Source of the DNA: Nitratidesulfovibrio sp. SRB-5
GTDB lineage: Bacteria > Desulfobacterota > Desulfovibrionia > Desulfovibrionales > Desulfovibrionaceae
Reading direction: 5' to 3'
Assembly (NCBI RefSeq): GCF_019931275.1
Contig: NZ_JAIOTY010000002.1
Location: forward strand, 62,001-126,000
DNA length: 64,000 bases
Shown: piece by piece, positions 1-64,000 of the stretch
Layout: the number at the start of each line of letters is the position of its first letter
Numbering within the stretch: position 1 is the stretch's first letter
Position numbers and translations under genes: made by a program
Notes under the pieces: generated by a model
The model's database searches: none
Told to the model about the DNA's origin: nothing
Seen by the model: the letters and a program-made list of their open reading frames with translations, nothing else

Positions 1-156
1 ACGGTGTCGAAGGAGCTGAAGCGGCTGGGCTTCAAGTTCGTGGGGTCCACGGTCATCTACGCCCACTTGCAGGCCACGGGACTGGTCAACGATCACCTGA
101 CCAGCTGCTTTCGCCATGCCGAGGTGGCGGCGGAGCGCCGGGGGCAGATGGAATAG
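1..156 (+). CDS. tag: DNA-3-methyladenine glycosylase I, C-terminal end (partial)
   Basis: The first 51 codons and the TAG stop of a gene that begins before the window. The frame is open from base 1. The visible end contains KRLGFKFVGSTVIYAHLQA followed by GLVNDHLTSCFRH, which is the characteristic C-terminus of Tag (AlkA-independent 3-methyladenine DNA glycosylase I). The final His belongs to the zinc-binding set of that family. The enzyme removes 3-methyladenine from alkylated DNA in the cytoplasm as the first step of base excision repair. Its start, the catalytic Glu and the other zinc ligands lie outside the window, so completeness cannot be judged. It is transcribed toward a GT2 gene on the opposite strand. 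Confidence 0.85.
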   Translation, partial: TVSKELKRLGFKFVGSTVIYAHLQATGLVNDHLTSCFRHAEVAAERRGQME

Positions 157-241
157 ACGGAAAAGGCGGGGGCAGGGCAGGCTCCGCGTCCGTGATGGCC
201 GAGTGCCTGCTGCCGGGGCACGGTCTGGCCTGTGGCGGAGT

Positions 242-1219
242 CTAGGCCTGGCCTGTGGGCTGCGGCTGGTGGCGTTGGCGCACTGCCGCCGCCGTGGCCG
301 CCAACTCGGCCACGAAGTCGTCGCTGCCCATGGCGCTGGCGAACATGGCGACGGGCAGGGCGCCGATGGCGCGGGCACAGGCGGTGACCACCTTTTTGCG
401 CAGCATGAAGTCGGGATTGATGGAAAAGTCCACGTCATGGCCGTGGATGGCGGGCAGGTACCTGCGGGGGCAGTACAGTTCCAGAATGCCGTGCTCGTAC
501 AGGTAACAGTACAGCGCGAACCTGTTGATGCCCGTGCGCGGCACAAGGTTCTTGCGGCGTTGGGCGCGCTTGTAGCTGTTGTAATCGGCCCGGGTGCTGG
601 GGGGCGTGCCGAGATCCAGTATCCGGCCCTCCGATGGGTAGCAGATGAGCAGGTACCGGGCCAACTTGGCCCGGTGCGAGTAGTCGGCGTCTTCCTCGCC
701 GTACAGTCCGTAATCCTCGTTCCAGTAGCCAAGCACGTTGAACACGTCGCGCGAGATGGCCGTGGCCGAACCGGTCAGGCTGCGCCGGGTGGCGGTGACC
801 GTCTGCCCGCTGCGCAGCGTGACCTCGTACAGTGCCGCCTGCGGCGTGCCCAGCCGTGGCCCCAGAAAGGCCACCTCCGGGTTGGCCGACCACAGGTCGA
901 GGATGTCCATGATCCACCGCGGGCCGGTCACCTCGATGTCGTTGTCCAGCTTCATGTACAGCGGCGTCGGGCATACGTCGAACCCGAAGTTGGACGCGCA
1001 GGATACCCCCATGTTCTTGCGCAGCAGGTACAGGTGGTCGATGACGCCGTGTTCGTGCAGCTTCACCAGGAATTCGCGCGTGCCGTCCGTGGAGCAGTTG
1101 TCCACCACCGTGAGCTTCGACGGGACGTGCACATGCCGCTTCAGGGAAAAGATGCAGCGCTTCGTCAATTCCAGGCGATTGAACGTGGGGATGGTGACGT
1201 TGACGACGGGGGAATCCAT
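242..1219 (-). CDS. Family 2 glycosyltransferase
   Basis: A 325-residue cytoplasmic GT-A glycosyltransferase, probably transferring a nucleotide-activated sugar to a glycan or protein acceptor. The N-terminus VTIPTFNRLELTKRCIFSL is the standard GT2 opening strand. VVDNCSTDGT follows and MKLDNDIEV supplies the DxD-like metal/nucleotide site. A later YGEEDADYSHR segment resembles the ED acceptor-side motif. The start was set at the ATG at 1219 because GGAG lies about 6 bases upstream; the 28-codon extension in the same frame is Pro/Arg-rich and lacks family character. Downstream it converges with tag. The acceptor cannot be told. A polysaccharide cluster lies at the other end of the window, but no direct link is visible. 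Confidence 0.85.
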   Translation of the reverse strand: MDSPVVNVTIPTFNRLELTKRCIFSLKRHVHVPSKLTVVDNCSTDGTREFLVKLHEHGVIDHLYLLRKNMGVSCASNFGFDVCPTPLYMKLDNDIEVTGPRWIMDILDLWSANPEVAFLGPRLGTPQAALYEVTLRSGQTVTATRRSLTGSATAISRDVFNVLGYWNEDYGLYGEEDADYSHRAKLARYLLICYPSEGRILDLGTPPSTRADYNSYKRAQRRKNLVPRTGINRFALYCYLYEHGILELYCPRRYLPAIHGHDVDFSINPDFMLRKKVVTACARAIGALPVAMFASAMGSDDFVAELAATAAAVRQRHQPQPTGQA

Positions 1220-1491
1220 CGCTGCTCCGTGGGGCAGGCGCCCGCGATGCCGTTGGCCCGGATGCCCGGCCAACGCGACGAGCGGGGCCGGGACAGGGTA
1301 CATTTTCCGGATTCCTAGCGCAGCGCGGCTGGGCAGGCAATAGCATTACTCGTATTTGCCGGTTCTTGCGCGTCCGGATCGCCCCCGCACCGCCCCGGGC
1401 GGGGGGGCGTGTCTTGCCAGTGTGAAAATTGATGCATATAATTACTAGTATCGTTTTTATCTATCGCAACAGCAAGGAGCTAGTGGAATTC

Positions 1492-1815
1492 ATGATTACG
1501 CTTACCGACCGTGCCCGCACGGAACTTGATGCCTATTTCTCCGACAAGGAGCGCAGCCCCATTCGCGTCTACCTGGCCCCCGGCGGTTGCAGCGGCCCGC
1601 GTCTGGCCCTGGCCCTGGACGAGCCCGGCGAGGAAGACAAGGTGTTCGAGCCCGGCGGCTACACCTTCTGCGTCAACGGCGCGCTGCTGGAGCAGTCCGG
1701 CGCCATCAACATCGACCTTGGCTCCATGGGCTTTGCCGTGACTTCCGAAGTGCAGCTTGGCGGCGGCGGCGGGGGTTGCAGCGGGTGCGGGAGCTCCAGC
1801 AGCTGCTGCGGCTAA
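1492..1815 (+). CDS. IscA/HesB-like protein with Cys-rich tail
   Basis: A small 107-residue HesB/IscA-type protein, a family of Fe-S cluster carriers or assembly factors in the cytoplasm. The fold is recognisable from MITLTDRARTELDAYF, then APGGCSGPRLALAL with Cys33, and a C-terminal Gly run leading to CSGCGSSSSCCG (Cys96, 99, 105, 106). Canonical IscA has one Cys in the middle and a CxC near the end; this tail has extra Cys residues. Deltaproteobacterial HesB-like selenoproteins carry similar tails, but here the terminal codons are TGC and the stop is TAA, so no selenocysteine is needed. The start at 1492 was chosen because residues upstream in this frame do not look like the family; AAGGAG lies about 12 bases before it, rather far. 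A structured repeat begins 9 bases after the stop. Confidence 0.75.
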   Translation: MITLTDRARTELDAYFSDKERSPIRVYLAPGGCSGPRLALALDEPGEEDKVFEPGGYTFCVNGALLEQSGAINIDLGSMGFAVTSEVQLGGGGGGCSGCGSSSSCCG

Positions 1816-1823
1816 GGGCAGCA

Positions 1824-2049
1824 CCCAAATTGTCCTTTCGCCCGTTGGCTTCGTCTAACTTCGCCTGCCATGGCTCTGCTGTCCTTATCCGTAAGGTTTG
1901 CTTCGCTCACCTAACGGCTAAGGCTCGGTCGAATACGATAAGCGCGCTGCGGTCGCCATCCGTAATGCTCGAAGACTCGCATAACGGCTGCCGCACGCCC
2001 TCATGGCAGGCTTGTTTTCCTTGCCAACGGACGAAAATCCTAATTTGGG
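1824..2049 (+). repeat. Structured inverted-repeat element, copy A
   Basis: A 226-bp non-coding element starting 9 bases after the IscA-like gene. Its ends pair over about 48 bases. CCCAAATT (1824-1831) pairs with AATTTGGG (2042-2049), TTTCG (1836-1840) with CGAAA (2032-2036), CCGTTGGC (1842-1849) with GCCAACGG (2023-2030), and GCCTGCCATG (1863-1872) with CATGGCAGGC (2002-2011). Inside lie a hairpin TGCGG..CCGTAATGC (1948-1968) with GCATAACGG..CCGCA (1979-1995) and another formed by CCTTATCCGT and ACGGCTAAGG near 1882-1922. Copy C at 38861-39097 is nearly identical in the interior. The outer stem differs by a compensated pair (AAATT/AATTT here, AGATT/AATCT there). It could be a REP/MITE-like element or a structured RNA. 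No coding potential is credible. Confidence 0.85.
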
Positions 2050-2058
2050 AGCAGCCCT

Positions 2059-2237
2059 TGGCGCTCCGTCTTTTCGTCCTCCGGCGGCGTCGGAGCCCGC
2101 CTGTCCCTCCGGTCACGTACGTTTGGGCGCGTTGCGGTCGCCATCCGTAGTGCTCGCACACTCGCACAACGGCTGCCGCACGCTCCCTTCGTGACAGCCG
2201 TCTCCTCCTTGCCGGAGAACGAAAATCCCGTCGCGCC
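2059..2237 (+). repeat. Structured inverted-repeat element, diverged copy B
   Basis: A shorter, diverged copy directly after copy A in the same orientation. The ends pair through TTTTCGTCCTCCGGC (from 2071) and the complement of GCCGGAGAACGAAAA (from 2211). The conserved core hairpin is TGCGG (2133-2137), CCGTAGTGC (2145-2153), GCACAACGG (2164-2172) and CCGCA (2176-2180). Relative to copies A and C the stem has changed AATGC/GCATA to AGTGC/GCACA, so an A-T pair is replaced by G-C on both sides of the hairpin. That compensatory change supports selection, or at least retention, of the paired structure. Confidence 0.7.
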
Positions 2238-2284
2238 AGCGCACGGGGCACGTTTGTTTCTGCCTTGGCATGAAGAACATGCGC

Positions 2285-2322
2285 GGGGCCGGATATGACA
2301 TCCGGTCCCGTGTTGTTTTTTT
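2285..2322 (+). terminator. Rho-independent terminator
   Basis: A GC-rich hairpin GGGGCCGGAT / ATCCGGTCCC with a five-base loop is followed by GTGTTG and a run of seven T on the + strand. It would end transcription from the IscA-like gene and the repeat elements before the LOG gene. Confidence 0.8.
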
Positions 2323-2536
2323 CGGGGTAGCGAAAGGTGCAGGCCCGCCAAGTGTACAGGCGGGCTCGACTTTGCTGCTGTGGGGAGAACCGTCCGCTCT
2401 GCCCTTGCACCCGGCGGCGCAGGGGAGTAGGTAACCGCCCTTGTGGGCGGGCGCGGGTGCGCCGCCCGGCAGCAACGTCACTGCATCGGACCATCACGGC
2501 ATCGCCGCGACAACGCCACAAACGAGGGCATTCGCC

Positions 2537-3106
2537 ATGCGCAGCATCGCCGTGTATTGCGGCTCCAATTTCGGAAGGGGCGACGGGTATCTGAAGGCCG
2601 CCGTGGCCCTTGGGCAGACTCTGGCGGCACAGTCCATCCGCCTGGTTTACGGGGGCACCACCAAGGGCCTCATGGGCGTAGTGGCCGACGCGACCCTGCG
2701 CGCCGGGGGCGAGGTGCACGGCGTGATCACGGAAAAGCTGGTGGAGCGTGGGCAACTGCACAACGGGCTGACCAGCCACGACGTGGTGCCCGACATGCGC
2801 AGCCGCAAGGCCCGCATGGCCCAGCTGGCCGAAGGCTTCGTGGCCATGCCCGGCGGCATCGGCACGCTGGAGGAACTGTTCGAGATATGGGTGGAAGGGC
2901 AGCTCTATCCGCCCGCGCGGCCCATCGGCCTGCTGGACGTGGGCGGTTTCTACGGGCCGTTCTTCGGCATGATCGACCACATGATCGAGGAACGCTTTCT
3001 GCCGGAAGGGCACAAGGCCATGGTCATGGCCCACGCGGACCCGGCCCGGCTGGTGTCCGCCATGCGCGCCTATACCCCGGTAACCGTGGAGAAGTGGGGG
3101 CTGTAG
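2537..3106 (+). CDS. LOG family protein (TIGR00730-type nucleoside-monophosphate phosphoribohydrolase)
   Basis: A 189-residue Rossmann-like protein of the LOG/YvdD family, formerly labelled lysine decarboxylase. Characterised members hydrolyse nucleoside 5'-monophosphates, including cytokinin ribotides and AMP-like substrates, to base and ribose 5-phosphate. Visible family features are the N-terminal SIAVYCGSNFG, LVYGGTTKGLMG (37-48), the MRSRKARM segment at 87-94 that supplies the active-site Arg and Lys, and PGGIGTLEE (105-113) with the catalytic Glu. Length and order match the family. The start at 2537 gives a clean N-terminal beta strand and follows a GAGGG sequence about 8 bases upstream. 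The physiological substrate is unknown. It converges with the PilZ gene across a strong hairpin. Confidence 0.85.
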   Translation: MRSIAVYCGSNFGRGDGYLKAAVALGQTLAAQSIRLVYGGTTKGLMGVVADATLRAGGEVHGVITEKLVERGQLHNGLTSHDVVPDMRSRKARMAQLAEGFVAMPGGIGTLEELFEIWVEGQLYPPARPIGLLDVGGFYGPFFGMIDHMIEERFLPEGHKAMVMAHADPARLVSAMRAYTPVTVEKWGL

Positions 3107-3232
3107 CCCCGGCGGTCTGGCGTCGTCGGGCCGCGTCCGTCACCGGACAGTGCCCCGGCCCGGTCCCGAGCGCGGCGGCCCGTCTGCGGAAGGGGCTGCG
3201 CAGATCGGGCCCCGGGCATATGCCAACGATTT

Positions 3233-3269
3233 ACGGCCCTGCCGTTCCCTTGGGGAGCGGCAGGGCCGT
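3233..3269. terminator. Hairpin between convergent genes
   Basis: A 12-bp perfect inverted repeat ACGGCCCTGCCG (3233-3244) / CGGCAGGGCCGT (3258-3269) lies between the convergent LOG and PilZ genes. There is no long T run on either side, so it is a likely but not certain bidirectional terminator. The rest of 3107-3391 shows no gene. Confidence 0.5.
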
Positions 3270-3391
3270 CGCGCGTTGCAGGTGCCGTCGCAGGTTTCGT
3301 GTCGGGCGGGTGCGCCGCTTTTGGCGGGCTGTAGCCCGTACGCGTTTGCCGCGTGCCCGCCGGGGTGACGATGCGGCGATGCGGCTCGCCC

Positions 3392-3736
3392 TCAGCGGCA
3401 GTTGACCATGGAGCGGCGAAGTTCCTCGCGGTCGGCGTTCAGGGGCGGTTCGAACTCCACGCCCATTTCGTTCCCCCGGTACCAGCGGGTGTGGTAGGGG
3501 ATGTTTTGCAGGTGTCCCGGTTCGTTCATGGTGGCGTGCAGGTACATGCCCCTGCCCGCGCCGCCCAGGTCCGCGCCGCCGCCATACACCAGCAGGCGCG
3601 CGCCCCCGGTGCTCACGTCCAGCAGTCGCGCCCTGTACTCGTGTTCGCCGTAGCGGATGCGGCACGGGTAGTCGTATTCCTCGGCCGCCAGATTGATGCG
3701 GAAATGTTCCCTGCGGTCATCGATGGGATCTTTCAT
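3392..3736 (-). CDS. PilZ domain protein (putative c-di-GMP receptor)
   Basis: A 114-residue single-domain PilZ protein. The c-di-GMP signature is complete: RREHFR (residues 8-13, giving the RxxxR arginines 9 and 13) and DVSTGG (40-45, the D/NxSxxG motif). Proteins of this kind change partner interactions on c-di-GMP binding, affecting motility, exopolysaccharide or transcription. The ATG at 3736 is preceded by GGAGG at good spacing; the longer frame upstream is low-complexity Ala/Arg/Pro sequence. It stands alone, converging with LOG. A GEMM-type cyclic dinucleotide riboswitch at 18.6 kb suggests a common signalling theme, but no direct link is visible. Confidence 0.85.
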   Translation of the reverse strand: MKDPIDDRREHFRINLAAEEYDYPCRIRYGEHEYRARLLDVSTGGARLLVYGGGADLGGAGRGMYLHATMNEPGHLQNIPYHTRWYRGNEMGVEFEPPLNADREELRRSMVNCR

Positions 3737-4204
3737 GACGTCTCCCTCCGTGCTGGGGCCCGGTGCCGCGAAATGCGGCGTTCCTGCGCGCGTGGCGGCG
3801 TGCCGACCTTGTCCGTGTCGCGGCGCGAATGCCGTGGCGGAGACGGATCGTGGAGGAGGGAGAAGGCGCGGGTCGGCAGGCGTTGCGGCCCGAATGCGAA
3901 AGCGGGCCGGGAGATGCGGAGAGAATGGGGACGCGCGTGAGCCACTGTATAGCCACATGATATGACGTGTCGCCCGCGCGGGCAATGGTGTGGCCCCTGC
4001 GGAAGGCGTGGCGGGCACAGTTTATCATGCCTGAAAGCTAAAGGTACGCGGCACTTGATGGCGCGTGCAGGGGGCGGGCAGGCGCGGAAGGGCGCAGAGG
4101 GACACGAACGGCCCAGGTGCGGGAAGACGGGGAAAGACGGCGGAAGATGAGGGAAGACGGGAGCGGAAACGAAGCCGGGCCGCCGGTTTCCCGACGGCCC
4201 GAAA
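3737..4204. other. Intergenic stretch without a recognisable gene
   Basis: This 468-base stretch between the PilZ start and tRNA-Thr has no frame with family character or a convincing ribosome binding site. The PilZ promoter should lie in its left part. Around 4090-4170 there are GGGAAGACGGGG-like imperfect direct repeats. Nothing else was seen. Confidence 0.5.
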
Positions 4205-4280
4205 TGGAGCCCTTGAGCAGGATTGAACTGCTGACCTCGTCCTTACCAAGGACGCACTCTACCGACTGAGCTACAAGGGC
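4205..4280 (-). tRNA. tRNA-Thr (GGT)
   Basis: Read on the minus strand, a complete cloverleaf starts GCCCTTG at 4280 and ends CAAGGGC, discriminator T and an encoded CCA at 4207-4205. The anticodon stem CGTCC/GGACG encloses the loop TTGGTAA, giving anticodon GGT for Thr ACC/ACT codons. D-arm (TAGCTCAGTCGGTAGA) and T-loop (GTTCAATC) sequences are standard. Confidence 0.95.
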
Positions 4281-4617
4281 GGATCTTGCGTGGCTGGTGC
4301 CGCAGACCGCGCGGGCACGAAAGGCCCATCGCGTGCGGCGGACGGTTGACTAGCCTGTTTCGCCAACGCCGTCAAGCCGTGCGGGCGGCGGGAACACGGC
4401 GCTTCGGCAATGGGTGGGCCCGGAACGGGCTGGGGGGGCGTTGTTGCCGTGCACCGGCATCGCCATGCGCGTGTACGGAAGCAGATGGCGCGATGTATTG
4501 ATCGTGCAGCCAATCTATGTATGCCTGCTTGACCTGCTGCGCCGACTGCGGCATACAGTTCGGTACCCATGGTCTTCTAGGTTTTCTTCGCATCTCCAAC
4601 GCAAGGACGATAGCCCC

Positions 4618-4719
4618 ATGCGCCGCACCGCAGCCACCGCTCTTCCGAACGCCACCGGCCTACAGGCCCCGGTATTCGTAGCGGTCGTCGTACGCGTAGT
4701 ACGTCGCGTCGCGCCGTAG
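4618..4719 (+). CDS. ilvBN leader peptide (Val-rich)
   Basis: A 33-codon reading frame lying between tRNA-Thr and ilvB. Its second half reads VFVAVVVRVVRR, with eight valine codons among residues 19-31. AAGGA lies about 11 bases before the ATG. It is followed 30-70 bases later by a perfect terminator hairpin. This arrangement matches classical ilvB-type leader peptides (ivbL in enterobacteria), in which ribosome stalling at Val codons when charged tRNA-Val is scarce lets the operon be transcribed. Function is inferred from composition, position and the hairpin. No homology was tested. Confidence 0.75.
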   Translation: MRRTAATALPNATGLQAPVFVAVVVRVVRRVAP

Positions 4720-4750
4720 CCGGGGCAGGTCTCAGCAGCAGAGAACAGTC

Positions 4751-4790
4751 CAACCCCCGTCGGCGCGAGCCGGCGGGGGTTGTCGTTTTT
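4751..4790 (+). promoter_or_regulatory. Attenuator terminator of ilvBN
   Basis: The stem AACCCCCGTCGGC / GCCGGCGGGGGTT has a GCGA loop, followed by GTCG and TTTTT, ending 64 bases before ilvB. The segment GCCGGGGC near 4719-4726, right at the leader stop codon, can pair with the 5' arm and could act as antiterminator when a ribosome stalls on the Val codons. Alternatives would need structure probing. Confidence 0.75.
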
Positions 4791-4853
4791 CCGCGACGCG
4801 ACGGAAAAGGCGCACCCTCTCCCGGCTCCGCCCGGATACCAGAAGGAGCGCAC

Positions 4854-6701
4854 ATGCCAGCCCACACCCCGTCCCGTACCGCACCCGGCACCGCATCCGG
4901 CGCCGCGCCCACCCCCCGAAAGCGCCAGCCCAACGGCGCGGACCTGGTCATCCGCCTGCTGGAGCGGCAGGGCATCGACGTCATCGCGGGCATTCCCGGC
5001 GGGGCCAACCTGCCCCTGTACGACGCCCTTGGCCGTGCCGGTTCCATCCGCCACGTGCTGGCCCGGCACGAGCAGGGCGCGGGCTTCATGGCCCAGGGCA
5101 TGGCCCGCGTCACCGGGCGGCCCGCCGTGTTCTTCGCCACCTCCGGCCCCGGCGCCACCAACACCCTGACGGCCATCGCCGACGCCAAGCTCGATTCCGT
5201 GCCCGTGGTGTGCATCACCGGGCAGGTGCCGCTGGGACTGGTCGGTTCGGACGCCTTTCAGGAGGTGGACATCTACGGCATGTCCATTCCCGTGACCAAG
5301 CACAACTTTCTGGTGCGCTCGGTGGAGGAACTGGCCGAGGTGATCCCCGCCGCCTTCCGCATCGCCGCGTCCGGGCGCCCCGGCCCGGTGCTGGTGGACA
5401 TTCCCAAGAACGTGCAGATGGCCGAGGTGGACCAGGCCGTGTTCGACAACCCGCCGCAGCCGGGCCAGCCTGCCGCGCCCCCCGCACCCGACCCGGCGGG
5501 CATCTCGCGTGCCGCCGCGCTGCTCAACGCGGCCCAGCGCCCCATGCTGTATCTGGGCGGCGGGGTGGTGGCCTCGGGCGCGTCGGACATGGCCGTGCAG
5601 CTGGCCGAGCGGGCCGGGCTGCCCACGGTGATGACCCTGATGGCCCTCGGCGCCATGCCCGCGGGGCACCCCCTGTCGCTGGGCATGCTGGGCATGCACG
5701 CGGCGCGGCACACCAACCTGCTGCTGGCCGAATGCGACGTGCTGCTGGTGGCCGGGGCCCGCTTCGACGACCGGGCCGTGGGCAAGGCCGAGCGCTTCTG
5801 TCCCGGCGCCACCATCATCCACATCGACATCGACGAGAGCGAACTGGACAAGATCTTGCCGGTGCACTGCGGCATCACCGGCGACGTGGGCCTGGCCCTG
5901 GCCGAACTGCTGCCCCTGCTGCGCACCCGCGCCGAAGCCGGGCGCGAGGCGTGGCTGACCCGGGTGGAGGAATGCCGCCGCCGCCATCCCTTCGTCATGC
6001 CCGGCGCGGAAGACCCGCGCACGCCGTACGGGCTGATCCGCTGCGCCGCCGACGCCGTGGACCACGACGCCATCGTGGCCACCGACGTGGGCCAGCACCA
6101 GATGCGCACCGCCCAGGCCTACCCACTGCGCGGCCCGCGCCGGTGGCTGACCTCCGGCGGCCTCGGCACCATGGGGTTCGGCCTGCCCGCCGCCATCGGC
6201 GCGGCGCTGGCCCGGCCCGAGGCCACGGTGCTGTGCTTCACCGGCGACGGCAGCCTGCAAATGAACATTCAGGAACTTGCCACCGCTGCCGAGGAAGGGG
6301 TGAACGTCAAGATACTGCTGGCCGACAACAACGCCCTGGGCCTGGTGCGCCAGCAGCAGGAACTGTTTTACGAAGGGCGGCTGGTGGCGTGCACGTACCG
6401 GCGCAAGGTGGACTTTGCGCGCATTGCCGAAGGGTTCGGTGTGCCCGCCGTGGACCTGGACGCCAGCGAACACCCCCTGCGCGACCTAGCCGACGCCCTG
6501 CGCGCGCCCGGACCGTGCCTGATCCGGGTCACCGTGCCCGCCGGGGCCAACGTGTACCCCATGGTGCCCCCCGGCGCGGACAACCTGCAAATGATCGGTG
6601 GCGAGCCGGAACCGGGCGACGCCATGCCTGCCCTGTCGGACGATGACGATGATTGCGACACCCATGCCGATGCCACCGGAGGCCGCCATGTCCACGCCTG
6701 A
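4854..6701 (+). CDS. ilvB: Acetolactate synthase, large (catalytic) subunit
   Basis: A 615-residue ThDP enzyme that condenses two pyruvates to 2-acetolactate, or pyruvate and 2-oxobutyrate to acetohydroxybutyrate, the first common step of Val/Ile/Leu synthesis. Order: a disordered Pro/Ala N-terminal tail (1-25), an N-terminal ThDP-binding domain with the catalytic Glu in HEQGAG (Glu73) and ATSGPGATN, a central domain, and a C-terminal ThDP domain with GDGSLQMN (Asp465) through ADNNALG. The KNVQ and GARFDDR segments are typical of acetolactate synthase rather than other ThDP oxidases. The ATG at 4854 follows AAGGAG. Control is probably by the Val-rich leader and attenuator just upstream. The gene overlaps ilvN by 14 bases. 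Confidence 0.92.
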   Translation: MPAHTPSRTAPGTASGAAPTPRKRQPNGADLVIRLLERQGIDVIAGIPGGANLPLYDALGRAGSIRHVLARHEQGAGFMAQGMARVTGRPAVFFATSGPGATNTLTAIADAKLDSVPVVCITGQVPLGLVGSDAFQEVDIYGMSIPVTKHNFLVRSVEELAEVIPAAFRIAASGRPGPVLVDIPKNVQMAEVDQAVFDNPPQPGQPAAPPAPDPAGISRAAALLNAAQRPMLYLGGGVVASGASDMAVQLAERAGLPTVMTLMALGAMPAGHPLSLGMLGMHAARHTNLLLAECDVLLVAGARFDDRAVGKAERFCPGATIIHIDIDESELDKILPVHCGITGDVGLALAELLPLLRTRAEAGREAWLTRVEECRRRHPFVMPGAEDPRTPYGLIRCAADAVDHDAIVATDVGQHQMRTAQAYPLRGPRRWLTSGGLGTMGFGLPAAIGAALARPEATVLCFTGDGSLQMNIQELATAAEEGVNVKILLADNNALGLVRQQQELFYEGRLVACTYRRKVDFARIAEGFGVPAVDLDASEHPLRDLADALRAPGPCLIRVTVPAGANVYPMVPPGADNLQMIGGEPEPGDAMPALSDDDDDCDTHADATGGRHVHA

Positions 6702-7110
6702 TACCGCACGCTCTTCCCATGCCTCCCGATCTGCCGGAAGCTCCGTGCCCGATGCCATCGGCGCGCAGGCCGACTCCGCCAGCCCCACCGCGCTGACACC
6801 GGATGCACGGCCACTGGTGGCCCTGCGCCTGACCGTGAACAACCACCCCGGCGTTATGTCGCACGTGTGCGGGCTGTTCGCCCGGCGGGCCTTCAACGTG
6901 GAGGCCATCCTGTGTACCCCGGTGAACGGGGGCGAGGTGAGCCGCATCTGGCTGCTGGTGGCCGAGGACGAGCGGCTGGAACAGATGGTGCGCCAGGTGC
7001 GCAAGCTGCACGACGTGCTGGACGTGCGCCGCCGTCCCGCCGGGGGCGAAGGGTTTGCCCGGCTGGCCGAATGCATGGCCGCGTGGGAGCGCGAAACCGC
7101 CGGGCAGTAG
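6688..7110 (+). CDS. ilvN: Acetolactate synthase, small (regulatory) subunit
   Basis: A 140-residue ACT-domain protein that binds the large subunit and mediates feedback inhibition by valine. The ACT core starts at about residue 43: VALRLTVNNHPGVMSHVCGL, with the NHPGVMSHV ligand-site motif, then RRAFNVEAI and SRIWLLV. The first 40 residues are Ser/Ala-rich and poorly conserved in appearance. The start at 6688 is supported by GGAGG five bases upstream and by the short overlap with ilvB, which implies translational coupling. It is of the short IlvN/IlvM type, not the longer IlvH type with a second C-terminal domain. No ilvC follows within the window. Confidence 0.88.
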   Translation: MSTPDTARSSHASRSAGSSVPDAIGAQADSASPTALTPDARPLVALRLTVNNHPGVMSHVCGLFARRAFNVEAILCTPVNGGEVSRIWLLVAEDERLEQMVRQVRKLHDVLDVRRRPAGGEGFARLAECMAAWERETAGQ

Positions 7111-7137
7111 CGCCGCCCCCCTTCCGGGGCAAAACGA

Positions 7138-7173
7138 CGCGTCCCGCCACGGTGGCTGCCGTGGCGGGACGCG
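7138..7173. terminator. Hairpin between convergent ilvN and chemoreceptor gene
   Basis: A 15-bp perfect stem CGCGTCCCGCCACGG / CCGTGGCGGGACGCG encloses a six-base loop. Lack of a T run makes intrinsic termination likely but unproven. Confidence 0.55.
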
Positions 7174-7230
7174 GAGGGATGTTGTGTATTCCGGACCTGT
7201 TCCGGTGGGGTGGGGGTGGCTGGTCGGCCC

Positions 7231-9009
7231 CTAGCCGTCTTCGCGCATCTTGCGGATAAGCCCCTGCAACACGTGCGTCTGCTGGGCCATCTCGGCCACG
7301 GCGACGGCGGACTGGCGCATCACCTCGGCGGATTCGGCGGAAACCCGGCTGATGTCCTCGATGGACCGGTTGATTTCCTCGCTGGCGGCGGACTGCTCTT
7401 CGCTGGCCGTGGCAATGGACCGCACCTGGTCGGACACCGAGGCCGCCAGGTCCACGATGACCCCCAGCGATTCGCCCGATTCCGTGGCCAGGCGGGTCAC
7501 CTGCTGCACGTGCTGCACCGTGTCCTCCACATGCCCCACGTTGCGGCGGGTGCCGCTCTGGATGCCCGCGATGGCCTGCCCCACTTCCTTGGTGGCCAGC
7601 ATGGTCTTTTCGGCCAGCTTGCGCACCTCGTCGGCAACCACGGCGAATCCGCGCCCGGCGTCACCGGCGCGGGCCGCCTCGATGGCGGCGTTCAGCGCCA
7701 GCAGGTTGGTCTGGTCGGCGATGTCGTTGATCACGGTCATCACCCGGCCGATGTCCTCGGCCTGGCGACCCAGTTCGGCCATGTCGGCCTTGAGCTGGTC
7801 GGCGGTCTGCTGCACCTGTCCGATGCCCGCCACCACCTGGCGCACCACGTCCTGGCCGCTGACGGCCTTGTCGCGGGCGCTTTCGGCGGAACCGGCGGCT
7901 TCACCGGCGCTGCGCGCCACCTCAAGCACCGTGGCGTTCATCTCTTCCATGGCCGTGGCGGTCTCGGACACGCGCTGCATCTGGTGTTCCGCGCCCCGGC
8001 TGGCCTGTTCTATCTGTGCGGCCAGTTCCTCGGAGGCGGAACCGAGAACGCCGGTGACGCCCGTCAGGGTATCGGCGGCATGCAACATGCCGTCGCGCTT
8101 GGCAGATTCCGCCATGCGGCGGGCCGCTTCCGCCTCGGCGGATGCCTGCCGGGCCCGTTCCGATTCGGCGCGGGCCTCCGCCGAGCGGGAATCGGCCTCG
8201 CCTATCTTGTCCTTCAGCGTGGACACCATGCGGCACAGACATTCGGCCAGCACGCCCACTTCGTCACGGGCGTCCACGGCAAGGCATTCTTCCAGCGCCC
8301 CGCGCGATACGGCTTCGGAATAGGCAACGGTGCGCTTCAGCGGCACGGTGACCGACCGGGTGATGGCGATGGCGAATCCGGCCAGCACCAGCAGGGCCAG
8401 GGTGGTGGCCCCGGCCAGCCGGAACATGGTGTCGTCGTAGCTGGCGTCGGCTTCGGCATTATCCGCCTTGGCCGCCTGCTCGATGATTTCGGTCAGCTGG
8501 TTGATGACTTCGCGCATGGCCTCGAATTTCACGCCCACGTCGCCCAGCGAGCTTGCGGCGGCCTTCTGGCGCGCCGCCGGGTCGCCGGAAAGGGCGGCGT
8601 CCACCACGGCGCGCGAAAGGGGCATCCAGGTGGCGCGGGCTGCGTCGTACTGCGGAATGAGCGGCCTGGCCGGCTCGTCAAGGGGCAGCTTCTTGTACTT
8701 GTTCCAGCGTTCGTCCGACTGGCGCAGGTTGTCTTCGTATTCTTTCTTCAGTCGCTCGATAAGTTTCTTGTCCGCAGGATCTGCAAACAGCAGTGAGCGC
8801 TCGGCCACCAGCAACTGTTGCAGGTCACGGTCGGCCTGTATCAGAAAATTCAGGCCGGGCAGCCGGACGTTGGAAACGTCCTTCAGGTTTTCCTGTATGA
8901 CGCGCGCCCCCATCCAGCCTGCCATGCCAGCGGCGCCGATGAAGAAAAATGCCAGCAGCGAGAGGACGACAAGCCGGGTGGTAATGCCGAACTGGCGGAG
9001 GAATTTCAT
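7231..9009 (-). CDS. Methyl-accepting chemotaxis protein (4HB type)
   Basis: A 592-residue transmembrane chemoreceptor. TM1 spans about residues 10-33. A periplasmic helical region of about 165 residues resembles the four-helix-bundle ligand domain ([12 protein letters not shown], later [13 protein letters not shown]). TM2 lies near 200-220, followed by HAMP ([13 protein letters not shown]). The cytoplasmic signalling hairpin is clear, with its tip at [21 protein letters not shown] and [12 protein letters not shown], the CheA/CheW contact region. The protein ends without a CheR-docking pentapeptide. It would feed CheA to control flagellar rotation; its ligand is unknown. It is single, with terminator-like hairpins on both sides. 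The ATG at 9009 has a GAGGA sequence before it. Confidence 0.9.
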
Positions 9010-9142
9010 GATTGTCCTCGAAAGTTACGTATTCGTGACTGACGCATGGATATCTTAACACAAGGGGAAGGTCCACACGCAAGTATAAACAGCGAGGTGT
9101 TCTCCGTGGCCTGCAGGAGGTTGCCCGGTCGCCGTAACAAAG

Positions 9143-9176
9143 GCGACCCGCCGCAGTGTGCGCTGCGGCGGGTCGC
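9143..9176. terminator. Hairpin downstream of the autotransporter gene
   Basis: A 14-bp perfect stem GCGACCCGCCGCAG / CTGCGGCGGGTCGC lies just after the autotransporter stop on its strand and before the chemoreceptor start. It probably terminates autotransporter transcription; a T run is lacking. Confidence 0.5.
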
Positions 9177-9203
9177 GGTAAGGCTTGATCTCTCTGAAAC
9201 GCT

Positions 9204-12140
9204 TCAGAACTCGTACTTCAGTTGCAGCGAGCCGCTCCAACCCTGACGCATGCCGACGTACCCCTGTGCGCCGAGGTCCACGGAAAAGCCGCCGTCCTCG
9301 ACGGGCTTCCACTCCAGGCCCAATTCGCCCACGCCGGTGTCTCCGGCCAGTGACGGGGCGGCCACACCTTGTCCGTTCACCGTGCTGCGCGCGGAACCGG
9401 CGAATTCGTGGTCCCACGCCGCGCCCACGTAGGGACGGACGTTGGCGGTAAGGTCGCGGCTCAGGCGTGCGCCCGCGCGCAGCCGTTGCGAGTCCACCGC
9501 GTCGAAATCCAGTTCGTCGCCAAGGACGGTTGCGGAACTGCCCTCGGTGCGGGTCCAGAAGTACTTGCCGTACATGTCGAGGTCGGTCCTTTCGTCCATG
9601 TCCCACACGTAGCCCAGGCCGCCGTGCGCGCCCACGTAGCCGGAGGTGGTCTGGTACGAGGCCCGGCCCAGGGCGGGGTTCAGGTCGTCGCTGCGGTAGG
9701 TGGTGTGCAGGCTGCCGGCGCGGGCCGAGGCTTCCGCGTACAGGCCCTTGAGCATGCCCTGCGTGGCCTCCAGCCGTGCCAGCAGGCCTCCGCCCTGATA
9801 GTTGCTGTCACCCCAGGCGTGAATGGAATCGTCGCCGCCGGGGCCGTCGTTGTAGCTGTCGTACGAGCCCACGCCCGCCTCGAAGAAAGGCCCGGCCACC
9901 AAGTCCGCGCCGTCCAGGCCGAAGCGCTTGGCAAGGCCCAGCATGATCGACACGCCCCGCGCGTCCACATGCGAACCGGTGGCATAGGTGGACATGCCGC
10001 CGGAGGTGGCGCCAAACCCGCCCCAGCCGCCTTGCGCGGCCCCGCCCGCGCTGGCCACGCGCGCCGTCTGCCGGGCGCTGGTCATGCCCTGCCCGCCAGC
10101 CAGGTCGCCGCCCTGGGTCAGGGCAGCCGCCCCGGCGGCCTGCCCTTCGGACGGGGATTTGCGGACGCCCTCATGGCTGTCGGATGCCGAACTCACCGTG
10201 GCCTCCAGGGCGTTGCCGCCTGTCACGCCCAGCGCGAATGCATACACCGTGGAAATGCCCTGCATGCCCGTGGTGGTGTTGGCAATGGTCGGGTCGGCCG
10301 TCAGGCCGCCTGCTCCGGTGGCCTTGATCAGGGTCACGGTATCGCCTGCGGACAGGGGCGTGCCGCCGCCCACGATGCCGACGCCCACGGTGGTGGCGGG
10401 CTTGCCGGTGGGGGTGCGGATATCCACGCCGCTGTCGTCGGTCACCGTGAGCACGGTGTCATTGGCGGCGATGGTGGACGGCAGGTAGAAGTGCAGGTTC
10501 TGGAAGTTTTCCAGTTTGTACACGGAGATGTCCTTGGTCCATGTTTCCAGCGTGTTGCCGGTGCGCACGTCGTCGGTCCCGGAGGGGCCGGCATAGCTGT
10601 AGCCACCACGGAGAATTGTGGTTGAACCGAAGGTGGGAGCGCCCTTGATGCGCACGGTATTGTCCGTGACGCTGCCGCCGCTGCCCATGCCGGACAGGCC
10701 GCCGTAGACGTCGCCGTTCACTGTGCCGCCGGATATTTCCACGGTGTTGCCTGTGGCGGAGCCGCCATTTGCGGCTTTGCCGCCGGTTACGTTGTCCGTC
10801 ACCACCGTGCTGTCGCCGCGAATTATCACGGTGTTGCCGGTGGCGGTGCCGCCATCGTTGGCGAGGCCCCCGTAAACGTTGCCCACCGTGCCGCCGGAGA
10901 TGTCCACGGTGTTGCTCACGGCATTGCCGGTGCCGCCGACGTAGCCTCCGTACACGCCGTTCACCGCGCCGCCGCTGATGCTTACGGTGTTGCGAGAGGC
11001 ATAGCCGCTGCCGCTGCCGACATAACCGCCGTAGGCGCCGTTGCTCACCTGCGTGGTGTTGCCGGTGCCTTCCGAGATGTTCACGTTGTTGGCCGAGGCA
11101 TCGCCGGTGTTGGTGCGTGCTCCGTAGATCTTTCTCACCGTGCCGCCAGTCATGGTCGCGTTGTTGCCCGCGGCGTAGCCAGTGCCGAATGCGACGAAGC
11201 CGCCGTACATGTTGTCCGCCGTGCCGAGGACCATGGTCACGCTGTTGGACGAGGCATCGCCGGAGCCGGAGCTGACGACGCCTCCGGAAATGTCGCTCGT
11301 CTCCACGTAGCCAAGGATGTTCACGATGTTCTCCGTGGCCCGGCCGGAGGAGGTGGAGCCCCCGAACACGTTCCCCACCGTGCCGCCGTAGATGGTCACG
11401 GTGTTCTCCGTGGCCCTGCCCGCGCCGGAGTCGACACGCCCGCCGTAGATGCTGCCGGTCACCGTGCCGCCGGACATGGTCACCGTGTTGCGCGATGCGG
11501 TGATCGAGGCGTCGGCGGCGTTGCCGACGAATCCGCCGTAGACGTCATAGTTCACCACGGCGCCATTTGGACTCCAGGCGCTGCCCAGGCCATTAATGGT
11601 CACGGTGTTGTCCAGGGCGCTGCCGGAGGCAGAGGCGCCGCCGTACACGCTCTCCACCGTGCCGCCATTTATGTTCACGGTGTTATATGAGGCCGCACTC
11701 GTGCCGGCAAGGACATGCCCGCCGAAGATGTACTCGCCGACCTGAGCGCCGTACAGGGTTACGATGTTTTGTTTGGCCTCGTCGCTCCAACTGCTGCCGC
11801 CGTAAACAGTGCCGGTCACCGTGCCGGTGGTCAGGATCACGGTGTTGGCCTGGACAAAGTTGCCAGTGCTTTGGCCGCCATAGACGTTGCCGGTGTACCC
11901 GCCATCAATGCCGACGTAGCTGGCCGTGTCGTATTGGCCGACGTAGGCGTTCATGACGGGGTTGTACGGGTCTGTCTGCTCGGTGCCGCCGGTGTTGGCG
12001 GCCCGCAGCGGCCCGCTCAGGGCCAGCAGGGCCAGCAGGGCCACGCCCACCACGATGACCAGTTGCGGTACGGAAAGGTAGCGTGCGCGGGGGGGCCTTG
12101 TGGCGGCATGCGCGGACTGTGGGGGAAAGGGCGGGAACAT
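9204..12140 (-). CDS. Autotransporter (type V secretion) with repetitive passenger
   Basis: A 978-residue outer-membrane autotransporter. The N-terminal signal peptide has a hydrophobic core at about 29-42 and a cleavage-like LRA-A at about 45-48. The passenger to about residue 580 is built of roughly 20-25-residue Gly/Thr/Asn repeats of the form NTVTISGGTVxGxVYGG, expected to form a right-handed beta-helix. After a linker rich in Gly/Ala, a C-terminal beta-barrel of about 270 residues ends with SLQLKYEF, where the terminal aromatic is the Bam recognition signal. The start at 12140 has AGGAGG six bases upstream. A LuxR-type regulator lies directly upstream on the same strand, separated by a terminator. 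No protease triad or RGD was noticed, so an adhesin-like role is only a guess. Confidence 0.85.
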   Translation of the reverse strand: MFPPFPPQSAHAATRPPRARYLSVPQLVIVVGVALLALLALSGPLRAANTGGTEQTDPYNPVMNAYVGQYDTASYVGIDGGYTGNVYGGQSTGNFVQANTVILTTGTVTGTVYGGSSWSDEAKQNIVTLYGAQVGEYIFGGHVLAGTSAASYNTVNINGGTVESVYGGASASGSALDNTVTINGLGSAWSPNGAVVNYDVYGGFVGNAADASITASRNTVTMSGGTVTGSIYGGRVDSGAGRATENTVTIYGGTVGNVFGGSTSSGRATENIVNILGYVETSDISGGVVSSGSGDASSNSVTMVLGTADNMYGGFVAFGTGYAAGNNATMTGGTVRKIYGARTNTGDASANNVNISEGTGNTTQVSNGAYGGYVGSGSGYASRNTVSISGGAVNGVYGGYVGGTGNAVSNTVDISGGTVGNVYGGLANDGGTATGNTVIIRGDSTVVTDNVTGGKAANGGSATGNTVEISGGTVNGDVYGGLSGMGSGGSVTDNTVRIKGAPTFGSTTILRGGYSYAGPSGTDDVRTGNTLETWTKDISVYKLENFQNLHFYLPSTIAANDTVLTVTDDSGVDIRTPTGKPATTVGVGIVGGGTPLSAGDTVTLIKATGAGGLTADPTIANTTTGMQGISTVYAFALGVTGGNALEATVSSASDSHEGVRKSPSEGQAAGAAALTQGGDLAGGQGMTSARQTARVASAGGAAQGGWGGFGATSGGMSTYATGSHVDARGVSIMLGLAKRFGLDGADLVAGPFFEAGVGSYDSYNDGPGGDDSIHAWGDSNYQGGGLLARLEATQGMLKGLYAEASARAGSLHTTYRSDDLNPALGRASYQTTSGYVGAHGGLGYVWDMDERTDLDMYGKYFWTRTEGSSATVLGDELDFDAVDSQRLRAGARLSRDLTANVRPYVGAAWDHEFAGSARSTVNGQGVAAPSLAGDTGVGELGLEWKPVEDGGFSVDLGAQGYVGMRQGWSGSLQLKYEF

Positions 12141-12190
12141 GGAAGCCTCCTGAGGTGTCGCGGGCGCTTTTTTCAACAGGTCGAGGCACG

Positions 12191-12236
12191 CAAAAATGCC
12201 CGATGCAGCCTAGGTGGCTAGCATCGGGCATTTTTT
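12191..12236 (-). terminator. Rho-independent terminator after the LuxR regulator
   Basis: The arms CAAAAATGCCCGATGC (12191-12206) and GCATCGGGCATTTTTT (12221-12236) form a 15-bp stem with A/T runs at the base, so it can act in both directions. On the minus strand it separates the regulator from the autotransporter, which therefore must have its own promoter in the short space to 12140, or depend on read-through. Confidence 0.8.
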
Positions 12237-12262
12237 GCGGCATCACCCGTTTCGGGTGATTC

Positions 12263-14782
12263 TCACGACAGCAGGCGCTTCATGTCTGACCGGGAGGACG
12301 TTCCGACTTTCTGGTAGGCGTTCTTGAGGTGGGTTTTCACCGTGTTCAGGCTGATGCACAGGTGCTGCGCGATTTCCCCGTAGGACAGGCCGTCCGCCAT
12401 CAGGCGGGCCACTTCGTCTTCGCGCGGGGATAGCCCGAAACGGCCCCGGGCGGAGTACAGCGCGTCCGCGACGGCGCGCCGTCCGGCTTCCAGCCGCTCC
12501 GCCAGCGAGAAGACGTCCGCAGCAAATGTCGGGGGCATTTCCGGGCATATGCCCGGGCGCATTTTTTTCAGCAGGGGGCCGATCCACGACCAGCATTCCG
12601 CAAAAGGCAAAAGCAGGCCGTCCGGCACGGCCAGGGCAAGGGCGGCGCGCAGGGAATCCGCTGCGGCGTCGCGTTTGCCCAGCATGAGCCAGGCGGCGGC
12701 GCCGTGCAGATGCCCGTAGGTCAGGGCCAGGGAATAGTTGAGGGCGGAAGCCAGGCCCAGGGCCGCTTCATTTTCGCCAAGCAGCAGTTCCGGCTTGCCG
12801 GACAGCAGCAGATAGCGGGCGCGGCACAATTCGGCAAAGGGGAGCACCTGGACGAAGAAACGCCTGGCCAGCGAGCCCGGCGTGGCCTCGCGCAGCCAGT
12901 GCGCCATCTCGTCCGGCTGGTGCAGCAGGCTCTTCAGGTAGGAACGGGCCATGTCCGCCGCCATCCGGTTGGCCCGCTGGGGGAATTGTCCCGCGATGCC
13001 GGTCAGGTTGTCCATGGCGTCGGCAAGGGCGGCGGCGTTGCCCCGCAGCAGGGCCACCCTGCCCAGAAGAAACTCCGCCCCGATGCCGATGCTGGCCTGC
13101 TCCCGCAGGGCGGCCTGGTGCCGGGCCTTGTAGCCGGAGATTTCCGCCGGGTCGGCATCGCCCCGGTGCAACCGGCATTCCGCCTCCATGAGTTCCGGGC
13201 CGCCCGCCCCGTGCCCCCCGGACAGGGCAAGATAGTGAGGGCAGTACGTCTGCATGTCCGCCAGTTCGCCGTCCAGCCGACCGGCCTCGCGGTGGAACAT
13301 GAAGAGCACGGACACATTGCCGAAGGTCCATGAATCGTCCAGCCGGACCATGGCCGTCTGCCTGCCCGCCAGTTGCAGCGCCTCCTGCATGCGCACGCCC
13401 ATGGCCGCGATGTCGTTGTAACAGGTGAAGGACTCCAGCAGCCGCAGTTCGCCGCGCAGGTAGTCCCGCTGGTGCGGTGCGAAAGGCTCCGTTTCAACGA
13501 TGTCGGCAAGCTCCGCGAAAAGGGCCCCGAATTCCTCGTGGCAGTTGGCGGACAGCAGGTCGAGGGCCAGCGCGATGGCGGAAAGCGGATGCATGGCCTT
13601 CATGGCCCGCGTGCTGTTGGCCGCGATGTCCCTGATCGCGGGGACATAGGCGACGCCGGGCATGTCCAGCAGCCCTTCGCCCTTCATTCCGGAAAGGTCG
13701 AGCGCCAGAATGCGCTCGTAGTCCCGCAGCCGGTAATAGAAGACGAAGGCGCGTTCCAGGTCGCCGGACCGGGCGCACCAGTGGCCAGCGGCAAGAAGCG
13801 CCTCGCGGCGAGTTTCTTCCGGCAGTTCGGCAAATATCCTGCGCGTGAAATCCAGCAGCGTGCTGTGCGGGTAGTACAAGCCCGAGGCAGGGTCGTGCCG
13901 GAGCATGGCATTGTGTTGCAGCGCCGCCCACGTTTCCTGGGGAAGGCGCGCCGTGCCCAGCAGAAACGCGGCCTGTTCCGCGGAAAAGGCGTCAAAGGGT
14001 GAAAGACGCAACAGGCACTCCTGCCCGGCCTCGTCCAGATTGTCCCAGACCACGTCCCGCAGCAGGCCGTCCACCCCGGAGTCATGGGCCTGGCTGGAGG
14101 CCGGGGCAAACGCCCCCCTTTCGTTCCAGCGCCGCAAATACAGTGTTGCCGCGATGATCCAGCCTTCGGCGCGGCGGTGCAGTTCCTGCGCCTGCGCCTC
14201 GTTGAGCGCAATGCCCGCCCTGGTCGCATATTCCCTGGACTCCGCCTCCGTCAGGCGAAGGTCGTCGGCGTTCAGGCGCAGGATGCCGGCCTTTTCATAG
14301 GGCAGGATGCGCGTTGCAACGGGCCGGGTGACGACGATCAGTCGCAGGTGCGCGGCTTCGTGTTCCAGAAAGGCCTTCCAGATCGGGGCAGGCACATGGG
14401 GTGCAAGGTGGTGAAAATCGTCAAGCACCAGCCAGAAGGGCGTGGAGCAGGGCAGTTCGCGCAGCAGCGAGGCCAGATGCCCGGCGCTGTCCTCGTCGGG
14501 CAGGCCAAAGGACAGCATGGCCCTGCCGGTGTGCGCATCGACCTTCTGCATGGTCTGGCAAAAGCGACGCCAGGCGGCCTGGGGCGATTCCTCGACGCAG
14601 ACATGCCGAACCCAGGTGGCGCCTTCGGGCAGGCGTTCGCGCAGATAGTTCTGTGCGATGGTGGTCTTTCCGTATCCGGACGGGGCCTCGATGAACACGC
14701 TGCGCATGTTCAGGGCTTCGTGCAGCCTGGCCTTTAGCCGGGGGGAAAAGTACGGAATATCGGTTCGGCGTGGACGTGCCAT
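12263..14782 (-). CDS. LuxR-family ATP-binding (MalT/LAL-like) transcriptional regulator
   Basis: An 839-residue regulator with the MalT-type layout. The N-terminal STAND NTPase domain has Walker A APSGYGKTT (33-41) and Walker B FWLVLDDFHHL (about 116-126). A long helical, TPR-like sensor region fills the middle. The C-terminal LuxR HTH is at about 775-835, from FGLSPREDEVARLMADG through SLNTVKTHLKNAY. Such proteins oligomerise on inducer and ATP binding and activate transcription. Being directly upstream of the autotransporter on the same strand, it is the natural candidate regulator of that gene; this is inference. The ATG at 14782 has only a weak ribosome binding site. The upstream 400 bases are unusually AT-rich for this genome. 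Confidence 0.85.
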   Translation of the reverse strand: MARPRRTDIPYFSPRLKARLHEALNMRSVFIEAPSGYGKTTIAQNYLRERLPEGATWVRHVCVEESPQAAWRRFCQTMQKVDAHTGRAMLSFGLPDEDSAGHLASLLRELPCSTPFWLVLDDFHHLAPHVPAPIWKAFLEHEAAHLRLIVVTRPVATRILPYEKAGILRLNADDLRLTEAESREYATRAGIALNEAQAQELHRRAEGWIIAATLYLRRWNERGAFAPASSQAHDSGVDGLLRDVVWDNLDEAGQECLLRLSPFDAFSAEQAAFLLGTARLPQETWAALQHNAMLRHDPASGLYYPHSTLLDFTRRIFAELPEETRREALLAAGHWCARSGDLERAFVFYYRLRDYERILALDLSGMKGEGLLDMPGVAYVPAIRDIAANSTRAMKAMHPLSAIALALDLLSANCHEEFGALFAELADIVETEPFAPHQRDYLRGELRLLESFTCYNDIAAMGVRMQEALQLAGRQTAMVRLDDSWTFGNVSVLFMFHREAGRLDGELADMQTYCPHYLALSGGHGAGGPELMEAECRLHRGDADPAEISGYKARHQAALREQASIGIGAEFLLGRVALLRGNAAALADAMDNLTGIAGQFPQRANRMAADMARSYLKSLLHQPDEMAHWLREATPGSLARRFFVQVLPFAELCRARYLLLSGKPELLLGENEAALGLASALNYSLALTYGHLHGAAAWLMLGKRDAAADSLRAALALAVPDGLLLPFAECWSWIGPLLKKMRPGICPEMPPTFAADVFSLAERLEAGRRAVADALYSARGRFGLSPREDEVARLMADGLSYGEIAQHLCISLNTVKTHLKNAYQKVGTSSRSDMKRLLS

Positions 14783-15441
14783 GGGATTTTGTCTGTATTT
14801 TTATGTGCAGTTGTCTGTATTTTTTAGCTATAGTTTGTTGTGTGCGGCTTTTCAAGCTTGCTGGAGAATGGCGGCATGATCATGTTTTTTATGTAATTTC
14901 CGGAGGTGATGGCATTGAGAACTGTATATTTTCTCAGTGTATTGTTCTATGGATGCGTTCAGTGGAGTGTATTGATTGTGTGTCATGGGTTCAAAAAATA
15001 AAATATGCAGACATGTTTATTTTGTTATTGTTGTTTTTTGGAGTCTTTTGCATGTCAATTTGTAACGTTTGATGGTGCTTTACTGTCGATGTGGCGATGA
15101 ATTTTTGTTTTACTCCATCGTTACGTTATGGGTGACGTTTTTTAAATTCGAAAATTTTCCATGAGTATGCCATGATTCTTGGTATACCGTGAAAACATGG
15201 GAAAAACATGGCCAGGTATGATGCGGCGTGGAAAATATCCCATGCCCGGTGTCCGCTGTGCAGAGAGTGTTGCTCCATTGGTTGCGACGTCCGGGGCGCA
15301 TGCCGGCATGCGGGGAATGGCGTGTCGTTTCCTGCGGCGGGAGGATGCCCGCCTCTGCGGTTCCGTCTGTATCGGACATCTTGAACGGCGGGACGAAGTG
15401 TGGTGCAATGCGCAACCCAATTTCCCCAGCGGAGGCTCCCC
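14783..15441. other. AT-rich intergenic region between divergent genes
   Basis: 659 bases between the divergent LuxR regulator and the lipoprotein protease. The part from about 14790 to 15190 is clearly AT-rich against the surrounding genome, with many T runs. A 100-codon frame at 14770-15072 is hydrophobic but Cys-rich and has no family character or ribosome binding site, so it is not called. The region probably holds both promoters and may be a binding region for a nucleoid protein or a remnant of transferred DNA. Confidence 0.5.
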
Positions 15442-16749
15442 ATGCGTTGTCGCAGCATCCTCGCCTGCCTGCTCCTGCTCTCCTGTCTGCCGCTTGTAGC
15501 CTGCATGAAGAAGGTGCGGGTGGACCCCGTTCCGGAGCCCGACCTGCGCCCCCTTGCGATGGACGCCAAGGTCCAGCCCATCACGATATACAGGCTTACC
15601 CTCAAGATACGCCGGGGCGAGGTGGTCGGAACGGCGGCCTATGACGGCCTGTGCATTCCGCGCGCCGTTACGTCTTCGCTGGGTGGTCGCGCAGAACTGA
15701 CACAGGACGAACTGGCCGAAGTGTTTCTGGAAGAGGCCGACGGCAACGGGTTCAAGGTGGTGGGCGACACGCGCGCCCTGTTCGATGACCCGGACAAGTC
15801 GAAGGCCAACCTGTGGGTAGGCGGCAATATTTCGGAAATCCGCAAGAACATCTGCTTTCCCATGCACGATTGGGGCAACCCCGTTCCCAGCAAGGGCGAA
15901 GCCAACATGGTGGTGGACTGGGAGGTGTTTTTGCCGGTGGACCGCCAGGTGGTGCTGCGGCGCACCACCACCGGCTACGGCAAGCTGGATTCGGCCACGG
16001 AAGGTGGCGGCGCCGAGGTGCTGCGCATGGCCTTTGCCCATGCCGCGCGGGGCCTGCTGGCGGATGAGGAGTTCCGCAAGCTGGTCACCACGCCCGCAGG
16101 TTCGGCGTATGTGGCGCCGCAACTGACGCAGGCGCAGGAACCCCGGCCCATGCTGACCGACGTGCGCGTGCGGGTGGCCGGTCCGGACACGCCCCGCGTG
16201 CCGCTGGACAGTGTGCGCCATTCCGCCGTGCTAGTGCAGATGGGGGATAGTCACGGCTCGGGCTTTGTCGTTACCGACGACGGCTACATACTGACCAACT
16301 ACCACGTGGTGGAAGAGTCGGAACGGGCGCGGGTGCGCTTTCAGAGCGGGGCATCTGTGGTGACTCGCGTGGTGGCGCGCGACAAGCGCCGCGACGTGGC
16401 CCTGCTGAAGGCCGACATGGAGGGGTTGCGACCACTGTATATACAGATGGCGGACGTGCCCACCGGAGCAGAGGTGTTTCCCGTGGGCGCGCCCATGTTG
16501 GAAACGTTGTCCGGCACCATTTCGCGCGGGATTGCAAGCGGGTACCGCAGGATGCCAGAAGGCAGGGTGCTGCAAAGCGATGCCACGGTCTTTGGCGGCA
16601 ACAGTGGTGGCCCGCTGGTGGATGGGAACGGCCATGTGGTGGCGATCACCGTAAGCGGCATGCAGGAGAACGGCGTGCCGATCGGCGTGAACTTCTTTAT
16701 CCCCATCACCGACGCCCTGAAAACGCTGGGCATTCCCGCCAGGCCCTGA
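15442..16749 (+). CDS. Lipoprotein trypsin-like serine protease (S1C/DegP-like)
   Basis: A 435-residue predicted lipoprotein. The signal peptide MRCRSILACLLLLSCLPLVAC ends in an LVAC lipobox, with Cys21 lipidated. Residues about 25-250 form a domain not recognised by eye. The protease domain covers about 258-435 with a complete triad: His288 in LTNYHVV, Asp318 in RRDVALLK and Ser388 in GGNSGGPL. No PDZ domain follows, unlike DegP/DegQ. It likely acts in the periplasm or at the inner face of the outer membrane on misfolded or specific proteins. The start has GGAGG 5-6 bases upstream. It is divergent from the LuxR regulator and followed by a hairpin at 16949. Confidence 0.85.
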   Translation: MRCRSILACLLLLSCLPLVACMKKVRVDPVPEPDLRPLAMDAKVQPITIYRLTLKIRRGEVVGTAAYDGLCIPRAVTSSLGGRAELTQDELAEVFLEEADGNGFKVVGDTRALFDDPDKSKANLWVGGNISEIRKNICFPMHDWGNPVPSKGEANMVVDWEVFLPVDRQVVLRRTTTGYGKLDSATEGGGAEVLRMAFAHAARGLLADEEFRKLVTTPAGSAYVAPQLTQAQEPRPMLTDVRVRVAGPDTPRVPLDSVRHSAVLVQMGDSHGSGFVVTDDGYILTNYHVVEESERARVRFQSGASVVTRVVARDKRRDVALLKADMEGLRPLYIQMADVPTGAEVFPVGAPMLETLSGTISRGIASGYRRMPEGRVLQSDATVFGGNSGGPLVDGNGHVVAITVSGMQENGVPIGVNFFIPITDALKTLGIPARP

Positions 16750-16948
16750 TCGGGGCTGACGTTGGTTGACACGTGCTGACGTGGTCTGGCGTGGCCTGAT
16801 GCGGGTTGGTTGCTGTCTGAAGCCGCGCGGGAGCATCCGTGCTGGTGGGGTGGGAACGGGCAGGGCGGCGCGGTCTAGGCGCGCAAACGCGGGTTTTCCG
16901 CCGCACGGGCGGGATGCATCAACAGCGCATGTGCAGGGAATATTCGGC

Positions 16949-16983
16949 AAGGGCCGGGCTGCGGGCAACCGCTCCCGGCCCTT
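16949..16983 (+). terminator. Terminator-like hairpin after the protease gene
   Basis: The arms AAGGGCCGGG (16949-16958) and CCCGGCCCTT (16974-16983) form a 10-bp stem, followed by CGATTCTTCT on the + strand. It probably ends the protease transcript, although it lies about 200 bases after the stop. Confidence 0.5.
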
Positions 16984-17013
16984 CGATTCTTCTGCAAAAA
17001 AGCCGTGTCCGGA

Positions 17014-17029
17014 TGTGACCGCGCTCACG
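17014..17029 (+). promoter_or_regulatory. CRP/FNR-family operator (HcpR-like?)
   Basis: TGTGA-N6-TCACG is a near-perfect match to the CRP/FNR-family palindrome TGTGA-N6-TCACA. Its centre is about 41.5 bases before the start site implied by a TATATA -10 at 17051-17056, the class II activator position. In Desulfovibrio the regulator HcpR binds a site of this form upstream of nitrosative-stress genes. Assignment to HcpR is inference. Confidence 0.5.
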
Positions 17030-17143
17030 GAAGGGGTCTGGGGTGGTGTCTATATAGGATCCGGACGGGCGGCATGTGGCCGCATCGCCCGCATCCGCCC
17101 GAACCCGCATGAGCCCGAACCCGCATCCGCAAGGAGACGCACC

Positions 17144-17575
17144 ATGGCCCCCATCACCACCGCGCATTTCATCCGCGATCTCAAGGACGACCACCAGCGC
17201 CTGCTGGACACCCTGGAAGATGCCCGCCGCCTGGGGCTGGGCACGGCAGAGGGCCGCCGCTGCCTGTTCACCTGCAAGGAACTGCTGGCGCGCCACCTGC
17301 GCAAGGAAGACACCATGCTGTACCCCGCGCTGCGGCAGGCTGCGGGAAAGGGCGACCTTGGCAACGTGGCCGATGCCTTTGCCTCGGAGATGCAGTCCAT
17401 TTCCAGCAGTCTGCTGGAGTTCTTTGCCCGCCATGATGCCAGCACGGGCACGGCGGATGCGGGCGGGCTGGATTTTGCGCGCGAGCTCGGGCGCATCATC
17501 ATTGCCCTGAAGATGCGCATCCAGCGTGAGGAAAGCCGCCTGTACCCGGCCTATGAAAAGGCCCGCGCGGTCTAG
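17144..17575 (+). CDS. Hemerythrin-like (HHE) domain protein
   Basis: A 143-residue cytoplasmic four-helix protein with the HHE cation-binding pattern: HFIRDLKDDHQRLL near the start, LLARHLRKEDTMLYPAL in the second helix, FFARHDA in the middle and REESRLYPAY at the C-terminus. The HLRKEDTMLYP segment resembles the RIC/YtfE and hemerythrin HHE class, which bind a di-iron centre and are linked to oxygen or nitric-oxide damage responses. The ATG at 17144 follows AAGGAG. It stands alone. The CRP/FNR-type palindrome about 120 bases upstream suggests stress-dependent control. Exact role (O2/NO sensing, iron delivery) cannot be read from sequence. Confidence 0.85.
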   Translation: MAPITTAHFIRDLKDDHQRLLDTLEDARRLGLGTAEGRRCLFTCKELLARHLRKEDTMLYPALRQAAGKGDLGNVADAFASEMQSISSSLLEFFARHDASTGTADAGGLDFARELGRIIIALKMRIQREESRLYPAYEKARAV

Positions 17576-17744
17576 ACCCGATCCGCCCGGCACGTGTGCG
17601 GGCGCGTTGGGCGGGTAACCGGCTCCGGCAGGCGGTTCTGGTATGGGGCCGATGCCGTTGGCGTGCCGGATGCGGCGCGGGCGCCGGATGCGTGGGGCAT
17701 GGCGCGTGCTGCGGATGGCGGAAGCCCTTCCCCGCAGCGCAGCG

Positions 17745-18149
17745 TCACCCCCTGCCGCACAGCCACCGCCAAGCCAGGCGCGGCCCCAGCGCCAGCGACA
17801 CCGGCACCAGCACCCAGACCCGCCCTGCCGTCACATCATAGTCCGCCAGCAGCCGTTGCCACGGGTGCCCGGCCACGTAATGCCCGAACAGGAATTCGAA
17901 GGCCACGGTCAGGCCCGCCCAGAACAGGCCGGTGGCCCACATGCCCCGCGCCCCCCACGCGGGGCCCTGACGCCGTGCGTAGAGCAGGGCGGCCAGCCCC
18001 ACCGCCGCGCAAAGCAGCAGCGTGCTGACCACATGGGCGGCGGCGGTGCCCAGCCCGGGCCCCAGCCACGCCTCGCGCAGGGCGCCATTGGCGATGGCCA
18101 CGGCGCACAGCGCGCACCAGCAGGCAGTGGCAGTGCGAAGCGGAAACAT
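17745..18149 (-). CDS. Small membrane protein of unknown function
   Basis: A 134-residue protein with about four predicted membrane segments: residues 7-22, 32-58, 70-90 and 108-125. Charged residues cluster at the loops (LYARRQGPAWGARG) and the C-terminus ends RWLCGRG. The ATG at 18149 is preceded by GGAGG at five bases, which makes a real gene likely. I do not recognise the family. The FGHYVAGHPWQRLLADY segment is the most distinctive stretch and could be used as a search key. It converges with the hemerythrin-like gene and is divergent from the riboswitch-controlled gene. A longer frame running upstream to 19055 is not credible. Confidence 0.65.
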   Translation of the reverse strand: MFPLRTATACWCALCAVAIANGALREAWLGPGLGTAAAHVVSTLLLCAAVGLAALLYARRQGPAWGARGMWATGLFWAGLTVAFEFLFGHYVAGHPWQRLLADYDVTAGRVWVLVPVSLALGPRLAWRWLCGRG

Positions 18150-18582
18150 GGGGCCTCCATGGCGCGAGCGATGTTGGCTTGCTGCATGCCGGGAAGTATC
18201 CGGCCAGCCCGTCAGGTGTGCATGCCCCAGCGCGCGGCAGCAGGCAAGGGCGCACGAAAGTGCGCGCCAGGTCGTCGTCAATACGCATTGCCCCTGCATC
18301 CCTGCCCCTGCGCCCGGACGCCAGTGAAACCGCACTTCCGTCAGTATGCTTGCCAGCACGCCCGCAACCTCGTCCACACCGATGGCTGCGGCTGTCATGC
18401 CGCACCAAGGAGTATGGCAGTGCCGATACAGGCCACTAGGTAAATCCCGTATTTTACAGGTAGGGTGGCGAATGGGGATAGCGGGGCATTGTGAATGTGC
18501 CGGAATGATTCTGTAAAATCGTGGCAGACAACTTTGTGTGCTCGGCGTGGCACATTGACACATTCCCTGGGGTGCGTCACTC
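18150..18582. other. Intergenic region upstream of the riboswitch
   Basis: 433 bases without a gene. The right part (18430-18560) is more AT-rich than its neighbours and must hold the promoter of the riboswitch transcript. No clear -35/-10 pair was fixed by eye. Confidence 0.5.
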
Positions 18583-18668
18583 ATAGACACAAGCGAAAGC
18601 CAAACCCGCTGCGAGGCGGGGACGGAAAGCCACGGATCTCGCGTAGAGACAGCCGGGTTGCCTGCACC
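18583..18668 (+). ncRNA. GEMM-type cyclic dinucleotide riboswitch
   Basis: The sequence follows the GEMM-I consensus. GCCAAACC leads into a hairpin CCCGCT-GCGA-GGCGGG with a GNRA tetraloop (18604-18620). GACGGAAAGCC (the usual form is GACGCAAAGCC) comes next, then a second hairpin with the stem TCTC/GAGA, and finally CAGCCGGGTTGCC. These conserved segments and their order are diagnostic. Such RNAs bind c-di-GMP; a subclass in Desulfobacterota-type bacteria prefers cyclic AMP-GMP, set by a base in the first strand that I cannot align with certainty here. It lies about 50 bases before a small receiver-like gene. Confidence 0.85.
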
Positions 18669-18701
18669 GGAAAGCAGTGCGTCAGCGCGGGTCGTGGCGT
18701 C

Positions 18702-18717
18702 ATCCCTTGGGGGGGAT
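18702..18717 (+). promoter_or_regulatory. Shine-Dalgarno-sequestering hairpin
   Basis: ATCCC (18702-18706) can pair with GGGAT (18713-18717), placing the G-run ribosome binding site of the next gene in stem and loop immediately before its ATG. This suggests that the riboswitch controls translation initiation. The alternative pairing has not been worked out. Confidence 0.5.
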
Positions 18718-19107
18718 ATGCTGACGTGTGTTTTTGTTCTTGTGGTGGACTGCAATCCCATGTCCGCATTCATGTGCGAGTGGGAACTGCGCAAGCGCGG
18801 TGCGGAAGCCTTCGTGGTGCGCAGGGTGGAAGACGCCCTGCCCGCGCTGGATACGCACCGTTTCGATTTTGCGCTGATCGATGCGGGCACCATGGAGAAC
18901 GATGCTGACCGCGCCACCCTGCACGAAAGCCTTGTCAGAAACGGTGTGCCTTCATTGTTGATGACACGCCGCAGCCAGGCCTGCGCCGACCACCATGTCT
19001 CTGCCTGTGCCCTGCAGGACAGCCTGCGCCTTCCGGCGGACGCGATAAGCTGCATTGCTTACTGTGTGCTGAGCATGGGCAAGCAGGTTACCGCCCGCTT
19101 CAGCTGA
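18718..19107 (+). CDS. Degenerate response-regulator receiver-like protein
   Basis: A 129-residue protein with a receiver-like layout: VFVLVVDCNPMSAFMCEWEL at the start, KRGAEAFVVRRVEDALPALD in the second unit and FDFALIDAGTM carrying the equivalent of the phospho-acceptor Asp (Asp55). The usual acidic pair is reduced to DC (11-12). Neither a clear Thr/Ser switch nor the conserved Lys could be found, so phosphorylation is doubtful. There is no output domain. The ATG at 18718 lies directly behind a G-run. A GEMM riboswitch precedes it, so its expression should follow cyclic dinucleotide level. The next gene is a hybrid histidine kinase 576 bases downstream, but the two need not act together. 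Confidence 0.65.
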   Translation: MLTCVFVLVVDCNPMSAFMCEWELRKRGAEAFVVRRVEDALPALDTHRFDFALIDAGTMENDADRATLHESLVRNGVPSLLMTRRSQACADHHVSACALQDSLRLPADAISCIAYCVLSMGKQVTARFS

Positions 19108-19682
19108 GCCGCCCCGGTGCGCACCCGCAGTGCGTATTTTCTCTCCCCCGCCCCCGCCGTCTCGTCGTTCCGCCTACCCGCGTGTTGCGGCGCGCTCCCG
19201 GCGCGCCTTGCCGCAGCCCGTTGAACCCCGCCCTGTTCGCCCTGTTCGCCCTGTCTCGCCCTGTTCGGCCTGTCTCGCCCTGTCTCGATGTGTCCCGCCA
19301 TGTCTCGGTGTGTCCCGTCATATCTTGTCATGTCCCGGCGTGATCCGCGCCGTTGCGTGCGCCCCCTGCCGTTCTGACCGGCCCTTCCCCGTCCTTGCCG
19401 GTCAGGCTCCTTGCCCTGTCGGTGTGTTGCAGCTTTTCCGGGCGTGTTGCCGTGCGGGCCGCTCCGGGGTATTGCGCAGGCATGACAGTGCCGTAGACAC
19501 TGCTGCCGACGGCGCCGCGCACTGCCGCCGTGCGCTGCCGCGTCGTGTCCGCCTGCCCGGCGGAATCCGGCGGAACCCGGCGGCATGCAACCATCCGGCC
19601 ACGCCCGCAACGGGCCGCCGGGGCACGAACATCTGTCGGACCGCGATGCGCGCCAGCAGCGCACCCGTCCACGGGGGAACGC
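19108..19682. other. Intergenic region with degenerate tandem repeats
   Basis: 575 bases without a credible gene. The left third contains the CCCTGTCTCG-type tandem repeat at 19229-19338. The rest is GC-rich with no recognised motif. The promoter of the hybrid kinase must lie here. Confidence 0.5.
19229..19338 (+). repeat. Degenerate 10-base tandem repeat
   Basis: About ten imperfect units of CCCTGT(T/C)TCG-like sequence run from CCCTGTTCG at the left to CATGTCCCGG at the right, decaying rightwards. Looks like replication slippage in a spacer. Confidence 0.7.
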
Positions 19683-21908
19683 GTGAGACCCAGCAAGACA
19701 GTTCTGGTTCTGGCCGGGCCGCTGCTTACGGCGTTGATGGCCGTGACGCTGTTTTTCCTGTCGCACCACGGCGTGCAGGTGCACAACCCGGTGCTGCTGT
19801 TCGTGGTGGCCATCGTGCTGGCGGCGTACCTGGGCGGGCATGCATCGGGCCTTGCCAGCGTGGGGCTGTCGCTGGTGTACGTGCTGCTGACCTGGTCCAC
19901 CGGGTTCGCCACGTTCGTCTATTCAGAGGCCAGCGTCAGCCGACTGGTGGTTTTTCTGCTGACCATGCCGGTGGTCTCGTTGCTGGTGTCGTGTCTGCAA
20001 ACCCGCAACGAGCGCGTGCTGGAACGGCTGCACGCCAAAAGCGAATGCCTGCGCGAGAGCGAGGCGCGCCTGCGCCGCGCCGAACTGGTGGCGGGCATCG
20101 GCAACTGGGAGGCGGACCTGCGCACCGGAGCACTGGTCACCTCTGAAGGCGCCCGGCGCATCTACGGCATACCGGACCACTGCGACAGCTTCGAGGTCGT
20201 GAAGGCCATCCCCCTGCCGGAATACCGCCCCGCGCTGGACGCGGCCATGCACGAACTGGTCACCCGTGGCGTGGAATACGTCATCGAGTTCAGGATCCGC
20301 CGCCCTTCGGACGGGGGTGTGGCCGACATCCAGTCGCGCGCCAAGTACGACGCCGAGCGGCACCGCGTGTACGGCACCATCAAGGACATCACCGAACGCA
20401 AGCGCGCGGAGCGCGAACTGATCGAGGCCAACCGCCAGGCCAAGAGCGCCAGCGAGACCAAAAGCCTGTTCCTGGCCAACATGAGCCACGAGATACGCAC
20501 CCCGCTCAACGGCATTCTGGGCGCGCTGCAACTGCTGAAGGCAGACCTGGCCGACCCGGAGCAAGCCGGGTACGCGAACCTGGCCATCCGCTCGTCGCAG
20601 CGGCTGGCGCACCTGCTGACGGACCTGCTGGACCTGTCCCGCGTGGAGGCGGGTCGCATGCCCGTGGCCAGCGAGCCCTTCGACCTGGCGCGACTGGGCG
20701 AGGCCGTGCGCGAACTGTTCCAGTTCGAACTGGGCGCGCGCGGCCTTGCGCTGGACGTGCAGCTTGCCCCCGGCCTGCCGCAAACCGTGCTGGGCGACGA
20801 GGGCAAGACCCGTCAGATACTGTTCAACCTTGTGGGCAATGCGCTGAAGTTCACCGAACGGGGCGGGGTGCGGCTGAGCCTGTCGCCGTTGCGAGGCCTG
20901 CCCGGCCTGCCCGATCTGCCCGATCTGGCAGACCGGCCCGATCTGGCAGACCGGCCCGATCTAGCAGACCAGCCTGATCGCCCCGAACAGTTGGACCGGT
21001 CGCACCATCAACCGTTTCGGTCTGGCAAGGCTGGCGGTGCGGAGGCCAGCGTGGCCGCCGCAGGCGGAAATGGCGCAGGCAGCAACGGGGCGGAAGGAAA
21101 CAGCGCAGGCGGGAACGGCACGGGCAGGTCGGGGATACCGGGCGGACCTGACGGGTCCGAGAGGTTTGGCGGGGCGGACAGGCCGGGCGCTTTGGACGAA
21201 AACGAGGCCACGGCAGGAGACGTGGCGGGCGTGCTGTTCATGGTGGAGGACACCGGCAAGGGCATACCCGACGCCCTGCTGCGCACCATCTTCGATCCGT
21301 TCACCCAGGCCGACAACTCGTATGTGCGGCGGCATCAGGGCGCGGGGCTGGGGCTGTCCATCGTGCGGCGGCTGGTGGCGCTGCTGGGCGGCACCATCTG
21401 CGTGGACAGCGAGGAAGGGCGCGGCACCGTGTTCTGCGTGGCCCTGCCCTTCCGTACGGCGGAGCGGTGCGAACTGCCGCCGGAAGTGGCGGATTGCCCG
21501 CCCCCGCCGCAGGACGGCGCGCCGGTGCGCGTGCTGCTGGCGGAAGACGACGCCACCACCCGCCTGGTGGGGCAGCGGCTGCTGCAAAAGGCCGGATACA
21601 GCGTGACCTTGGCCGTGGACGGCGACGACGCACTGGCCCGGCTGGCCGCCGAAGAGGTGGACGTGGTGCTGATGGACATCCACATGCCCAATACCGACGG
21701 CATTACCGCTGCCACCACCATCCGCACGTCACCCCGCTTTGCGGACAAGTGCAACGTGCCCATTCTGGCCGTGACCGCAGCCGCAATGGCGGGCGACCGC
21801 GAGCGCTTTCTGGCCGCTGGCCTTGATGGCTACGTGGCCAAGCCCTTCGACATGGCCGACCTTGTCGAGGAGATCGAATGTGCGCGGAGGAAAAGGCAGG
21901 TGTGTTGA
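19683..21908 (+). CDS. Hybrid sensor histidine kinase/receiver with an insert in the ATPase domain
   Basis: A 741-residue inner-membrane kinase. Membrane segments occupy about 7-110 (four to five helices, a small MASE-like or DUF4118-like sensor). PAS/PAC lies at about 135-245, ending [14 protein letters not shown]. The HisKA domain follows with [14 protein letters not shown] and phospho-His269. The HATPase has the N box NLVGNALKF, then an unusual low-complexity insert at about 402-515, then VEDTGKGIP and [11 protein letters not shown]-terminal receiver (about 615-741) has Asp665 in VVLMDIHMP and Lys in YVAKPF. The GTG at 19683 has GGGGGA upstream; the longer frame to 19530 is compositionally poor. 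There is no partner response regulator next door, so output may go through a phosphotransfer protein or an unlinked regulator. Confidence 0.85.
20912..20977 (+). repeat. 18-base tandem repeat inside the kinase insert
   Basis: Units of CGATCTGGCAGACCGGCC repeat about three times with decay, encoding PDLADR repeats. The unit is a multiple of three, so copy number can change without a frameshift. It sits in the HATPase insert of the hybrid kinase. Confidence 0.8.
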
Positions 21909-22172
21909 GGGGGAGCAGAGGATCGGTGGGCGACTTTAGGACTGCGTGGCTTAGGTAAAACGAATACCTGCCTCCTTAGTCGTGTGAGATTAAAAAGGGT
22001 TCATCTGAGTGTATGCATATTGGACTGGTTTTTTCGATGTGTTAGTGTGTATTGAAAGTGTGGGTGTGCCCGTTGGGCTGCTGTCCGCATGGGCGAAAAC
22101 TTTTCGGTTATCTTGATGTGTTTTTGTGAGGCGGGTCGGTAGATATTGTAACGCGCAGTAGGTGGCGTGTAT
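21909..22172. other. Left flank of the AT-rich Hachiman island
   Basis: 264 bases between the kinase stop and hamA. Composition shifts from GC-rich to AT-rich at about 21940-21990. No integrase, tRNA or clear direct repeat marks the junction. The hamA promoter should be here; no unambiguous hexamers were found. Confidence 0.5.
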
Positions 22173-23042
22173 ATGCGAACGATGGTCAGAAAGGCTACTT
22201 CTCTTATAATAAAGCACGAAATATCATTTTCTCAGAATGGTCCACACGCAAAAGACGGCTTCACTCTTTCTTATAATGAGAAGGGTTATAGGGACGTTGA
22301 TTTGGTTAGATTGATAGCCCACTCTCTGCCTCTGTTTGCCTTGACAGAACGCGAAATACAAGAGTGTGTGGAAAATGGTGAGTTGAGTGCCATACAGGAA
22401 ATGGCATTGTCGAGGATTTCGCAAGCAAAAAGAGATAAAAAAGGAGACTATGGAGAGGCTTTGCTTTTTATTCTGCTCGCAGCATTTTATGGTAACGAGC
22501 GGATCGTAACAAAGTTGAAACTTCGATCAAGCAGCACGGAGCAGATAAAGGGATTTGATTGTGCTAATTTTACATATGAAAATGGCGAATTGACTGTATG
22601 GTTAGGTGAGGTGAAGTTTTATCAGGATTTTTCTTCTGCGGTAGATGATGTCATTGAGGAACTAGTTAAACACACAACGGCGGAGTATATAAAGGGTGAA
22701 TTTAGAGTCCTCCTTCCAAACTGTGAAATAAATAGAAATTCACCGTTGAGAGACAGGATTTTGAGTGTTCTTGATGGTAGTACGTCTCTTGATAAGGTAA
22801 AGATTAAAATTCCTGTGCTTTTAACATGTAACTCTACACAATTGAGCAGATTTAATGATGCGTCTTCTGAGAATTTTTTGAATTTTGTCGATAGATATTT
22901 TTCGAAAAAATTTGAAATAATAGAGCGAAAAATGCCAAAGAGTCTTGAGCGGTTCGATGTTGTATTTATTGTGTTGCCACTGCATGATGTTAAGCTGGTA
23001 AAAAAGAAATTGGATGATTATGAAAAAGTATTGGAGTTGTGA
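22173..23042 (+). CDS. hamA: Hachiman defense protein HamA (DUF1837-type nuclease)
   Basis: A 289-residue protein with the DUF1837/HamA core: KKGDYGEALLFILL (GDYGE at 91-95), a TKLKLRSSSTEQIKGFDCANF stretch with Asp129, and WLGEVKFYQDF with Glu146 and Lys148. The D...ExK arrangement is that of a PD-(D/E)xK nuclease. In Hachiman, HamA is the effector nuclease held in check by the helicase HamB until phage-related DNA is sensed. The ATG at 22173 has AGGTGG about seven bases upstream; GTG 22167 and ATG 22182 are alternatives. Its stop codon overlaps the hamB start. The gene is strongly AT-rich, with AAA, ATA and TTT codons, unlike its neighbours, indicating horizontal transfer. Confidence 0.85.
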   Translation: MRTMVRKATSLIIKHEISFSQNGPHAKDGFTLSYNEKGYRDVDLVRLIAHSLPLFALTEREIQECVENGELSAIQEMALSRISQAKRDKKGDYGEALLFILLAAFYGNERIVTKLKLRSSSTEQIKGFDCANFTYENGELTVWLGEVKFYQDFSSAVDDVIEELVKHTTAEYIKGEFRVLLPNCEINRNSPLRDRILSVLDGSTSLDKVKIKIPVLLTCNSTQLSRFNDASSENFLNFVDRYFSKKFEIIERKMPKSLERFDVVFIVLPLHDVKLVKKKLDDYEKVLEL

Positions 23043-25204
23043 TGGTGTTGTCACTTGAATATATTGAAAAAGCATTGATATGTAAAAGTGATTTAGAAGA
23101 AAAATTTCTTCTTGATGCTTTGCAATGTGTGTATCATGAGATACAGAGTAAGGGAAATTCTTCTGTGGTTACGTCAATAATCTGTCGTATATCTGCATTG
23201 AAGTATAAAAGTGAACTTGTCGTAAATTTGTTGAGAGAGTGCATTGTTGCTTCAAGGATTTTTATATACAGTGATATGCTTGGTGGTGTTGACGGTGCGT
23301 GGGGTAGTATTTTTTCAGATGTTGCGCAAGATTGTTATTCGCGTCCGAGCGGTATTGTGTTAACATTGTACCAGAAGAAGATATTGTCAGAATATAAAAA
23401 ACACAAAAGAATAGTTGTTAGTGCTCCAACCTCGTTTGGAAAAAGCACAATAGTCCCTGAATTGATTGACGAGAGTGATAAAAATGTTTGTATAGTTGTT
23501 CCAACGTTGTCCTTACTTTCAGAGTATGTTTCTAGATTTATTCAGGATTCACGATTTCGTAGATATAATATTGTTTACACATCATCTCAGGGGTTGGGTC
23601 GGCGCAACATTTTTATTGTAACGCCAGAACGTATGGATATTATTTTGGATCAACATCCAGATTTGGGAGTTGATTTTTTTGTAATGGATGAGGTGTATAA
23701 AATATCTAACAGTGATGATCGTTCTTTGATATTTGCAAATTGCCTTTATCGTCTGGCTAATAGGGTCTCTAGATTTTATCTCATTGGGCCATACTATGAC
23801 GAGTTCAGCGTCAACTTTTTAAAGCGATTTAACGCGCACTTTTTGCGATTTGATGTTGAGGTCGTTGCTAAAAACAAATTAGATATTTCTGATGTTTCCC
23901 GTGGGAATATTTATGATGTAAAAGGAGTGAAGGTTAAAAAAACTGCGGACAAATATAAAAATCTTAGCAGACTAGTTGCGGCGTTAGAAGGTCAAACACT
24001 GGTGTATGTTGCTAAGACGCATACTGCAGAAGTGGCAGCAAAGCATATTTCATCTAACCTTGTCGAGAGCGCTACTTGTGAAGGGCTGATTGATTTTGTT
24101 TCGTCGACGATAGGTCGAGAGTGGTCGCTTGGTGAGTATTTAAAAAGAAAAGTAGCTTTTCATCATGCATTGATGCCTAAGTATGTTCAGCGCGAGATAG
24201 TTTATAATTTCAATGTTGGAGCGATTGACACTTTGGTTTGTACTTCAACACTTATTGAAGGGGTTAATACCTCCGCTCAAAATGTTGTAGTTTTTGATAA
24301 TATGAAAGGTATTGCACCGTTAACGGGTTTTGACGTTAAAAATATTGAAGGTAGATCCGGAAGGCTCGGGAGACATTTCGTTGGCGAAAATTACTTCCTA
24401 GTTGAAACACCATCCAAAGCAAATGTTGGAAATGTAGATTTTGTTTTTCTTGATTCAAACGAGCTCGATGATGAAGTGAATTTGCTTGTCAGTGACGGCG
24501 ATTTGACAGATGTAATGAAGAAGCGACGAGAGCATATTTTGCATGAGTGTCGTGAAAATGGTGTGAGCTTATCTCTATTGCGAAGCAATAAGTACATAAA
24601 GGTTGATAAGCAGTTGGCGCTCGTTAGGTACTTTCGGGACAACCCGGATGTTATGCGCGAAATGCATTTTAGTGGTACGCTTCCAGTTAAAGAGACGTTG
24701 AAGATTTGGTTGAGGCTTGCGTATGAGTATTTGATGAGCGATTCTCAAAAGCATGAAAAAGATTTGCCTCAAAATATTGTTATAAACAAGGCTATCTATT
24801 ATGTTTATAAAAATCCAACGATATATGAGTTTGTAAATGGGTGGAGTGAGGGAAGTTTTGATGCAAGGGTCCGTAAGACATTTAAATTGGTGACACGTAT
24901 ATTTGAATTCGCTTTGCCAAAGTCTTTATTCGCACTGGAAAATATATACAATTACATGAATGGTTCGCAAATAGACACTTCGCATGTTGTCTCATTGCTT
25001 GAGCATGGGCTGGGAAAAAAACATGAGGTGCTTTTGAAAGAGGCAGGAATTCCGCCAAATATAATTAAAAAAATTTCAAAATTTTTCGATGAGACATATT
25101 CAATACGAGACATACAGGCGGCTATAGACAGTGCAGACCTTAGCCGTTTGACGGAGTATGAAAAAAAAATACTACAAAGAACGTTGCTTGGGGAAAACCG
25201 TTAA
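23042..25204 (+). CDS. hamB: Hachiman defense protein HamB (superfamily 2 helicase)
   Basis: A 720-residue DExH-type helicase. LTLYQKKILSEY at about 107-118 resembles a Q-motif. Motif I is APTSFGKST (128-136), TPERM is at 194-198 and motif II is MDEVYK (215-220). The second RecA domain has CTSTLIEGVN at about 399-408 and motif VI as IEGRSGRLGR at about 434-443, typical of Ski2-like helicases. The C-terminal 250 residues are helical and unassigned. In Hachiman, HamB senses DNA and restrains or releases HamA. Start: the ATG at 23042 overlaps the hamA TGA by one base (TGATG) and has TTGGAG upstream; GTG at 23039 is possible. AT-rich like hamA. It converges with the radical SAM gene. Confidence 0.85.
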   Translation: MVLSLEYIEKALICKSDLEEKFLLDALQCVYHEIQSKGNSSVVTSIICRISALKYKSELVVNLLRECIVASRIFIYSDMLGGVDGAWGSIFSDVAQDCYSRPSGIVLTLYQKKILSEYKKHKRIVVSAPTSFGKSTIVPELIDESDKNVCIVVPTLSLLSEYVSRFIQDSRFRRYNIVYTSSQGLGRRNIFIVTPERMDIILDQHPDLGVDFFVMDEVYKISNSDDRSLIFANCLYRLANRVSRFYLIGPYYDEFSVNFLKRFNAHFLRFDVEVVAKNKLDISDVSRGNIYDVKGVKVKKTADKYKNLSRLVAALEGQTLVYVAKTHTAEVAAKHISSNLVESATCEGLIDFVSSTIGREWSLGEYLKRKVAFHHALMPKYVQREIVYNFNVGAIDTLVCTSTLIEGVNTSAQNVVVFDNMKGIAPLTGFDVKNIEGRSGRLGRHFVGENYFLVETPSKANVGNVDFVFLDSNELDDEVNLLVSDGDLTDVMKKRREHILHECRENGVSLSLLRSNKYIKVDKQLALVRYFRDNPDVMREMHFSGTLPVKETLKIWLRLAYEYLMSDSQKHEKDLPQNIVINKAIYYVYKNPTIYEFVNGWSEGSFDARVRKTFKLVTRIFEFALPKSLFALENIYNYMNGSQIDTSHVVSLLEHGLGKKHEVLLKEAGIPPNIIKKISKFFDETYSIRDIQAAIDSADLSRLTEYEKKILQRTLLGENR

Positions 25205-25259
25205 GTGGCTCAGAGAAGATAGGCTGCGGCGATGGTCATACTCTGTACAGAGATAGTAT

Positions 25260-26633
25260 TCACCTGACACATCCCCCCCCTCCCCCCAACTCCTGCCCCA
25301 TGCACTGCAACAACCCCAGACACCACGGGCAGTCGCCGCACGGCACGGGTTCGCCGTAGCAGTCGGTTTCGAAGGTAGTGGTTTCTATGTCGTCGCAGGG
25401 GTACACGTTGCAGTTGGTGCAGAACGGGTAGCCCTTGGCCGTCACCCTGTCGCGGAATGCCCGATACTCGGGGCCGTTCCACACGTCGATGATGTCCTGC
25501 CCCTGCGCGGGGTCGACAGTGCCGAAAAAGCGCCCCACCACCTGCTTGCGCATGCCGTACATGTGGCAGTGGTAATCGCGCCACAGAAAGTAGCAGGGGG
25601 CCACCTTGCCGTCCCAGGCAATGAAGGCCCCGCCTTCGTCCACGGCGGGGCAGTGGCGCAGGTTGCGGGGGTGCAGGGCGGGCAGGCGCAGGTGCAGGCC
25701 GTGCTCGCGGGCCACGGCTCGTGCGGCGTCGAACACCGCTTCCGCCTCGGGCACGTGGGCGTCGGCATCGCGCAGCAGGTTGTGCAGGTGAAGGGGCACG
25801 TCCGCCTCGCGCGCGGCCTCGGTCATTTCGCGGATGAAGCTGGTGATCCGCGTTTCCTCCTCGGTAAAGCGAAACCGCCACACCACGTCGAAGTAGCGGC
25901 GGATGTCTATGCCATCCCGCTCGGCCCGCGCCTGCCATTCGCGGTAGAAGCGCATCGATTCTTCCGTGTTCGTGCCGAATACGGCCTGTTCGGACATCCC
26001 CGGGGCATAGGGCAGCACGTGCGAGACGATGGCGAAGTCCGCGCCCCGCTCTGCGGCCCAGCGCAGGGTGGCGGGCAGCTCGTTCAGGTTGTCGCGCATC
26101 ACCACGAATTCCACGCCCACAGCAAGCGGCGCACCGGGCCGCGCCGCGCGCGCCGTCGCCAGATTGGCCAGCGCCCGCTCCATGTGGTCCACGTCGCCCC
26201 CGGCCCGGCAGGTGGAAAACAGCTCCGGCGAAACGGCGTCGATGGACAGGCATATCCTGTCCAGCCCGGCGGCCAGCAGCGCGTGCGCCCGGCTTTCCGT
26301 CAGCAGGTGTCCGTTGGTCTGAAAACCCACCCAGCCTTCCGGCGGCATATGCTGTCTGGCAAGGCGGATGAACGTTTCAAGGTCGCGGTGCAGCAGCGGT
26401 TCGCCCACGCCGTTCAGCACAAGGCCGTTCAGGTGCGGCATGGCAGGCAGCAGGGCGGCGTACGTTTCCGCCGTCATGTCGCCTTCCGGCGCTCTGATGT
26501 CGGAAGAATGCTTCACGCACATCCGGCAGTGCAGGTTGCAGCGCGAGGTAACCTCCACGAACAGCTTGCGGGGGTAGGGCAGCAGGGCATCGTGCCGGGG
26601 GGCCGGGGGTGCGGCAATGGCGGCTGTGGGCAT
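25260..26633 (-). CDS. Radical SAM/SPASM-type protein
   Basis: A 457-residue radical SAM enzyme. The 4Fe-4S SAM-binding motif is CNLHCRMC (CxxxCxxC) following KLFVEVTSR, then GVGEPLLHRDLE (the GGEP-like SAM-binding motif), with the remaining half-barrel to about 230. The C-terminal third is a SPASM-like auxiliary cluster region with CTNCNVYPC and CYGEPVPCGDCPWC, giving two extra clusters. Such enzymes modify peptides or proteins or mature metalloenzymes. It is divergent from an acetamidase/formamidase, but no small precursor peptide is evident nearby. The start at 26633 follows an AAAGG sequence; a 107-codon extension upstream looks non-coding. The last residues (GGGGGCVR) abut the Hachiman island. 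The substrate is unknown. Confidence 0.8.
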   Translation of the reverse strand: MPTAAIAAPPAPRHDALLPYPRKLFVEVTSRCNLHCRMCVKHSSDIRAPEGDMTAETYAALLPAMPHLNGLVLNGVGEPLLHRDLETFIRLARQHMPPEGWVGFQTNGHLLTESRAHALLAAGLDRICLSIDAVSPELFSTCRAGGDVDHMERALANLATARAARPGAPLAVGVEFVVMRDNLNELPATLRWAAERGADFAIVSHVLPYAPGMSEQAVFGTNTEESMRFYREWQARAERDGIDIRRYFDVVWRFRFTEEETRITSFIREMTEAAREADVPLHLHNLLRDADAHVPEAEAVFDAARAVAREHGLHLRLPALHPRNLRHCPAVDEGGAFIAWDGKVAPCYFLWRDYHCHMYGMRKQVVGRFFGTVDPAQGQDIIDVWNGPEYRAFRDRVTAKGYPFCTNCNVYPCDDIETTTFETDCYGEPVPCGDCPWCLGLLQCMGQELGGGGGCVR

Positions 26634-27033
26634 GGGAAGCCTTTGCGGGAAGACACCGCGGCAGGAGGGCGGTTGGCGGCACGGAATGTGCGTATTTGGC
26701 AATTTAGCCAAGCAGTCCGGAGGCGTCAATGCCGCCTGTGCCGCCCCTTGTGACGCGGTCTGCCGGGCGGCGCCGGAGAATGCGGGAAGCGCCGGGCAAG
26801 GGGCAGCCGTCCTTTCCCGTGCGGGCAGTCTTTCCCCGCCGCCTTGCGGCCCGCCCCTTGACCGCCCGGCCCCCTGTCCCCAGTGCATCCCGGCATTCCG
26901 CCCGCCGGGGCGCGCCACGCGTTTCGCCGCAAGCGCCACTCCCATTCTCAGCACTGGTCATTCGTGCGGCAAAGTGCTTAGGCTCTGTCCAGTCCCCCTG
27001 CGATATCTCCACCTCAAAAAAAGGAGCACACTC
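26634..27033. other. Divergent promoter region, radical SAM / amidase
   Basis: 400 bases between divergent starts. GC-rich; no operator-like palindrome was noticed. It contains the ribosome binding site AAGGAG (27020-27026) of the amidase. Confidence 0.5.
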
Positions 27034-28323
27034 GTGGCGAACAGGACAGTCTTCGTCAACACCTTCACCAACGGCATCCTCGGTCCGGATGTTCCCATGC
27101 TGGGCCCGGTGGAAGACGGCGGCATCATCGTCGCCAACACTGCGCCGGGCTGCTGGGGGCCCATGCTTACCCCCGCCATCCGGGGCGGGCACGAGGTGAC
27201 GCAGCCGGTTTACGTGCAGGGCGCGGAACCGGGCGATTCCATCGCCATCCGCATCCTGTCCATCCAGGTCACCTCGCGGGTCACGGCGTCCGGCAACGAC
27301 AGCATGTTCGCGGACCGCTGCCTGGGCGACCCCTACGTGGCGGGCAAATGTCCGCAGTGCGGCGCGCTGTACGAAAACACCTGCGTGGAAGGCTGCGGGC
27401 CGGACTGCATCCGCTGCGCGGCGTGCGGGGCAGCCGCAGCGCCCTTTGCCTTCACCAACGGCTACACCATCGCCTTCAACGAACAGGGCACGCTGGGCGT
27501 CACCCTGAACAAGGCCGCCGCCGAACGGGTGGCCGGCAATGCGCGCGAGTACATGTGCACGCCGGACAATTCCATCCAGAACCCGGTGGTGGCCCTGGCC
27601 CCCAGCGACATCCCCGGCGTGGTCAGCCGCATGATCCCCTTTGTGGGGCAGCTTGGCGTCATGCCCACCCGGCAGATTCCCGATTCGCACAACGCGCGCG
27701 ACTTCGGCTCGTTCCTCGTGGGCGCGCCGCATGAATACGCCATCACGCAGGAACAGCTGGCCGACGTCACAGACGGCCACATGGACATCAACCGCGTGCG
27801 CGCCGGGGCCGTGCTGATCACGCCGGTGCGCGTGCCCGGCGGCGGGGTGTACGTGGGCGACATGCACGCCATGCAGGGCGACGGCGAAATCGCGGGGCAC
27901 ACCGCCGACGTGGCCGGGGTCATCACCATGCAGGTTTCGGTGCTGAAGGGCGTGACCTGCGGCGGTCCCATCATCCTGCCGGTATACGACGACCTGCCCC
28001 TGCTGGCCCGCCCCCTGAGCGAGGACGAAAAGCGCCAGGCCCGGCAGCAGGCAGACGCATGGGGCGTGCAACTGGAAGAATCCGCGCCCATCTCCTTCGT
28101 GGGCACCGGCCCCACCCTCAACGACGCCACCTCCTGCGCGCTGGACCGCGCGGCAACATTCCTGGGCTGCACCGTGCCGGAAGTGATGAACCGCGCCACC
28201 ATCACCGGCAACATCCAGATTGGCCGCGCGCCCGGCACGGTTACCGCCACCTTCCTTGCGCCGGTGGACACGCTGCGTGAAAAGGGCGTGTACGAACTGA
28301 TCCGCACCCAGTACGGCCTGTAG
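27034..28323 (+). CDS. Acetamidase/formamidase family protein
   Basis: A 429-residue FmdA/AmdA-type amidase, releasing ammonia from short amides such as formamide or acetamide in the cytoplasm. Family features: PGCWGPMLTPAIRGG early, MIPFVGQLGVMPT in the middle, HEYAITQEQLADVTDGHMDINRV and GVYVGDMHAMQGDGEIAGHTADV, which carry conserved acidic and His residues for metal binding. A Cys-rich segment at about 106-132 (two CxxC pairs and further Cys, with GCGPDC) looks like a zinc-ribbon insert. The start is a GTG at 27034 with AAGGAG eight bases upstream; no ATG fits. A terminator follows at 28356. It is divergent from a radical SAM gene. Confidence 0.85.
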   Translation: MANRTVFVNTFTNGILGPDVPMLGPVEDGGIIVANTAPGCWGPMLTPAIRGGHEVTQPVYVQGAEPGDSIAIRILSIQVTSRVTASGNDSMFADRCLGDPYVAGKCPQCGALYENTCVEGCGPDCIRCAACGAAAAPFAFTNGYTIAFNEQGTLGVTLNKAAAERVAGNAREYMCTPDNSIQNPVVALAPSDIPGVVSRMIPFVGQLGVMPTRQIPDSHNARDFGSFLVGAPHEYAITQEQLADVTDGHMDINRVRAGAVLITPVRVPGGGVYVGDMHAMQGDGEIAGHTADVAGVITMQVSVLKGVTCGGPIILPVYDDLPLLARPLSEDEKRQARQQADAWGVQLEESAPISFVGTGPTLNDATSCALDRAATFLGCTVPEVMNRATITGNIQIGRAPGTVTATFLAPVDTLREKGVYELIRTQYGL

Positions 28324-28355
28324 GCGCGTTGCCACGGCTTGCGCGCAAAACGAAG

Positions 28356-28386
28356 AAGGCCGCCGATCTTTCGATCGGCGGCCTTT
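28356..28386. terminator. Bidirectional terminator between amidase and tRNA-Pro
   Basis: The stem GGCCGCCGAT (28358-28367) / ATCGGCGGCC (28374-28383) has a six-base loop, with A residues before it and TTT after it. It suits termination from both the + strand amidase and the - strand tRNA. Confidence 0.75.
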
Positions 28387-28398
28387 GCGTGTCTAAGC

Positions 28399-28475
28399 TG
28401 GTCGGGATGAGAGGATTTGAACCTCCGACCCCCTGAACCCCATTCAGGTGCGCTCCCAGGCTGCGCTACATCCCG
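28399..28475 (-). tRNA. tRNA-Pro (GGG)
   Basis: On the minus strand the cloverleaf starts CGGGATG at 28475 and ends CATCCCG, A and an encoded CCA at 28401-28399. The anticodon stem CCTGA/TCAGG encloses ATGGGGT, giving anticodon GGG for Pro. D-arm (TAGCGCAGCCTGGGAGCGCA) and T-arm (GGAGGTTCAAATCCTC) are typical. Confidence 0.95.
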
Positions 28476-29013
28476 ACACGCGAGAAAAGGTGTGTAGCCC
28501 CGGTGGCCGGTGCTGTCAACATGAAAGTGGTCCAAAATCAGCGAAAAGGAGGGAAGGGGGAAACAGGGGCGGCTGGGCGGTAGCTGGGCGGCAACTGGGT
28601 GGAGGTGTTGGGTAACGCAGGGGTGATGGCCATGGGGCGGCGGGCATGGCAGGGATATGTCAGGCCCATGCCTGTCCATTGGGGCGCAGGCGGGGTCATG
28701 GCAGGGCGGCGTAGCGGCACGATGCCCTTGCAGGTACGGCTGTGTCGGGTAGAATGGCGACAGGCGGCACGCGCAACCGTGCCAGTCGGCCAATCTGGCC
28801 GGTCGGGCCAGTCAGGTCAGTCTGGCCGGTCGGACAAGTCGGCCATCGCGTTGGTGCATGCCGGGCTACCCGGTTGCCTGCCGCGTCGATCCCGTGCGCC
28901 TGTCAGCCGGATTGACCCCGTGCACTGTCCGGTGGCTGTCCGGTGCGCTGTTTCCCTGTCCGCATGCCCGACCGCCACGCGGCAGCCCGTAGCATCCACC
29001 CGCAGGAGGCACC
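28476..29013. other. Intergenic region with imperfect 9-base repeats
   Basis: 538 bases without a convincing gene. The stretch 28786-28844 consists of imperfect GGCCGGTCG / GGCCAGTCA-like 9-base units. A frame running through here into the DUF362 gene is open but has no start context and is not called. Confidence 0.5.
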
Positions 29014-29961
29014 ATGAGCCCATCGCCCCGCGTCCCCATCGAGTCCGTTTCCCCGCAGGCCCTGCGAGACTTCATGGCCGCCCGGCCAGAGGGCAGCTAC
29101 GTGCTGGTGGACGTGCGCCAGCCCGAGGAATACCGGCAGGAGCACATCCCCGGCGCCCGGCTGGTGCCCGTGGGCGAACTGGCCCGCCTGCTGGCCACGC
29201 TGGACCCGGCGCAGGACCACGTCTTCTACTGCCGCAGCGGTGGCCGGTCTGCGGCGGCGGCAGTGATGGCGGCGGAAAGCGGCAGGTTCGCCGCGCCGTC
29301 ATTGGGAATGGGTGGCACGGGCGCCACGGCGGGGGGGCGCATCCTGAACCTGACGGGCGGCATGAATGCCTGGTCCGCCGGGCCCGGACAGGCCGTGGCC
29401 AACAGCCCGCGCATCCAGGTGTTTGCCGGGGTGCGCAGCATGGTGGAACTGCTGCGCCGCGCGCTGGACATGGAAAAGGCCGCCCACCTGCTGTACACCC
29501 GCGTGCGCGCCGCCGGGCCGAAACCCGCCGTGTGCGCGCTGATGGACCGGCTGATCGGCGTGGAACTGGCCCACGCCAAGGTGGTCTACCACCATCTTGC
29601 GCAGCGCTGGGACGCCGACGCCCACGCCGACGCCACGCGCGGCCCGCTGCCCCCCTTCGACGCACTGTTCGAGGCGCTGGAAGGCCGCGTGCTGGAAGGC
29701 GGCATGGCCGTGGCCGATCTGGAGCCGTGGCTGCGCGATGCCGCCAGCGGCGACTGCCTGGACATCGCGGAACTGGCGCTGGAAGTGGAAATGAACGCCT
29801 ACGACCTGTACCGCACCCTTGCCGACGAGGCGCGGCGCGGCAGCGGGCTGGGCGGCCTTGCGGAACGGGCCTTCCTGGACCTTGCCACGCAGGAAAAGAC
29901 CCACGCCCGTATGATAATCGACCAGATCGCCACCTTTTCCACGGACGGGGAGGACCGGTGA
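29014..29961 (+). CDS. Rhodanese-like domain fused to a ferritin-like (rubrerythrin-type) domain
   Basis: A 315-residue two-domain protein. The N-terminal rhodanese domain (about 8-130) has VLVDVRQPEEYRQEHIPGA and the active-site loop FYCRSGGRSA with the sulfur-accepting Cys. From about 145 a helical domain follows with EKAAHLLYTRV, GVELAHAKVVYHHLA, ALEVEMNAYDLYRTLADEA and LDLATQEKTHARMI. These carry the E...ExxH-like pairs of rubrerythrin di-iron centres. Such fusions may couple sulfur transfer with oxygen or peroxide defence in anaerobes; the precise reaction is unknown. The ATG at 29014 has AGGAGG. Its stop overlaps the GTG start of a DUF362 gene (GTGA), so the two are co-translated. Confidence 0.8.
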   Translation: MSPSPRVPIESVSPQALRDFMAARPEGSYVLVDVRQPEEYRQEHIPGARLVPVGELARLLATLDPAQDHVFYCRSGGRSAAAAVMAAESGRFAAPSLGMGGTGATAGGRILNLTGGMNAWSAGPGQAVANSPRIQVFAGVRSMVELLRRALDMEKAAHLLYTRVRAAGPKPAVCALMDRLIGVELAHAKVVYHHLAQRWDADAHADATRGPLPPFDALFEALEGRVLEGGMAVADLEPWLRDAASGDCLDIAELALEVEMNAYDLYRTLADEARRGSGLGGLAERAFLDLATQEKTHARMIIDQIATFSTDGEDR

Positions 29962-31106
29962 CCCACGCGTTCCGGCCTTCGGACCATTCCCGCCCGTCTC
30001 GCAGGTCAGGCCACTCCGGCCACTCCGGCCACTCCGGCCTGCCCGTGCCCCTGCCTGCCCCGTGGCGCGGGGATGGGGCGGACAGGCCTTCGGGCGCGGC
30101 GGACACGCCGAACGGCGCACCCGTGCAGCCCGCTTTCATCGGCGCGCCCGCTTCCGGCCATCCTGATGCCCTTGCGCCCGATGCCGCCCCGCCCGTTCCC
30201 GTGGCCCTGCTGCGCTGCCCGGACTACGACCCGCAACGCGTGGGGCGCGTGGTGGCAGAGGCGCTGGACGCCTGCGGCTGGACCCCGCCGCGCGGCCAGG
30301 TGCTGGTAAAGCCCAACCTGCTCCGCGCGGCCCCGGCGCTCAGCTGCACTCATCCGCAGGTGGTGCGCGCGGCCTGCGCATGGCTGCTGGACAGCGGATG
30401 CCGCATCACCGTGGCGGATTCGCCCGGCTTCGGCACGGCGCGCGGCGTGGCGGAGGCCATCGGCCTCACCGAGGCCCTGCGGCCCCTTGGCCTGTCGGTC
30501 GTGCCGCTGGACGATGCGGTGCAGGTGCCCCTGTCGTTCGGCGGGTCCATCGGCGTGGCCCGCTGCGCGTTGCAGGCGGACGGCGTGCTCAGCGTGCCGC
30601 GCCTGAAGGCGCACAGCCAGATGCGCGTCACTCTGGCGGTAAAGAACCTGTTCGGCTGCGTGCCCGGCGTGCGCAAGGCCTTCGTGCATACCCGCCACGG
30701 CGACCGCGACCACCGCTTCGAGGGCGCGCTGGTGGAGGTGGCGGCGGCGCTGCCGCCCACGGCGGCCCTGCTGGACGCGGTGGACGCCATGCACGTGACC
30801 GGGCCGGGTTCCGGCAAGCCGTATCATCTGGGGCTGGTGGGGGCCTCTGCGTCCGGTGTGGCGCTGGATGCGGCGGTCTGCGGACTGCTGGGCCTGACGC
30901 CCGCCCAGGTGCCCCTGTGGGGCGAACTGGCGCGGCGCGGTGCCCCCGGCGCGCACTCCGGTGAAATCGAACTGGTGCGCGAAGGCCCCGGGGCCTTCGA
31001 TGTCGGCCGGTTCGAGGTGCCCGGCGTGCTCAAGCCCATGAGCTTCCGCCCCGGCACGCTGCTGCGCAGCACCGTGCGCCGCCTGTGGGCGGCCTGGCGG
31101 TCGTGA
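29958..31106 (+). CDS. DUF362 domain protein
   Basis: A 382-residue protein of the DUF362 family, whose role is not firmly known; several members sit near Fe-S or corrinoid genes. Residues 1-75 are low-complexity, with SGHSGHSGHSG encoded by a 9-base tandem repeat. The domain starts at about 78 with VALLRCPDYD and contains GQVLVKPNLLRAAP, the distinctive VKPN motif, followed by THPQVVRA, KAHSQMRVTLAVKNLFG and VDAMHVTGPGSGKP. There is no C-terminal ferredoxin motif, unlike the longer DUF362 proteins. The start is the GTG at 29958, overlapping the previous stop by four bases, with GGGAGG upstream. A longer in-frame extension to 28599 lacks family sequence. Confidence 0.75.
   Translation: MTHAFRPSDHSRPSRRSGHSGHSGHSGLPVPLPAPWRGDGADRPSGAADTPNGAPVQPAFIGAPASGHPDALAPDAAPPVPVALLRCPDYDPQRVGRVVAEALDACGWTPPRGQVLVKPNLLRAAPALSCTHPQVVRAACAWLLDSGCRITVADSPGFGTARGVAEAIGLTEALRPLGLSVVPLDDAVQVPLSFGGSIGVARCALQADGVLSVPRLKAHSQMRVTLAVKNLFGCVPGVRKAFVHTRHGDRDHRFEGALVEVAAALPPTAALLDAVDAMHVTGPGSGKPYHLGLVGASASGVALDAAVCGLLGLTPAQVPLWGELARRGAPGAHSGEIELVREGPGAFDVGRFEVPGVLKPMSFRPGTLLRSTVRRLWAAWRS
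30009..30038 (+). repeat. 9-base tandem repeat in the DUF362 N-terminus
   Basis: Three units of GGCCACTCC encode SGH repeats, with a further partial unit. In-frame expansion or loss would not disturb the reading frame. Confidence 0.8.
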
Positions 31107-31237
31107 CTGACGATTGTGACTGGCGATCGTGCCCGGTTGTCGCCACTGGTGCCGCACCGCACCCGTCGCCGCTGGCGACCTCGTCCGGCGCGGTCCCCGA
31201 TCTGCTGATGCTGGCGGCGCGTAGCCCGGCAATGCAA

Positions 31238-31267
31238 ACGGGCCGGAGGGTGTTCCCTCCGGCCCGT
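31238..31267. terminator. Hairpin between convergent DUF362 and chemoreceptor genes
   Basis: A 13-bp stem ACGGGCCGGAGGG / CCCTCCGGCCCGT with a TGTT loop and A residues before it. Probably terminates both convergent transcripts. Confidence 0.65.
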
Positions 31268-31335
31268 GACGTTTGGCGTGCCATGGCGCGTGCGGTCCCT
31301 GCTTGCCGCATGGCCCCGCGTGCCGCTGCGGGGGG

Positions 31336-33159
31336 CTACGCGGCTTCCTTCTTCATGCCCTCGATCAGGCGGCGCAGTTCGGCGGCCTGGTCGGCAAGGT
31401 TGCGCAGGTCGGTATTGGTGGCGTTGACCAGCGTGCCGTTTTCGCGGGCAATGCGGTCGATTTCCTCCACCGAGCGGGTGATCTCTTCGCTGGCGGCGGA
31501 CTGTTCCTCCGCAGCCGTGGCGATGGCCTGCACCTGCCCGGCGGCGTCGTGGGCCATGGTCACGATTTCCTGCAACAACTCGCCGGAACTGCCGGAAAGG
31601 CGCGCCGCGCCGTCGATGGCGTTGACCGCGTCGTCCATGCCCGTGACGTTGGTGCGGGCCAGGTCCTGAATGGCCTTGATGGAATCGCCCACTTCCTTGG
31701 TGGCGCCCATGGTCTTTTCGGCCAGCTTGCGCACCTCGTCGGCCACCACGGCGAATCCGCGCCCGGCGTCACCGGCGCGCGCCGCCTCGATGGCGGCGTT
31801 CAGCGCCAGCAGGTTGGTCTGGTCGGCGATGTCGTTGATCACGTTCATCACGTGGCCGATGGCCTCGGACTGCTGGCCCAGGCGGTGCATGTTGTCCTTG
31901 AGGTTGCTGGCCAGCCCCTTCAGGTCCTGCATGGCCTTCACGGTCTGACCGACCATGCCCGAACCTTCGTCGGCCTTGGTGCGCGATGCCTCGGTCTGGT
32001 CCGCCGCCCGGCCCGCGTTGCGCGCCACTTCCAGCACGGTGGCGTTCATTTCTTCCATGGCCGTGGCCGTTTCGTTGATGCGGGCCATCTGGGTGTCGGT
32101 GCCCCGGCTTATTTCCTCGGACCGGCGCGAGATGTCGTCCGCCGCGTGGTCGATGGCGCGCACCACGCCGTCCAGCCGTTCGGCGGCGGTAAGGATGCCT
32201 TCCTTGGTGGCCACGGCGGCCTTGGCCATGGCTTCTTCGGCCTGCTGGGCGGAGGCGCGCGCGGCGTCGGCCTGGCGGCCCGCCTCGCGCTGCTTTTCGG
32301 TGATGTCCGCGATGTTGTTCTTGAGCGTGGTGACCATGGTGTTCAGCGCGGCCTGCAAGGCGGAAACCTCGTCCCGGCCCCTGGCCTCTATGCGCACCTC
32401 CAGGTTGCCTTCGGCCACGGCCTGGGCCGCCGCCGTGGCTTCACGCAACGGACGCACGATGGACGCGATGAGCATGATACACACGGGTATGACGACCAGA
32501 AGCAGGATCGCCGCCATGACCGAAAGCTGCCAGGTCAGGGCCTTGCTGGCCAGCCCTTCGAGGTTGGCATTGATGGCGGCCTTGGCCTCGTCGATGTTGT
32601 CGATGTACACCCCGGTGCCGATCCAGAACCTGGTGCCGGGAATCATTTCGGCATAGGCCAGCTTGGGCTGGTCGCCCTTGCCCGGCTTGGGGAAGATGTA
32701 CTCGACGAACCCCCCGCCAGACGCAGCGCGCTGCGCCAGTTCACGCACGAAGTAGACCCCGTTCTTGTCCTTGTTCTCGGACAGGTCCTTGCCCTGCACG
32801 CTCTTGTTGGGGGGCAGGGCCACGTTGGTGGTGCCCTGGTAGACGAAATAGTATCCGGACTGGTCCTTTTCGAAGCGGATGGTGTCGATGGCCTTGCGCA
32901 CCATTTCGATGCGCGCGGCCTCGCCCGCATCAGCAGGCACGTCTGCCAGCAACTGTCCCAGGGCCAGGGCCACGGAGTGGGTGGCCACCTGCAACTTGGC
33001 CTTTTCCTCTTCCAGCATCACCTGCTGGGTTTCGGTGACGCCGTGGTCCTTCACCGTGTCTATGGTGGCCACGAAGGCGCCCACAACACCGGTGACGAAC
33101 AGCACCATGAAGACGAGCAGCGCGATGACGCGCGCGCCGATGGAGAAATTTCTGAACAT
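31336..33159 (-). CDS. Methyl-accepting chemotaxis protein with periplasmic Cache domain
   Basis: A 607-residue chemoreceptor. TM1 is at about 8-32. The periplasmic region (about 33-190) has the single-Cache pattern with [28 protein letters not shown] and [17 protein letters not shown]; sCache_2 receptors of this kind often sense small organic acids. TM2 lies near 200-222, HAMP follows ([20 protein letters not shown]), and the signalling tip is [19 protein letters not shown] with [12 protein letters not shown]. It ends EGMKKEAA, without a CheR pentapeptide. The ATG at 33159 has AGGGGGAT upstream. Its position next to the lactate/pyruvate oxidation genes makes a carboxylate ligand attractive, but this is inference. 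It is transcribed separately from that operon, beyond a terminator. Confidence 0.9.
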
Positions 33160-33327
33160 GCGATCCCCCTTGAGTGTTCGCACGAGTCGCCTGCCGTCGG
33201 TATGCCTGCCGCGGACCAGCACCCGGATACTGGTTTGAAGCAATACTATACGTAGATACAGTTCTTGCAAAGGCTGCTAGCGGTTATTCTTGGAACGCCC
33301 GCTCGCGCCGCGAGGTTTTAGGAACGC

Positions 33328-33365
33328 AAGGGGGCCGTCCCCGCAGATGCGGGAACGGCCCCCCT
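33328..33365 (-). terminator. Terminator after the LutB-like gene
   Basis: The arms AAGGGGGCCGTCCCCGC and GCGGGAACGGCCCCCCTT form a long stem with an AGAT loop, 30 bases downstream of the lutB-like stop on the minus strand. It is the likely end of the organic-acid-oxidation operon. Confidence 0.7.
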
Positions 33366-33392
33366 TATGTCATCTATCGGCGTAACTGGCGT

Positions 33393-35543
33393 TTACTTCA
33401 GGTTTTCTGCCAGAAGTTCCGCAATGTGGCCGACCTTCATGCGGCTGCCGCGCTTTTCGGCGCCGCCGCGAATCTGCATGATGCAGCCGGGGCAGTCGGC
33501 CACCATGCGGGTGGCGCCGGTGGCTTCGGCGTTGTTCAGCTTCTTGTCCAGCAGTTCCTTGGACAGTTCCGGGAACTTCATGGAGAAGGTGCCGCCAAAG
33601 CCGCAGCACACCGCTTCTTCCTGGGCCGGGCAGTATTCCGAGCCGGAAGACGCGATGAGAGCGCGGGGCTGTTCCACCACGCCAAGGCCACGGCACAGGT
33701 GGCACGAGGAGTGGTAGGCCACCTTTTCGCCCTTGCCCTTGAAGTCGTCGGCGGTCATGCCGAGCACGTCATGGACGAAGGAGCTGAAGTCGATGACCTT
33801 GGAGGCGAACAGCTTCACCTTGCCCGTCATGTCGGTCTGCCCCGCCAGGATGTTGGGGTAGCCTTCCTTCAGGTGCGAGGCGCACGAGGCGCACAGGGTA
33901 AGGATGTAGTCGTACTTGGCCGCGTCGAACGCCATGACGTTCTGGCGCGCCACGTCGATGGTGGCCTGGCGTTCGGCCATCATCTGCACGGGCAGGCCGC
34001 AGCAGCTCTGGTCCATGGGGAAGTCCATCTCCACCCCGCGCGAGGCCAGAACCTTGACGGCGGCCTTCATCTGCTCGGGGTAGACGAAGTCCTGCACGCA
34101 GCCGGAGAACAGGGCCACGCGCAGCTTGGCGTTGCTGACGCGGGGACGGATGGTTTCCCATTCGTCGCGGAAGGCCTTGTCCGCAATGGCGGGCAGCGCG
34201 CGGAACCCGTGGTCCTTCATGAACATCTGCGGCAGGTGGCGCAGGTACGGGGTGCCGCCGGTGACCGGCTTCTGGGCGAACTTGCCGAAGCGCAGCAGGG
34301 TGTGGAAGAGCTTGCGGTTCTTCAGCACCTTGCCGAGCAGGGTGGCTTCAACGGGCGCGCCGTCCTCTTCGCTGAGGCGGGCGCGGATTTCCTTGATCAG
34401 GCGGGGCAGGTCGATGCCGCCCGCGCAGATGCTCTTGCACGATTCGCAGTTGATGCAGTTCTGCACCAGGTTGCGGGCCTTGTCCTTGCCGTGGAAGAAG
34501 TAGGTGAGGATGAGGCCGATGGCGCCGATGTAGATGTGGCCCATCTTGTGGCCGCCCACCAGGCGGTACACCGGGCACACGTTGGCGCACGCGCCGCAGC
34601 GCACGCAGCGCATCACCTGCGAGAACAGCGGGTCCTGGGCCAGGGCGCGGCGGCCGTTGTCCAGGAACACGATGTGCATTTCCTTCTTCTCGTCGGCGGC
34701 AGCCTTGCACTCGTTGGCACCGGTGATCCAGGTGACGTACGAGGTGATGGCCTGGCCGGTGGCGTTGCGGGGCAGCACGCGCAGCGACTTCAGGGCGTCG
34801 TTCAGGCTGGGGGTCAGCTTGTCCAGGCCGCACAGGGCCACGTGCACGCGGGGCAGCGTGGTGACGAGGCGCGCGTTGCCTTCGTTGGTGACCAGGCCGA
34901 TGGTGCCCGATTCCGCGATGGCGAAGTTGGCGCCAGAGATGCCCATGTCGGCGGTGGCGAAGTGCTGGCGCAGTTCGCGGCGGGCCACCTTCACCAGGCG
35001 CTGGATGTCCACTTCCTGCTTCTGCTTGGTCACCTCGGAGAAGAGGTCGGCCACCTGGTAGCGCGAAAGGTGGATGGCGGGCATGACCATGTGGGTCGGC
35101 CCTTCGTGGCGCAGCTGGATGATCCATTCGCCAAGGTCGGTCTCGATCACTTCAAGGCCGTCTTCCTCCAGGCGGTGGTTGAGCAGCGTTTCTTCCGCCG
35201 TCATGGACTTGGACTTGACGATCTTCTTGCAGTTCGAGTTCTTGGCGATGCGCGCGATGATCTCGTTGGCCTCGGCGGCGTCTTTCGCCATGTGCACCTT
35301 GACGCCGCGCTTCTCGGCTTCTGCCTTGAACTGGGCGTACAGGGAGTCCATGTTCTTCGCTGCGGCGTCCTTGGCGTCGGCCACTTCGGCGATCATGGCC
35401 TTTTCGTCCAGCCCGCGGAAGGCGTTGGCGCGGCTGACGGGGTAGGCCGTGGCGAACTTGTCCATGGCCTCGCGCAGAAACTCGTTGTCGAGGGATTCGC
35501 GCAGTTCCTTGCGGTATTCTTTCAGGGTCTTGGCGGTTTGCAT
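33393..35543 (-). CDS. LutB/LutA-type Fe-S oxidoreductase (LUD, ferredoxin and CCG domains)
   Basis: A 716-residue protein fusing parts normally separate in LutABC. Residues 1 to about 290 are a LUD domain (SKSMTAEETLLNHRLEEDGL, ADMGISGANFAIAESGTI). Two 4Fe-4S motifs follow: CVRCGACANVCP and CINCESCKSIC. The last 300 residues hold two CCG cysteine-rich modules (SGCVQDFV...SCCGLP, CASCASH; HSSCHLCRG...VCCGFGG, DCPGC), as in LutA/GlcF/HdrB, which bind further clusters. It corresponds to the last gene of the D. vulgaris organic-acid-oxidation operon and probably acts with LutC in oxidation of lactate to pyruvate. The start at 35543 has GGAGGAC and lies four bases after lutC, so coupling is likely. 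Confidence 0.88.
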   Translation of the reverse strand: MQTAKTLKEYRKELRESLDNEFLREAMDKFATAYPVSRANAFRGLDEKAMIAEVADAKDAAAKNMDSLYAQFKAEAEKRGVKVHMAKDAAEANEIIARIAKNSNCKKIVKSKSMTAEETLLNHRLEEDGLEVIETDLGEWIIQLRHEGPTHMVMPAIHLSRYQVADLFSEVTKQKQEVDIQRLVKVARRELRQHFATADMGISGANFAIAESGTIGLVTNEGNARLVTTLPRVHVALCGLDKLTPSLNDALKSLRVLPRNATGQAITSYVTWITGANECKAAADEKKEMHIVFLDNGRRALAQDPLFSQVMRCVRCGACANVCPVYRLVGGHKMGHIYIGAIGLILTYFFHGKDKARNLVQNCINCESCKSICAGGIDLPRLIKEIRARLSEEDGAPVEATLLGKVLKNRKLFHTLLRFGKFAQKPVTGGTPYLRHLPQMFMKDHGFRALPAIADKAFRDEWETIRPRVSNAKLRVALFSGCVQDFVYPEQMKAAVKVLASRGVEMDFPMDQSCCGLPVQMMAERQATIDVARQNVMAFDAAKYDYILTLCASCASHLKEGYPNILAGQTDMTGKVKLFASKVIDFSSFVHDVLGMTADDFKGKGEKVAYHSSCHLCRGLGVVEQPRALIASSGSEYCPAQEEAVCCGFGGTFSMKFPELSKELLDKKLNNAEATGATRMVADCPGCIMQIRGGAEKRGSRMKVGHIAELLAENLK

Positions 35544-35547
35544 CAGA

Positions 35548-36177
35548 CTAGTCCTCCAGCATCAGGATGTGCAGTTCCAGCGGACCGTGCACGCCGATGG
35601 CCAGCACGCGCTCGATGTCGGCGGTGCGGCTGGGCCCGGTGATGAACGCGGTGTAGCGCGGCGTGCCGGTGTTGATCAGCGCGTTGACTTCCCGCTCGGC
35701 GTCGAAGGCCGTGGCCTTGATGCGCGACTTGGGCAGGATGGCCATGTGGATCTCGCTGATCATGGAGGACAGGCGCAGTTCCTCGCTGGTGGAGTCGATG
35801 ACGCAGGTGCCGGTTTCGGCAATGGCCATGTCGGCATGGGCCACGCCGATGTCGATGCCCGCGAGATGGCCGCGCAGGCCCTCGCGGATGCATTTCACGC
35901 CGCGCTCGGCGCACAGGGCCGAGAAGGCGGCGTATTCGTCCTCGGTAAGGTTGGGGGCGGCCACAACCTTTTCCTGCTTGGTTTCGCACAGGGCCTCGGC
36001 CTTGTCCGAAAGCTTTTCCTCGCAGCCGGAAACCAGCAGCTGGCAGGCTTCCTTCTTGTCACAGACGTCGAGGGCGTAGGCGAAGGCCTCTTTCAGGTCC
36101 TTCAGTTCCACCACGGTGGCGCCGACCGCCTCGGCTTTCTCACGCATGAGCCGGGCAAGGTCATTGGTAGCACTCAT
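35548..36177 (-). CDS. LutC-like LUD domain protein
   Basis: A 209-residue LUD-domain protein (LutC/YkgG family). Visible features: MREKAEAVGATVVELKDL at the start, then VGVAHADMAIAETGTCVIDS, the conserved AETGT motif of this fold. RLSSMISEIHMAILPKS and FITGPSRTADIERVLAIGVHGP near the C-terminus match the end of LutC proteins. It is a subunit of the cytoplasmic L-lactate oxidation complex together with the Fe-S partner four bases downstream. The ATG at 36177 has GGGAG upstream. It is the penultimate gene of the operon; a 136-base gap separates it from the DRTGG gene. Confidence 0.88.
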   Translation of the reverse strand: MSATNDLARLMREKAEAVGATVVELKDLKEAFAYALDVCDKKEACQLLVSGCEEKLSDKAEALCETKQEKVVAAPNLTEDEYAAFSALCAERGVKCIREGLRGHLAGIDIGVAHADMAIAETGTCVIDSTSEELRLSSMISEIHMAILPKSRIKATAFDAEREVNALINTGTPRYTAFITGPSRTADIERVLAIGVHGPLELHILMLED

Positions 36178-36313
36178 CAGTACTCTCCCTTTGAAACGGA
36201 TTTACTGTGCAACGCGCCCTTCGGCGTCTGGCGGCGAAACGGGGTTTCGCCCGCGCCTTCGGGGCGGACGGCGCATGCGCGCCGCCAGGGCATTTCCTTC
36301 ATGTCGAAATGCT

Positions 36314-37375
36314 CTACTGAATGCCAAGTTGCGCCGTCAGCCGCGCTAGGTCCAGGGCATGCGCCACGAGGTCGGCCCCGCGGCGTATCTTGACCAGTTC
36401 GCGCAGCTTCTGGCTGTTCAGGATCTCTTCCATCTTCCGGGCCACGGTGTACGTGTCCTCGCGGACCACGACCACCGGAACCCCCAGCGCCTCTGACCTG
36501 GCGCGTATGATCTCATCGGGGGGGATGTTTCCGGTCAGGACCAGGCAAGGGCACTGCCCCTCCAGTGCGACGAGTTGCAGGTCCGTCCGGTCTCCGCCCA
36601 CGATGGTTGCGCAGTTGGCGTGCCGCCGAAAGTGCGCCATGAAGTTCTCCACCTGCATGGTGCCGATGAGGAACCCATCCACGATGCGGCTGGCCCGCGC
36701 CGTGCCCGAGACCATGCGACCGCCCAGGCGGTGCGCCAGCTCCGACACCTTGATGGCGTTGAGGAGCGGGTCGTTGGGCACGATGCCGAGCACGGGCACG
36801 CCCCGTTCCGCAAGGAACGGCACAAGCACCTCTTCGGCGTCGCGCAGGTAGCTTTCGGGCACGTCGTTGCACAGGACGCCCGCAAGGGCGTCTCCCAGCA
36901 GTTCCTTTGCGTACAGGATGGCATCGTAGTCGATGCCGTGGGCATACCGTTCCACCAGCAGCACCTTGAGCCCGAGACGCCGGACGACCGTGGGACCGTC
37001 CACGCCGCGCGCCTTGCCGGTGGTCAGGAATGCGCCGGCACCGCCCACCAGCATGGTGTCGTGCCCGCGCGACAGCGCCCCGTAGGCAGAGGCCACGCGC
37101 TCCAGCGCGTTGCCCCCCGACAGGGCGGCCGCCCGGATGTTGCCGGGCATGATTACGGGGGTGAGCACTTCGGGCGGGGCGGAAAGCCCCAGCACCTCCT
37201 GCACCAGCAGGGCGTCCTCGTCGCCGGTCTGTTCGTCCACGGTCCGGGGCAACGTTCCCAGGGGCTTCATGAAGCCCACGTTGCGTCCGGTCTGCCGCAG
37301 CGCAAGACCAAGCGCCATGCAGACAAGGTTTTTGCCTGCCCGAGCCGCCGTAGATCCGATGTAGATGCCCACCAT
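36314..37375 (-). CDS. P-loop/DRTGG protein resembling the Pta N-terminal half
   Basis: A 353-residue cytoplasmic protein with a BioD/CobQ-like P-loop N-terminus (VGIYIGSTAARAGKNLVCMAL, a degenerate Walker A) and a DRTGG domain at about 220-335, including FRRHANCATIVGGDRTDLQL and TGNIPPDEIIRARSEALGVP. The same two domains form the N-terminal regulatory part of the long Pta in this operon, so this looks like a paralogue without the catalytic domain. D. vulgaris has an equivalent gene in the same place. A role in controlling Pta or AckA is plausible but unproven. Start chosen at 37375 for fit to the fold; the ribosome binding site is weak and starts up to 37468 are possible. Confidence 0.75.
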   Translation of the reverse strand: MVGIYIGSTAARAGKNLVCMALGLALRQTGRNVGFMKPLGTLPRTVDEQTGDEDALLVQEVLGLSAPPEVLTPVIMPGNIRAAALSGGNALERVASAYGALSRGHDTMLVGGAGAFLTTGKARGVDGPTVVRRLGLKVLLVERYAHGIDYDAILYAKELLGDALAGVLCNDVPESYLRDAEEVLVPFLAERGVPVLGIVPNDPLLNAIKVSELAHRLGGRMVSGTARASRIVDGFLIGTMQVENFMAHFRRHANCATIVGGDRTDLQLVALEGQCPCLVLTGNIPPDEIIRARSEALGVPVVVVREDTYTVARKMEEILNSQKLRELVKIRRGADLVAHALDLARLTAQLGIQ

Positions 37376-37479
37376 GTCCGTTTGTCCGTTGTACGCAAGG
37401 CCGTGGGGTTGTCCGGGGGGTGCCTTGGGCCGTGGCCGCGGGCGGTATCCCCGGGGGCTCCGGGCCAAACCCGGAGAAA

Positions 37480-37516
37480 CCCCGCCGCACGGTCCTTGCG
37501 GAACCGCGCGGCGGGG
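37480..37516. terminator. Hairpin between ackA and the DRTGG gene
   Basis: CCCCGCCGC (37480-37488) pairs with GCGGCGGGG (37508-37516), with further pairing of GGTCC and GGAACC inside. It sits immediately after ackA on the operon strand. No T run, so it may be a partial terminator or an RNA-stabilising 3' structure. Confidence 0.5.
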
Positions 37517-37531
37517 AATGTCACGTGTCGC

Positions 37532-38746
37532 CTAGTTCTTGCCGTTCAGCACGGCAACAGTGGTCTGGGCGATTTCCAGTTCCTCGTTGGTGGGCACCAC
37601 CAGCACGGGCACGCGCTGGCCGGGCTTGCCGATGTGGCGCGCCTGGCCCGAACGCTTGGCGTTGACCGCCTCGTCGATGTCGATGCCCAGGATGTCCATG
37701 TCCTTGCACACCGCGGCGCGCACCAGGTCGTCGTTCTCGCCGATGCCGGCGGTGAACACGATGGCGTCCAGCTTGCCCACCACCACGGCGAACGAGCCGA
37801 TGTACTTGCGGATGCGGTAGACGAACATCTGGAAGGCCAGTTCGGCCATCTCGTCGCCCTTTTCACGGGCGGCGTGGATGTCGCGCATGTCGTTCATGCC
37901 GCAGATGCCCTTCAGGCCGCTCTGCTTGTTCATCACGGTGTCGATCTCGGCGCCGGACCAGTCCTTCTTTTCCATCAGGAAGGGGACGAGCGCGGGGTCG
38001 ATGTCGCCGCAGCGGGTGCCCATCATCAGGCCTTCCAGCGGGGTGATGCCCATGGTGGTGTCCACGCAACGGCCGTTCTTCACGGCGGCCATGGAGCACC
38101 CGTTGCCGAGGTGGCAGGTGATGATGTTCAGCTCGTCCAGGGGCTTGCCCAGGAACTCGGCGGTCTTCTTGGTGATGTAGCGGTGCGAGGTGCCGTGGAA
38201 GCCGTAGCGGCGGATGCGCAGCGTCTTGTACAGGTCGTAGGGCAGCGGATAAAGATACGCCTTCTTGGGCATGGTCTGGTGGAACTCGGTGTCGAACACG
38301 CCCACGGAAGGCGCGTGCGGGAAGAGTTCTTCCGCCACTTCGATGCCCGCGAGGTTGGCGGGGTTGTGCAGCGGGCCCAGCGGAATGTAGTCGCGGATGA
38401 TGCCCTTGGCCCATTCGTCGATCTTGACGGACTGCTTGATCTCTTCGCCGCCGAGCAGCACGCGGTGACCCACGGCGTAGATTTCGCCCTTGTCGGCGAT
38501 GACGCCCTTGTCGGCATCGGTGATCAGGTCCACAACTTTCTTCATGCCTTCGACATGATTGGCGAACGCCTGTTCGAGGACGATCTTTTCCTCGGCGTCG
38601 GTGTCCGGCTTGATCTTGTGGGTCAGTTTGCCCATGCCTTCGCCGATGCGCTCGACAAGACCGGAGCACAGGGCCTTCTCGGTGGTCATGTCGATGAGCT
38701 GGTACTTGATGGACGAGCTGCCGGAGTTGATGACGAGTACGTTCAT
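37532..38746 (-). CDS. ackA: Acetate kinase
   Basis: A 404-residue ASKHA-fold kinase converting acetyl phosphate and ADP to acetate and ATP, the substrate-level ATP step of lactate or pyruvate oxidation. Signatures: MNVLVINSGSSSIKYQL, the first family motif; VFDTEFHQTMP with the catalytic Asp; RYGFHGTSHRYI, the second motif; CHLGNGCSMAAVKNG, the phosphate loop; and FTAGIGENDDLVR near the C-terminus. Length is normal. The ATG at 38746 has AAAGGA upstream. It lies 379 bases downstream of pta on the same strand, and a structured repeat element occupies most of that gap, so differential expression of pta and ackA is possible. Confidence 0.95.
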   Translation of the reverse strand: MNVLVINSGSSSIKYQLIDMTTEKALCSGLVERIGEGMGKLTHKIKPDTDAEEKIVLEQAFANHVEGMKKVVDLITDADKGVIADKGEIYAVGHRVLLGGEEIKQSVKIDEWAKGIIRDYIPLGPLHNPANLAGIEVAEELFPHAPSVGVFDTEFHQTMPKKAYLYPLPYDLYKTLRIRRYGFHGTSHRYITKKTAEFLGKPLDELNIITCHLGNGCSMAAVKNGRCVDTTMGITPLEGLMMGTRCGDIDPALVPFLMEKKDWSGAEIDTVMNKQSGLKGICGMNDMRDIHAAREKGDEMAELAFQMFVYRIRKYIGSFAVVVGKLDAIVFTAGIGENDDLVRAAVCKDMDILGIDIDEAVNAKRSGQARHIGKPGQRVPVLVVPTNEELEIAQTTVAVLNGKN

Positions 38747-38860
38747 GCGGGTCTTTTCCTTTCGGGGTGTGGCCCTCCGGGCCGTGTGGGCGGTCCGGAG
38801 GGGCGGGTGCCGGGGGGAGTGTGGGCGGTCCCCCGGCTGTGGTTGCAGTGTCCGGGGCTA

Positions 38861-39097
38861 TTCCCAGATTGTCCTTTCGCCCGTTGGCTGCGTCAAACTT
38901 CGCCTTCCATTGCTTTGCTGTCCTTATCCGTAAGACTCGCGCTACGCGCTCGCCAAACGGCTAAGGCTCGGTCAAATACGAGAAGAGTACGCTCTGCGGT
39001 CGCCATCCGTAATGCTCGAAGACTCGCATAACGGCTGCCGCACTCCCTCATGGCAGGCTCGTTTTCCTTGCCAACGAACGAAAATCCTAATCTGGAA
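38861..39097 (+). repeat. Structured inverted-repeat element, copy C, between pta and ackA
   Basis: A 237-bp element closely matching copy A (1824-2049). The arms TTCCCAGATT (38861-38870) and AATCTGGAA (39089-39097) are the ends, followed inward by TTTCG/CGAAA and CCGTTGGC/GCCAACGA. The inner hairpin CCGTAATGC/GCATAACGG lies at about 39005-39034. It is given in the same orientation as copies A and B, so within the operon it is transcribed from its opposite strand. The outer stem has AGATT/AATCT where copy A has AAATT/AATTT, a compensated change. The apical loop of the left hairpin also differs between copies while staying pairable (GCG/CGC here). Confidence 0.85.
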
Positions 39098-39125
39098 ACA
39101 GCCCCAGGAAGATAGGGCGGTCAGC

Positions 39126-41240
39126 CTAGATGAGGCCCTTTTCGGCCTGCGCCTGAATGGCCGTGATGGCCACGGTGTTCACGATGTCGGGCACCGTGCA
39201 CCCGCGCGACAGGTCGTTGACGGGCTTGTTCAGGCCCTGCAGCACCGGGCCGATGGCCACGGCCCCGGCGGCGCGCTGCACGGCCTTGTAGGTGTTGTTG
39301 CCGGTGTTCAGGTCGGGGAAGATGAACACCGTGGCCTGGCCGGCCACCTGGCTGCCGGGCAGCTTGGTGCGCGCCACGTCCATGTCGATGGCGGCGTCGT
39401 ACTGCAACGGACCTTCCAGCAGGAGTTCCGGCGCGCGTTCCTTGGCGATGCGGGTGGCCTCGATGACCTTTTCCACGTCGGCGCCCTTGCCGGACGAGCC
39501 GGTGGAGTACGACAGCATGGCCACGCGCGGCTCGATGCCGAAGATGCGCGCGGTGTGGGCCGAGTTGATGGCGATTTCCGCCAGCTGTTCCGCCGTGGGG
39601 TTGGGGTTCACCGCGCAGTCGCCGAAGGCCAGCACGCGGTCCTTCAGGCACATCAGGAACACGCTGGACACGATGGAGAAGCCGGGCTTGGTCTTGATGA
39701 ACTCGAACGCCGGGCGGATGGTGTGCGCCGTGGTGTTGATGGAGCCGGAAACCATGCCTTCCGCGTCGCCCTTGTGCACCATCATGGTGCCGAAGTAGGT
39801 GACGTCGTTCATGGTGTCGCGGGCGCGTTCGATGCTGACGCCCTTGTGCTTGCGCAGTTCGAAGTAGGCCTGGGCGTATTCCTCGAACTTGGGCGACAGG
39901 TTGGGCTGGATGATCTGCACGCCGTCCAGGGCGATGCCCAGTTCGCTGACCTTGGCGCCCACCTTGTCGGCGTCGCCCAGCAGGATGATGTCGGCAACCT
40001 CGCGCCGGGCCAGGATGTCGGCGGCGCGCAGGATGCGTTCCTCCACCCCTTCGGGCAGCACGATGCGCATGCGGTTCTGCTTGGCGCGCTCGATCAGGTT
40101 GAACTCGAACATCATGGGCGTGATGCGGCTGGACTTGCGGTTGATCAGGCGGCGGCCCAGCTCCTGGCTGTCCACGGAACGCTCGAACAGGCCGAGGGCG
40201 GTGTTGATCTTGCGCTCGTTGTCCGGCTCGATCTTGCCGTACAGTTCGTTCAGGGTCTGGATGGTCTTGTAGGTGTGGTCCTTCACCGACAGGATGGGAA
40301 TGGGCACCCCGGTCCAGCCTTCGATGAGGCGGTGCACGTTGGGCGCGGGCTGGATGCCGCCGGTCAGCAGCATGCCCGAAATGTCGGGGTAGGCGCCGGA
40401 AAGGCGGGTGGCAAGGCCGGTGAGGATGATGTCCGAACGGTCGCCGGGGGTAATCACGAGGCACCCGGGGGTGACGTAGTCGAGGAAGTTGCCGATCTGC
40501 ATGGCGGCGATGACGTAATCGTCCACCAGGGTGTCCATGCGGCCGTGGCCGTACAGCACCTGGGCGTTCAGCCACTTCTTCACGTCGCCCATGGTGGGCT
40601 TGCCCAGGGTGGGTTCCTCGGGCACCACGTATACGGCCAGGGGGTTGGAGCAGTTGACCTTGCATTCAAGGCTGCTGATCACCACGTCGCGTTCGGCATC
40701 GGTGACCGAGGCGCGGTTGATCACGGCGGCCACGATGTCCAGCCCCTTTTCGTCCAGCAGGTCGATGGTCAGCTGGGTGGAGGCGACGATTTCGTGGGCG
40801 GTCTTCTGCTGGCCGTTGGCAACCACCATCACGGGGCAGCCCAGGTTGGCGGCGATGTCGGCGTTCAGGTCGAACTCGAAGGCGGCATCCTTGCCCAGAA
40901 AGTCGGTGCCCTCGCAGAGCACGAAGTCGTAACTGTCTTCCAGCTGCTTGTACTTCTTGAGAATGTTTTCAAGCAGCGTGGCGTGCTGACCGTTGTTGAT
41001 CAGCTCCCGGGCGTCCTGCAGCGAGTACGCGTAGGTGTCGGCCACGGGAATGTCGAGGTTGAAGTGGGTCAGGATGAGGTTGGTGTCGTGGTCCACCGCG
41101 TCCGTGACAGGCCGGTTGATGATGGGGCGGAAGAAGGCAACCTTGCGGATGTCGCGCAGCAATAGCTGCATCATGCCGAGCACCACGGCGGACTTGCCGC
41201 TCTTCGATTCCGTCGCGGTGATGTACAGATTGTTGGCCAT
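39126..41240 (-). CDS. pta: Phosphate acetyltransferase (long form)
   Basis: A 704-residue enzyme converting acetyl-CoA and phosphate to acetyl phosphate and CoA. Three parts: an N-terminal P-loop/BioD-like domain (ATESKSGKSAVVLG), a DRTGG domain at about 215-340 (GCLVITPGDRSDIILTGL), and the C-terminal catalytic PTA_PTB domain from about 375 (RIVLPEGVEERILRAADIL, then SGSINTTAHTIRPAFEFI and FIFPDLNTGNNTYKAVQ). This is the proteobacterial long Pta whose N-terminal parts allow allosteric control. The ATG at 41240 has AAGGAG upstream. A leader of about 350 bases after the GlcF-like gene contains hairpins and direct repeats. Confidence 0.95.
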   Translation of the reverse strand: MANNLYITATESKSGKSAVVLGMMQLLLRDIRKVAFFRPIINRPVTDAVDHDTNLILTHFNLDIPVADTYAYSLQDARELINNGQHATLLENILKKYKQLEDSYDFVLCEGTDFLGKDAAFEFDLNADIAANLGCPVMVVANGQQKTAHEIVASTQLTIDLLDEKGLDIVAAVINRASVTDAERDVVISSLECKVNCSNPLAVYVVPEEPTLGKPTMGDVKKWLNAQVLYGHGRMDTLVDDYVIAAMQIGNFLDYVTPGCLVITPGDRSDIILTGLATRLSGAYPDISGMLLTGGIQPAPNVHRLIEGWTGVPIPILSVKDHTYKTIQTLNELYGKIEPDNERKINTALGLFERSVDSQELGRRLINRKSSRITPMMFEFNLIERAKQNRMRIVLPEGVEERILRAADILARREVADIILLGDADKVGAKVSELGIALDGVQIIQPNLSPKFEEYAQAYFELRKHKGVSIERARDTMNDVTYFGTMMVHKGDAEGMVSGSINTTAHTIRPAFEFIKTKPGFSIVSSVFLMCLKDRVLAFGDCAVNPNPTAEQLAEIAINSAHTARIFGIEPRVAMLSYSTGSSGKGADVEKVIEATRIAKERAPELLLEGPLQYDAAIDMDVARTKLPGSQVAGQATVFIFPDLNTGNNTYKAVQRAAGAVAIGPVLQGLNKPVNDLSRGCTVPDIVNTVAITAIQAQAEKGLI

Positions 41241-41345
41241 GCATATCTCCTTGCGTGCCACTGGGCGGGCGCGACGAGGCGTCCGTGGATCATACATCGG
41301 CGGCACGGCCGCCGGTGTTTCCGGGCTTGGCCCGGTGAGCCAAAC

Positions 41346-41415
41346 GGCCCGCGGAACATTCCGCGGGGCCGAAATCCCCTGGCGGGGGGCCGCCGTTCGG
41401 CCCCCCGCCGGGGAA
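41346..41415. other. Two strong hairpins in the pta leader
   Basis: GGCCCGCGGAA (41346-41356) pairs with TTCCGCGGGGCC (ending 41370), and CCCCTGGCGGGGGGCC (41376 on) pairs with GGCCCCCCGCCGGGG (ending about 41413). On the operon strand they come 70-110 bases after the direct repeats and before pta. They may stall RNase or polymerase between the dehydrogenase and pta genes; no T run is seen. Confidence 0.55.
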
Positions 41416-41441
41416 TGATACCAGAGCGCGGCGCGGCATGC

Positions 41442-41541
41442 GCGCCCGATCGAAACTCTATAATCCATGGGGGTACGGCCAAGCCGCGCCCGATCGGAAC
41501 GCTATAATCCATGGGGCACGTCCAGGCCGCGCCCGATCAAC
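41442..41541. repeat. Two and a third copies of a 43-44-base direct repeat
   Basis: Units start GCGCCCGATC at 41442, 41486 and 41529. Units one and two share GATCGxAACxCTATAATCC and ATGGGG, with ends AAGCC and AGGCC; the third is only the first 10-13 bases. Each full unit carries TATAAT on the + strand, opposite to the operon. It is too short and too few to be a CRISPR. It could be a duplicated operator or a duplicated weak promoter. Confidence 0.75.
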
Positions 41542-41550
41542 AAATACATG

Positions 41551-41580
41551 ATCCGGGGCACGGCAGGCCGTGCCCCGGAT
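41551..41580 (-). terminator. Hairpin after the GlcF-like gene
   Basis: ATCCGGGGCACGGC and GCCGTGCCCCGGAT form a 13-14-bp perfect stem with almost no loop, eight bases from the GlcF-like stop. There is no T run, so it may be a processing or stability element rather than a full terminator. Confidence 0.5.
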
Positions 41581-41587
41581 GTCCATT

Positions 41588-42880
41588 CTAGCGCAGCGAA
41601 TCCGCGTACAGTTCGATGGAGTGCTTCACCGCCACCTTGGCCCCATGCTGCGAGAGCATGTCGGTCATCTGCAGCATGCAGGCGGGGCAACCGGTGGACA
41701 CAATCTGGGCGCCGGTGGCCAGAATGTTGTCGCGCTTGCGCTCGCCGATCTGCTTGGACAGGTCGTAGTGGTACAGGTTGAAGCTGCCGCCCGAACCGCA
41801 GCAGCGGTCGCATTCGGCCATTTCCACCAGTTCGTACTTGGGGTTCATGCCGATGAGGGCGCGCGGCTGCGAGGTGACGCCGAGCGACTTCTTCATGTGG
41901 CAGGAATCGTGGAAGGTCACCTTCACGCCGCCCTTGGCCGGGGCCTCGGGCGCAACGCCCAGCACGTCCACCACGAACTGGTTCACGTCCATGACCTTGT
42001 CGTGCAGGGCGCGGATCTGGTCGCGCATGGTCGCCGGATACTCGTCCATGAGCTTGGGCCAGATTTCCTTGATGGTGGCGGTGCAGGTGGCGCACGGGGT
42101 CACCAGGTAGTCGAAGCCGCCCTTGGAGAACAGGTCGAGGTTGATCTTGACCAGCTTGTCGTAGGCCACGCGGTCGCCCGACGAGATGGCGGGAATGCCG
42201 CAGCAGGCCTGGCCTTCGGGCATGTACACGCCAACGCCGTGGTGTTCGAACACCTTCAGGCAGGCTTCGGCCACGCTGACGAACATCTTGTCGCCAAGGC
42301 AGCCCGGGAAGAAGGCGACGCGCTTGCCGCTCTTGCCCGCCGGGGTGTCCAGCGCCTTGATCTTGCTGTGCAGCGATTGCTTGGCCAGCCCCACGAAGTG
42401 GCGGTCGCCGATGACGGGCGAAAGCACCTTGGAGCAGGAGGAGCCGAGCAGGTCGTCCACCTTGCTGGTGAAGATGCCCTGGAACTTGGAACCCAGGTCC
42501 AGCAGGGCGTTGAACAGGGCGGGCTTGGTCAGCATGCCGCGCAGGATGGCCTTCTTGACCGGCGAGAGCCCCATGTAGGTGTTCACGATGACACGGGCAC
42601 GCAGGAAGATGTCCATGACCTTGACGCCCGAGGGGCAGTTGGCCCCGCAAGAGCCGCACAGCAGACACTTGTTCAGCTTTTCCTGAACGCCCGCCGCGTC
42701 GTGGATCATTTCCTTGGCCAGGTTTTCGAGCAGCGCGATCTTGCCGCGCGTCACGTCCGCCTCTTTCATGGTCTCGGCAAACACGGGGCAGACGGCCTGG
42801 CACATGCCGCACTTCATGCAGCCGACCATCTGGTCGTCCAGCTCCTGGAGCAGCTTGGCGAGTTTGGTAAGGTCTGCCAT
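41588..42880 (-). CDS. GlcF/LldE-like Fe-S subunit of lactate (glycolate-type) dehydrogenase
   Basis: A 430-residue cytoplasmic or membrane-associated Fe-S protein. The N-terminal ferredoxin part has CMKCGMCQAVCP and CLLCGSCGANCPSG, each binding a 4Fe-4S cluster. Two CCG domains follow: FFPGCLGDK with ACCGIP and CATCTATI, then HDSCHMKKS, DRCCGSGGSF and GCPACMLQM. Together with the FAD subunit encoded four bases upstream it forms the electron-transfer arm that takes electrons from lactate oxidation. It corresponds to the D. vulgaris gene between the FAD subunit and pta. Start at 42880. No membrane helix is visible, so the electron acceptor (menaquinone or another Fe-S protein) cannot be told. 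Confidence 0.9.
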   Translation of the reverse strand: MADLTKLAKLLQELDDQMVGCMKCGMCQAVCPVFAETMKEADVTRGKIALLENLAKEMIHDAAGVQEKLNKCLLCGSCGANCPSGVKVMDIFLRARVIVNTYMGLSPVKKAILRGMLTKPALFNALLDLGSKFQGIFTSKVDDLLGSSCSKVLSPVIGDRHFVGLAKQSLHSKIKALDTPAGKSGKRVAFFPGCLGDKMFVSVAEACLKVFEHHGVGVYMPEGQACCGIPAISSGDRVAYDKLVKINLDLFSKGGFDYLVTPCATCTATIKEIWPKLMDEYPATMRDQIRALHDKVMDVNQFVVDVLGVAPEAPAKGGVKVTFHDSCHMKKSLGVTSQPRALIGMNPKYELVEMAECDRCCGSGGSFNLYHYDLSKQIGERKRDNILATGAQIVSTGCPACMLQMTDMLSQHGAKVAVKHSIELYADSLR

Positions 42881-42884
42881 GGCG

Positions 42885-44270
42885 TTAGGCTCCGATGATC
42901 TTGCCGGGATTCAGGATGTACTTGGGGTCGATGGCGCGCTTCATGTTGCGCGAGAACTCGATGGTGGCCTTGGAGGTTTCCTTCTCCATCCACTTGGACT
43001 TGGCCATGCCGATGCCGTGTTCGCCAGACAGGGTGCCGTGCAGCGAAAGGGCCACGTCGAAGATTTCGTCCACGGCGTGTTCCACGCGCTCGAACTCGTG
43101 CTTGTCGCGGCGGTCGCACAGGATGGTCGGGTGCAGGTTGCCGTCGCCCGCGTGGCCGAAGGTGCCGATGGAGATGTTGTACTTGGTCGCGATGTCGTTG
43201 ATGGCCTTGACCATGGCGGGAATCTTGGAGCGCGGCACGGTGGCGTCTTCAAGCACGGTGGTGGGCTTGGCGCGGGCAAGGGCGGGCAGCGCGTTGCGGC
43301 GGGCTTCCCACAGCTTGAACTTTTCGGCGGCGTCCTTGGCCACCTTGATTTCGGTGGCGCCGACCTTGTTCAGCACCTTTTCCACCTTCTCGGCGTCTTC
43401 GGCCACCTGGCCGGCGTGGCCGTCCACTTCGATGAGCAGGATGGCCTGGGCGTCGCGCGGCAGACCGGCCTTGGTGAAGTCGTCAACGTAGCGGATGGTG
43501 GCCTGGTCCATGAATTCCAGGGTGCAGGGCACCACGTGGGCGGCGATGATGCCGGCAACCGCTTCCGACGCCTTGTTCACGTCGTCGAACACGGCCATCA
43601 TGGCCTTGGAGGCCTGCGGCGGCGGCACCAGCTTGAGCACGATGTTGCTGAACACGCCAAGGGTGCCTTCGGACGCCACCATCAGGCCTGCAAGGTTGTA
43701 GCCGGTCACGCACTTGACGGTACGCGAGCCGGTCTTCACCAGGCCGCCGTTGACGTCGAAAAATTCGATCCCCATCACGTAGTCCTTGGTCACGCCGTAC
43801 TTCAGGCCGCGCAGGCCACCGGCGTTTTCGGCCACGTTGCCACCAAGGGTGGAAACGGCCTGCGAACCCGGATCCGGCGGGTAGAAGAGGCCGCGCTTGG
43901 CCACTTCGGCGGCGAACTTGGCGGTGACCACGCCGGGCTCGACCACGGCGTACAGGTCTTCTTCGTTGATTTCGATGATGCGGTTCAGGCTGTTGGTCAG
44001 GATGACGATGCCTTCACGCGGGTCGGGGATGGTGCCGCCCGAAAGGTTGGTGCCGGCGCCGCGAACGGTGATGGGGTTGCCGTTCTCGTTGCACAGGCGA
44101 ACGACCTTGCCGAGCTGCTCGGTGGTGGTGGGGCGCACCACAAGGGCGGGCACAACGGCTTCAAGCACGGCGGAATCGTAGGAGTACGACTGGCGGTCGG
44201 CCTCGCTGGTGAACACGTTGTCCTTGCCGACGACGGCTTCGAATTCCTTGATCAGGGCTGCACTGGGCAT
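42885..44270 (-). CDS. FAD-linked lactate (glycolate-type) dehydrogenase subunit, GlcD-like
   Basis: A 461-residue flavoprotein of the FAD_binding_4 / FAD-oxidase C family. Signatures: VVRPTTTEQLGKVVRLCNENG, then RGAGTNLSGGTIP in the FAD site, PDPGSQAVSTLGGNVAENAGG (DPGS and GGN loops) and KYGVTKDYVMGIE. In the C-terminal half are TFGHAGDGNLHPT, where the His acts near the substrate, and LSGEHGIGMAKSKWM. It oxidises D-lactate or a similar 2-hydroxy acid to pyruvate and passes electrons to the Fe-S partner four bases downstream. In D. vulgaris Hildenborough this gene follows a lactate permease; here it follows por directly. Confidence 0.9.
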   Translation of the reverse strand: MPSAALIKEFEAVVGKDNVFTSEADRQSYSYDSAVLEAVVPALVVRPTTTEQLGKVVRLCNENGNPITVRGAGTNLSGGTIPDPREGIVILTNSLNRIIEINEEDLYAVVEPGVVTAKFAAEVAKRGLFYPPDPGSQAVSTLGGNVAENAGGLRGLKYGVTKDYVMGIEFFDVNGGLVKTGSRTVKCVTGYNLAGLMVASEGTLGVFSNIVLKLVPPPQASKAMMAVFDDVNKASEAVAGIIAAHVVPCTLEFMDQATIRYVDDFTKAGLPRDAQAILLIEVDGHAGQVAEDAEKVEKVLNKVGATEIKVAKDAAEKFKLWEARRNALPALARAKPTTVLEDATVPRSKIPAMVKAINDIATKYNISIGTFGHAGDGNLHPTILCDRRDKHEFERVEHAVDEIFDVALSLHGTLSGEHGIGMAKSKWMEKETSKATIEFSRNMKRAIDPKYILNPGKIIGA

Positions 44271-44504
44271 GCGGATGTCCTCCGGGTCAAGCGTTGCTCC
44301 ACCTCCGTCACCGGGAAAGGGCGAGGCGGCGGAAACCTTAGTGGAGCGGAAGTTCCCGCTCCTGTCCTGGCTGTACGTTCAGCCACTCCTCTGTCGAAAA
44401 CATGGGTATGCGCCCGCAATGGCCTCCGGGCCGCGATACCGCGAACGGGTCACGGTCCGGCGGTTGCCGGTGCGGGGGCACGTGTCACGGACACCCGCAA
44501 CACC

Positions 44505-44538
44505 GGCCCCGAGGCGCGGCATGCCGCGCTTCGGGGCC
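44505..44538. terminator. Long hairpin in the por-glcD gap
   Basis: GGCCCCGAGGCGCGGC (44505-44520) pairs with GCCGCGCTTCGGGGCC (to 44538) with one mismatch and an AT loop. Very stable; no T run. It could be a transcription pause or an RNA-stabilising structure. Confidence 0.5.
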
Positions 44539-44603
44539 GCTGTGCTCCTCTTGGTCTCTGCGCCCGCCCCGGAGTGCACCCGCCGGTTTGGGAATATGCG
44601 GAG

Positions 44604-44630
44604 GCCGGAGGGGAGAGGCTCCCCTCCGGC
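44604..44630 (-). terminator. Hairpin directly after por
   Basis: GCCGGAGGGGA and TCCCCTCCGGC form an 11-bp perfect stem, 18 bases downstream of the por stop on the operon strand. It probably attenuates read-through from por into the dehydrogenase genes or protects the por 3' end. Confidence 0.55.
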
Positions 44631-44647
44631 GCGTTCATCAGACAGTT

Positions 44648-48427
<3,780 letters not shown>

Positions 48428-48645
48428 TCATGGCGGCCCTTGTGGCGCGGTATCGCTGCCGTTGCCGGGCCGTTGGTGTCGCGTTGCGGCGTGTGCCTGT
48501 CTGCCTGGACTTTTCGGGCGGCGCCCCGGTCTTCGTGGTCCCCGCGGCCCCCGTGGTCCTTGCGAACCCCGTGGTCACTGCGGACCCGGCGGACCCGGCG
48601 CCGGCACCCTGAAGGGGGGCGGGCAGGCTGCGGCCTTTACGCAAC

Positions 48646-48661
48646 AACAAGAAGTGTGCCA
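48646..48661 (-). promoter_or_regulatory. Candidate sigma-54 (-24/-12) promoter of por
   Basis: On the minus strand TGGCAC-N5-TTGTT matches the consensus TGGCAC-N5-TTGCW except for C to T in the -12 dinucleotide. Orientation is toward por. The adjacent gene encodes a sigma-54-dependent activator, and a lactate-utilisation sigma-54 activator occupies the same position in D. vulgaris. Confidence 0.6.
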
Positions 48662-48745
48662 GTTCCGTTACGTCGGTGCGTTGGCTGCATCCTCCTTGGA
48701 TTGTTGAAGTATCGATTCATCTTATGAAACTGACGCCAGCGGGTG

Positions 48746-48761
48746 GTCCGAAAATCCGGAC
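48746..48761. promoter_or_regulatory. Enhancer-like dyad 1
   Basis: GTCCGAAAATCCGGAC is a near-perfect 16-base palindrome, about 85 bases upstream of the sigma-54 promoter. Two related sites follow at 48871 and 48910. Suggested binding site for the adjacent response regulator. Confidence 0.5.
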
Positions 48762-48870
48762 GGCAGGCGTGCGGCGCTTGGAAAGGCAGGGGCCGTGGAA
48801 TGGCTGCGTTGAAGCCTAACGCCGCCGAATTGAATGGTCAAACGGTTCGTCGGGGCAGATTGCGTCCCGT

Positions 48871-48886
48871 GTCCGAAAAAACGGAT
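48871..48886. promoter_or_regulatory. Enhancer-like dyad 2
   Basis: GTCCGAAAAAACGGAT shares GTCCGAAAA and the CGGA half-site with dyad 1. It is about 210 bases upstream of the -24 element, a normal distance for a sigma-54 enhancer. Confidence 0.5.
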
Positions 48887-48909
48887 GGCGAAAGGGGCGT
48901 GGAGGCCGC

Positions 48910-48925
48910 GTCCGAAAGGTAGGAC
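48910..48925. promoter_or_regulatory. Enhancer-like dyad 3
   Basis: GTCCGAAAGGTAGGAC has the same left half and a weaker right half. It is 39 bases from dyad 2 and 41 bases from the end of the response-regulator gene. Confidence 0.45.
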
Positions 48926-48965
48926 ACCTGCCGGAGGGATGTACTCCGAGCCTACCGCGCCCCGT

Positions 48966-50465
48966 CTACAGCGACATATTATTCTTTTTCAGCAGGGCAT
49001 AGAAATGCGAGCGCGACAGGCCGGAGACGTCCAGCATCTCCTGCAGGTTCCCGCCGGTCTGCCCGATGAGGATTTCAAGGTACTTGCGCTCCATGAGACG
49101 CTTGAAGCCCTTGAGCGGCGGCAAGGGGCTGGTGAAGGCGGCATCCGGACCATGCAGGCCGTCGGCGCGTTTGGCCGGTGGCACCATGTCCTGTGCGTCG
49201 CCGGAACCGTCGCCGTTGCCGTCGGCGGCGGAGTAGGGGGCGGATTCGGCCCCGATGCCGCCTTCGCCCGTGGCGGGGCGGGCAATGGCGGCGCGGGTGA
49301 TCTTGATGCGGACGTCCTGGGGCAGGTGCAGCGCGTAGAGCACGCTTTCAAGGCCGGAAATGACGAACGAGCGCTCCAGCACGTTGTACAGCTCGCGCAC
49401 GTTGCCCGGCCAGTCGTACTGGGCCAGCTGCTGGAAGAAGTCGGGCGAAAAGCCCTTGTGGGGCACCCCGTACTGCTCGCACAGCCGGTTCACGTGGTAG
49501 ATGGCCAGGGGCTTCAGGTCTTCCGGGCGGCTGCGCAGGGGGGGCAGCTCCACGTGCACGGTCTTCAGCCGGAACAGCAGGTCCTTGCGGAATTCGCCGC
49601 GCTCCACCATGGCGTCCAGGTCGCGGTTGGTGGCGGAGATGAGCCGGAAGTCGCTCTTGATCTCCTGGGTGCCGCCCACCGGGCGGAAGGTTCGTTCCTG
49701 CAGGAAGCGCAGGAACGAACGCTGGATGGACAGGGGCATCTCGCCCACTTCGTCCAGGAACAGGGTGCCGCCGTCGGCCAGCTTGACCAGGCCGTCGCGG
49801 TCGGTGAGGGCGCTGGTGAAGGCCCCCTTGCGGTGGCCGAACAGGGTGGATTCCACCAGGCTTTCGGTCAGCGCGGCGCAGTCCACCACCACGAAGGTGC
49901 CCGCGCGGCGGGTGCTGTTGCGGTGGATGGTGCGGGCGAAAAGTTCCTTGCCGGTGCCCGTTTCGCCGGTGACCAGCACGTTGGCGTCGGACGAGGCGGC
50001 ATGCGCCACCAGGTCGAAGCACTGGCGCATGGAGGGGCTGGTGCCCACCACGCCGTCCAGGTCCAGCGCCACGGCGGCGGCATCGCCGCGCGACAGCTTT
50101 TCTTCCCGGTATTGCAGGGCGCGGTGCAGGGTGAGGGTGGTCTGCTTGATGGGCGAAGGCTTGACCAGGTAGTCCCACACGCCGCCCTGGATGGCCAGTT
50201 CCGCGCCGTCGGGGTCGCCCTCGCCGGTCAGGATGATGACCTCTGGCCGCGATGGCGAAAGCCGGATGCGCGGCAGCGCGTCCAGGCCGTTGCCGTCGGG
50301 CAGGCGCACGTCCAGGAACACCACGTCCACGTCGGCGGTTTCCAGCTTGCGCAGCCCCTCTTCCAGCGTGTGGGCCGTTTCGCAGGCGTAGTGCAGGCGG
50401 GCCAGCAGGCTGGCTATGGTCTCGCAGACCTGGACGTCGTCGTCGATGACGAGAATGGTGGGCAC
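48966..50465 (-). CDS. Sigma-54-dependent response regulator (lactate-operon activator type)
   Basis: A 499-residue NtrC-class regulator. Receiver domain 1-120 with acidic residues at 8-10, phospho-acceptor Asp52 in VVFLDVRLPDGNG, and Lys in YLVKPS. AAA+ domain about 138-375 with Walker A GETGTGKE (167-174), Walker B LFLDEV (235-240) and the sigma-54 contact loop GAFTSA (214-219), differing from the usual GAFTGA by Ser for Gly. A long low-complexity linker (about 390-455) precedes a Fis-type HTH at the C-terminus (NLQEMLDVSGLSRSHFYALL). The sensor kinase gene lies five bases upstream in the same transcript. By position it matches the D. vulgaris lactate-utilisation regulator and should activate por through the -24/-12 site. 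Confidence 0.9.
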   Translation of the reverse strand: MPTILVIDDDVQVCETIASLLARLHYACETAHTLEEGLRKLETADVDVVFLDVRLPDGNGLDALPRIRLSPSRPEVIILTGEGDPDGAELAIQGGVWDYLVKPSPIKQTTLTLHRALQYREEKLSRGDAAAVALDLDGVVGTSPSMRQCFDLVAHAASSDANVLVTGETGTGKELFARTIHRNSTRRAGTFVVVDCAALTESLVESTLFGHRKGAFTSALTDRDGLVKLADGGTLFLDEVGEMPLSIQRSFLRFLQERTFRPVGGTQEIKSDFRLISATNRDLDAMVERGEFRKDLLFRLKTVHVELPPLRSRPEDLKPLAIYHVNRLCEQYGVPHKGFSPDFFQQLAQYDWPGNVRELYNVLERSFVISGLESVLYALHLPQDVRIKITRAAIARPATGEGGIGAESAPYSAADGNGDGSGDAQDMVPPAKRADGLHGPDAAFTSPLPPLKGFKRLMERKYLEILIGQTGGNLQEMLDVSGLSRSHFYALLKKNNMSL

Positions 50466-50470
50466 GCTTG

Positions 50471-53400
50471 CTAGCTCCCCAGCCGGGCGAACACCCGGCG
50501 GATGGCGTCGGCCAGGATGTTCCGGTTGTACGGCTTGTGGACCATGGCCTTGATGTTTCCGGCGACGGCCGCCCCTTCGGCTGCCACCTCGCGGCCCGAA
50601 ACGAGGATTATCGGCATGTTCGGCGCAATATCGCCCATTTTGCGGGCAAGCTCAAGGCCGTTTGCCTCCGGCATGTCGAAGTCGGTGATGACGAGGTCGA
50701 ACGAGGCGGGGTGCTCGCGCACGGCGGCCAGCGCCAGCAGCGGGTTCTTGAAGGGCCGCACGGTGTAGCCGAGGCTTTCGAGCACCCGGGGAATGGTGTG
50801 CAGCTGGTCGTCGTCGTCCTCCACGAACAGGATGCGCTCGCTGCCCGTTTCCGGGGCCAGCAGGGCCGGGTCGATGAGGCAGGCGTCCTGCGCGTGCATG
50901 GGCAGGTATATCTCGAATTCCGTGCGCCGCCACGGCACGCTGGCAACGCGCACCGCGCCCCGGTGCCCCTTGATGATGCCGTGCACCACCGCAAGGCCGA
51001 GGCCGGTGCCTTCGGTCTTGCCCTTGGTGGTGAAGAACGGGTCGAAGATCTTGTCCACGATTTCCGGCGCAATGCCGGGGCCGTCGTCGGCCACGGTCAG
51101 GCGTAGGGCGCAGCCCGGTTCCATGCCCAGTTCCAGGGCGCGTTCGTCGGACAGCATATCCTGCTCCAGGTTCACCTCCAACACGCCGCCCGTGTCGCGC
51201 AGGGCCTGGAACGAGTTGGTGCACAGGTTCATGAGCACCTGGTGGATCTGGGTGGGGTCCGCCCGGGTCACGGACGGGCGCGGCGGAATGGCCTTGCGGA
51301 TCTCGATGTTGCGGGGCAGCGAGGCCTTGATGAGCACCAGCGCCTCGTTGAGCACCTCGTTGATGTCGGTGATGACGAAGCCTTCCACCGAGGGGCGGCT
51401 GAAGGTCAGTATCTGCTTGACCAGGCGGCTGCCGCGCTGGGCGGCCTTCAGGGCGCGCATCAGGTCGTTGCAGGTCAGCGAATCCGCCGCGATGTCGCTG
51501 ATGGCCAGCTCGATGGAATTGATGATGGACGTCAGGATATTATTGAAATCGTGCGAGATGCCGCCCGCCAGCGTGCCGATGGCCTCCATCTTCTGCGACT
51601 GGAGCAACTGGCGTTCCAGCCGGATGCGCTGGGTGACGTCTTCCGCGGTGGTGAGCAGGCCCACCACGTCGTCGCCGTTTCCTTCGGCATGGTTGCCCCG
51701 GTCGCTCAGCAGGGGCACCCGGTTGGTTTCCAGCCACACCGCCTCGCCGCCGGGCGAGGTGATGGTGACCTTGGTCTGGTAGCGCGGCTGGCCGGAGCGC
51801 ACCACGGCCTCGTCGTCGTGGTGCACGCGGGCGGCGTCCTCGGTGGAGGGCAGCACCTCTTCGTCGGTGCGGCCCAGCAGCGCATCGGCGCTGTCCAGCC
51901 CCACGAAGCCGAGGAAGGATTTGTTGGCGCCCATGTATTTCAGGTCGCGGTCCTTCCAGTAGACGAACTGGGGAATGTTATCGAGCACCAGCTGCAACAT
52001 GCGCTGCGAGGCGGAAAGGGCGCGCTCCGCGGCCTTGCGCTGGGTGATGTCTTCCGCATAGCCCTCGATGTGGCGGACAGTGCCTGCCTCGTCGCGCTGG
52101 GGGCGCATGGTCAGGTGCATGGTCACGGTGCCGCCGCCGGGCCGGTCCACGCTGGAATCGAACGAGATCACCGTGTCCTGTCCCGTGCCCGGCCCGGAGC
52201 CCGGGCCGGAACAGGACATGTCCGGCGCGCCGTGCAGCCGGGCAAAGGTGCCCGCGCCCGACGCCAGCAGCAGGGCCGGCGAGGCAAAGCCCGACATGCG
52301 CGCCATGGCCGGGTTGGCGTCAAGGTAGTCGCCCTCCGGGGTGACGCGGAAGATGCCGAGGGGCGAGCTTTCGAACAGCGAGCGGTATTTTTCCTCGGCG
52401 GCGCGCAGCCGGTCCTCGGCCTTCTTGCGGTCGGTGTAGTCGAAGACCACGCCCACCAGGCCCGCCACCGCCCCCCTGGAATTGCGGTAGGTGGCCTTGT
52501 GCATGATGATGGAATGGGGCGAACCCTCGGGGCCGGGCAGGGTGGTTTCATAGCTGGCCACGCCCGGCTCGTGCATCAGGCTGTTGTCCGAGACGTCGCG
52601 CAGCATGGCCACGCCTTCCGGCCCGGCCTGCCATTCGTAGCGGCCCAGCAGCGCCTCGCGGTCCACCCCGAAAAAGCGTTCGAAGGCCACGTTGCATTCG
52701 CGCACCCGGCCATCGGCGTCCTTGCTGTAGATGGGGATGGGTATGGTGTCCATCAGCGAGCGCAGGAACGACAGCTGGTCCTTGATCTTGCCTTCCACCC
52801 GCCGCTTTTCCAGGATGTTCATGACCAGCAGCACCAGGGTCATCGACAGGATGACCATGCTGACGATGATGGTCCAGAAGACCTGCTTGTTCAGTTCGTA
52901 GAACCGGCTGGGTTCGTTGATGATGACGCTGTCCGGCGGCAGTTGTGAGGGGCTGATGAACAGCCGTCGCAACTCGTTGTTGTCGAACATGAAGGCCTGG
53001 TCGGCATGCTCCACGATGGGGATGGATGCGGCGCGGATGCCGCTCAGCACCTGCAGGGCCATGCGCGCGGCCATTTCGCCGTGGCGCACCCCCGAGATGA
53101 GCTTGCCGCCCACGATGCCGTGCCCCAGCAGGAAGGCCCAGTTGCTGTACAGGGGCGCGGGGGAGGCGGCGTGCACCTTTTCCAGCAGTTCTTCCGCCGA
53201 GTAGAACTGGCCGTCGATGTCGCGGTAGATGGGCACGAAGTAGAAGAAGGTGTCCGGGGTCTGCTCGCGCACCCAGTCCAGCATCTGGTCCAGGCTGTAG
53301 TCGCTCCACTCCTCCACCACCAGGCGGTCCCTGAACGGCCCCAGCTGGGCCAGCACCTGGTTGCGGATGGCCGCGCCGGTGACCGAGTCGTCGCCGATGA

Positions 53401-54142
53401 TCACCATGCGCCGCAGCTGCGGGTTCAGGCGCAGGGCCAGTTCTATGTTGTAGGCCACGTCGTAGTTTTCGAGCACCCCGGTCATCTCGCGCCCGGTGGC
53501 GCGCAGGGTTTCGGGCTGCACGTCGTTGAGCCCGCAGAACACGATGGGCACGCCGGGGAACAGCTCTTCGCCGAACTGGAGCAGGAAATCCACCGCCACG
53601 TTGTCCGAGGCGATGATGATGTCGAACTTCTTGTTGCGGAACTTGTCGCGGTACAGGGCGTACAGGGTGGAAACAGTGTCCTGGTAGTGGAACTTCTTGG
53701 AGTCCATGTATTCCACCTGGAACACGATGCTGTACGGGCTTTCGGCCAGCGTCTGGCGGATGCCCTCCTGGATGTGGTCGGACCAGGCGTACCCGTTGTG
53801 GTACGAGTTCAGGTACAGCACGTTCTTGCGCGCGCCTTCCTGCGTGCCCAGCGAACCGGAGGCGCCGGTGGCGGACGTGGCGGTGTCCGGCGGCTGGGCC
53901 GATTGGGCGGGGTGTGAAGACTGGGCCCAGGCGGGCGCGGGGCCGGAGGGCAGGAGTGCGCCGGGCGTGGGTGCCGATGTCGGAGACGATGCCAGACCCA
54001 GCGACAGGCACAGCAAAAGGGCCAGCGCCGCCAGCACGGTGACCATGCGGCGAAGCGGAGTGCGGCCTGCCGCGTGGCGACGCCGCAGGGCAAGGACGGG
54101 GCGGCGAGGGGGCCGGGCCGACGGGAACGGTGTGATATGCAT
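50471..54142 (-). CDS. Hybrid sensor histidine kinase with ABC-type substrate-binding sensor domain
   Basis: A 1223-residue membrane kinase. An N-terminal hydrophobic segment at about 33-53 is followed by a periplasmic ABC_sub_bind-like domain (KNVLYLNSYHNGYAWSDHI; SDNVAVDFLLQFGEELFP), TM2 at about 420-445 (VFWTIIVSMVILSMTLVLLV), three PAS units (about 465-590, 600-730 and 735-845), HisKA with GGISHDFNNILTS and phospho-His864, HATPase with DDGPGIAP and GTGLGLAVVHGI, and a C-terminal receiver with Asp in VITDFDMPEANG and Lys in MVHKPYN. It is predicted to sense a carboxylate-like ligand and phosphorylate the regulator encoded five bases downstream. The start at 54142 has a weak ribosome binding site and is uncertain. 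Confidence 0.88.
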   Translation of the reverse strand: MHITPFPSARPPRRPVLALRRRHAAGRTPLRRMVTVLAALALLLCLSLGLASSPTSAPTPGALLPSGPAPAWAQSSHPAQSAQPPDTATSATGASGSLGTQEGARKNVLYLNSYHNGYAWSDHIQEGIRQTLAESPYSIVFQVEYMDSKKFHYQDTVSTLYALYRDKFRNKKFDIIIASDNVAVDFLLQFGEELFPGVPIVFCGLNDVQPETLRATGREMTGVLENYDVAYNIELALRLNPQLRRMVIIGDDSVTGAAIRNQVLAQLGPFRDRLVVEEWSDYSLDQMLDWVREQTPDTFFYFVPIYRDIDGQFYSAEELLEKVHAASPAPLYSNWAFLLGHGIVGGKLISGVRHGEMAARMALQVLSGIRAASIPIVEHADQAFMFDNNELRRLFISPSQLPPDSVIINEPSRFYELNKQVFWTIIVSMVILSMTLVLLVMNILEKRRVEGKIKDQLSFLRSLMDTIPIPIYSKDADGRVRECNVAFERFFGVDREALLGRYEWQAGPEGVAMLRDVSDNSLMHEPGVASYETTLPGPEGSPHSIIMHKATYRNSRGAVAGLVGVVFDYTDRKKAEDRLRAAEEKYRSLFESSPLGIFRVTPEGDYLDANPAMARMSGFASPALLLASGAGTFARLHGAPDMSCSGPGSGPGTGQDTVISFDSSVDRPGGGTVTMHLTMRPQRDEAGTVRHIEGYAEDITQRKAAERALSASQRMLQLVLDNIPQFVYWKDRDLKYMGANKSFLGFVGLDSADALLGRTDEEVLPSTEDAARVHHDDEAVVRSGQPRYQTKVTITSPGGEAVWLETNRVPLLSDRGNHAEGNGDDVVGLLTTAEDVTQRIRLERQLLQSQKMEAIGTLAGGISHDFNNILTSIINSIELAISDIAADSLTCNDLMRALKAAQRGSRLVKQILTFSRPSVEGFVITDINEVLNEALVLIKASLPRNIEIRKAIPPRPSVTRADPTQIHQVLMNLCTNSFQALRDTGGVLEVNLEQDMLSDERALELGMEPGCALRLTVADDGPGIAPEIVDKIFDPFFTTKGKTEGTGLGLAVVHGIIKGHRGAVRVASVPWRRTEFEIYLPMHAQDACLIDPALLAPETGSERILFVEDDDDQLHTIPRVLESLGYTVRPFKNPLLALAAVREHPASFDLVITDFDMPEANGLELARKMGDIAPNMPIILVSGREVAAEGAAVAGNIKAMVHKPYNRNILADAIRRVFARLGS

Positions 54143-54683
54143 GCGGGGGTCCGCCGAAAGGCTGTGGTGCGAGGAAGGGTGAAGCCCCGGACCGGACGGG
54201 GCGCGAAGGCCGGGCTGGCCGGAATGGGCAGACGGGCCGACGCGTCATCCCGGGCGGTGATGCCTGCGGGCGCTCCGCCGGGGGGCAGGGCTTTGTTTGA
54301 CCGCGCAGTTTGCAGTAGTGCCCCCGTGAGTGCAACTAATGCTGGACTTCCACGCCAAGGTCAAGGAGTGCGCCATGCGGCGGCTCTGCGCGCGGTTTCG
54401 TCCCGTGCTCCGGCCCCTGTGTGCACTGTGCGTCCGGTGCGTGCCGGGGCACCAGGGCAGTTGGTGCGCCCTGTGCGCCCTGTGCGCCCTGTGCGTGGTG
54501 CGTGCCCGCGTATGGCCGCATGCGGGTGGCCGCCCGCAACGACCGGGTGCGCTCGATGCGTCACGTCCGGTCGTGGGCAGCGGTGCACAGTCCTATGCCA
54601 CGCGCAGGGCCGCGCTTGTGCGGGCGGCCCGCCGGGGATATTCTGATGGATACGGGCATGGAACCATCCGCAAGGAGCCGACA
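54143..54683. other. Intergenic region with 9-base repeats
   Basis: 541 bases between divergent genes, containing a TGCGCCCTG tandem repeat at 54464-54495. No gene with family character was seen. Promoters of the kinase and of the small membrane protein should lie here. Confidence 0.5.
54464..54495 (+). repeat. 9-base tandem repeat
   Basis: TGCGCCCTG is repeated three times and followed by a partial TGCG. Same unit length as the repeats at 30009 and 60489. Confidence 0.8.
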
Positions 54684-55316
54684 ATGACGGAACAGGCTGC
54701 GCAACACCAAGCTGACCGGAAGCGGGAGGCCGCTGCCGATGCCACCTGCGGCTTGCCGCCGGAGGCCGGAGACCCCACTGGCGGTGGCGCCGGGCAGGAC
54801 GGACCGGCCACGTGCCAGCCCGACGACTACGAACGCGTCGGCCCGTCCGGGCGTGACGACACCTGCGACCTGTGCGAGGAATACCGCTTCCTGCTTCAGG
54901 TGCTGGGCAGCGAGGCCGAGGTGTGGAAGAGCCTGCAACAGCAGTTCGGTATCGTCACCCAGCGCACCCAGATGGTGTTCGGCGTGGGCACGCTGGCCAT
55001 TTCCGTGGCCGGGTTTTCCGGCCACCGGATGGCGGCTGCCGGGCCGTTCAGCGGGCTGACCCTGATGGCCGGGCTGGTGTGCATCCTTGCCGGGATGTTC
55101 GTGGCGCTGTACGGCGTGGTGCGGGTGCGCTGGATGTCCAGCCTGCGCGGCGACACGGTGGAGGCCAGCTTCCTGCGGCTGCTGGCGGTGCGCAACCGCA
55201 AGACGCGCTATTTCCTGTGGTCGCTCAAGCTGGTCATCGTGGGGCTGGTGCTGTACGTGGCCGCGCTGGGCTGGTTTCTGTTCCGGGCCTCGCTGGGGCT
55301 GGTGCCGCTGGTGTAG
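54684..55316 (+). CDS. Small membrane protein of unknown function
   Basis: A 210-residue protein. Residues 1-60 are hydrophilic and Asp/Gly/Pro-rich. CDLCEEYRFLLQVLGSEAEVWKSL forms an amphipathic helix at about 59-82, followed by membrane segments at about 98-110, 118-142 and 178-200. The loop between the second and third segments (RWMSSLRGDTVEASFLRLLAVRNRKTRYF) is basic and cytoplasmic by the positive-inside rule. The ATG at 54684 has AAGGAG. I do not recognise the family. It is divergent from the lactate-operon kinase and followed 303 bases later by a small YbjQ-like gene. Confidence 0.65.
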   Translation: MTEQAAQHQADRKREAAADATCGLPPEAGDPTGGGAGQDGPATCQPDDYERVGPSGRDDTCDLCEEYRFLLQVLGSEAEVWKSLQQQFGIVTQRTQMVFGVGTLAISVAGFSGHRMAAAGPFSGLTLMAGLVCILAGMFVALYGVVRVRWMSSLRGDTVEASFLRLLAVRNRKTRYFLWSLKLVIVGLVLYVAALGWFLFRASLGLVPLV

Positions 55317-55619
55317 CCCGGTCCCGCAAGCCTCGCGGACGCGGTGCGGGCGGAACCGGCAGCGAATTGCGGACGACACGGCGCGGGCTGGCGTGTGCGG
55401 GCCGCGTGCCAGCAGGATTTCGGAACGCCGTCATGGCGGCGGCGGGATTGCTGCGCCAACGGCGGCGGAATGTGCCGGGCAGTGTCGTATTCTCGACACG
55501 GCCCGGCATTTGCTTTGGGGATTATTTGCAAATACAGCATGATGTGCGCTCGGCAAGGCTCTTGCATCATCCGGCGGCGTGGCGGCATTCCGCCGGATTC
55601 AACGCAAGGAGGCTTCCCC
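55317..55619. other. Intergenic region before the YbjQ-like gene
   Basis: 303 bases with no gene recognised. A somewhat AT-richer stretch at 55500-55560 may hold the promoter of the next gene. Confidence 0.45.
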
Positions 55620-55997
55620 ATGCTGTTTCTGCTTGGCGGCAACGACAAAAAGGCGCGCAAGGCCGAGGCCGCGCAGACCGAAAACATCGAGCGGGTGCGT
55701 GAACTGTTCCTGTCCGGGCGCTTTCCCGTGGTCACCACCGATGGCGTGGAAGACCGCAGGATAGGCCGCGTGCTGGGCCTGGTGGCCTGCCGGGGCTACG
55801 ATTCCGACGAGACGTTCTTCGGCATGGCGGCCCGCGCCGTGAACAAGGGCGCACAGGCCATCGTGGGCTATCAGGAAAACGTGGCCTTTCACCCCGACGG
55901 CTCCAAGTTCTTCTCCTGCTACGGCACCGCCGTGCAGTTCAGCCGCGAGGAAAAGGACGGCGGCAACGGCAACGGCCCGCTGCGCTTGCAGGCGTAA
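55620..55997 (+). CDS. Small YbjQ-like (heavy-metal-binding-like) protein
   Basis: A 125-residue cytoplasmic protein. The middle resembles YbjQ/DUF74 proteins: GRVLGLVACRGYDSDETFFGMAARAVNKGAQAIVGYQ, with a Gly-rich turn and the GAQAIVGY strand typical of that fold, then FSCYGTAVQF. The fold forms pentamers in other proteins; the function is unknown. The first 25 residues (LLGGNDKKARKAEAAQTENI) are charged. The ATG at 55620 has AAGGAGG upstream. The next gene, a methyltransferase, starts about 50 bases later and may be co-transcribed. Family assignment is tentative. Confidence 0.55.
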   Translation: MLFLLGGNDKKARKAEAAQTENIERVRELFLSGRFPVVTTDGVEDRRIGRVLGLVACRGYDSDETFFGMAARAVNKGAQAIVGYQENVAFHPDGSKFFSCYGTAVQFSREEKDGGNGNGPLRLQA

Positions 55998-56047
55998 GGC
56001 CGTGGATTTTCTTCCCGCAGACGCGGACCCTACGGCACAGGAGGCCG

Positions 56048-56830
56048 ATGCCGATGTTGCAGATCGCTGAGTGGTGCGCCGACCGCGTTCGGGCATCCAC
56101 CTATGTTCACGACGGGAAGACGCAGTGGTATGCGCCGTCCCTGGCCGGGGCCTCGACGCTGGCCGCCGCCCTGTACAAGCCGGACGTCTACGCCGGGGTG
56201 CTCGACGTGCTGGGCCGGCTGGACGAGGACGACTACGCAGCCTACCTCAAGGGGTTCATGCGGCGCGGCATGGCGCGGTTTGGCGAATCCTGGCGCTACG
56301 CGGACATCTGCACCGTGCTGTACGTCCTGGCGGATCTGCTGGGTGTGGAATCGTACCTGGAGATTGGCGTGCGGCGTGGTCGCAGCCTTGCCATGGTGCT
56401 TGACCGCCGCCCCTCCGCCGACGTGGTGGGCTTCGACCTGTGGCTGCGCGACTATGCGGGCATGGAAAATCCCGGCCCGGATTACGTGGCCGCCCAGATG
56501 GCGCAGCTTGGCCACAGGGGTGCGCTGCGCTTCGTCACCGGCGATTCGGCCACGACAGTGCCCGCGTATTTCGCGGCGCATCCGGACGCCACCTACGACC
56601 TCATCACCGTGGACGGCGACCACGGCCCGGAAGGCGCCCTGCGCGACCTGGCCACCGTGCTGCCGCGCCTGCGCATCGGCGGGGCCATCGTGTTCGACGA
56701 CATTTCGCATCCGGAACTGGGCTACCTGCGCGGCATCTGGCAGCGGGTGGTGCAGTCGCAGCCCAACATGAGCTGCCACGTCTACGACGAAACCGGCTAC
56801 GGCGTGGCCTTCGCCATCAGGATGCGCTAG
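56048..56830 (+). CDS. Class I SAM-dependent methyltransferase
   Basis: A 260-residue Methyltransf_24-type enzyme. The SAM-binding motif I is YLEIGVRRGRSLAMVL from residue 103, the acidic end of strand 2 is DVVGFDLWLRDY, and DLITVDGDHGPEGALRDL supplies the typical VDGDH motif. An RIGGAIVFDDISHPELG segment closes the fold. The first 95 residues are helical. It begins the surface-polysaccharide cluster: an NDP-sugar epimerase starts two bases after its stop, so it probably methylates a sugar or acyl group during glycan assembly. The start is ATG 56048 behind AGGAGG; ATG 56054 is an alternative. Confidence 0.85.
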   Translation: MPMLQIAEWCADRVRASTYVHDGKTQWYAPSLAGASTLAAALYKPDVYAGVLDVLGRLDEDDYAAYLKGFMRRGMARFGESWRYADICTVLYVLADLLGVESYLEIGVRRGRSLAMVLDRRPSADVVGFDLWLRDYAGMENPGPDYVAAQMAQLGHRGALRFVTGDSATTVPAYFAAHPDATYDLITVDGDHGPEGALRDLATVLPRLRIGGAIVFDDISHPELGYLRGIWQRVVQSQPNMSCHVYDETGYGVAFAIRMR

Positions 56831-56832
56831 CC

Positions 56833-57765
56833 ATGGCCGGGGGCACGGTGCTGGTCACGGGGGCCACGGGGTTCATCGGCAGCCATGTGCTGCGGGCGCT
56901 GCCGCCCGGCAGCGGGGCGGTGGGCCTGGCATCGTCCGTCTATCCATCGTCGCGCGATGCCGTGCGCCTGGTGCGCATGACCCTGCCGCATCCCGACCTG
57001 GACGAGCTGATCGCGCGGCTGCGCCCCGCCGTGGTGGTGCATTGCGCGGGGGTGGCCTCGGTGGGACTCTCCATGACCAGTCCCGGCGTGGACTTTCAGT
57101 CCGGCCCGCCCGTGGTGTTCCAGCTGTACGACGCCATCCGCAAGGCGGGCACCGATACCCGCGTGGTGCAGCTTTCCAGCGCGGCGGTGTACGGCAACCC
57201 CGGCGTGTTGCCCGTGGCGGAGCATGCCCCCCTTGGCCCCATATCGCCCTATGGCTGGCACAAGCGCATGTGCGAGGACATCGCGCACGAGTTTTGCGGA
57301 CTGTACGGCATTTCCAGCGCGGTGCTGCGCGTGTTTTCGTGCTACGGGGCGGGGCTGCGCAAGCAACTGCTGTGGGACGTGGGGCACAAGCTGCGCGCGG
57401 GCGACGCGGTATTTTCGGGAACGGGAGAGGAAACGCGCGATTATGTCCACGTGCGCGATCTTGCCCGGTTCATCGTGCATCTTGCCAAAGCGTGGCCCGG
57501 ACCCGGCGTGCACGTCTGCAACGTGGGCAGCGGGCAGGAAACCAGCGTGCGCGCCATGGTGGAACACATGGCGGCGGGCTGCGGCCTGGACCACGTGACC
57601 CCGGAATTTTCGGGGGCCGCCCGCAAGGGCGACCCGCAGAACTGGCGGGCGGACATCGGACGGGCGCGGCAATTGGGGCTGGAACTCACGGTGCCGCTGG
57701 AAGACGGCGTGCACGAGTACGCGCGCTGGTTTCTGGAGCAGGTGAAGGGCACGGCCCGGCAGTAG
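56833..57765 (+). CDS. NAD-dependent epimerase/dehydratase (extended SDR)
   Basis: A 310-residue extended short-chain dehydrogenase acting on nucleotide sugars. The NAD-binding GxxGxxG is VTGATGFIGSH (residues 8-18). The catalytic set is SSAAVYG with Ser and Tyr140/Lys144 in PYGWHK. RDYVHVRDLARFIVH is the conserved segment of sugar epimerases. It starts two bases after the methyltransferase stop and is followed by a GT4 glycosyltransferase, so it probably supplies an activated sugar for that cluster. Substrate (UDP-glucose/galactose, GDP-mannose or other) cannot be assigned. Confidence 0.85.
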   Translation: MAGGTVLVTGATGFIGSHVLRALPPGSGAVGLASSVYPSSRDAVRLVRMTLPHPDLDELIARLRPAVVVHCAGVASVGLSMTSPGVDFQSGPPVVFQLYDAIRKAGTDTRVVQLSSAAVYGNPGVLPVAEHAPLGPISPYGWHKRMCEDIAHEFCGLYGISSAVLRVFSCYGAGLRKQLLWDVGHKLRAGDAVFSGTGEETRDYVHVRDLARFIVHLAKAWPGPGVHVCNVGSGQETSVRAMVEHMAAGCGLDHVTPEFSGAARKGDPQNWRADIGRARQLGLELTVPLEDGVHEYARWFLEQVKGTARQ

Positions 57766-57873
57766 CCGGGCGCGTTGCGTTTTGGCATACGCCGCGTGTC
57801 TGGTGCAATTGACGCAGTTGGCGCAGTTGGCGAATTCGGGGCACGGCACTATTCGGGCAAAGGGTGGCAGCGC

Positions 57874-59031
57874 ATGCGCATCGGCATCTACGTGCAGTGG
57901 GGAGTGGAAGGCTGGACCGGCGGCATCAACTATGTCCGCCATCTGGTGATGGGGGCCGCCGCCCTGCCGCCGCGCCTGCGCCCGCACATCGTGCTGCTGT
58001 TCGACGCCGCCCAGGCCCCGGCCCTGCATTGCTACGAGGGCATCCTGCCGCTGGTGGACGAGGTGCGCGTGGTGTCCGGCGGGCGCGACGCCGACGGCGT
58101 GTTCCACGTGCAGGACCCGGAAACGGCCTTTGCCGGGCTGGACCTGGCCTACCCCCTGCCGCACGGGTTCTGGAATCCCCCGTCCCATCTGCCGCGCGTG
58201 TTCTGGATACCCGATTTTCAGCACAAGCGGCTGCCCCGGTTCTTTTCCGGACAGGAACTGGCCAACCGGGACACGCTGTTCGCGGAGATCGCCGGTCGGG
58301 CCGACATGGTGGTGCTGAGCAGCGAGGCCGCGCAGCGCGACCTGGCGGAGTTCTATGGCGTGGAGGCCGCCCGTTCCTTTGTCCTGCCGTTCTGCACGGT
58401 GGGCGAGGCGGACTGGTACACCGGCGACGTTGCCGGGGCCATGGCGAAGCATGACGTGCCTGGCGGCTACCTGATGTGCTGTAACCAGTTCTGGGCGCAC
58501 AAGGACCACCTGACGCTGTTCCGCGCGCTGGCGCGGCTGCGCGACGGTGGGGTGGAACTGCCGCTGGTGTGCACCGGCAGCGTGCACGATTACCGGGCGC
58601 CCGGCCATTTTCCCATGTTGCAGCGCGAGGTGCAGCGGCTTGGCATTGCCGGGCAGGTGCGCATTCTGGGGCTGATCGACCGGGGCGACCAGATCCAGTT
58701 GCTGCGCGGCGCCGATGCCGTGGTGCATCCCTCGCTGTTCGAGGGGTGGAGCACCGTGGTGGAGGATGCCCGGGCACTGGGCAAGACCATCGTGTATTCC
58801 GACATCGACGTGCATCTGGAACAGAACCCGCCGCACGGGGTGGCGTTCCGGGCCGGGGACCCCGTGGATCTGGCCCGTGCGCTGCTGCGATCGCGGTCCG
58901 GCTTTGGTCCCACGGCGGGTACGGAGCGCGAGGCGCAGGCCCGCGAACAGGGCGCGGAGCGTTTGCTGCGTTTCGGCATGGGCCTGGTGCATCTTGCCCG
59001 CGCCGCCGCCGCAGGGCGCGGGGCACGCTGA
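57874..59031 (+). CDS. Family 4 glycosyltransferase
   Basis: A 385-residue GT-B glycosyltransferase. The N-terminal half opens MRIGIYVQWGVEGWTGGINYVRHL, with the Gly-rich acceptor-side loop. Near the middle are YLMCCNQFWAHKDHLTLFRALARL, the KDH variant of the GT4 core, and VRILGLIDRGDQIQLLRGADAVVHPSLFEGWSTVVEDA, which carries the ExxxxxxxE-type donor-binding site. The start at 57874 gives the correct first strand and has an AAGGGTGG sequence upstream; the 33 residues before it in frame are not family-like. It ends the + strand part of the polysaccharide cluster at a strong bidirectional hairpin. Confidence 0.85.
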   Translation: MRIGIYVQWGVEGWTGGINYVRHLVMGAAALPPRLRPHIVLLFDAAQAPALHCYEGILPLVDEVRVVSGGRDADGVFHVQDPETAFAGLDLAYPLPHGFWNPPSHLPRVFWIPDFQHKRLPRFFSGQELANRDTLFAEIAGRADMVVLSSEAAQRDLAEFYGVEAARSFVLPFCTVGEADWYTGDVAGAMAKHDVPGGYLMCCNQFWAHKDHLTLFRALARLRDGGVELPLVCTGSVHDYRAPGHFPMLQREVQRLGIAGQVRILGLIDRGDQIQLLRGADAVVHPSLFEGWSTVVEDARALGKTIVYSDIDVHLEQNPPHGVAFRAGDPVDLARALLRSRSGFGPTAGTEREAQAREQGAERLLRFGMGLVHLARAAAAGRGAR

Positions 59032-59077
59032 CGGATTTTCCTTCCTGATCCCGAAACAGATAGGCCCAAGGGGCACC

Positions 59078-59126
59078 AACGGACAGGCCCGCCAACACGA
59101 ATCGCGTGATGGCGGGCCTGTCCGTT
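59078..59126. terminator. Bidirectional terminator between glycosyltransferase genes
   Basis: AACGGACAGGCCCGCCA (59078-59094) pairs perfectly with TGGCGGGCCTGTCCGTT (59110-59126). It lies between the convergent GT4 and GT2-GT4 genes. Confidence 0.75.
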
Positions 59127-59222
59127 GTGGCGTCTGCGTGCGGGTGGTGGATGGAAGGCCCGGTGGACTGTTTCGAGCCTGTTCCGGCTAGACCCGGCGC
59201 GATTCGGGCCGGGCTTGCCGCC

Positions 59223-61709
59223 TCAGGCCTGCGGTTTTCCGGTTCCCGGCAGGCGGGCCTGCACGGCGGCATTGGCACGGCGCAGGCTGGCGGGCATGCG
59301 CAGGTCGGGCATGCCGCCCGCGCCCTCCAGAAGCGCCACCAATGCCTGCGCGCACCGTTCCGGGCGGAAGCAGGCATCCCAGTGGGCCGCGCCCAGTTCG
59401 CCCAGGGCCGTGGCCGCGTCGGCATCGCGCAGCAGGGCACAGATGGCCTGGGGGAAATGGTTCGGCTCCGCGATCAGGCCGCCCGCCGCGTCTGCCAACG
59501 CGGTGCAGAGGGGGGGGGCGATCCACGGCGTGCCCAGGGCCATGGCTTCGAGTGCGGCGTACGGCAGGGCGGATTCCGAACCGCCGGGCAGCAGCAGGAT
59601 GTCGGCGTCACGCAGGGCGGACTGCACCTGCGGGCGGGGCAACGGCCCCAGCAGGCGCACGCGCGGGTCGGCATTGGCGCGGCCGGGCACGCCGCCGCCG
59701 GGTTCGTCGCCGGGGCCGTCGCCGGTTGGGCCGCCGATGATGGCCAGTTGCCACTGTCCGTCGCCGTGGGCCAGCCCGTGCAGCGTATCGAGCCGTTTGA
59801 GTACATTCGGCAGATCGGGCAGGCCGCTCTCCGGCAGGAAGTCGGACACGGCGACCAGCAGCGGGATGTCCGGCGCAAGGCCGTGCTGCCGCCGGAAGTC
59901 GTCGGGCGCGGGCGCGGGCAGAACGGCGCGCGGTACGAAATGGCTGGTTGCACCCATGAGGTGCAGCACCTGCGCGTCGCAGCCAGATTCGGAACCACGG
60001 ACCACCTCGTCCGCGCAGGCCAGCGCAAAGCGCAGGTAGGGCAGGTCGCCGCCCTGCCGGACCGTCGCAAGGTCGGCTGTGCTGATGGAGGGCAGCAGCA
60101 TGGTGCGCACGTCGTGCTTGCGCAGCAGCCTGCATGCGGGCAGCAGCCACGCGCCGGGAGGGCCCGCGAGAAGGGCGGCGCGGGTGGCGCCACTTTCGGC
60201 CAGCCGGTCCAGCCGGTACAGGTCGGACAGGCCGGGGGTGGCCCATAGTCCGGTTTCGGTGACGGCGATGTCCTGCGGGGCAGGTTCCGCGTGATCCGGG
60301 CGTGGCCCGGTCACCACGTGCGGGGCATATCCCGACTGCGCAAGGGCCGCGCCCAGTTCTTCCAGGTGGCGGGCCATCCCCGATTTTTCAGTACGGGGGG
60401 CCGCCCCTCCGTGGTCGGGCGGGAAGGATTCGCCGAACAGCAGCACACGGGGCGCTCCGTTGCGGTCGGCACCGTCCCACCCCGAGCCCGTGCTGCCCGT
60501 GCTGCCTGTGCTGCCCGTGCTGCCTGTGCTGGAGGACGGGATGTCCGCGACATGGGCGGCGGCCAGCGAAAGCTGCGAGGGAAAGCCCAGCGGCGACGGC
60601 GCGTGGCGCAGCGAAAGCAGGTGGCCGGGCCTGGATGCGGCGCGGGCGATGACGCGCAGGTTCCGTTCCGCCAATGCCGCGCACGGGCCCGCGCGCAGCT
60701 CGCCCAGCGTCGTGACGGCCTTTTGCACGTCCCCCCGCAGGGCGTCGACAATGGCCAGTGACAGCCTGGTGGCATCGCGGCCGGGGGCCAGGCGCAGGGC
60801 ATGCAGAAAGCAGCGGCGCGCGAAGTCCGCATCCTGCCCGAACGCGCCATCCGACCACGGCGTGAGAAATTCCAGGGCGCGCAGCCCCATGTCGTGGTGG
60901 ACGTCGGCCTGTTGTTCCGGCGTTGCCAGGGGAGCGCCCGCCATGGCGTACAGTTGTTCGATGACGTCCGCCCTGCGCCAGAAACGGCGTATCCGCTCGT
61001 TTTCCTTGCGCATGGTGTCATCGCGGAAGGTAATGGCCCCTTGGTGGGCAAGGTACAGGCCCATGGCCTCGGGCACGTGCGCCACCTTGCCCGCCAGCGA
61101 TGCCCGGATGGCGAAATCCCAGTCCCCGGCGGCAGAGTATGTGGCGTCGAACGGGCCGATCCTGTCGTGCAGGTCGCGCCGCCACACGGGCTGCGGGCCG
61201 AAGGGAAAATACAGCAGCGTGGCGGGCGCGAACGGCGCGGGCGTGAGGAAGGGGCGCGACCTGTCGTTCTCGGCGAAGGTTTCGTTTTCCGTGCCGGTGG
61301 TGAAGCTGGTGCCGTATGCCAGTACGTGGTCGGGGCGTTCTTCCAGCGCGGCGGCCAGCAGGCCGAGGCAGTCGGGGTGGTGGCGGTCGTCGCTGTTGGC
61401 GTTGGTCAGGTATTTGCCCCGCGCCGCCGCCGCCCCACGGTTCCACGCGGCGTAGACGTTTTCGCGCTGGGGGGTGCGCAGGTAGGTGATGTTGCCATGG
61501 TGCGCGAGGTAGGTGTCGATGATGGCGCGCTCGTTCTGGGGCGAGCAGGAATCGACGATGACGATCTCAATGGCGTCGGCGATGGTCTGGGCCAGCAGGT
61601 CGTCCAGGCACCCGGTCAGGAACCGTTCGGCCTTGTAGACGGAAACGATGGCGGAGACCAGGTAGTCCCGGTTTTCTGAAGGTAGAAACGCTTCCAGGTG
61701 GTCCGACAT
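59223..61709 (-). CDS. Two-domain glycosyltransferase (GT2 plus GT4)
   Basis: An 828-residue fusion. The GT2 part (about 15-235) has SAIVSVYKAERFLTGCLDDL, VIVDSCSPQNE and TNANSDDRHHP with the DxD-type site, then SAAGDWDFAIRASL. A helical middle (about 250-385) follows. The linker has STGSTGSTGSTGSTGSGWDG, encoded by a 9-base tandem repeat. The GT4 part (about 418-828) opens VLLFGESFPPDHGGAAPRTEKSG and has DILLLPGGSESALPYAALEAMALGTPW in the donor site. Such bifunctional enzymes add two sugars in sequence. The ATG at 61709 has a GGAGTAAG-type site upstream. The GSCFA gene lies just upstream on the same strand. Confidence 0.82.
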   Translation of the reverse strand: MSDHLEAFLPSENRDYLVSAIVSVYKAERFLTGCLDDLLAQTIADAIEIVIVDSCSPQNERAIIDTYLAHHGNITYLRTPQRENVYAAWNRGAAAARGKYLTNANSDDRHHPDCLGLLAAALEERPDHVLAYGTSFTTGTENETFAENDRSRPFLTPAPFAPATLLYFPFGPQPVWRRDLHDRIGPFDATYSAAGDWDFAIRASLAGKVAHVPEAMGLYLAHQGAITFRDDTMRKENERIRRFWRRADVIEQLYAMAGAPLATPEQQADVHHDMGLRALEFLTPWSDGAFGQDADFARRCFLHALRLAPGRDATRLSLAIVDALRGDVQKAVTTLGELRAGPCAALAERNLRVIARAASRPGHLLSLRHAPSPLGFPSQLSLAAAHVADIPSSSTGSTGSTGSTGSTGSGWDGADRNGAPRVLLFGESFPPDHGGAAPRTEKSGMARHLEELGAALAQSGYAPHVVTGPRPDHAEPAPQDIAVTETGLWATPGLSDLYRLDRLAESGATRAALLAGPPGAWLLPACRLLRKHDVRTMLLPSISTADLATVRQGGDLPYLRFALACADEVVRGSESGCDAQVLHLMGATSHFVPRAVLPAPAPDDFRRQHGLAPDIPLLVAVSDFLPESGLPDLPNVLKRLDTLHGLAHGDGQWQLAIIGGPTGDGPGDEPGGGVPGRANADPRVRLLGPLPRPQVQSALRDADILLLPGGSESALPYAALEAMALGTPWIAPPLCTALADAAGGLIAEPNHFPQAICALLRDADAATALGELGAAHWDACFRPERCAQALVALLEGAGGMPDLRMPASLRRANAAVQARLPGTGKPQA
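60489..60531 (+). repeat. 9-base tandem repeat in the glycosyltransferase linker
   Basis: About five units of GTGCTGCCC / GTGCTGCCT on the + strand encode the STG repeats of the GT2-GT4 linker on the other strand. In-frame copy-number change is possible. Confidence 0.85.
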
Positions 61710-61772
61710 CGCGTTCTTACTCCGGATTTGAGAACGTTCGCGCCGTGCGGCGGCGGGGGCGGCGTGCCCCGT

Positions 61773-63227
61773 TCAGCAACTGCCTGCAAGGCAGTCGGTG
61801 GGCATGCCGGTGCGGGCGGGCGGGGCCTCGGGCATGGCCGCATGCGCCCCCATGCCGATGGGAAAGGGCGGCTGGGCCGGGACATCGGCAAACAGCAGGC
61901 CGCGCAAGGGCGGAAGCTGCGCGCCCGGTGCGCCGCGCAGCAGCGCCCGCGCGGTTTCCCGCATGCGCGTCAGGACATCGCGGCGCGTGTCGAAGATGTT
62001 GCAGCAGGCCTTCATGTGGTTGTCGCCAAGGCGGATGCGCTGGGCGCGGTCGGCCATGGTGAGGGACAGCCCGGGGATGTCGTGCAGCAGGTCCAGCGCG
62101 CGCCCGAAGAACGTGGCGGCCTTGGCGGAAAAGCCCATTTCGCGCAGCAGCAGCCCCAGGTTGAGGTTCAGCGCGGGGGATTCCTGCAGCATGGAGACGC
62201 GGCACAGGCTGTCGAAGGCGCCCTTGCCGTCGCCACCGCGCAGGCGGACGCTGGCGGTCTTCATGTGCAGCAGGTCCGCGGGGTACCCCAGCGCCCCGAG
62301 TTCTTCAAGGCAGGCATCGGCCTCCGCCGGGGGGCAAATGGCCAGCCGTTCCAGCAGGGCCATGATGCGTTGGCTGGGTTCGGAACAGAACATCTGGCCG
62401 AACCGGCGCAGATAGTGGCGTACGGCGGGGTGCGCCAGGTGCCGGTTGTCTTCCATGTAATGCCGGCTTCCCGCCAGCTCCGAGAAGACGATGTCGTATC
62501 CGGGAAAGTAGTGGACGTTGTCGTGGCGGCGGCAGAATTCGTTGACGGCGGCGTAGAGCGTGAACTTCGAGGCGTTGTTGCCCTGTACGGCATCTTCGTC
62601 GCGGTAGGTCACGCGCAGCGGGGTGGGACAGACGCCAACGATGATCTGCATGCGCGGGTTGAAGCGCAACAGCAGGTCGCGCGTGCTTTCGAGGTAGGCG
62701 ATGTTCTCGGCCACCGTCAGGAAATGGACCTCGAGGTCGGTGGATTCGCACAGCACGCCGGGGTAGGGGTGCAGGATGAACTCGTCCGTCCGGCGGTTCT
62801 TCCACACCTCGATCAGGCTCGGCGTCAGGATGATGACCTCGGTGCGGGACAGGGCTTCCCGCACGTTGCGCTCGATGGCGTTTATCTTGGCGCGGCAGGC
62901 GTCGATATCCTGGTCGTAGACGCGATGATGGTTCAGGTCGGTGTACCCGCTGGTGCCGAAAAACAACTGCTCCCGGCTGGTCAGCCGGTTTGCGTGGGCG
63001 TTGTCTATCTCGCGCAGGATGGAGTGGCAGGAATACTTGTACCCTGCCTGCGGCTCCAGGGCGTTGAAGTGGTACATGTCCAGAAACAGTTGCAGATACT
63101 CGCCGAAGCAACTGCCAAGGTTCATGACCGGGGTGTCGTGGGCTATCAGCGGCACATGCGGCAGGTGAACCGCCCGTTCCTCAAGCGGCCATTGGCGGTA
63201 TGCGGGAAATCTGTCGAAGTATTCCAT
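61773..63227 (-). CDS. GSCFA-type protein (putative polysaccharide acyl-esterase/transferase)
   Basis: A 484-residue protein whose N-terminal 300 residues match the GSCFA family: VMNLGSCFGEYLQLF, with the GSCFA block carrying the nucleophile-like Ser, and EVIILTPSLIEVWKN further in. GSCFA proteins have an SGNH-hydrolase-like fold and often occur in capsule or exopolysaccharide clusters. The C-terminal part (about 300-450) is helical and may form TPR-like repeats; the last 50 residues are Pro/Ala-rich. The start at 63227 was chosen for the fit to the family; the ribosome binding site is poor. It lies between an unfinished gene and the GT2-GT4 gene. Reaction and substrate are unknown. Confidence 0.78.
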   Translation of the reverse strand: MEYFDRFPAYRQWPLEERAVHLPHVPLIAHDTPVMNLGSCFGEYLQLFLDMYHFNALEPQAGYKYSCHSILREIDNAHANRLTSREQLFFGTSGYTDLNHHRVYDQDIDACRAKINAIERNVREALSRTEVIILTPSLIEVWKNRRTDEFILHPYPGVLCESTDLEVHFLTVAENIAYLESTRDLLLRFNPRMQIIVGVCPTPLRVTYRDEDAVQGNNASKFTLYAAVNEFCRRHDNVHYFPGYDIVFSELAGSRHYMEDNRHLAHPAVRHYLRRFGQMFCSEPSQRIMALLERLAICPPAEADACLEELGALGYPADLLHMKTASVRLRGGDGKGAFDSLCRVSMLQESPALNLNLGLLLREMGFSAKAATFFGRALDLLHDIPGLSLTMADRAQRIRLGDNHMKACCNIFDTRRDVLTRMRETARALLRGAPGAQLPPLRGLLFADVPAQPPFPIGMGAHAAMPEAPPARTGMPTDCLAGSC

Positions 63228-63255
63228 GGCTCGTTTCGCTGTCGCCCGGGAAGCA

Positions 63256-64000
63256 TCATGCCCCGGGGTGGGCCGTGGTGGACTGGATGATGTCCAGAAC
63301 GCGGTGTTCAAGGTCCGGGGCCAAGGCGACGGCCTGCTCGGCGAAGCGGAGCATGTGCAGCCTGTTGCCCGCGTGATGGGCTTCTAGCGTCTTCGCCACC
63401 AGCATGAGCGCCAGCAGGCGGTTGTCGTCGGGCGCGGTGGACTGCGAAAGGCTCCATATGTCTTCCCCGAGCTGGAAGATGCGCCGGAGTTCCTCCGGCG
63501 TCTTGCGATGGCCCACGCCAAGGTGCGTGGCCAGAAAGGCTTGCTGCTCCGGAGAAATGTCTTCGCGTGGCGTCTTGAACAGTTGCGCAAGATGCTCAGT
63601 TACGGGAAGCTGTTCTATGTCGCCGGAAATCTGGCTGTAGTAGAGCTGGTGGTTGCTGTTCCACGTGGTCGTCGTGGTAATGTGAAAATATGGTTTCCCA
63701 AGACTTGTGCAGTGTCCTATACATGATCCTGGGGTCATGGATGCCGTTATGGTGGCCGGTTCGATTATTTCACGAAGGCGGCGATAGAAGTTTTTATCAT
63801 ATATGTGTCCGGCACATTGCACCGTGAATCCTTTCCTGATGTATTCCTCATGCAGCCCGCGCTGGATGTCCCTCCAGTACATGCACACGCGCACCGTGTC
63901 GAAATCCTTGCCCATTCGTTCCAGCGTGGCGCAGATTTCCGCAACGTCGTAATCGTTTTCCACCCAGTGCGTGGAGTGGCTGGGAAAGAACAGCAGGTTG
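63256..64000 (-). CDS. Polysaccharide-cluster protein of unknown function, C-terminal part (partial)
   Basis: The reading frame is open at the window edge; the visible 247 codons start NLLFFPSHSTHWVENDYDV. Distinctive stretches are CMYWRDIQRGLHEEYIRKGFTV, TASMTPGSCIGHCTSLGKPYF, YFHITTTTTWNS and a helical C-terminus. The GSCIGHCTSLGKP segment resembles the donor-binding part of GT-B-type capsule enzymes, in which a Ser/Thr-Gly-rich turn precedes a GKP loop, but I cannot name a family. It stops 28 bases before the GSCFA gene start, so the two are probably co-transcribed. The gene begins beyond base 64000. Confidence 0.6.
   Translation of the reverse strand, partial: NLLFFPSHSTHWVENDYDVAEICATLERMGKDFDTVRVCMYWRDIQRGLHEEYIRKGFTVQCAGHIYDKNFYRRLREIIEPATITASMTPGSCIGHCTSLGKPYFHITTTTTWNSNHQLYYSQISGDIEQLPVTEHLAQLFKTPREDISPEQQAFLATHLGVGHRKTPEELRRIFQLGEDIWSLSQSTAPDDNRLLALMLVAKTLEAHHAGNRLHMLRFAEQAVALAPDLEHRVLDIIQSTTAHPGA

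Follow-up and report, generated by a model that had tools for sequence, protein, structure and literature searches.

The locus lies in Nitratidesulfovibrio sp. SRB-5, within a stretch of 64,000 nucleotides that was analysed whole and is called the window here (bases 62001–126000 of contig C2; the genome comprises 4.12 Mb on 11 contigs). It consists of a c-di-GMP-I riboswitch before a genus-specific pseudo-receiver gene; it is genuine and conserved, and its type is an ordinary one. A sequence-only reading had proposed a cyclic-dinucleotide riboswitch ahead of a degenerate receiver, an arrangement that the analysis supports. The features, in window coordinates, are as follows.

18590–18666, plus strand: c-di-GMP-I (GEMM-I) aptamer, from RF03167 and RF01051 covariance-model matches
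18599, 18600, 18625, 18626 and 18661, plus strand: aptamer key bases G20, C21, G46, A47 and C92, respectively, in Vc2 numbering (RF03167 alignment)
18611–18614, plus strand: GNRA (GCGA) tetraloop of the aptamer (RF03167 alignment)
18629–18635, plus strand: 5′ strand of P3, GCCACGG, invariant in 7/7 genomes; pairs within the aptamer or with 18692–18698
18692–18698, plus strand: anti-aptamer element UCGUGGC (CCGUGGC in six relatives), also in the 5′ arm of the sequestor hairpin
18693–18726, plus strand: sequestor hairpin over the Shine-Dalgarno and start codon, from platform folds of seven genomes and a pair table
18702–18706 with 18713–18717, plus strand: inner stem of the sequestor, formable in 7/7 genomes, 1 of 16 columns variable
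18709–18715, plus strand: G-run read from the sequence as the Shine-Dalgarno, invariant in 7/7
18718–18720, plus strand: AUG start codon, covered by the longer stem 18693–18726
18730–18741, plus strand: U-rich stretch GUUUUUGUUCUU 3′ of the hairpin, in codons 5–8; possible terminator tail
18718–19107, plus strand: 129-residue receiver-like protein (stop included in the coordinates), from the open reading frame, homologues, dN/dS and receiver fold

The aptamer, its gene and their neighbours

The GEMM aptamer that had been read from the sequence was checked against the Rfam GEMM models and lies above the cut-off of two of them. RF03167 (c-di-GMP-I-GGC) is the best-scoring model, with 64.6 bits against a cut-off of 59 (E = 5.8e-13 in the search of the 64-kb window, from which one lower-scoring clan match was left out, and 2e-15 in a short stretch), and RF01051 gives 58.8 bits against a gathering cut-off of 35, the sole match found in the genome. 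P1 appears weak, with three pairs in the RF03167 model, and the 5′ flank varies in 9 of 10 columns among the seven copies. Upstream of the aptamer, TTGACACAT at 18555–18563, with a −35-like TTGACA, is invariant in the seven-genome alignment; a promoter scan of 18400–19200 gave no sigma-70 match on the plus strand, so that this element is not matched as part of a normally spaced promoter.

The proposed 129-residue frame at 18718–19107 is a real gene. Together with its aptamer it is present in seven of the eight genus genomes, its product is 79–91% identical in the six relatives, and dN/dS values of 0.135–0.251 over 21 pairs indicate purifying selection. Gene loss in the eighth genome (G003) was rejected as an explanation: contig C653 of that genome stops at about window position 18040, just before the locus, so the absence is no evidence of loss. 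A start at TTG 18658, which would give 149 codons, is not favoured, because the open frames of G002 and G004 span just 134 codons from stop to stop and the extension is thus not conserved. Outside the genus, seven of the 51 relatives searched gave weak receiver matches (the best with E = 2.8e-5, at 32% identity over residues 7–117), and the gene occurs at four loci among named records, in Nitratidesulfovibrio liaohensis, Desulfovibrio sp. A2 and two Desulfovibrio MAGs; taken together, these searches point to a gene restricted to the genus at this search sensitivity.

About 575 bases separate the receiver gene from that of a hybrid histidine kinase (~19683–21908). A close orthologue of the kinase (84–90% identity) adjoins the gene in five relatives, and thus, with the window, in six of seven genomes. 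An operon of the two was rejected, as G004 lacks the kinase orthologue (best match 50%); about 1 kb downstream of its receiver gene, in the same orientation, is a rhodanese-rubrerythrin gene. This comparison of neighbours draws on the receiver, the kinase and 22167–25204. The kinase is a possible candidate for a cognate partner. Between the two genes, at 19229–19317, is a tandem array with units of ~9–20 bases (CGCCCTGTT-like). Just 3′ of the kinase, at 22167–25204 on the plus strand, is a two-gene Hachiman anti-phage system (PADLOC matches: HamA, E = 7.2e-93; HamB, E = 1.3e-213), with no HamA/HamB match in the compared stretches of six relatives, several of which are short.

Contact bases and predicted ligand

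The first-strand specificity base, which the sequence-only reading could not align with certainty, is placed by the covariance-model alignment at 18599 and is a G, as it is in 7/7 genus copies. Positions follow that alignment and the Vc2 (3IRW) numbering used in the available text of PMC3764141 and PMC4744006, where the bases that contact c-di-GMP are G20, A47 and C92. All three are present in the window aptamer, and c-di-GMP is the ligand they predict. The genome contains 30 GGDEF matches (a count of domain matches), which makes it very likely that c-di-GMP is produced in this organism.

A cyclic AMP-GMP sensor, or one of broad specificity, is very unlikely here. The variant Rfam label would suit such a sensor, as would the pocket-side pair C21–G46 in place of G21–C46 and the occurrence of A20 in 2 of 89 family aptamers. 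In Geobacter the cyclic AMP-GMP (GEMM-Ib) aptamers have A20, and one of them became c-di-GMP-selective when A20 was changed to G, according to the available part of PMC6456294; the window and its genus copies all have G20 instead, and A47 and C92 are both there.

We sampled 199 genomes of the family, of which 56 contain RF03167 matches at E ≤ 0.001 after filters that lose some weak matches, and read all 89 matches by position, the seven genus copies of this locus included. A47 and C92 occur in 89/89, G20 in 87/89 and A20 in 2/89, and the 21–46 pair is C–G in 84 and G–C in 5. The window aptamer, with A47 and C21–G46, differs from the very model that scores it best, the consensus of which has G47 and G21–C46. 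G at position 47 is our own reading of that consensus, and what 'GGC' stands for is presumed; G21–C46 is taken here as the usual pair of c-di-GMP-I aptamers. As G47 was found in none of the 89 matches (E ≤ 0.001, 199 family genomes), the '-GGC' label of these aptamers reflects overall likeness: their contact bases are canonical, most with a flipped neighbouring pair. Since the '-GGC' matches carry A47 in the sampled family genomes, the label is no sign of a changed ligand. The available parts of PMC12452182 and PMC11124144 mention the '-GGC' name and no more. The flip itself may be neutral, because positions 21 and 46 are outside the highly conserved positions listed in the available text of PMC3764141.

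Two family aptamers, L064 (genome G131) and L083 (G142), combine A20 with C21–G46; by these bases they would be sensors of cyclic AMP-GMP in organisms other than Geobacter. Downstream of them, the longest open reading frames cluster with the HD_5 and ShlB groups, and the G131 frame downstream of L064 has no Pfam match at E ≤ 0.001. A second GEMM aptamer is found in three genus relatives (L061 in G004, L065 in G001 and L117 in G005), compared with one in the window genome. These precede a dCache chemotaxis receptor gene, which was scanned for L065 and assigned by blastp cluster for the other two.

Alternative folds of the leader

The aptamer lies 51 bases from the start codon (52 in G002). The sequence had suggested that a hairpin less than 50 bases past the aptamer hides the ribosome-binding site, and it is indeed found, as the inner stem at 18702–18717 includes the G-run at 18709–18715. 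A longer hairpin, GCCCGUGGCA...AUCCC-UUGGGG-GGGAU-AUGCUGACGGGC, covers the Shine-Dalgarno and the AUG and is formable in most relatives; the window keeps its inner sequestor pairs and is without two outer pairs present in six relatives. The RNAalifold consensus does not form the long hairpin, and instead pairs the P3 5′ strand GCCACGG with CCGUGGC (alignment columns 107–113), a helix with seven pairs in 7/7 genomes. The anti-aptamer element is variable in 1 of 7 columns, compared with 14 of 26 in the flanking linker and 4 of 4 in the spacer. The two folds are mutually exclusive, and their free energies, which exclude ligand binding energy and tertiary contacts, are at most 2.6 kcal/mol apart in 7/7 genomes. 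Opening the stretch from the Shine-Dalgarno to the AUG is 4.4–5.8 kcal/mol dearer in the aptamer state in 7/7, a difference that is in part a consequence of how the alternative state is defined.

Given these exclusive folds and the start stretch that is harder to open in the aptamer state, we infer that the leader is probably a c-di-GMP OFF switch for the receiver-like protein, acting mainly on translation. When c-di-GMP is bound, the aptamer would hold the P3 helix and leave CCGUGGC free to close the hairpin over both the Shine-Dalgarno and the start codon, so that expression would fall at high c-di-GMP; the closed hairpin may double as a weak terminator. Without c-di-GMP, GCCACGG would pair with CCGUGGC and block the long hairpin, and with just short stems left, ribosomes could start.

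The opposite direction, an ON switch in which the ligand frees the start region by some other rearrangement, is possible, if rather unlikely. Such a rearrangement might, for example, keep C92 and the P1 strand out of a GCCUGC/GCAG-GC helix, and C92 and C93 can indeed join a downstream helix (columns 75–80 with 89–95) that would exclude the ligand. When P3 alone is constrained, the AUG has a higher mean unpaired fraction in the P3 state than in the alternative one in six of the seven genomes (the window is the exception), and in none of the seven does the alternative state make the Shine-Dalgarno more accessible. Vc1 is also reported, in the available text of PMC4744006, to raise expression on c-di-GMP. 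Against an ON switch stands the higher opening energy of the start region in the aptamer state, seen in every genome.

It is unlikely that an intact aptamer controls the gene chiefly by terminating transcription at the hairpin and U-rich stretch, rather than by masking the ribosome-binding site. In favour of termination, GUUUUUGUUCUU comes directly after the hairpin, and the codons GTT-TTT-GTT-CTT would arise by chance with a probability of ~0.0012 by window codon use, although the reference set for this figure is mechanical and includes at least one wrong-strand open reading frame, and T-ending codons near a start can have other causes. The terminator scan did not flag the hairpin and U-rich stretch, and the run is broken in two of the seven genomes: the codons are GTT-TTT-GTT-CTT in three and ATT-TTT-GTT-CTT in two, with C or G weakening the run in G002 and G004.

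Several results count against the OFF switch, among them the unpaired fractions given above and the two outer sequestor pairs missing from the window. Taken whole, the leader at 18586–18740 folds no better than shuffled versions of itself (z = −0.81), of which 39 in 200 do as well, and covariation for the switch was absent, as the one predicted pair in 50 that changed on both sides is located in P2. A P3 complement as strong as that observed arises in 10–76 per 1000 shuffled linkers, depending on the genome, with 76 for the window. A common anti-P3 design across the family riboswitches was rejected: 5 of 89 have such a complement at p ≤ 0.05 (100 shuffles each), two of these five are copies of this locus, and the window itself has p = 0.30.

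The receiver-like protein and comparison with known systems

The Pfam Response_reg model (PF00072) matches the protein with E = 0.0077 and 16.8 bits, below the gathering cut-off of 30.2. An AlphaFold model built from a seven-row alignment has a mean pLDDT of 75.8, with β1-α1 to β4 well predicted, residues 86–103 below a pLDDT of 50, and the α4-β5 part poorly defined. Most of the best rows in Foldseek and VIA-align searches are receivers (Z = 11.1, rmsd 3.8, 102 residues). The protein has a receiver fold in which the active site is degraded. The phospho-acceptor D55, together with D11 and T83, is invariant in 7/7 genomes. The second acidic residue has been lost (C, R or S stands at residue 12), and the position of the conserved Lys, placed by eye, reads R104, an invariant Arg, which agrees with the incomplete phosphorylation set noted previously. 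Residual phosphorylation may occur, since D55, D11 and T83 are kept throughout; the phosphorylation-independent action suggested from the sequence is likewise possible. A recent definition in the available part of PMC12548384 takes any receiver without one of five key residues as a pseudoreceiver; by its lost key residues the protein fits this term, which is silent on capacity for phosphorylation.

As a single-domain receiver with no output domain, the protein could act on a histidine kinase or another receiver when c-di-GMP is low (the motile state), whether as a partner, as a phosphate sink or as a competitor. A bolder proposal is that the signal lies in the amount of protein, which c-di-GMP would set by way of the riboswitch, such that the level of a lone pseudo-receiver and not its phosphorylation titrates a histidine kinase, and that the riboswitch belongs to a family subclass (C21–G46, 84/89) with an altered pocket floor that tunes affinity or specificity. 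We regard this combination as quite unlikely; if the protein-level signal were real, second-messenger and phosphotransfer signalling would meet at one small protein. Should the OFF switch work as we propose, the locus would offer a simple, testable sulfate-reducer case of a second messenger that sets the dose of a receiver-like protein. The sensor type, a c-di-GMP-I riboswitch, is of a known kind, and the gene appears in the genus alone; what is new is that the ligand has been assigned, the variant label corrected and a concrete, testable platform with two states put forward. Searches of the open-licence literature on c-di-GMP riboswitches, pseudo-receivers, Desulfovibrio and Nitratidesulfovibrio, covered mostly at title level, gave no title on this locus.

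The aptamer shares with the c-di-GMP-I (GEMM-I) family RF01051 (clan CL00126) the bases G20, A47, C92 and C44, the GNRA loop and the P2/P3 architecture, and differs from it in C21–G46 and an apparently weak P1. Among lone receivers, the best PDB sequence match is 2msw ('Response regulator/sensor histidine kinase'); the score is weak (E = 0.025), but β1–β4 aligns with the Asp acceptor in register, while the Lys and second acidic residue of such receivers have been lost. The response regulator model NF009971 gives 16.9 bits against a cut-off of 151. In Oleidesulfovibrio alaskensis G20, a single c-di-GMP-I riboswitch is reported before norR (available text of PMC11124144). Open reading frames downstream of 10 of the 89 family aptamers were scanned: one has no match and one has sub-cut-off matches alone, and the set includes HD_5, a chemotaxis receptor, two-partner secretion (ShlB), a receiver-sigma54 regulator, HDOD with a sub-threshold EAL match, N_methyl (pilin-like), a type II/IV secretion ATPase and a subtilase, which looks like the usual GEMM regulon. 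A precedent for the window arrangement is cmrRST of Clostridioides difficile, in which, according to the available part of PMC12548384, a c-di-GMP riboswitch lies ahead of response regulators that include the atypical receiver CmrT. CmrT belongs to the OmpR family and carries a DNA-binding domain; it is part of a three-component system, and Glu replaces its acceptor Asp (same source), whereas the window protein is a lone receiver that has kept its acceptor Asp.
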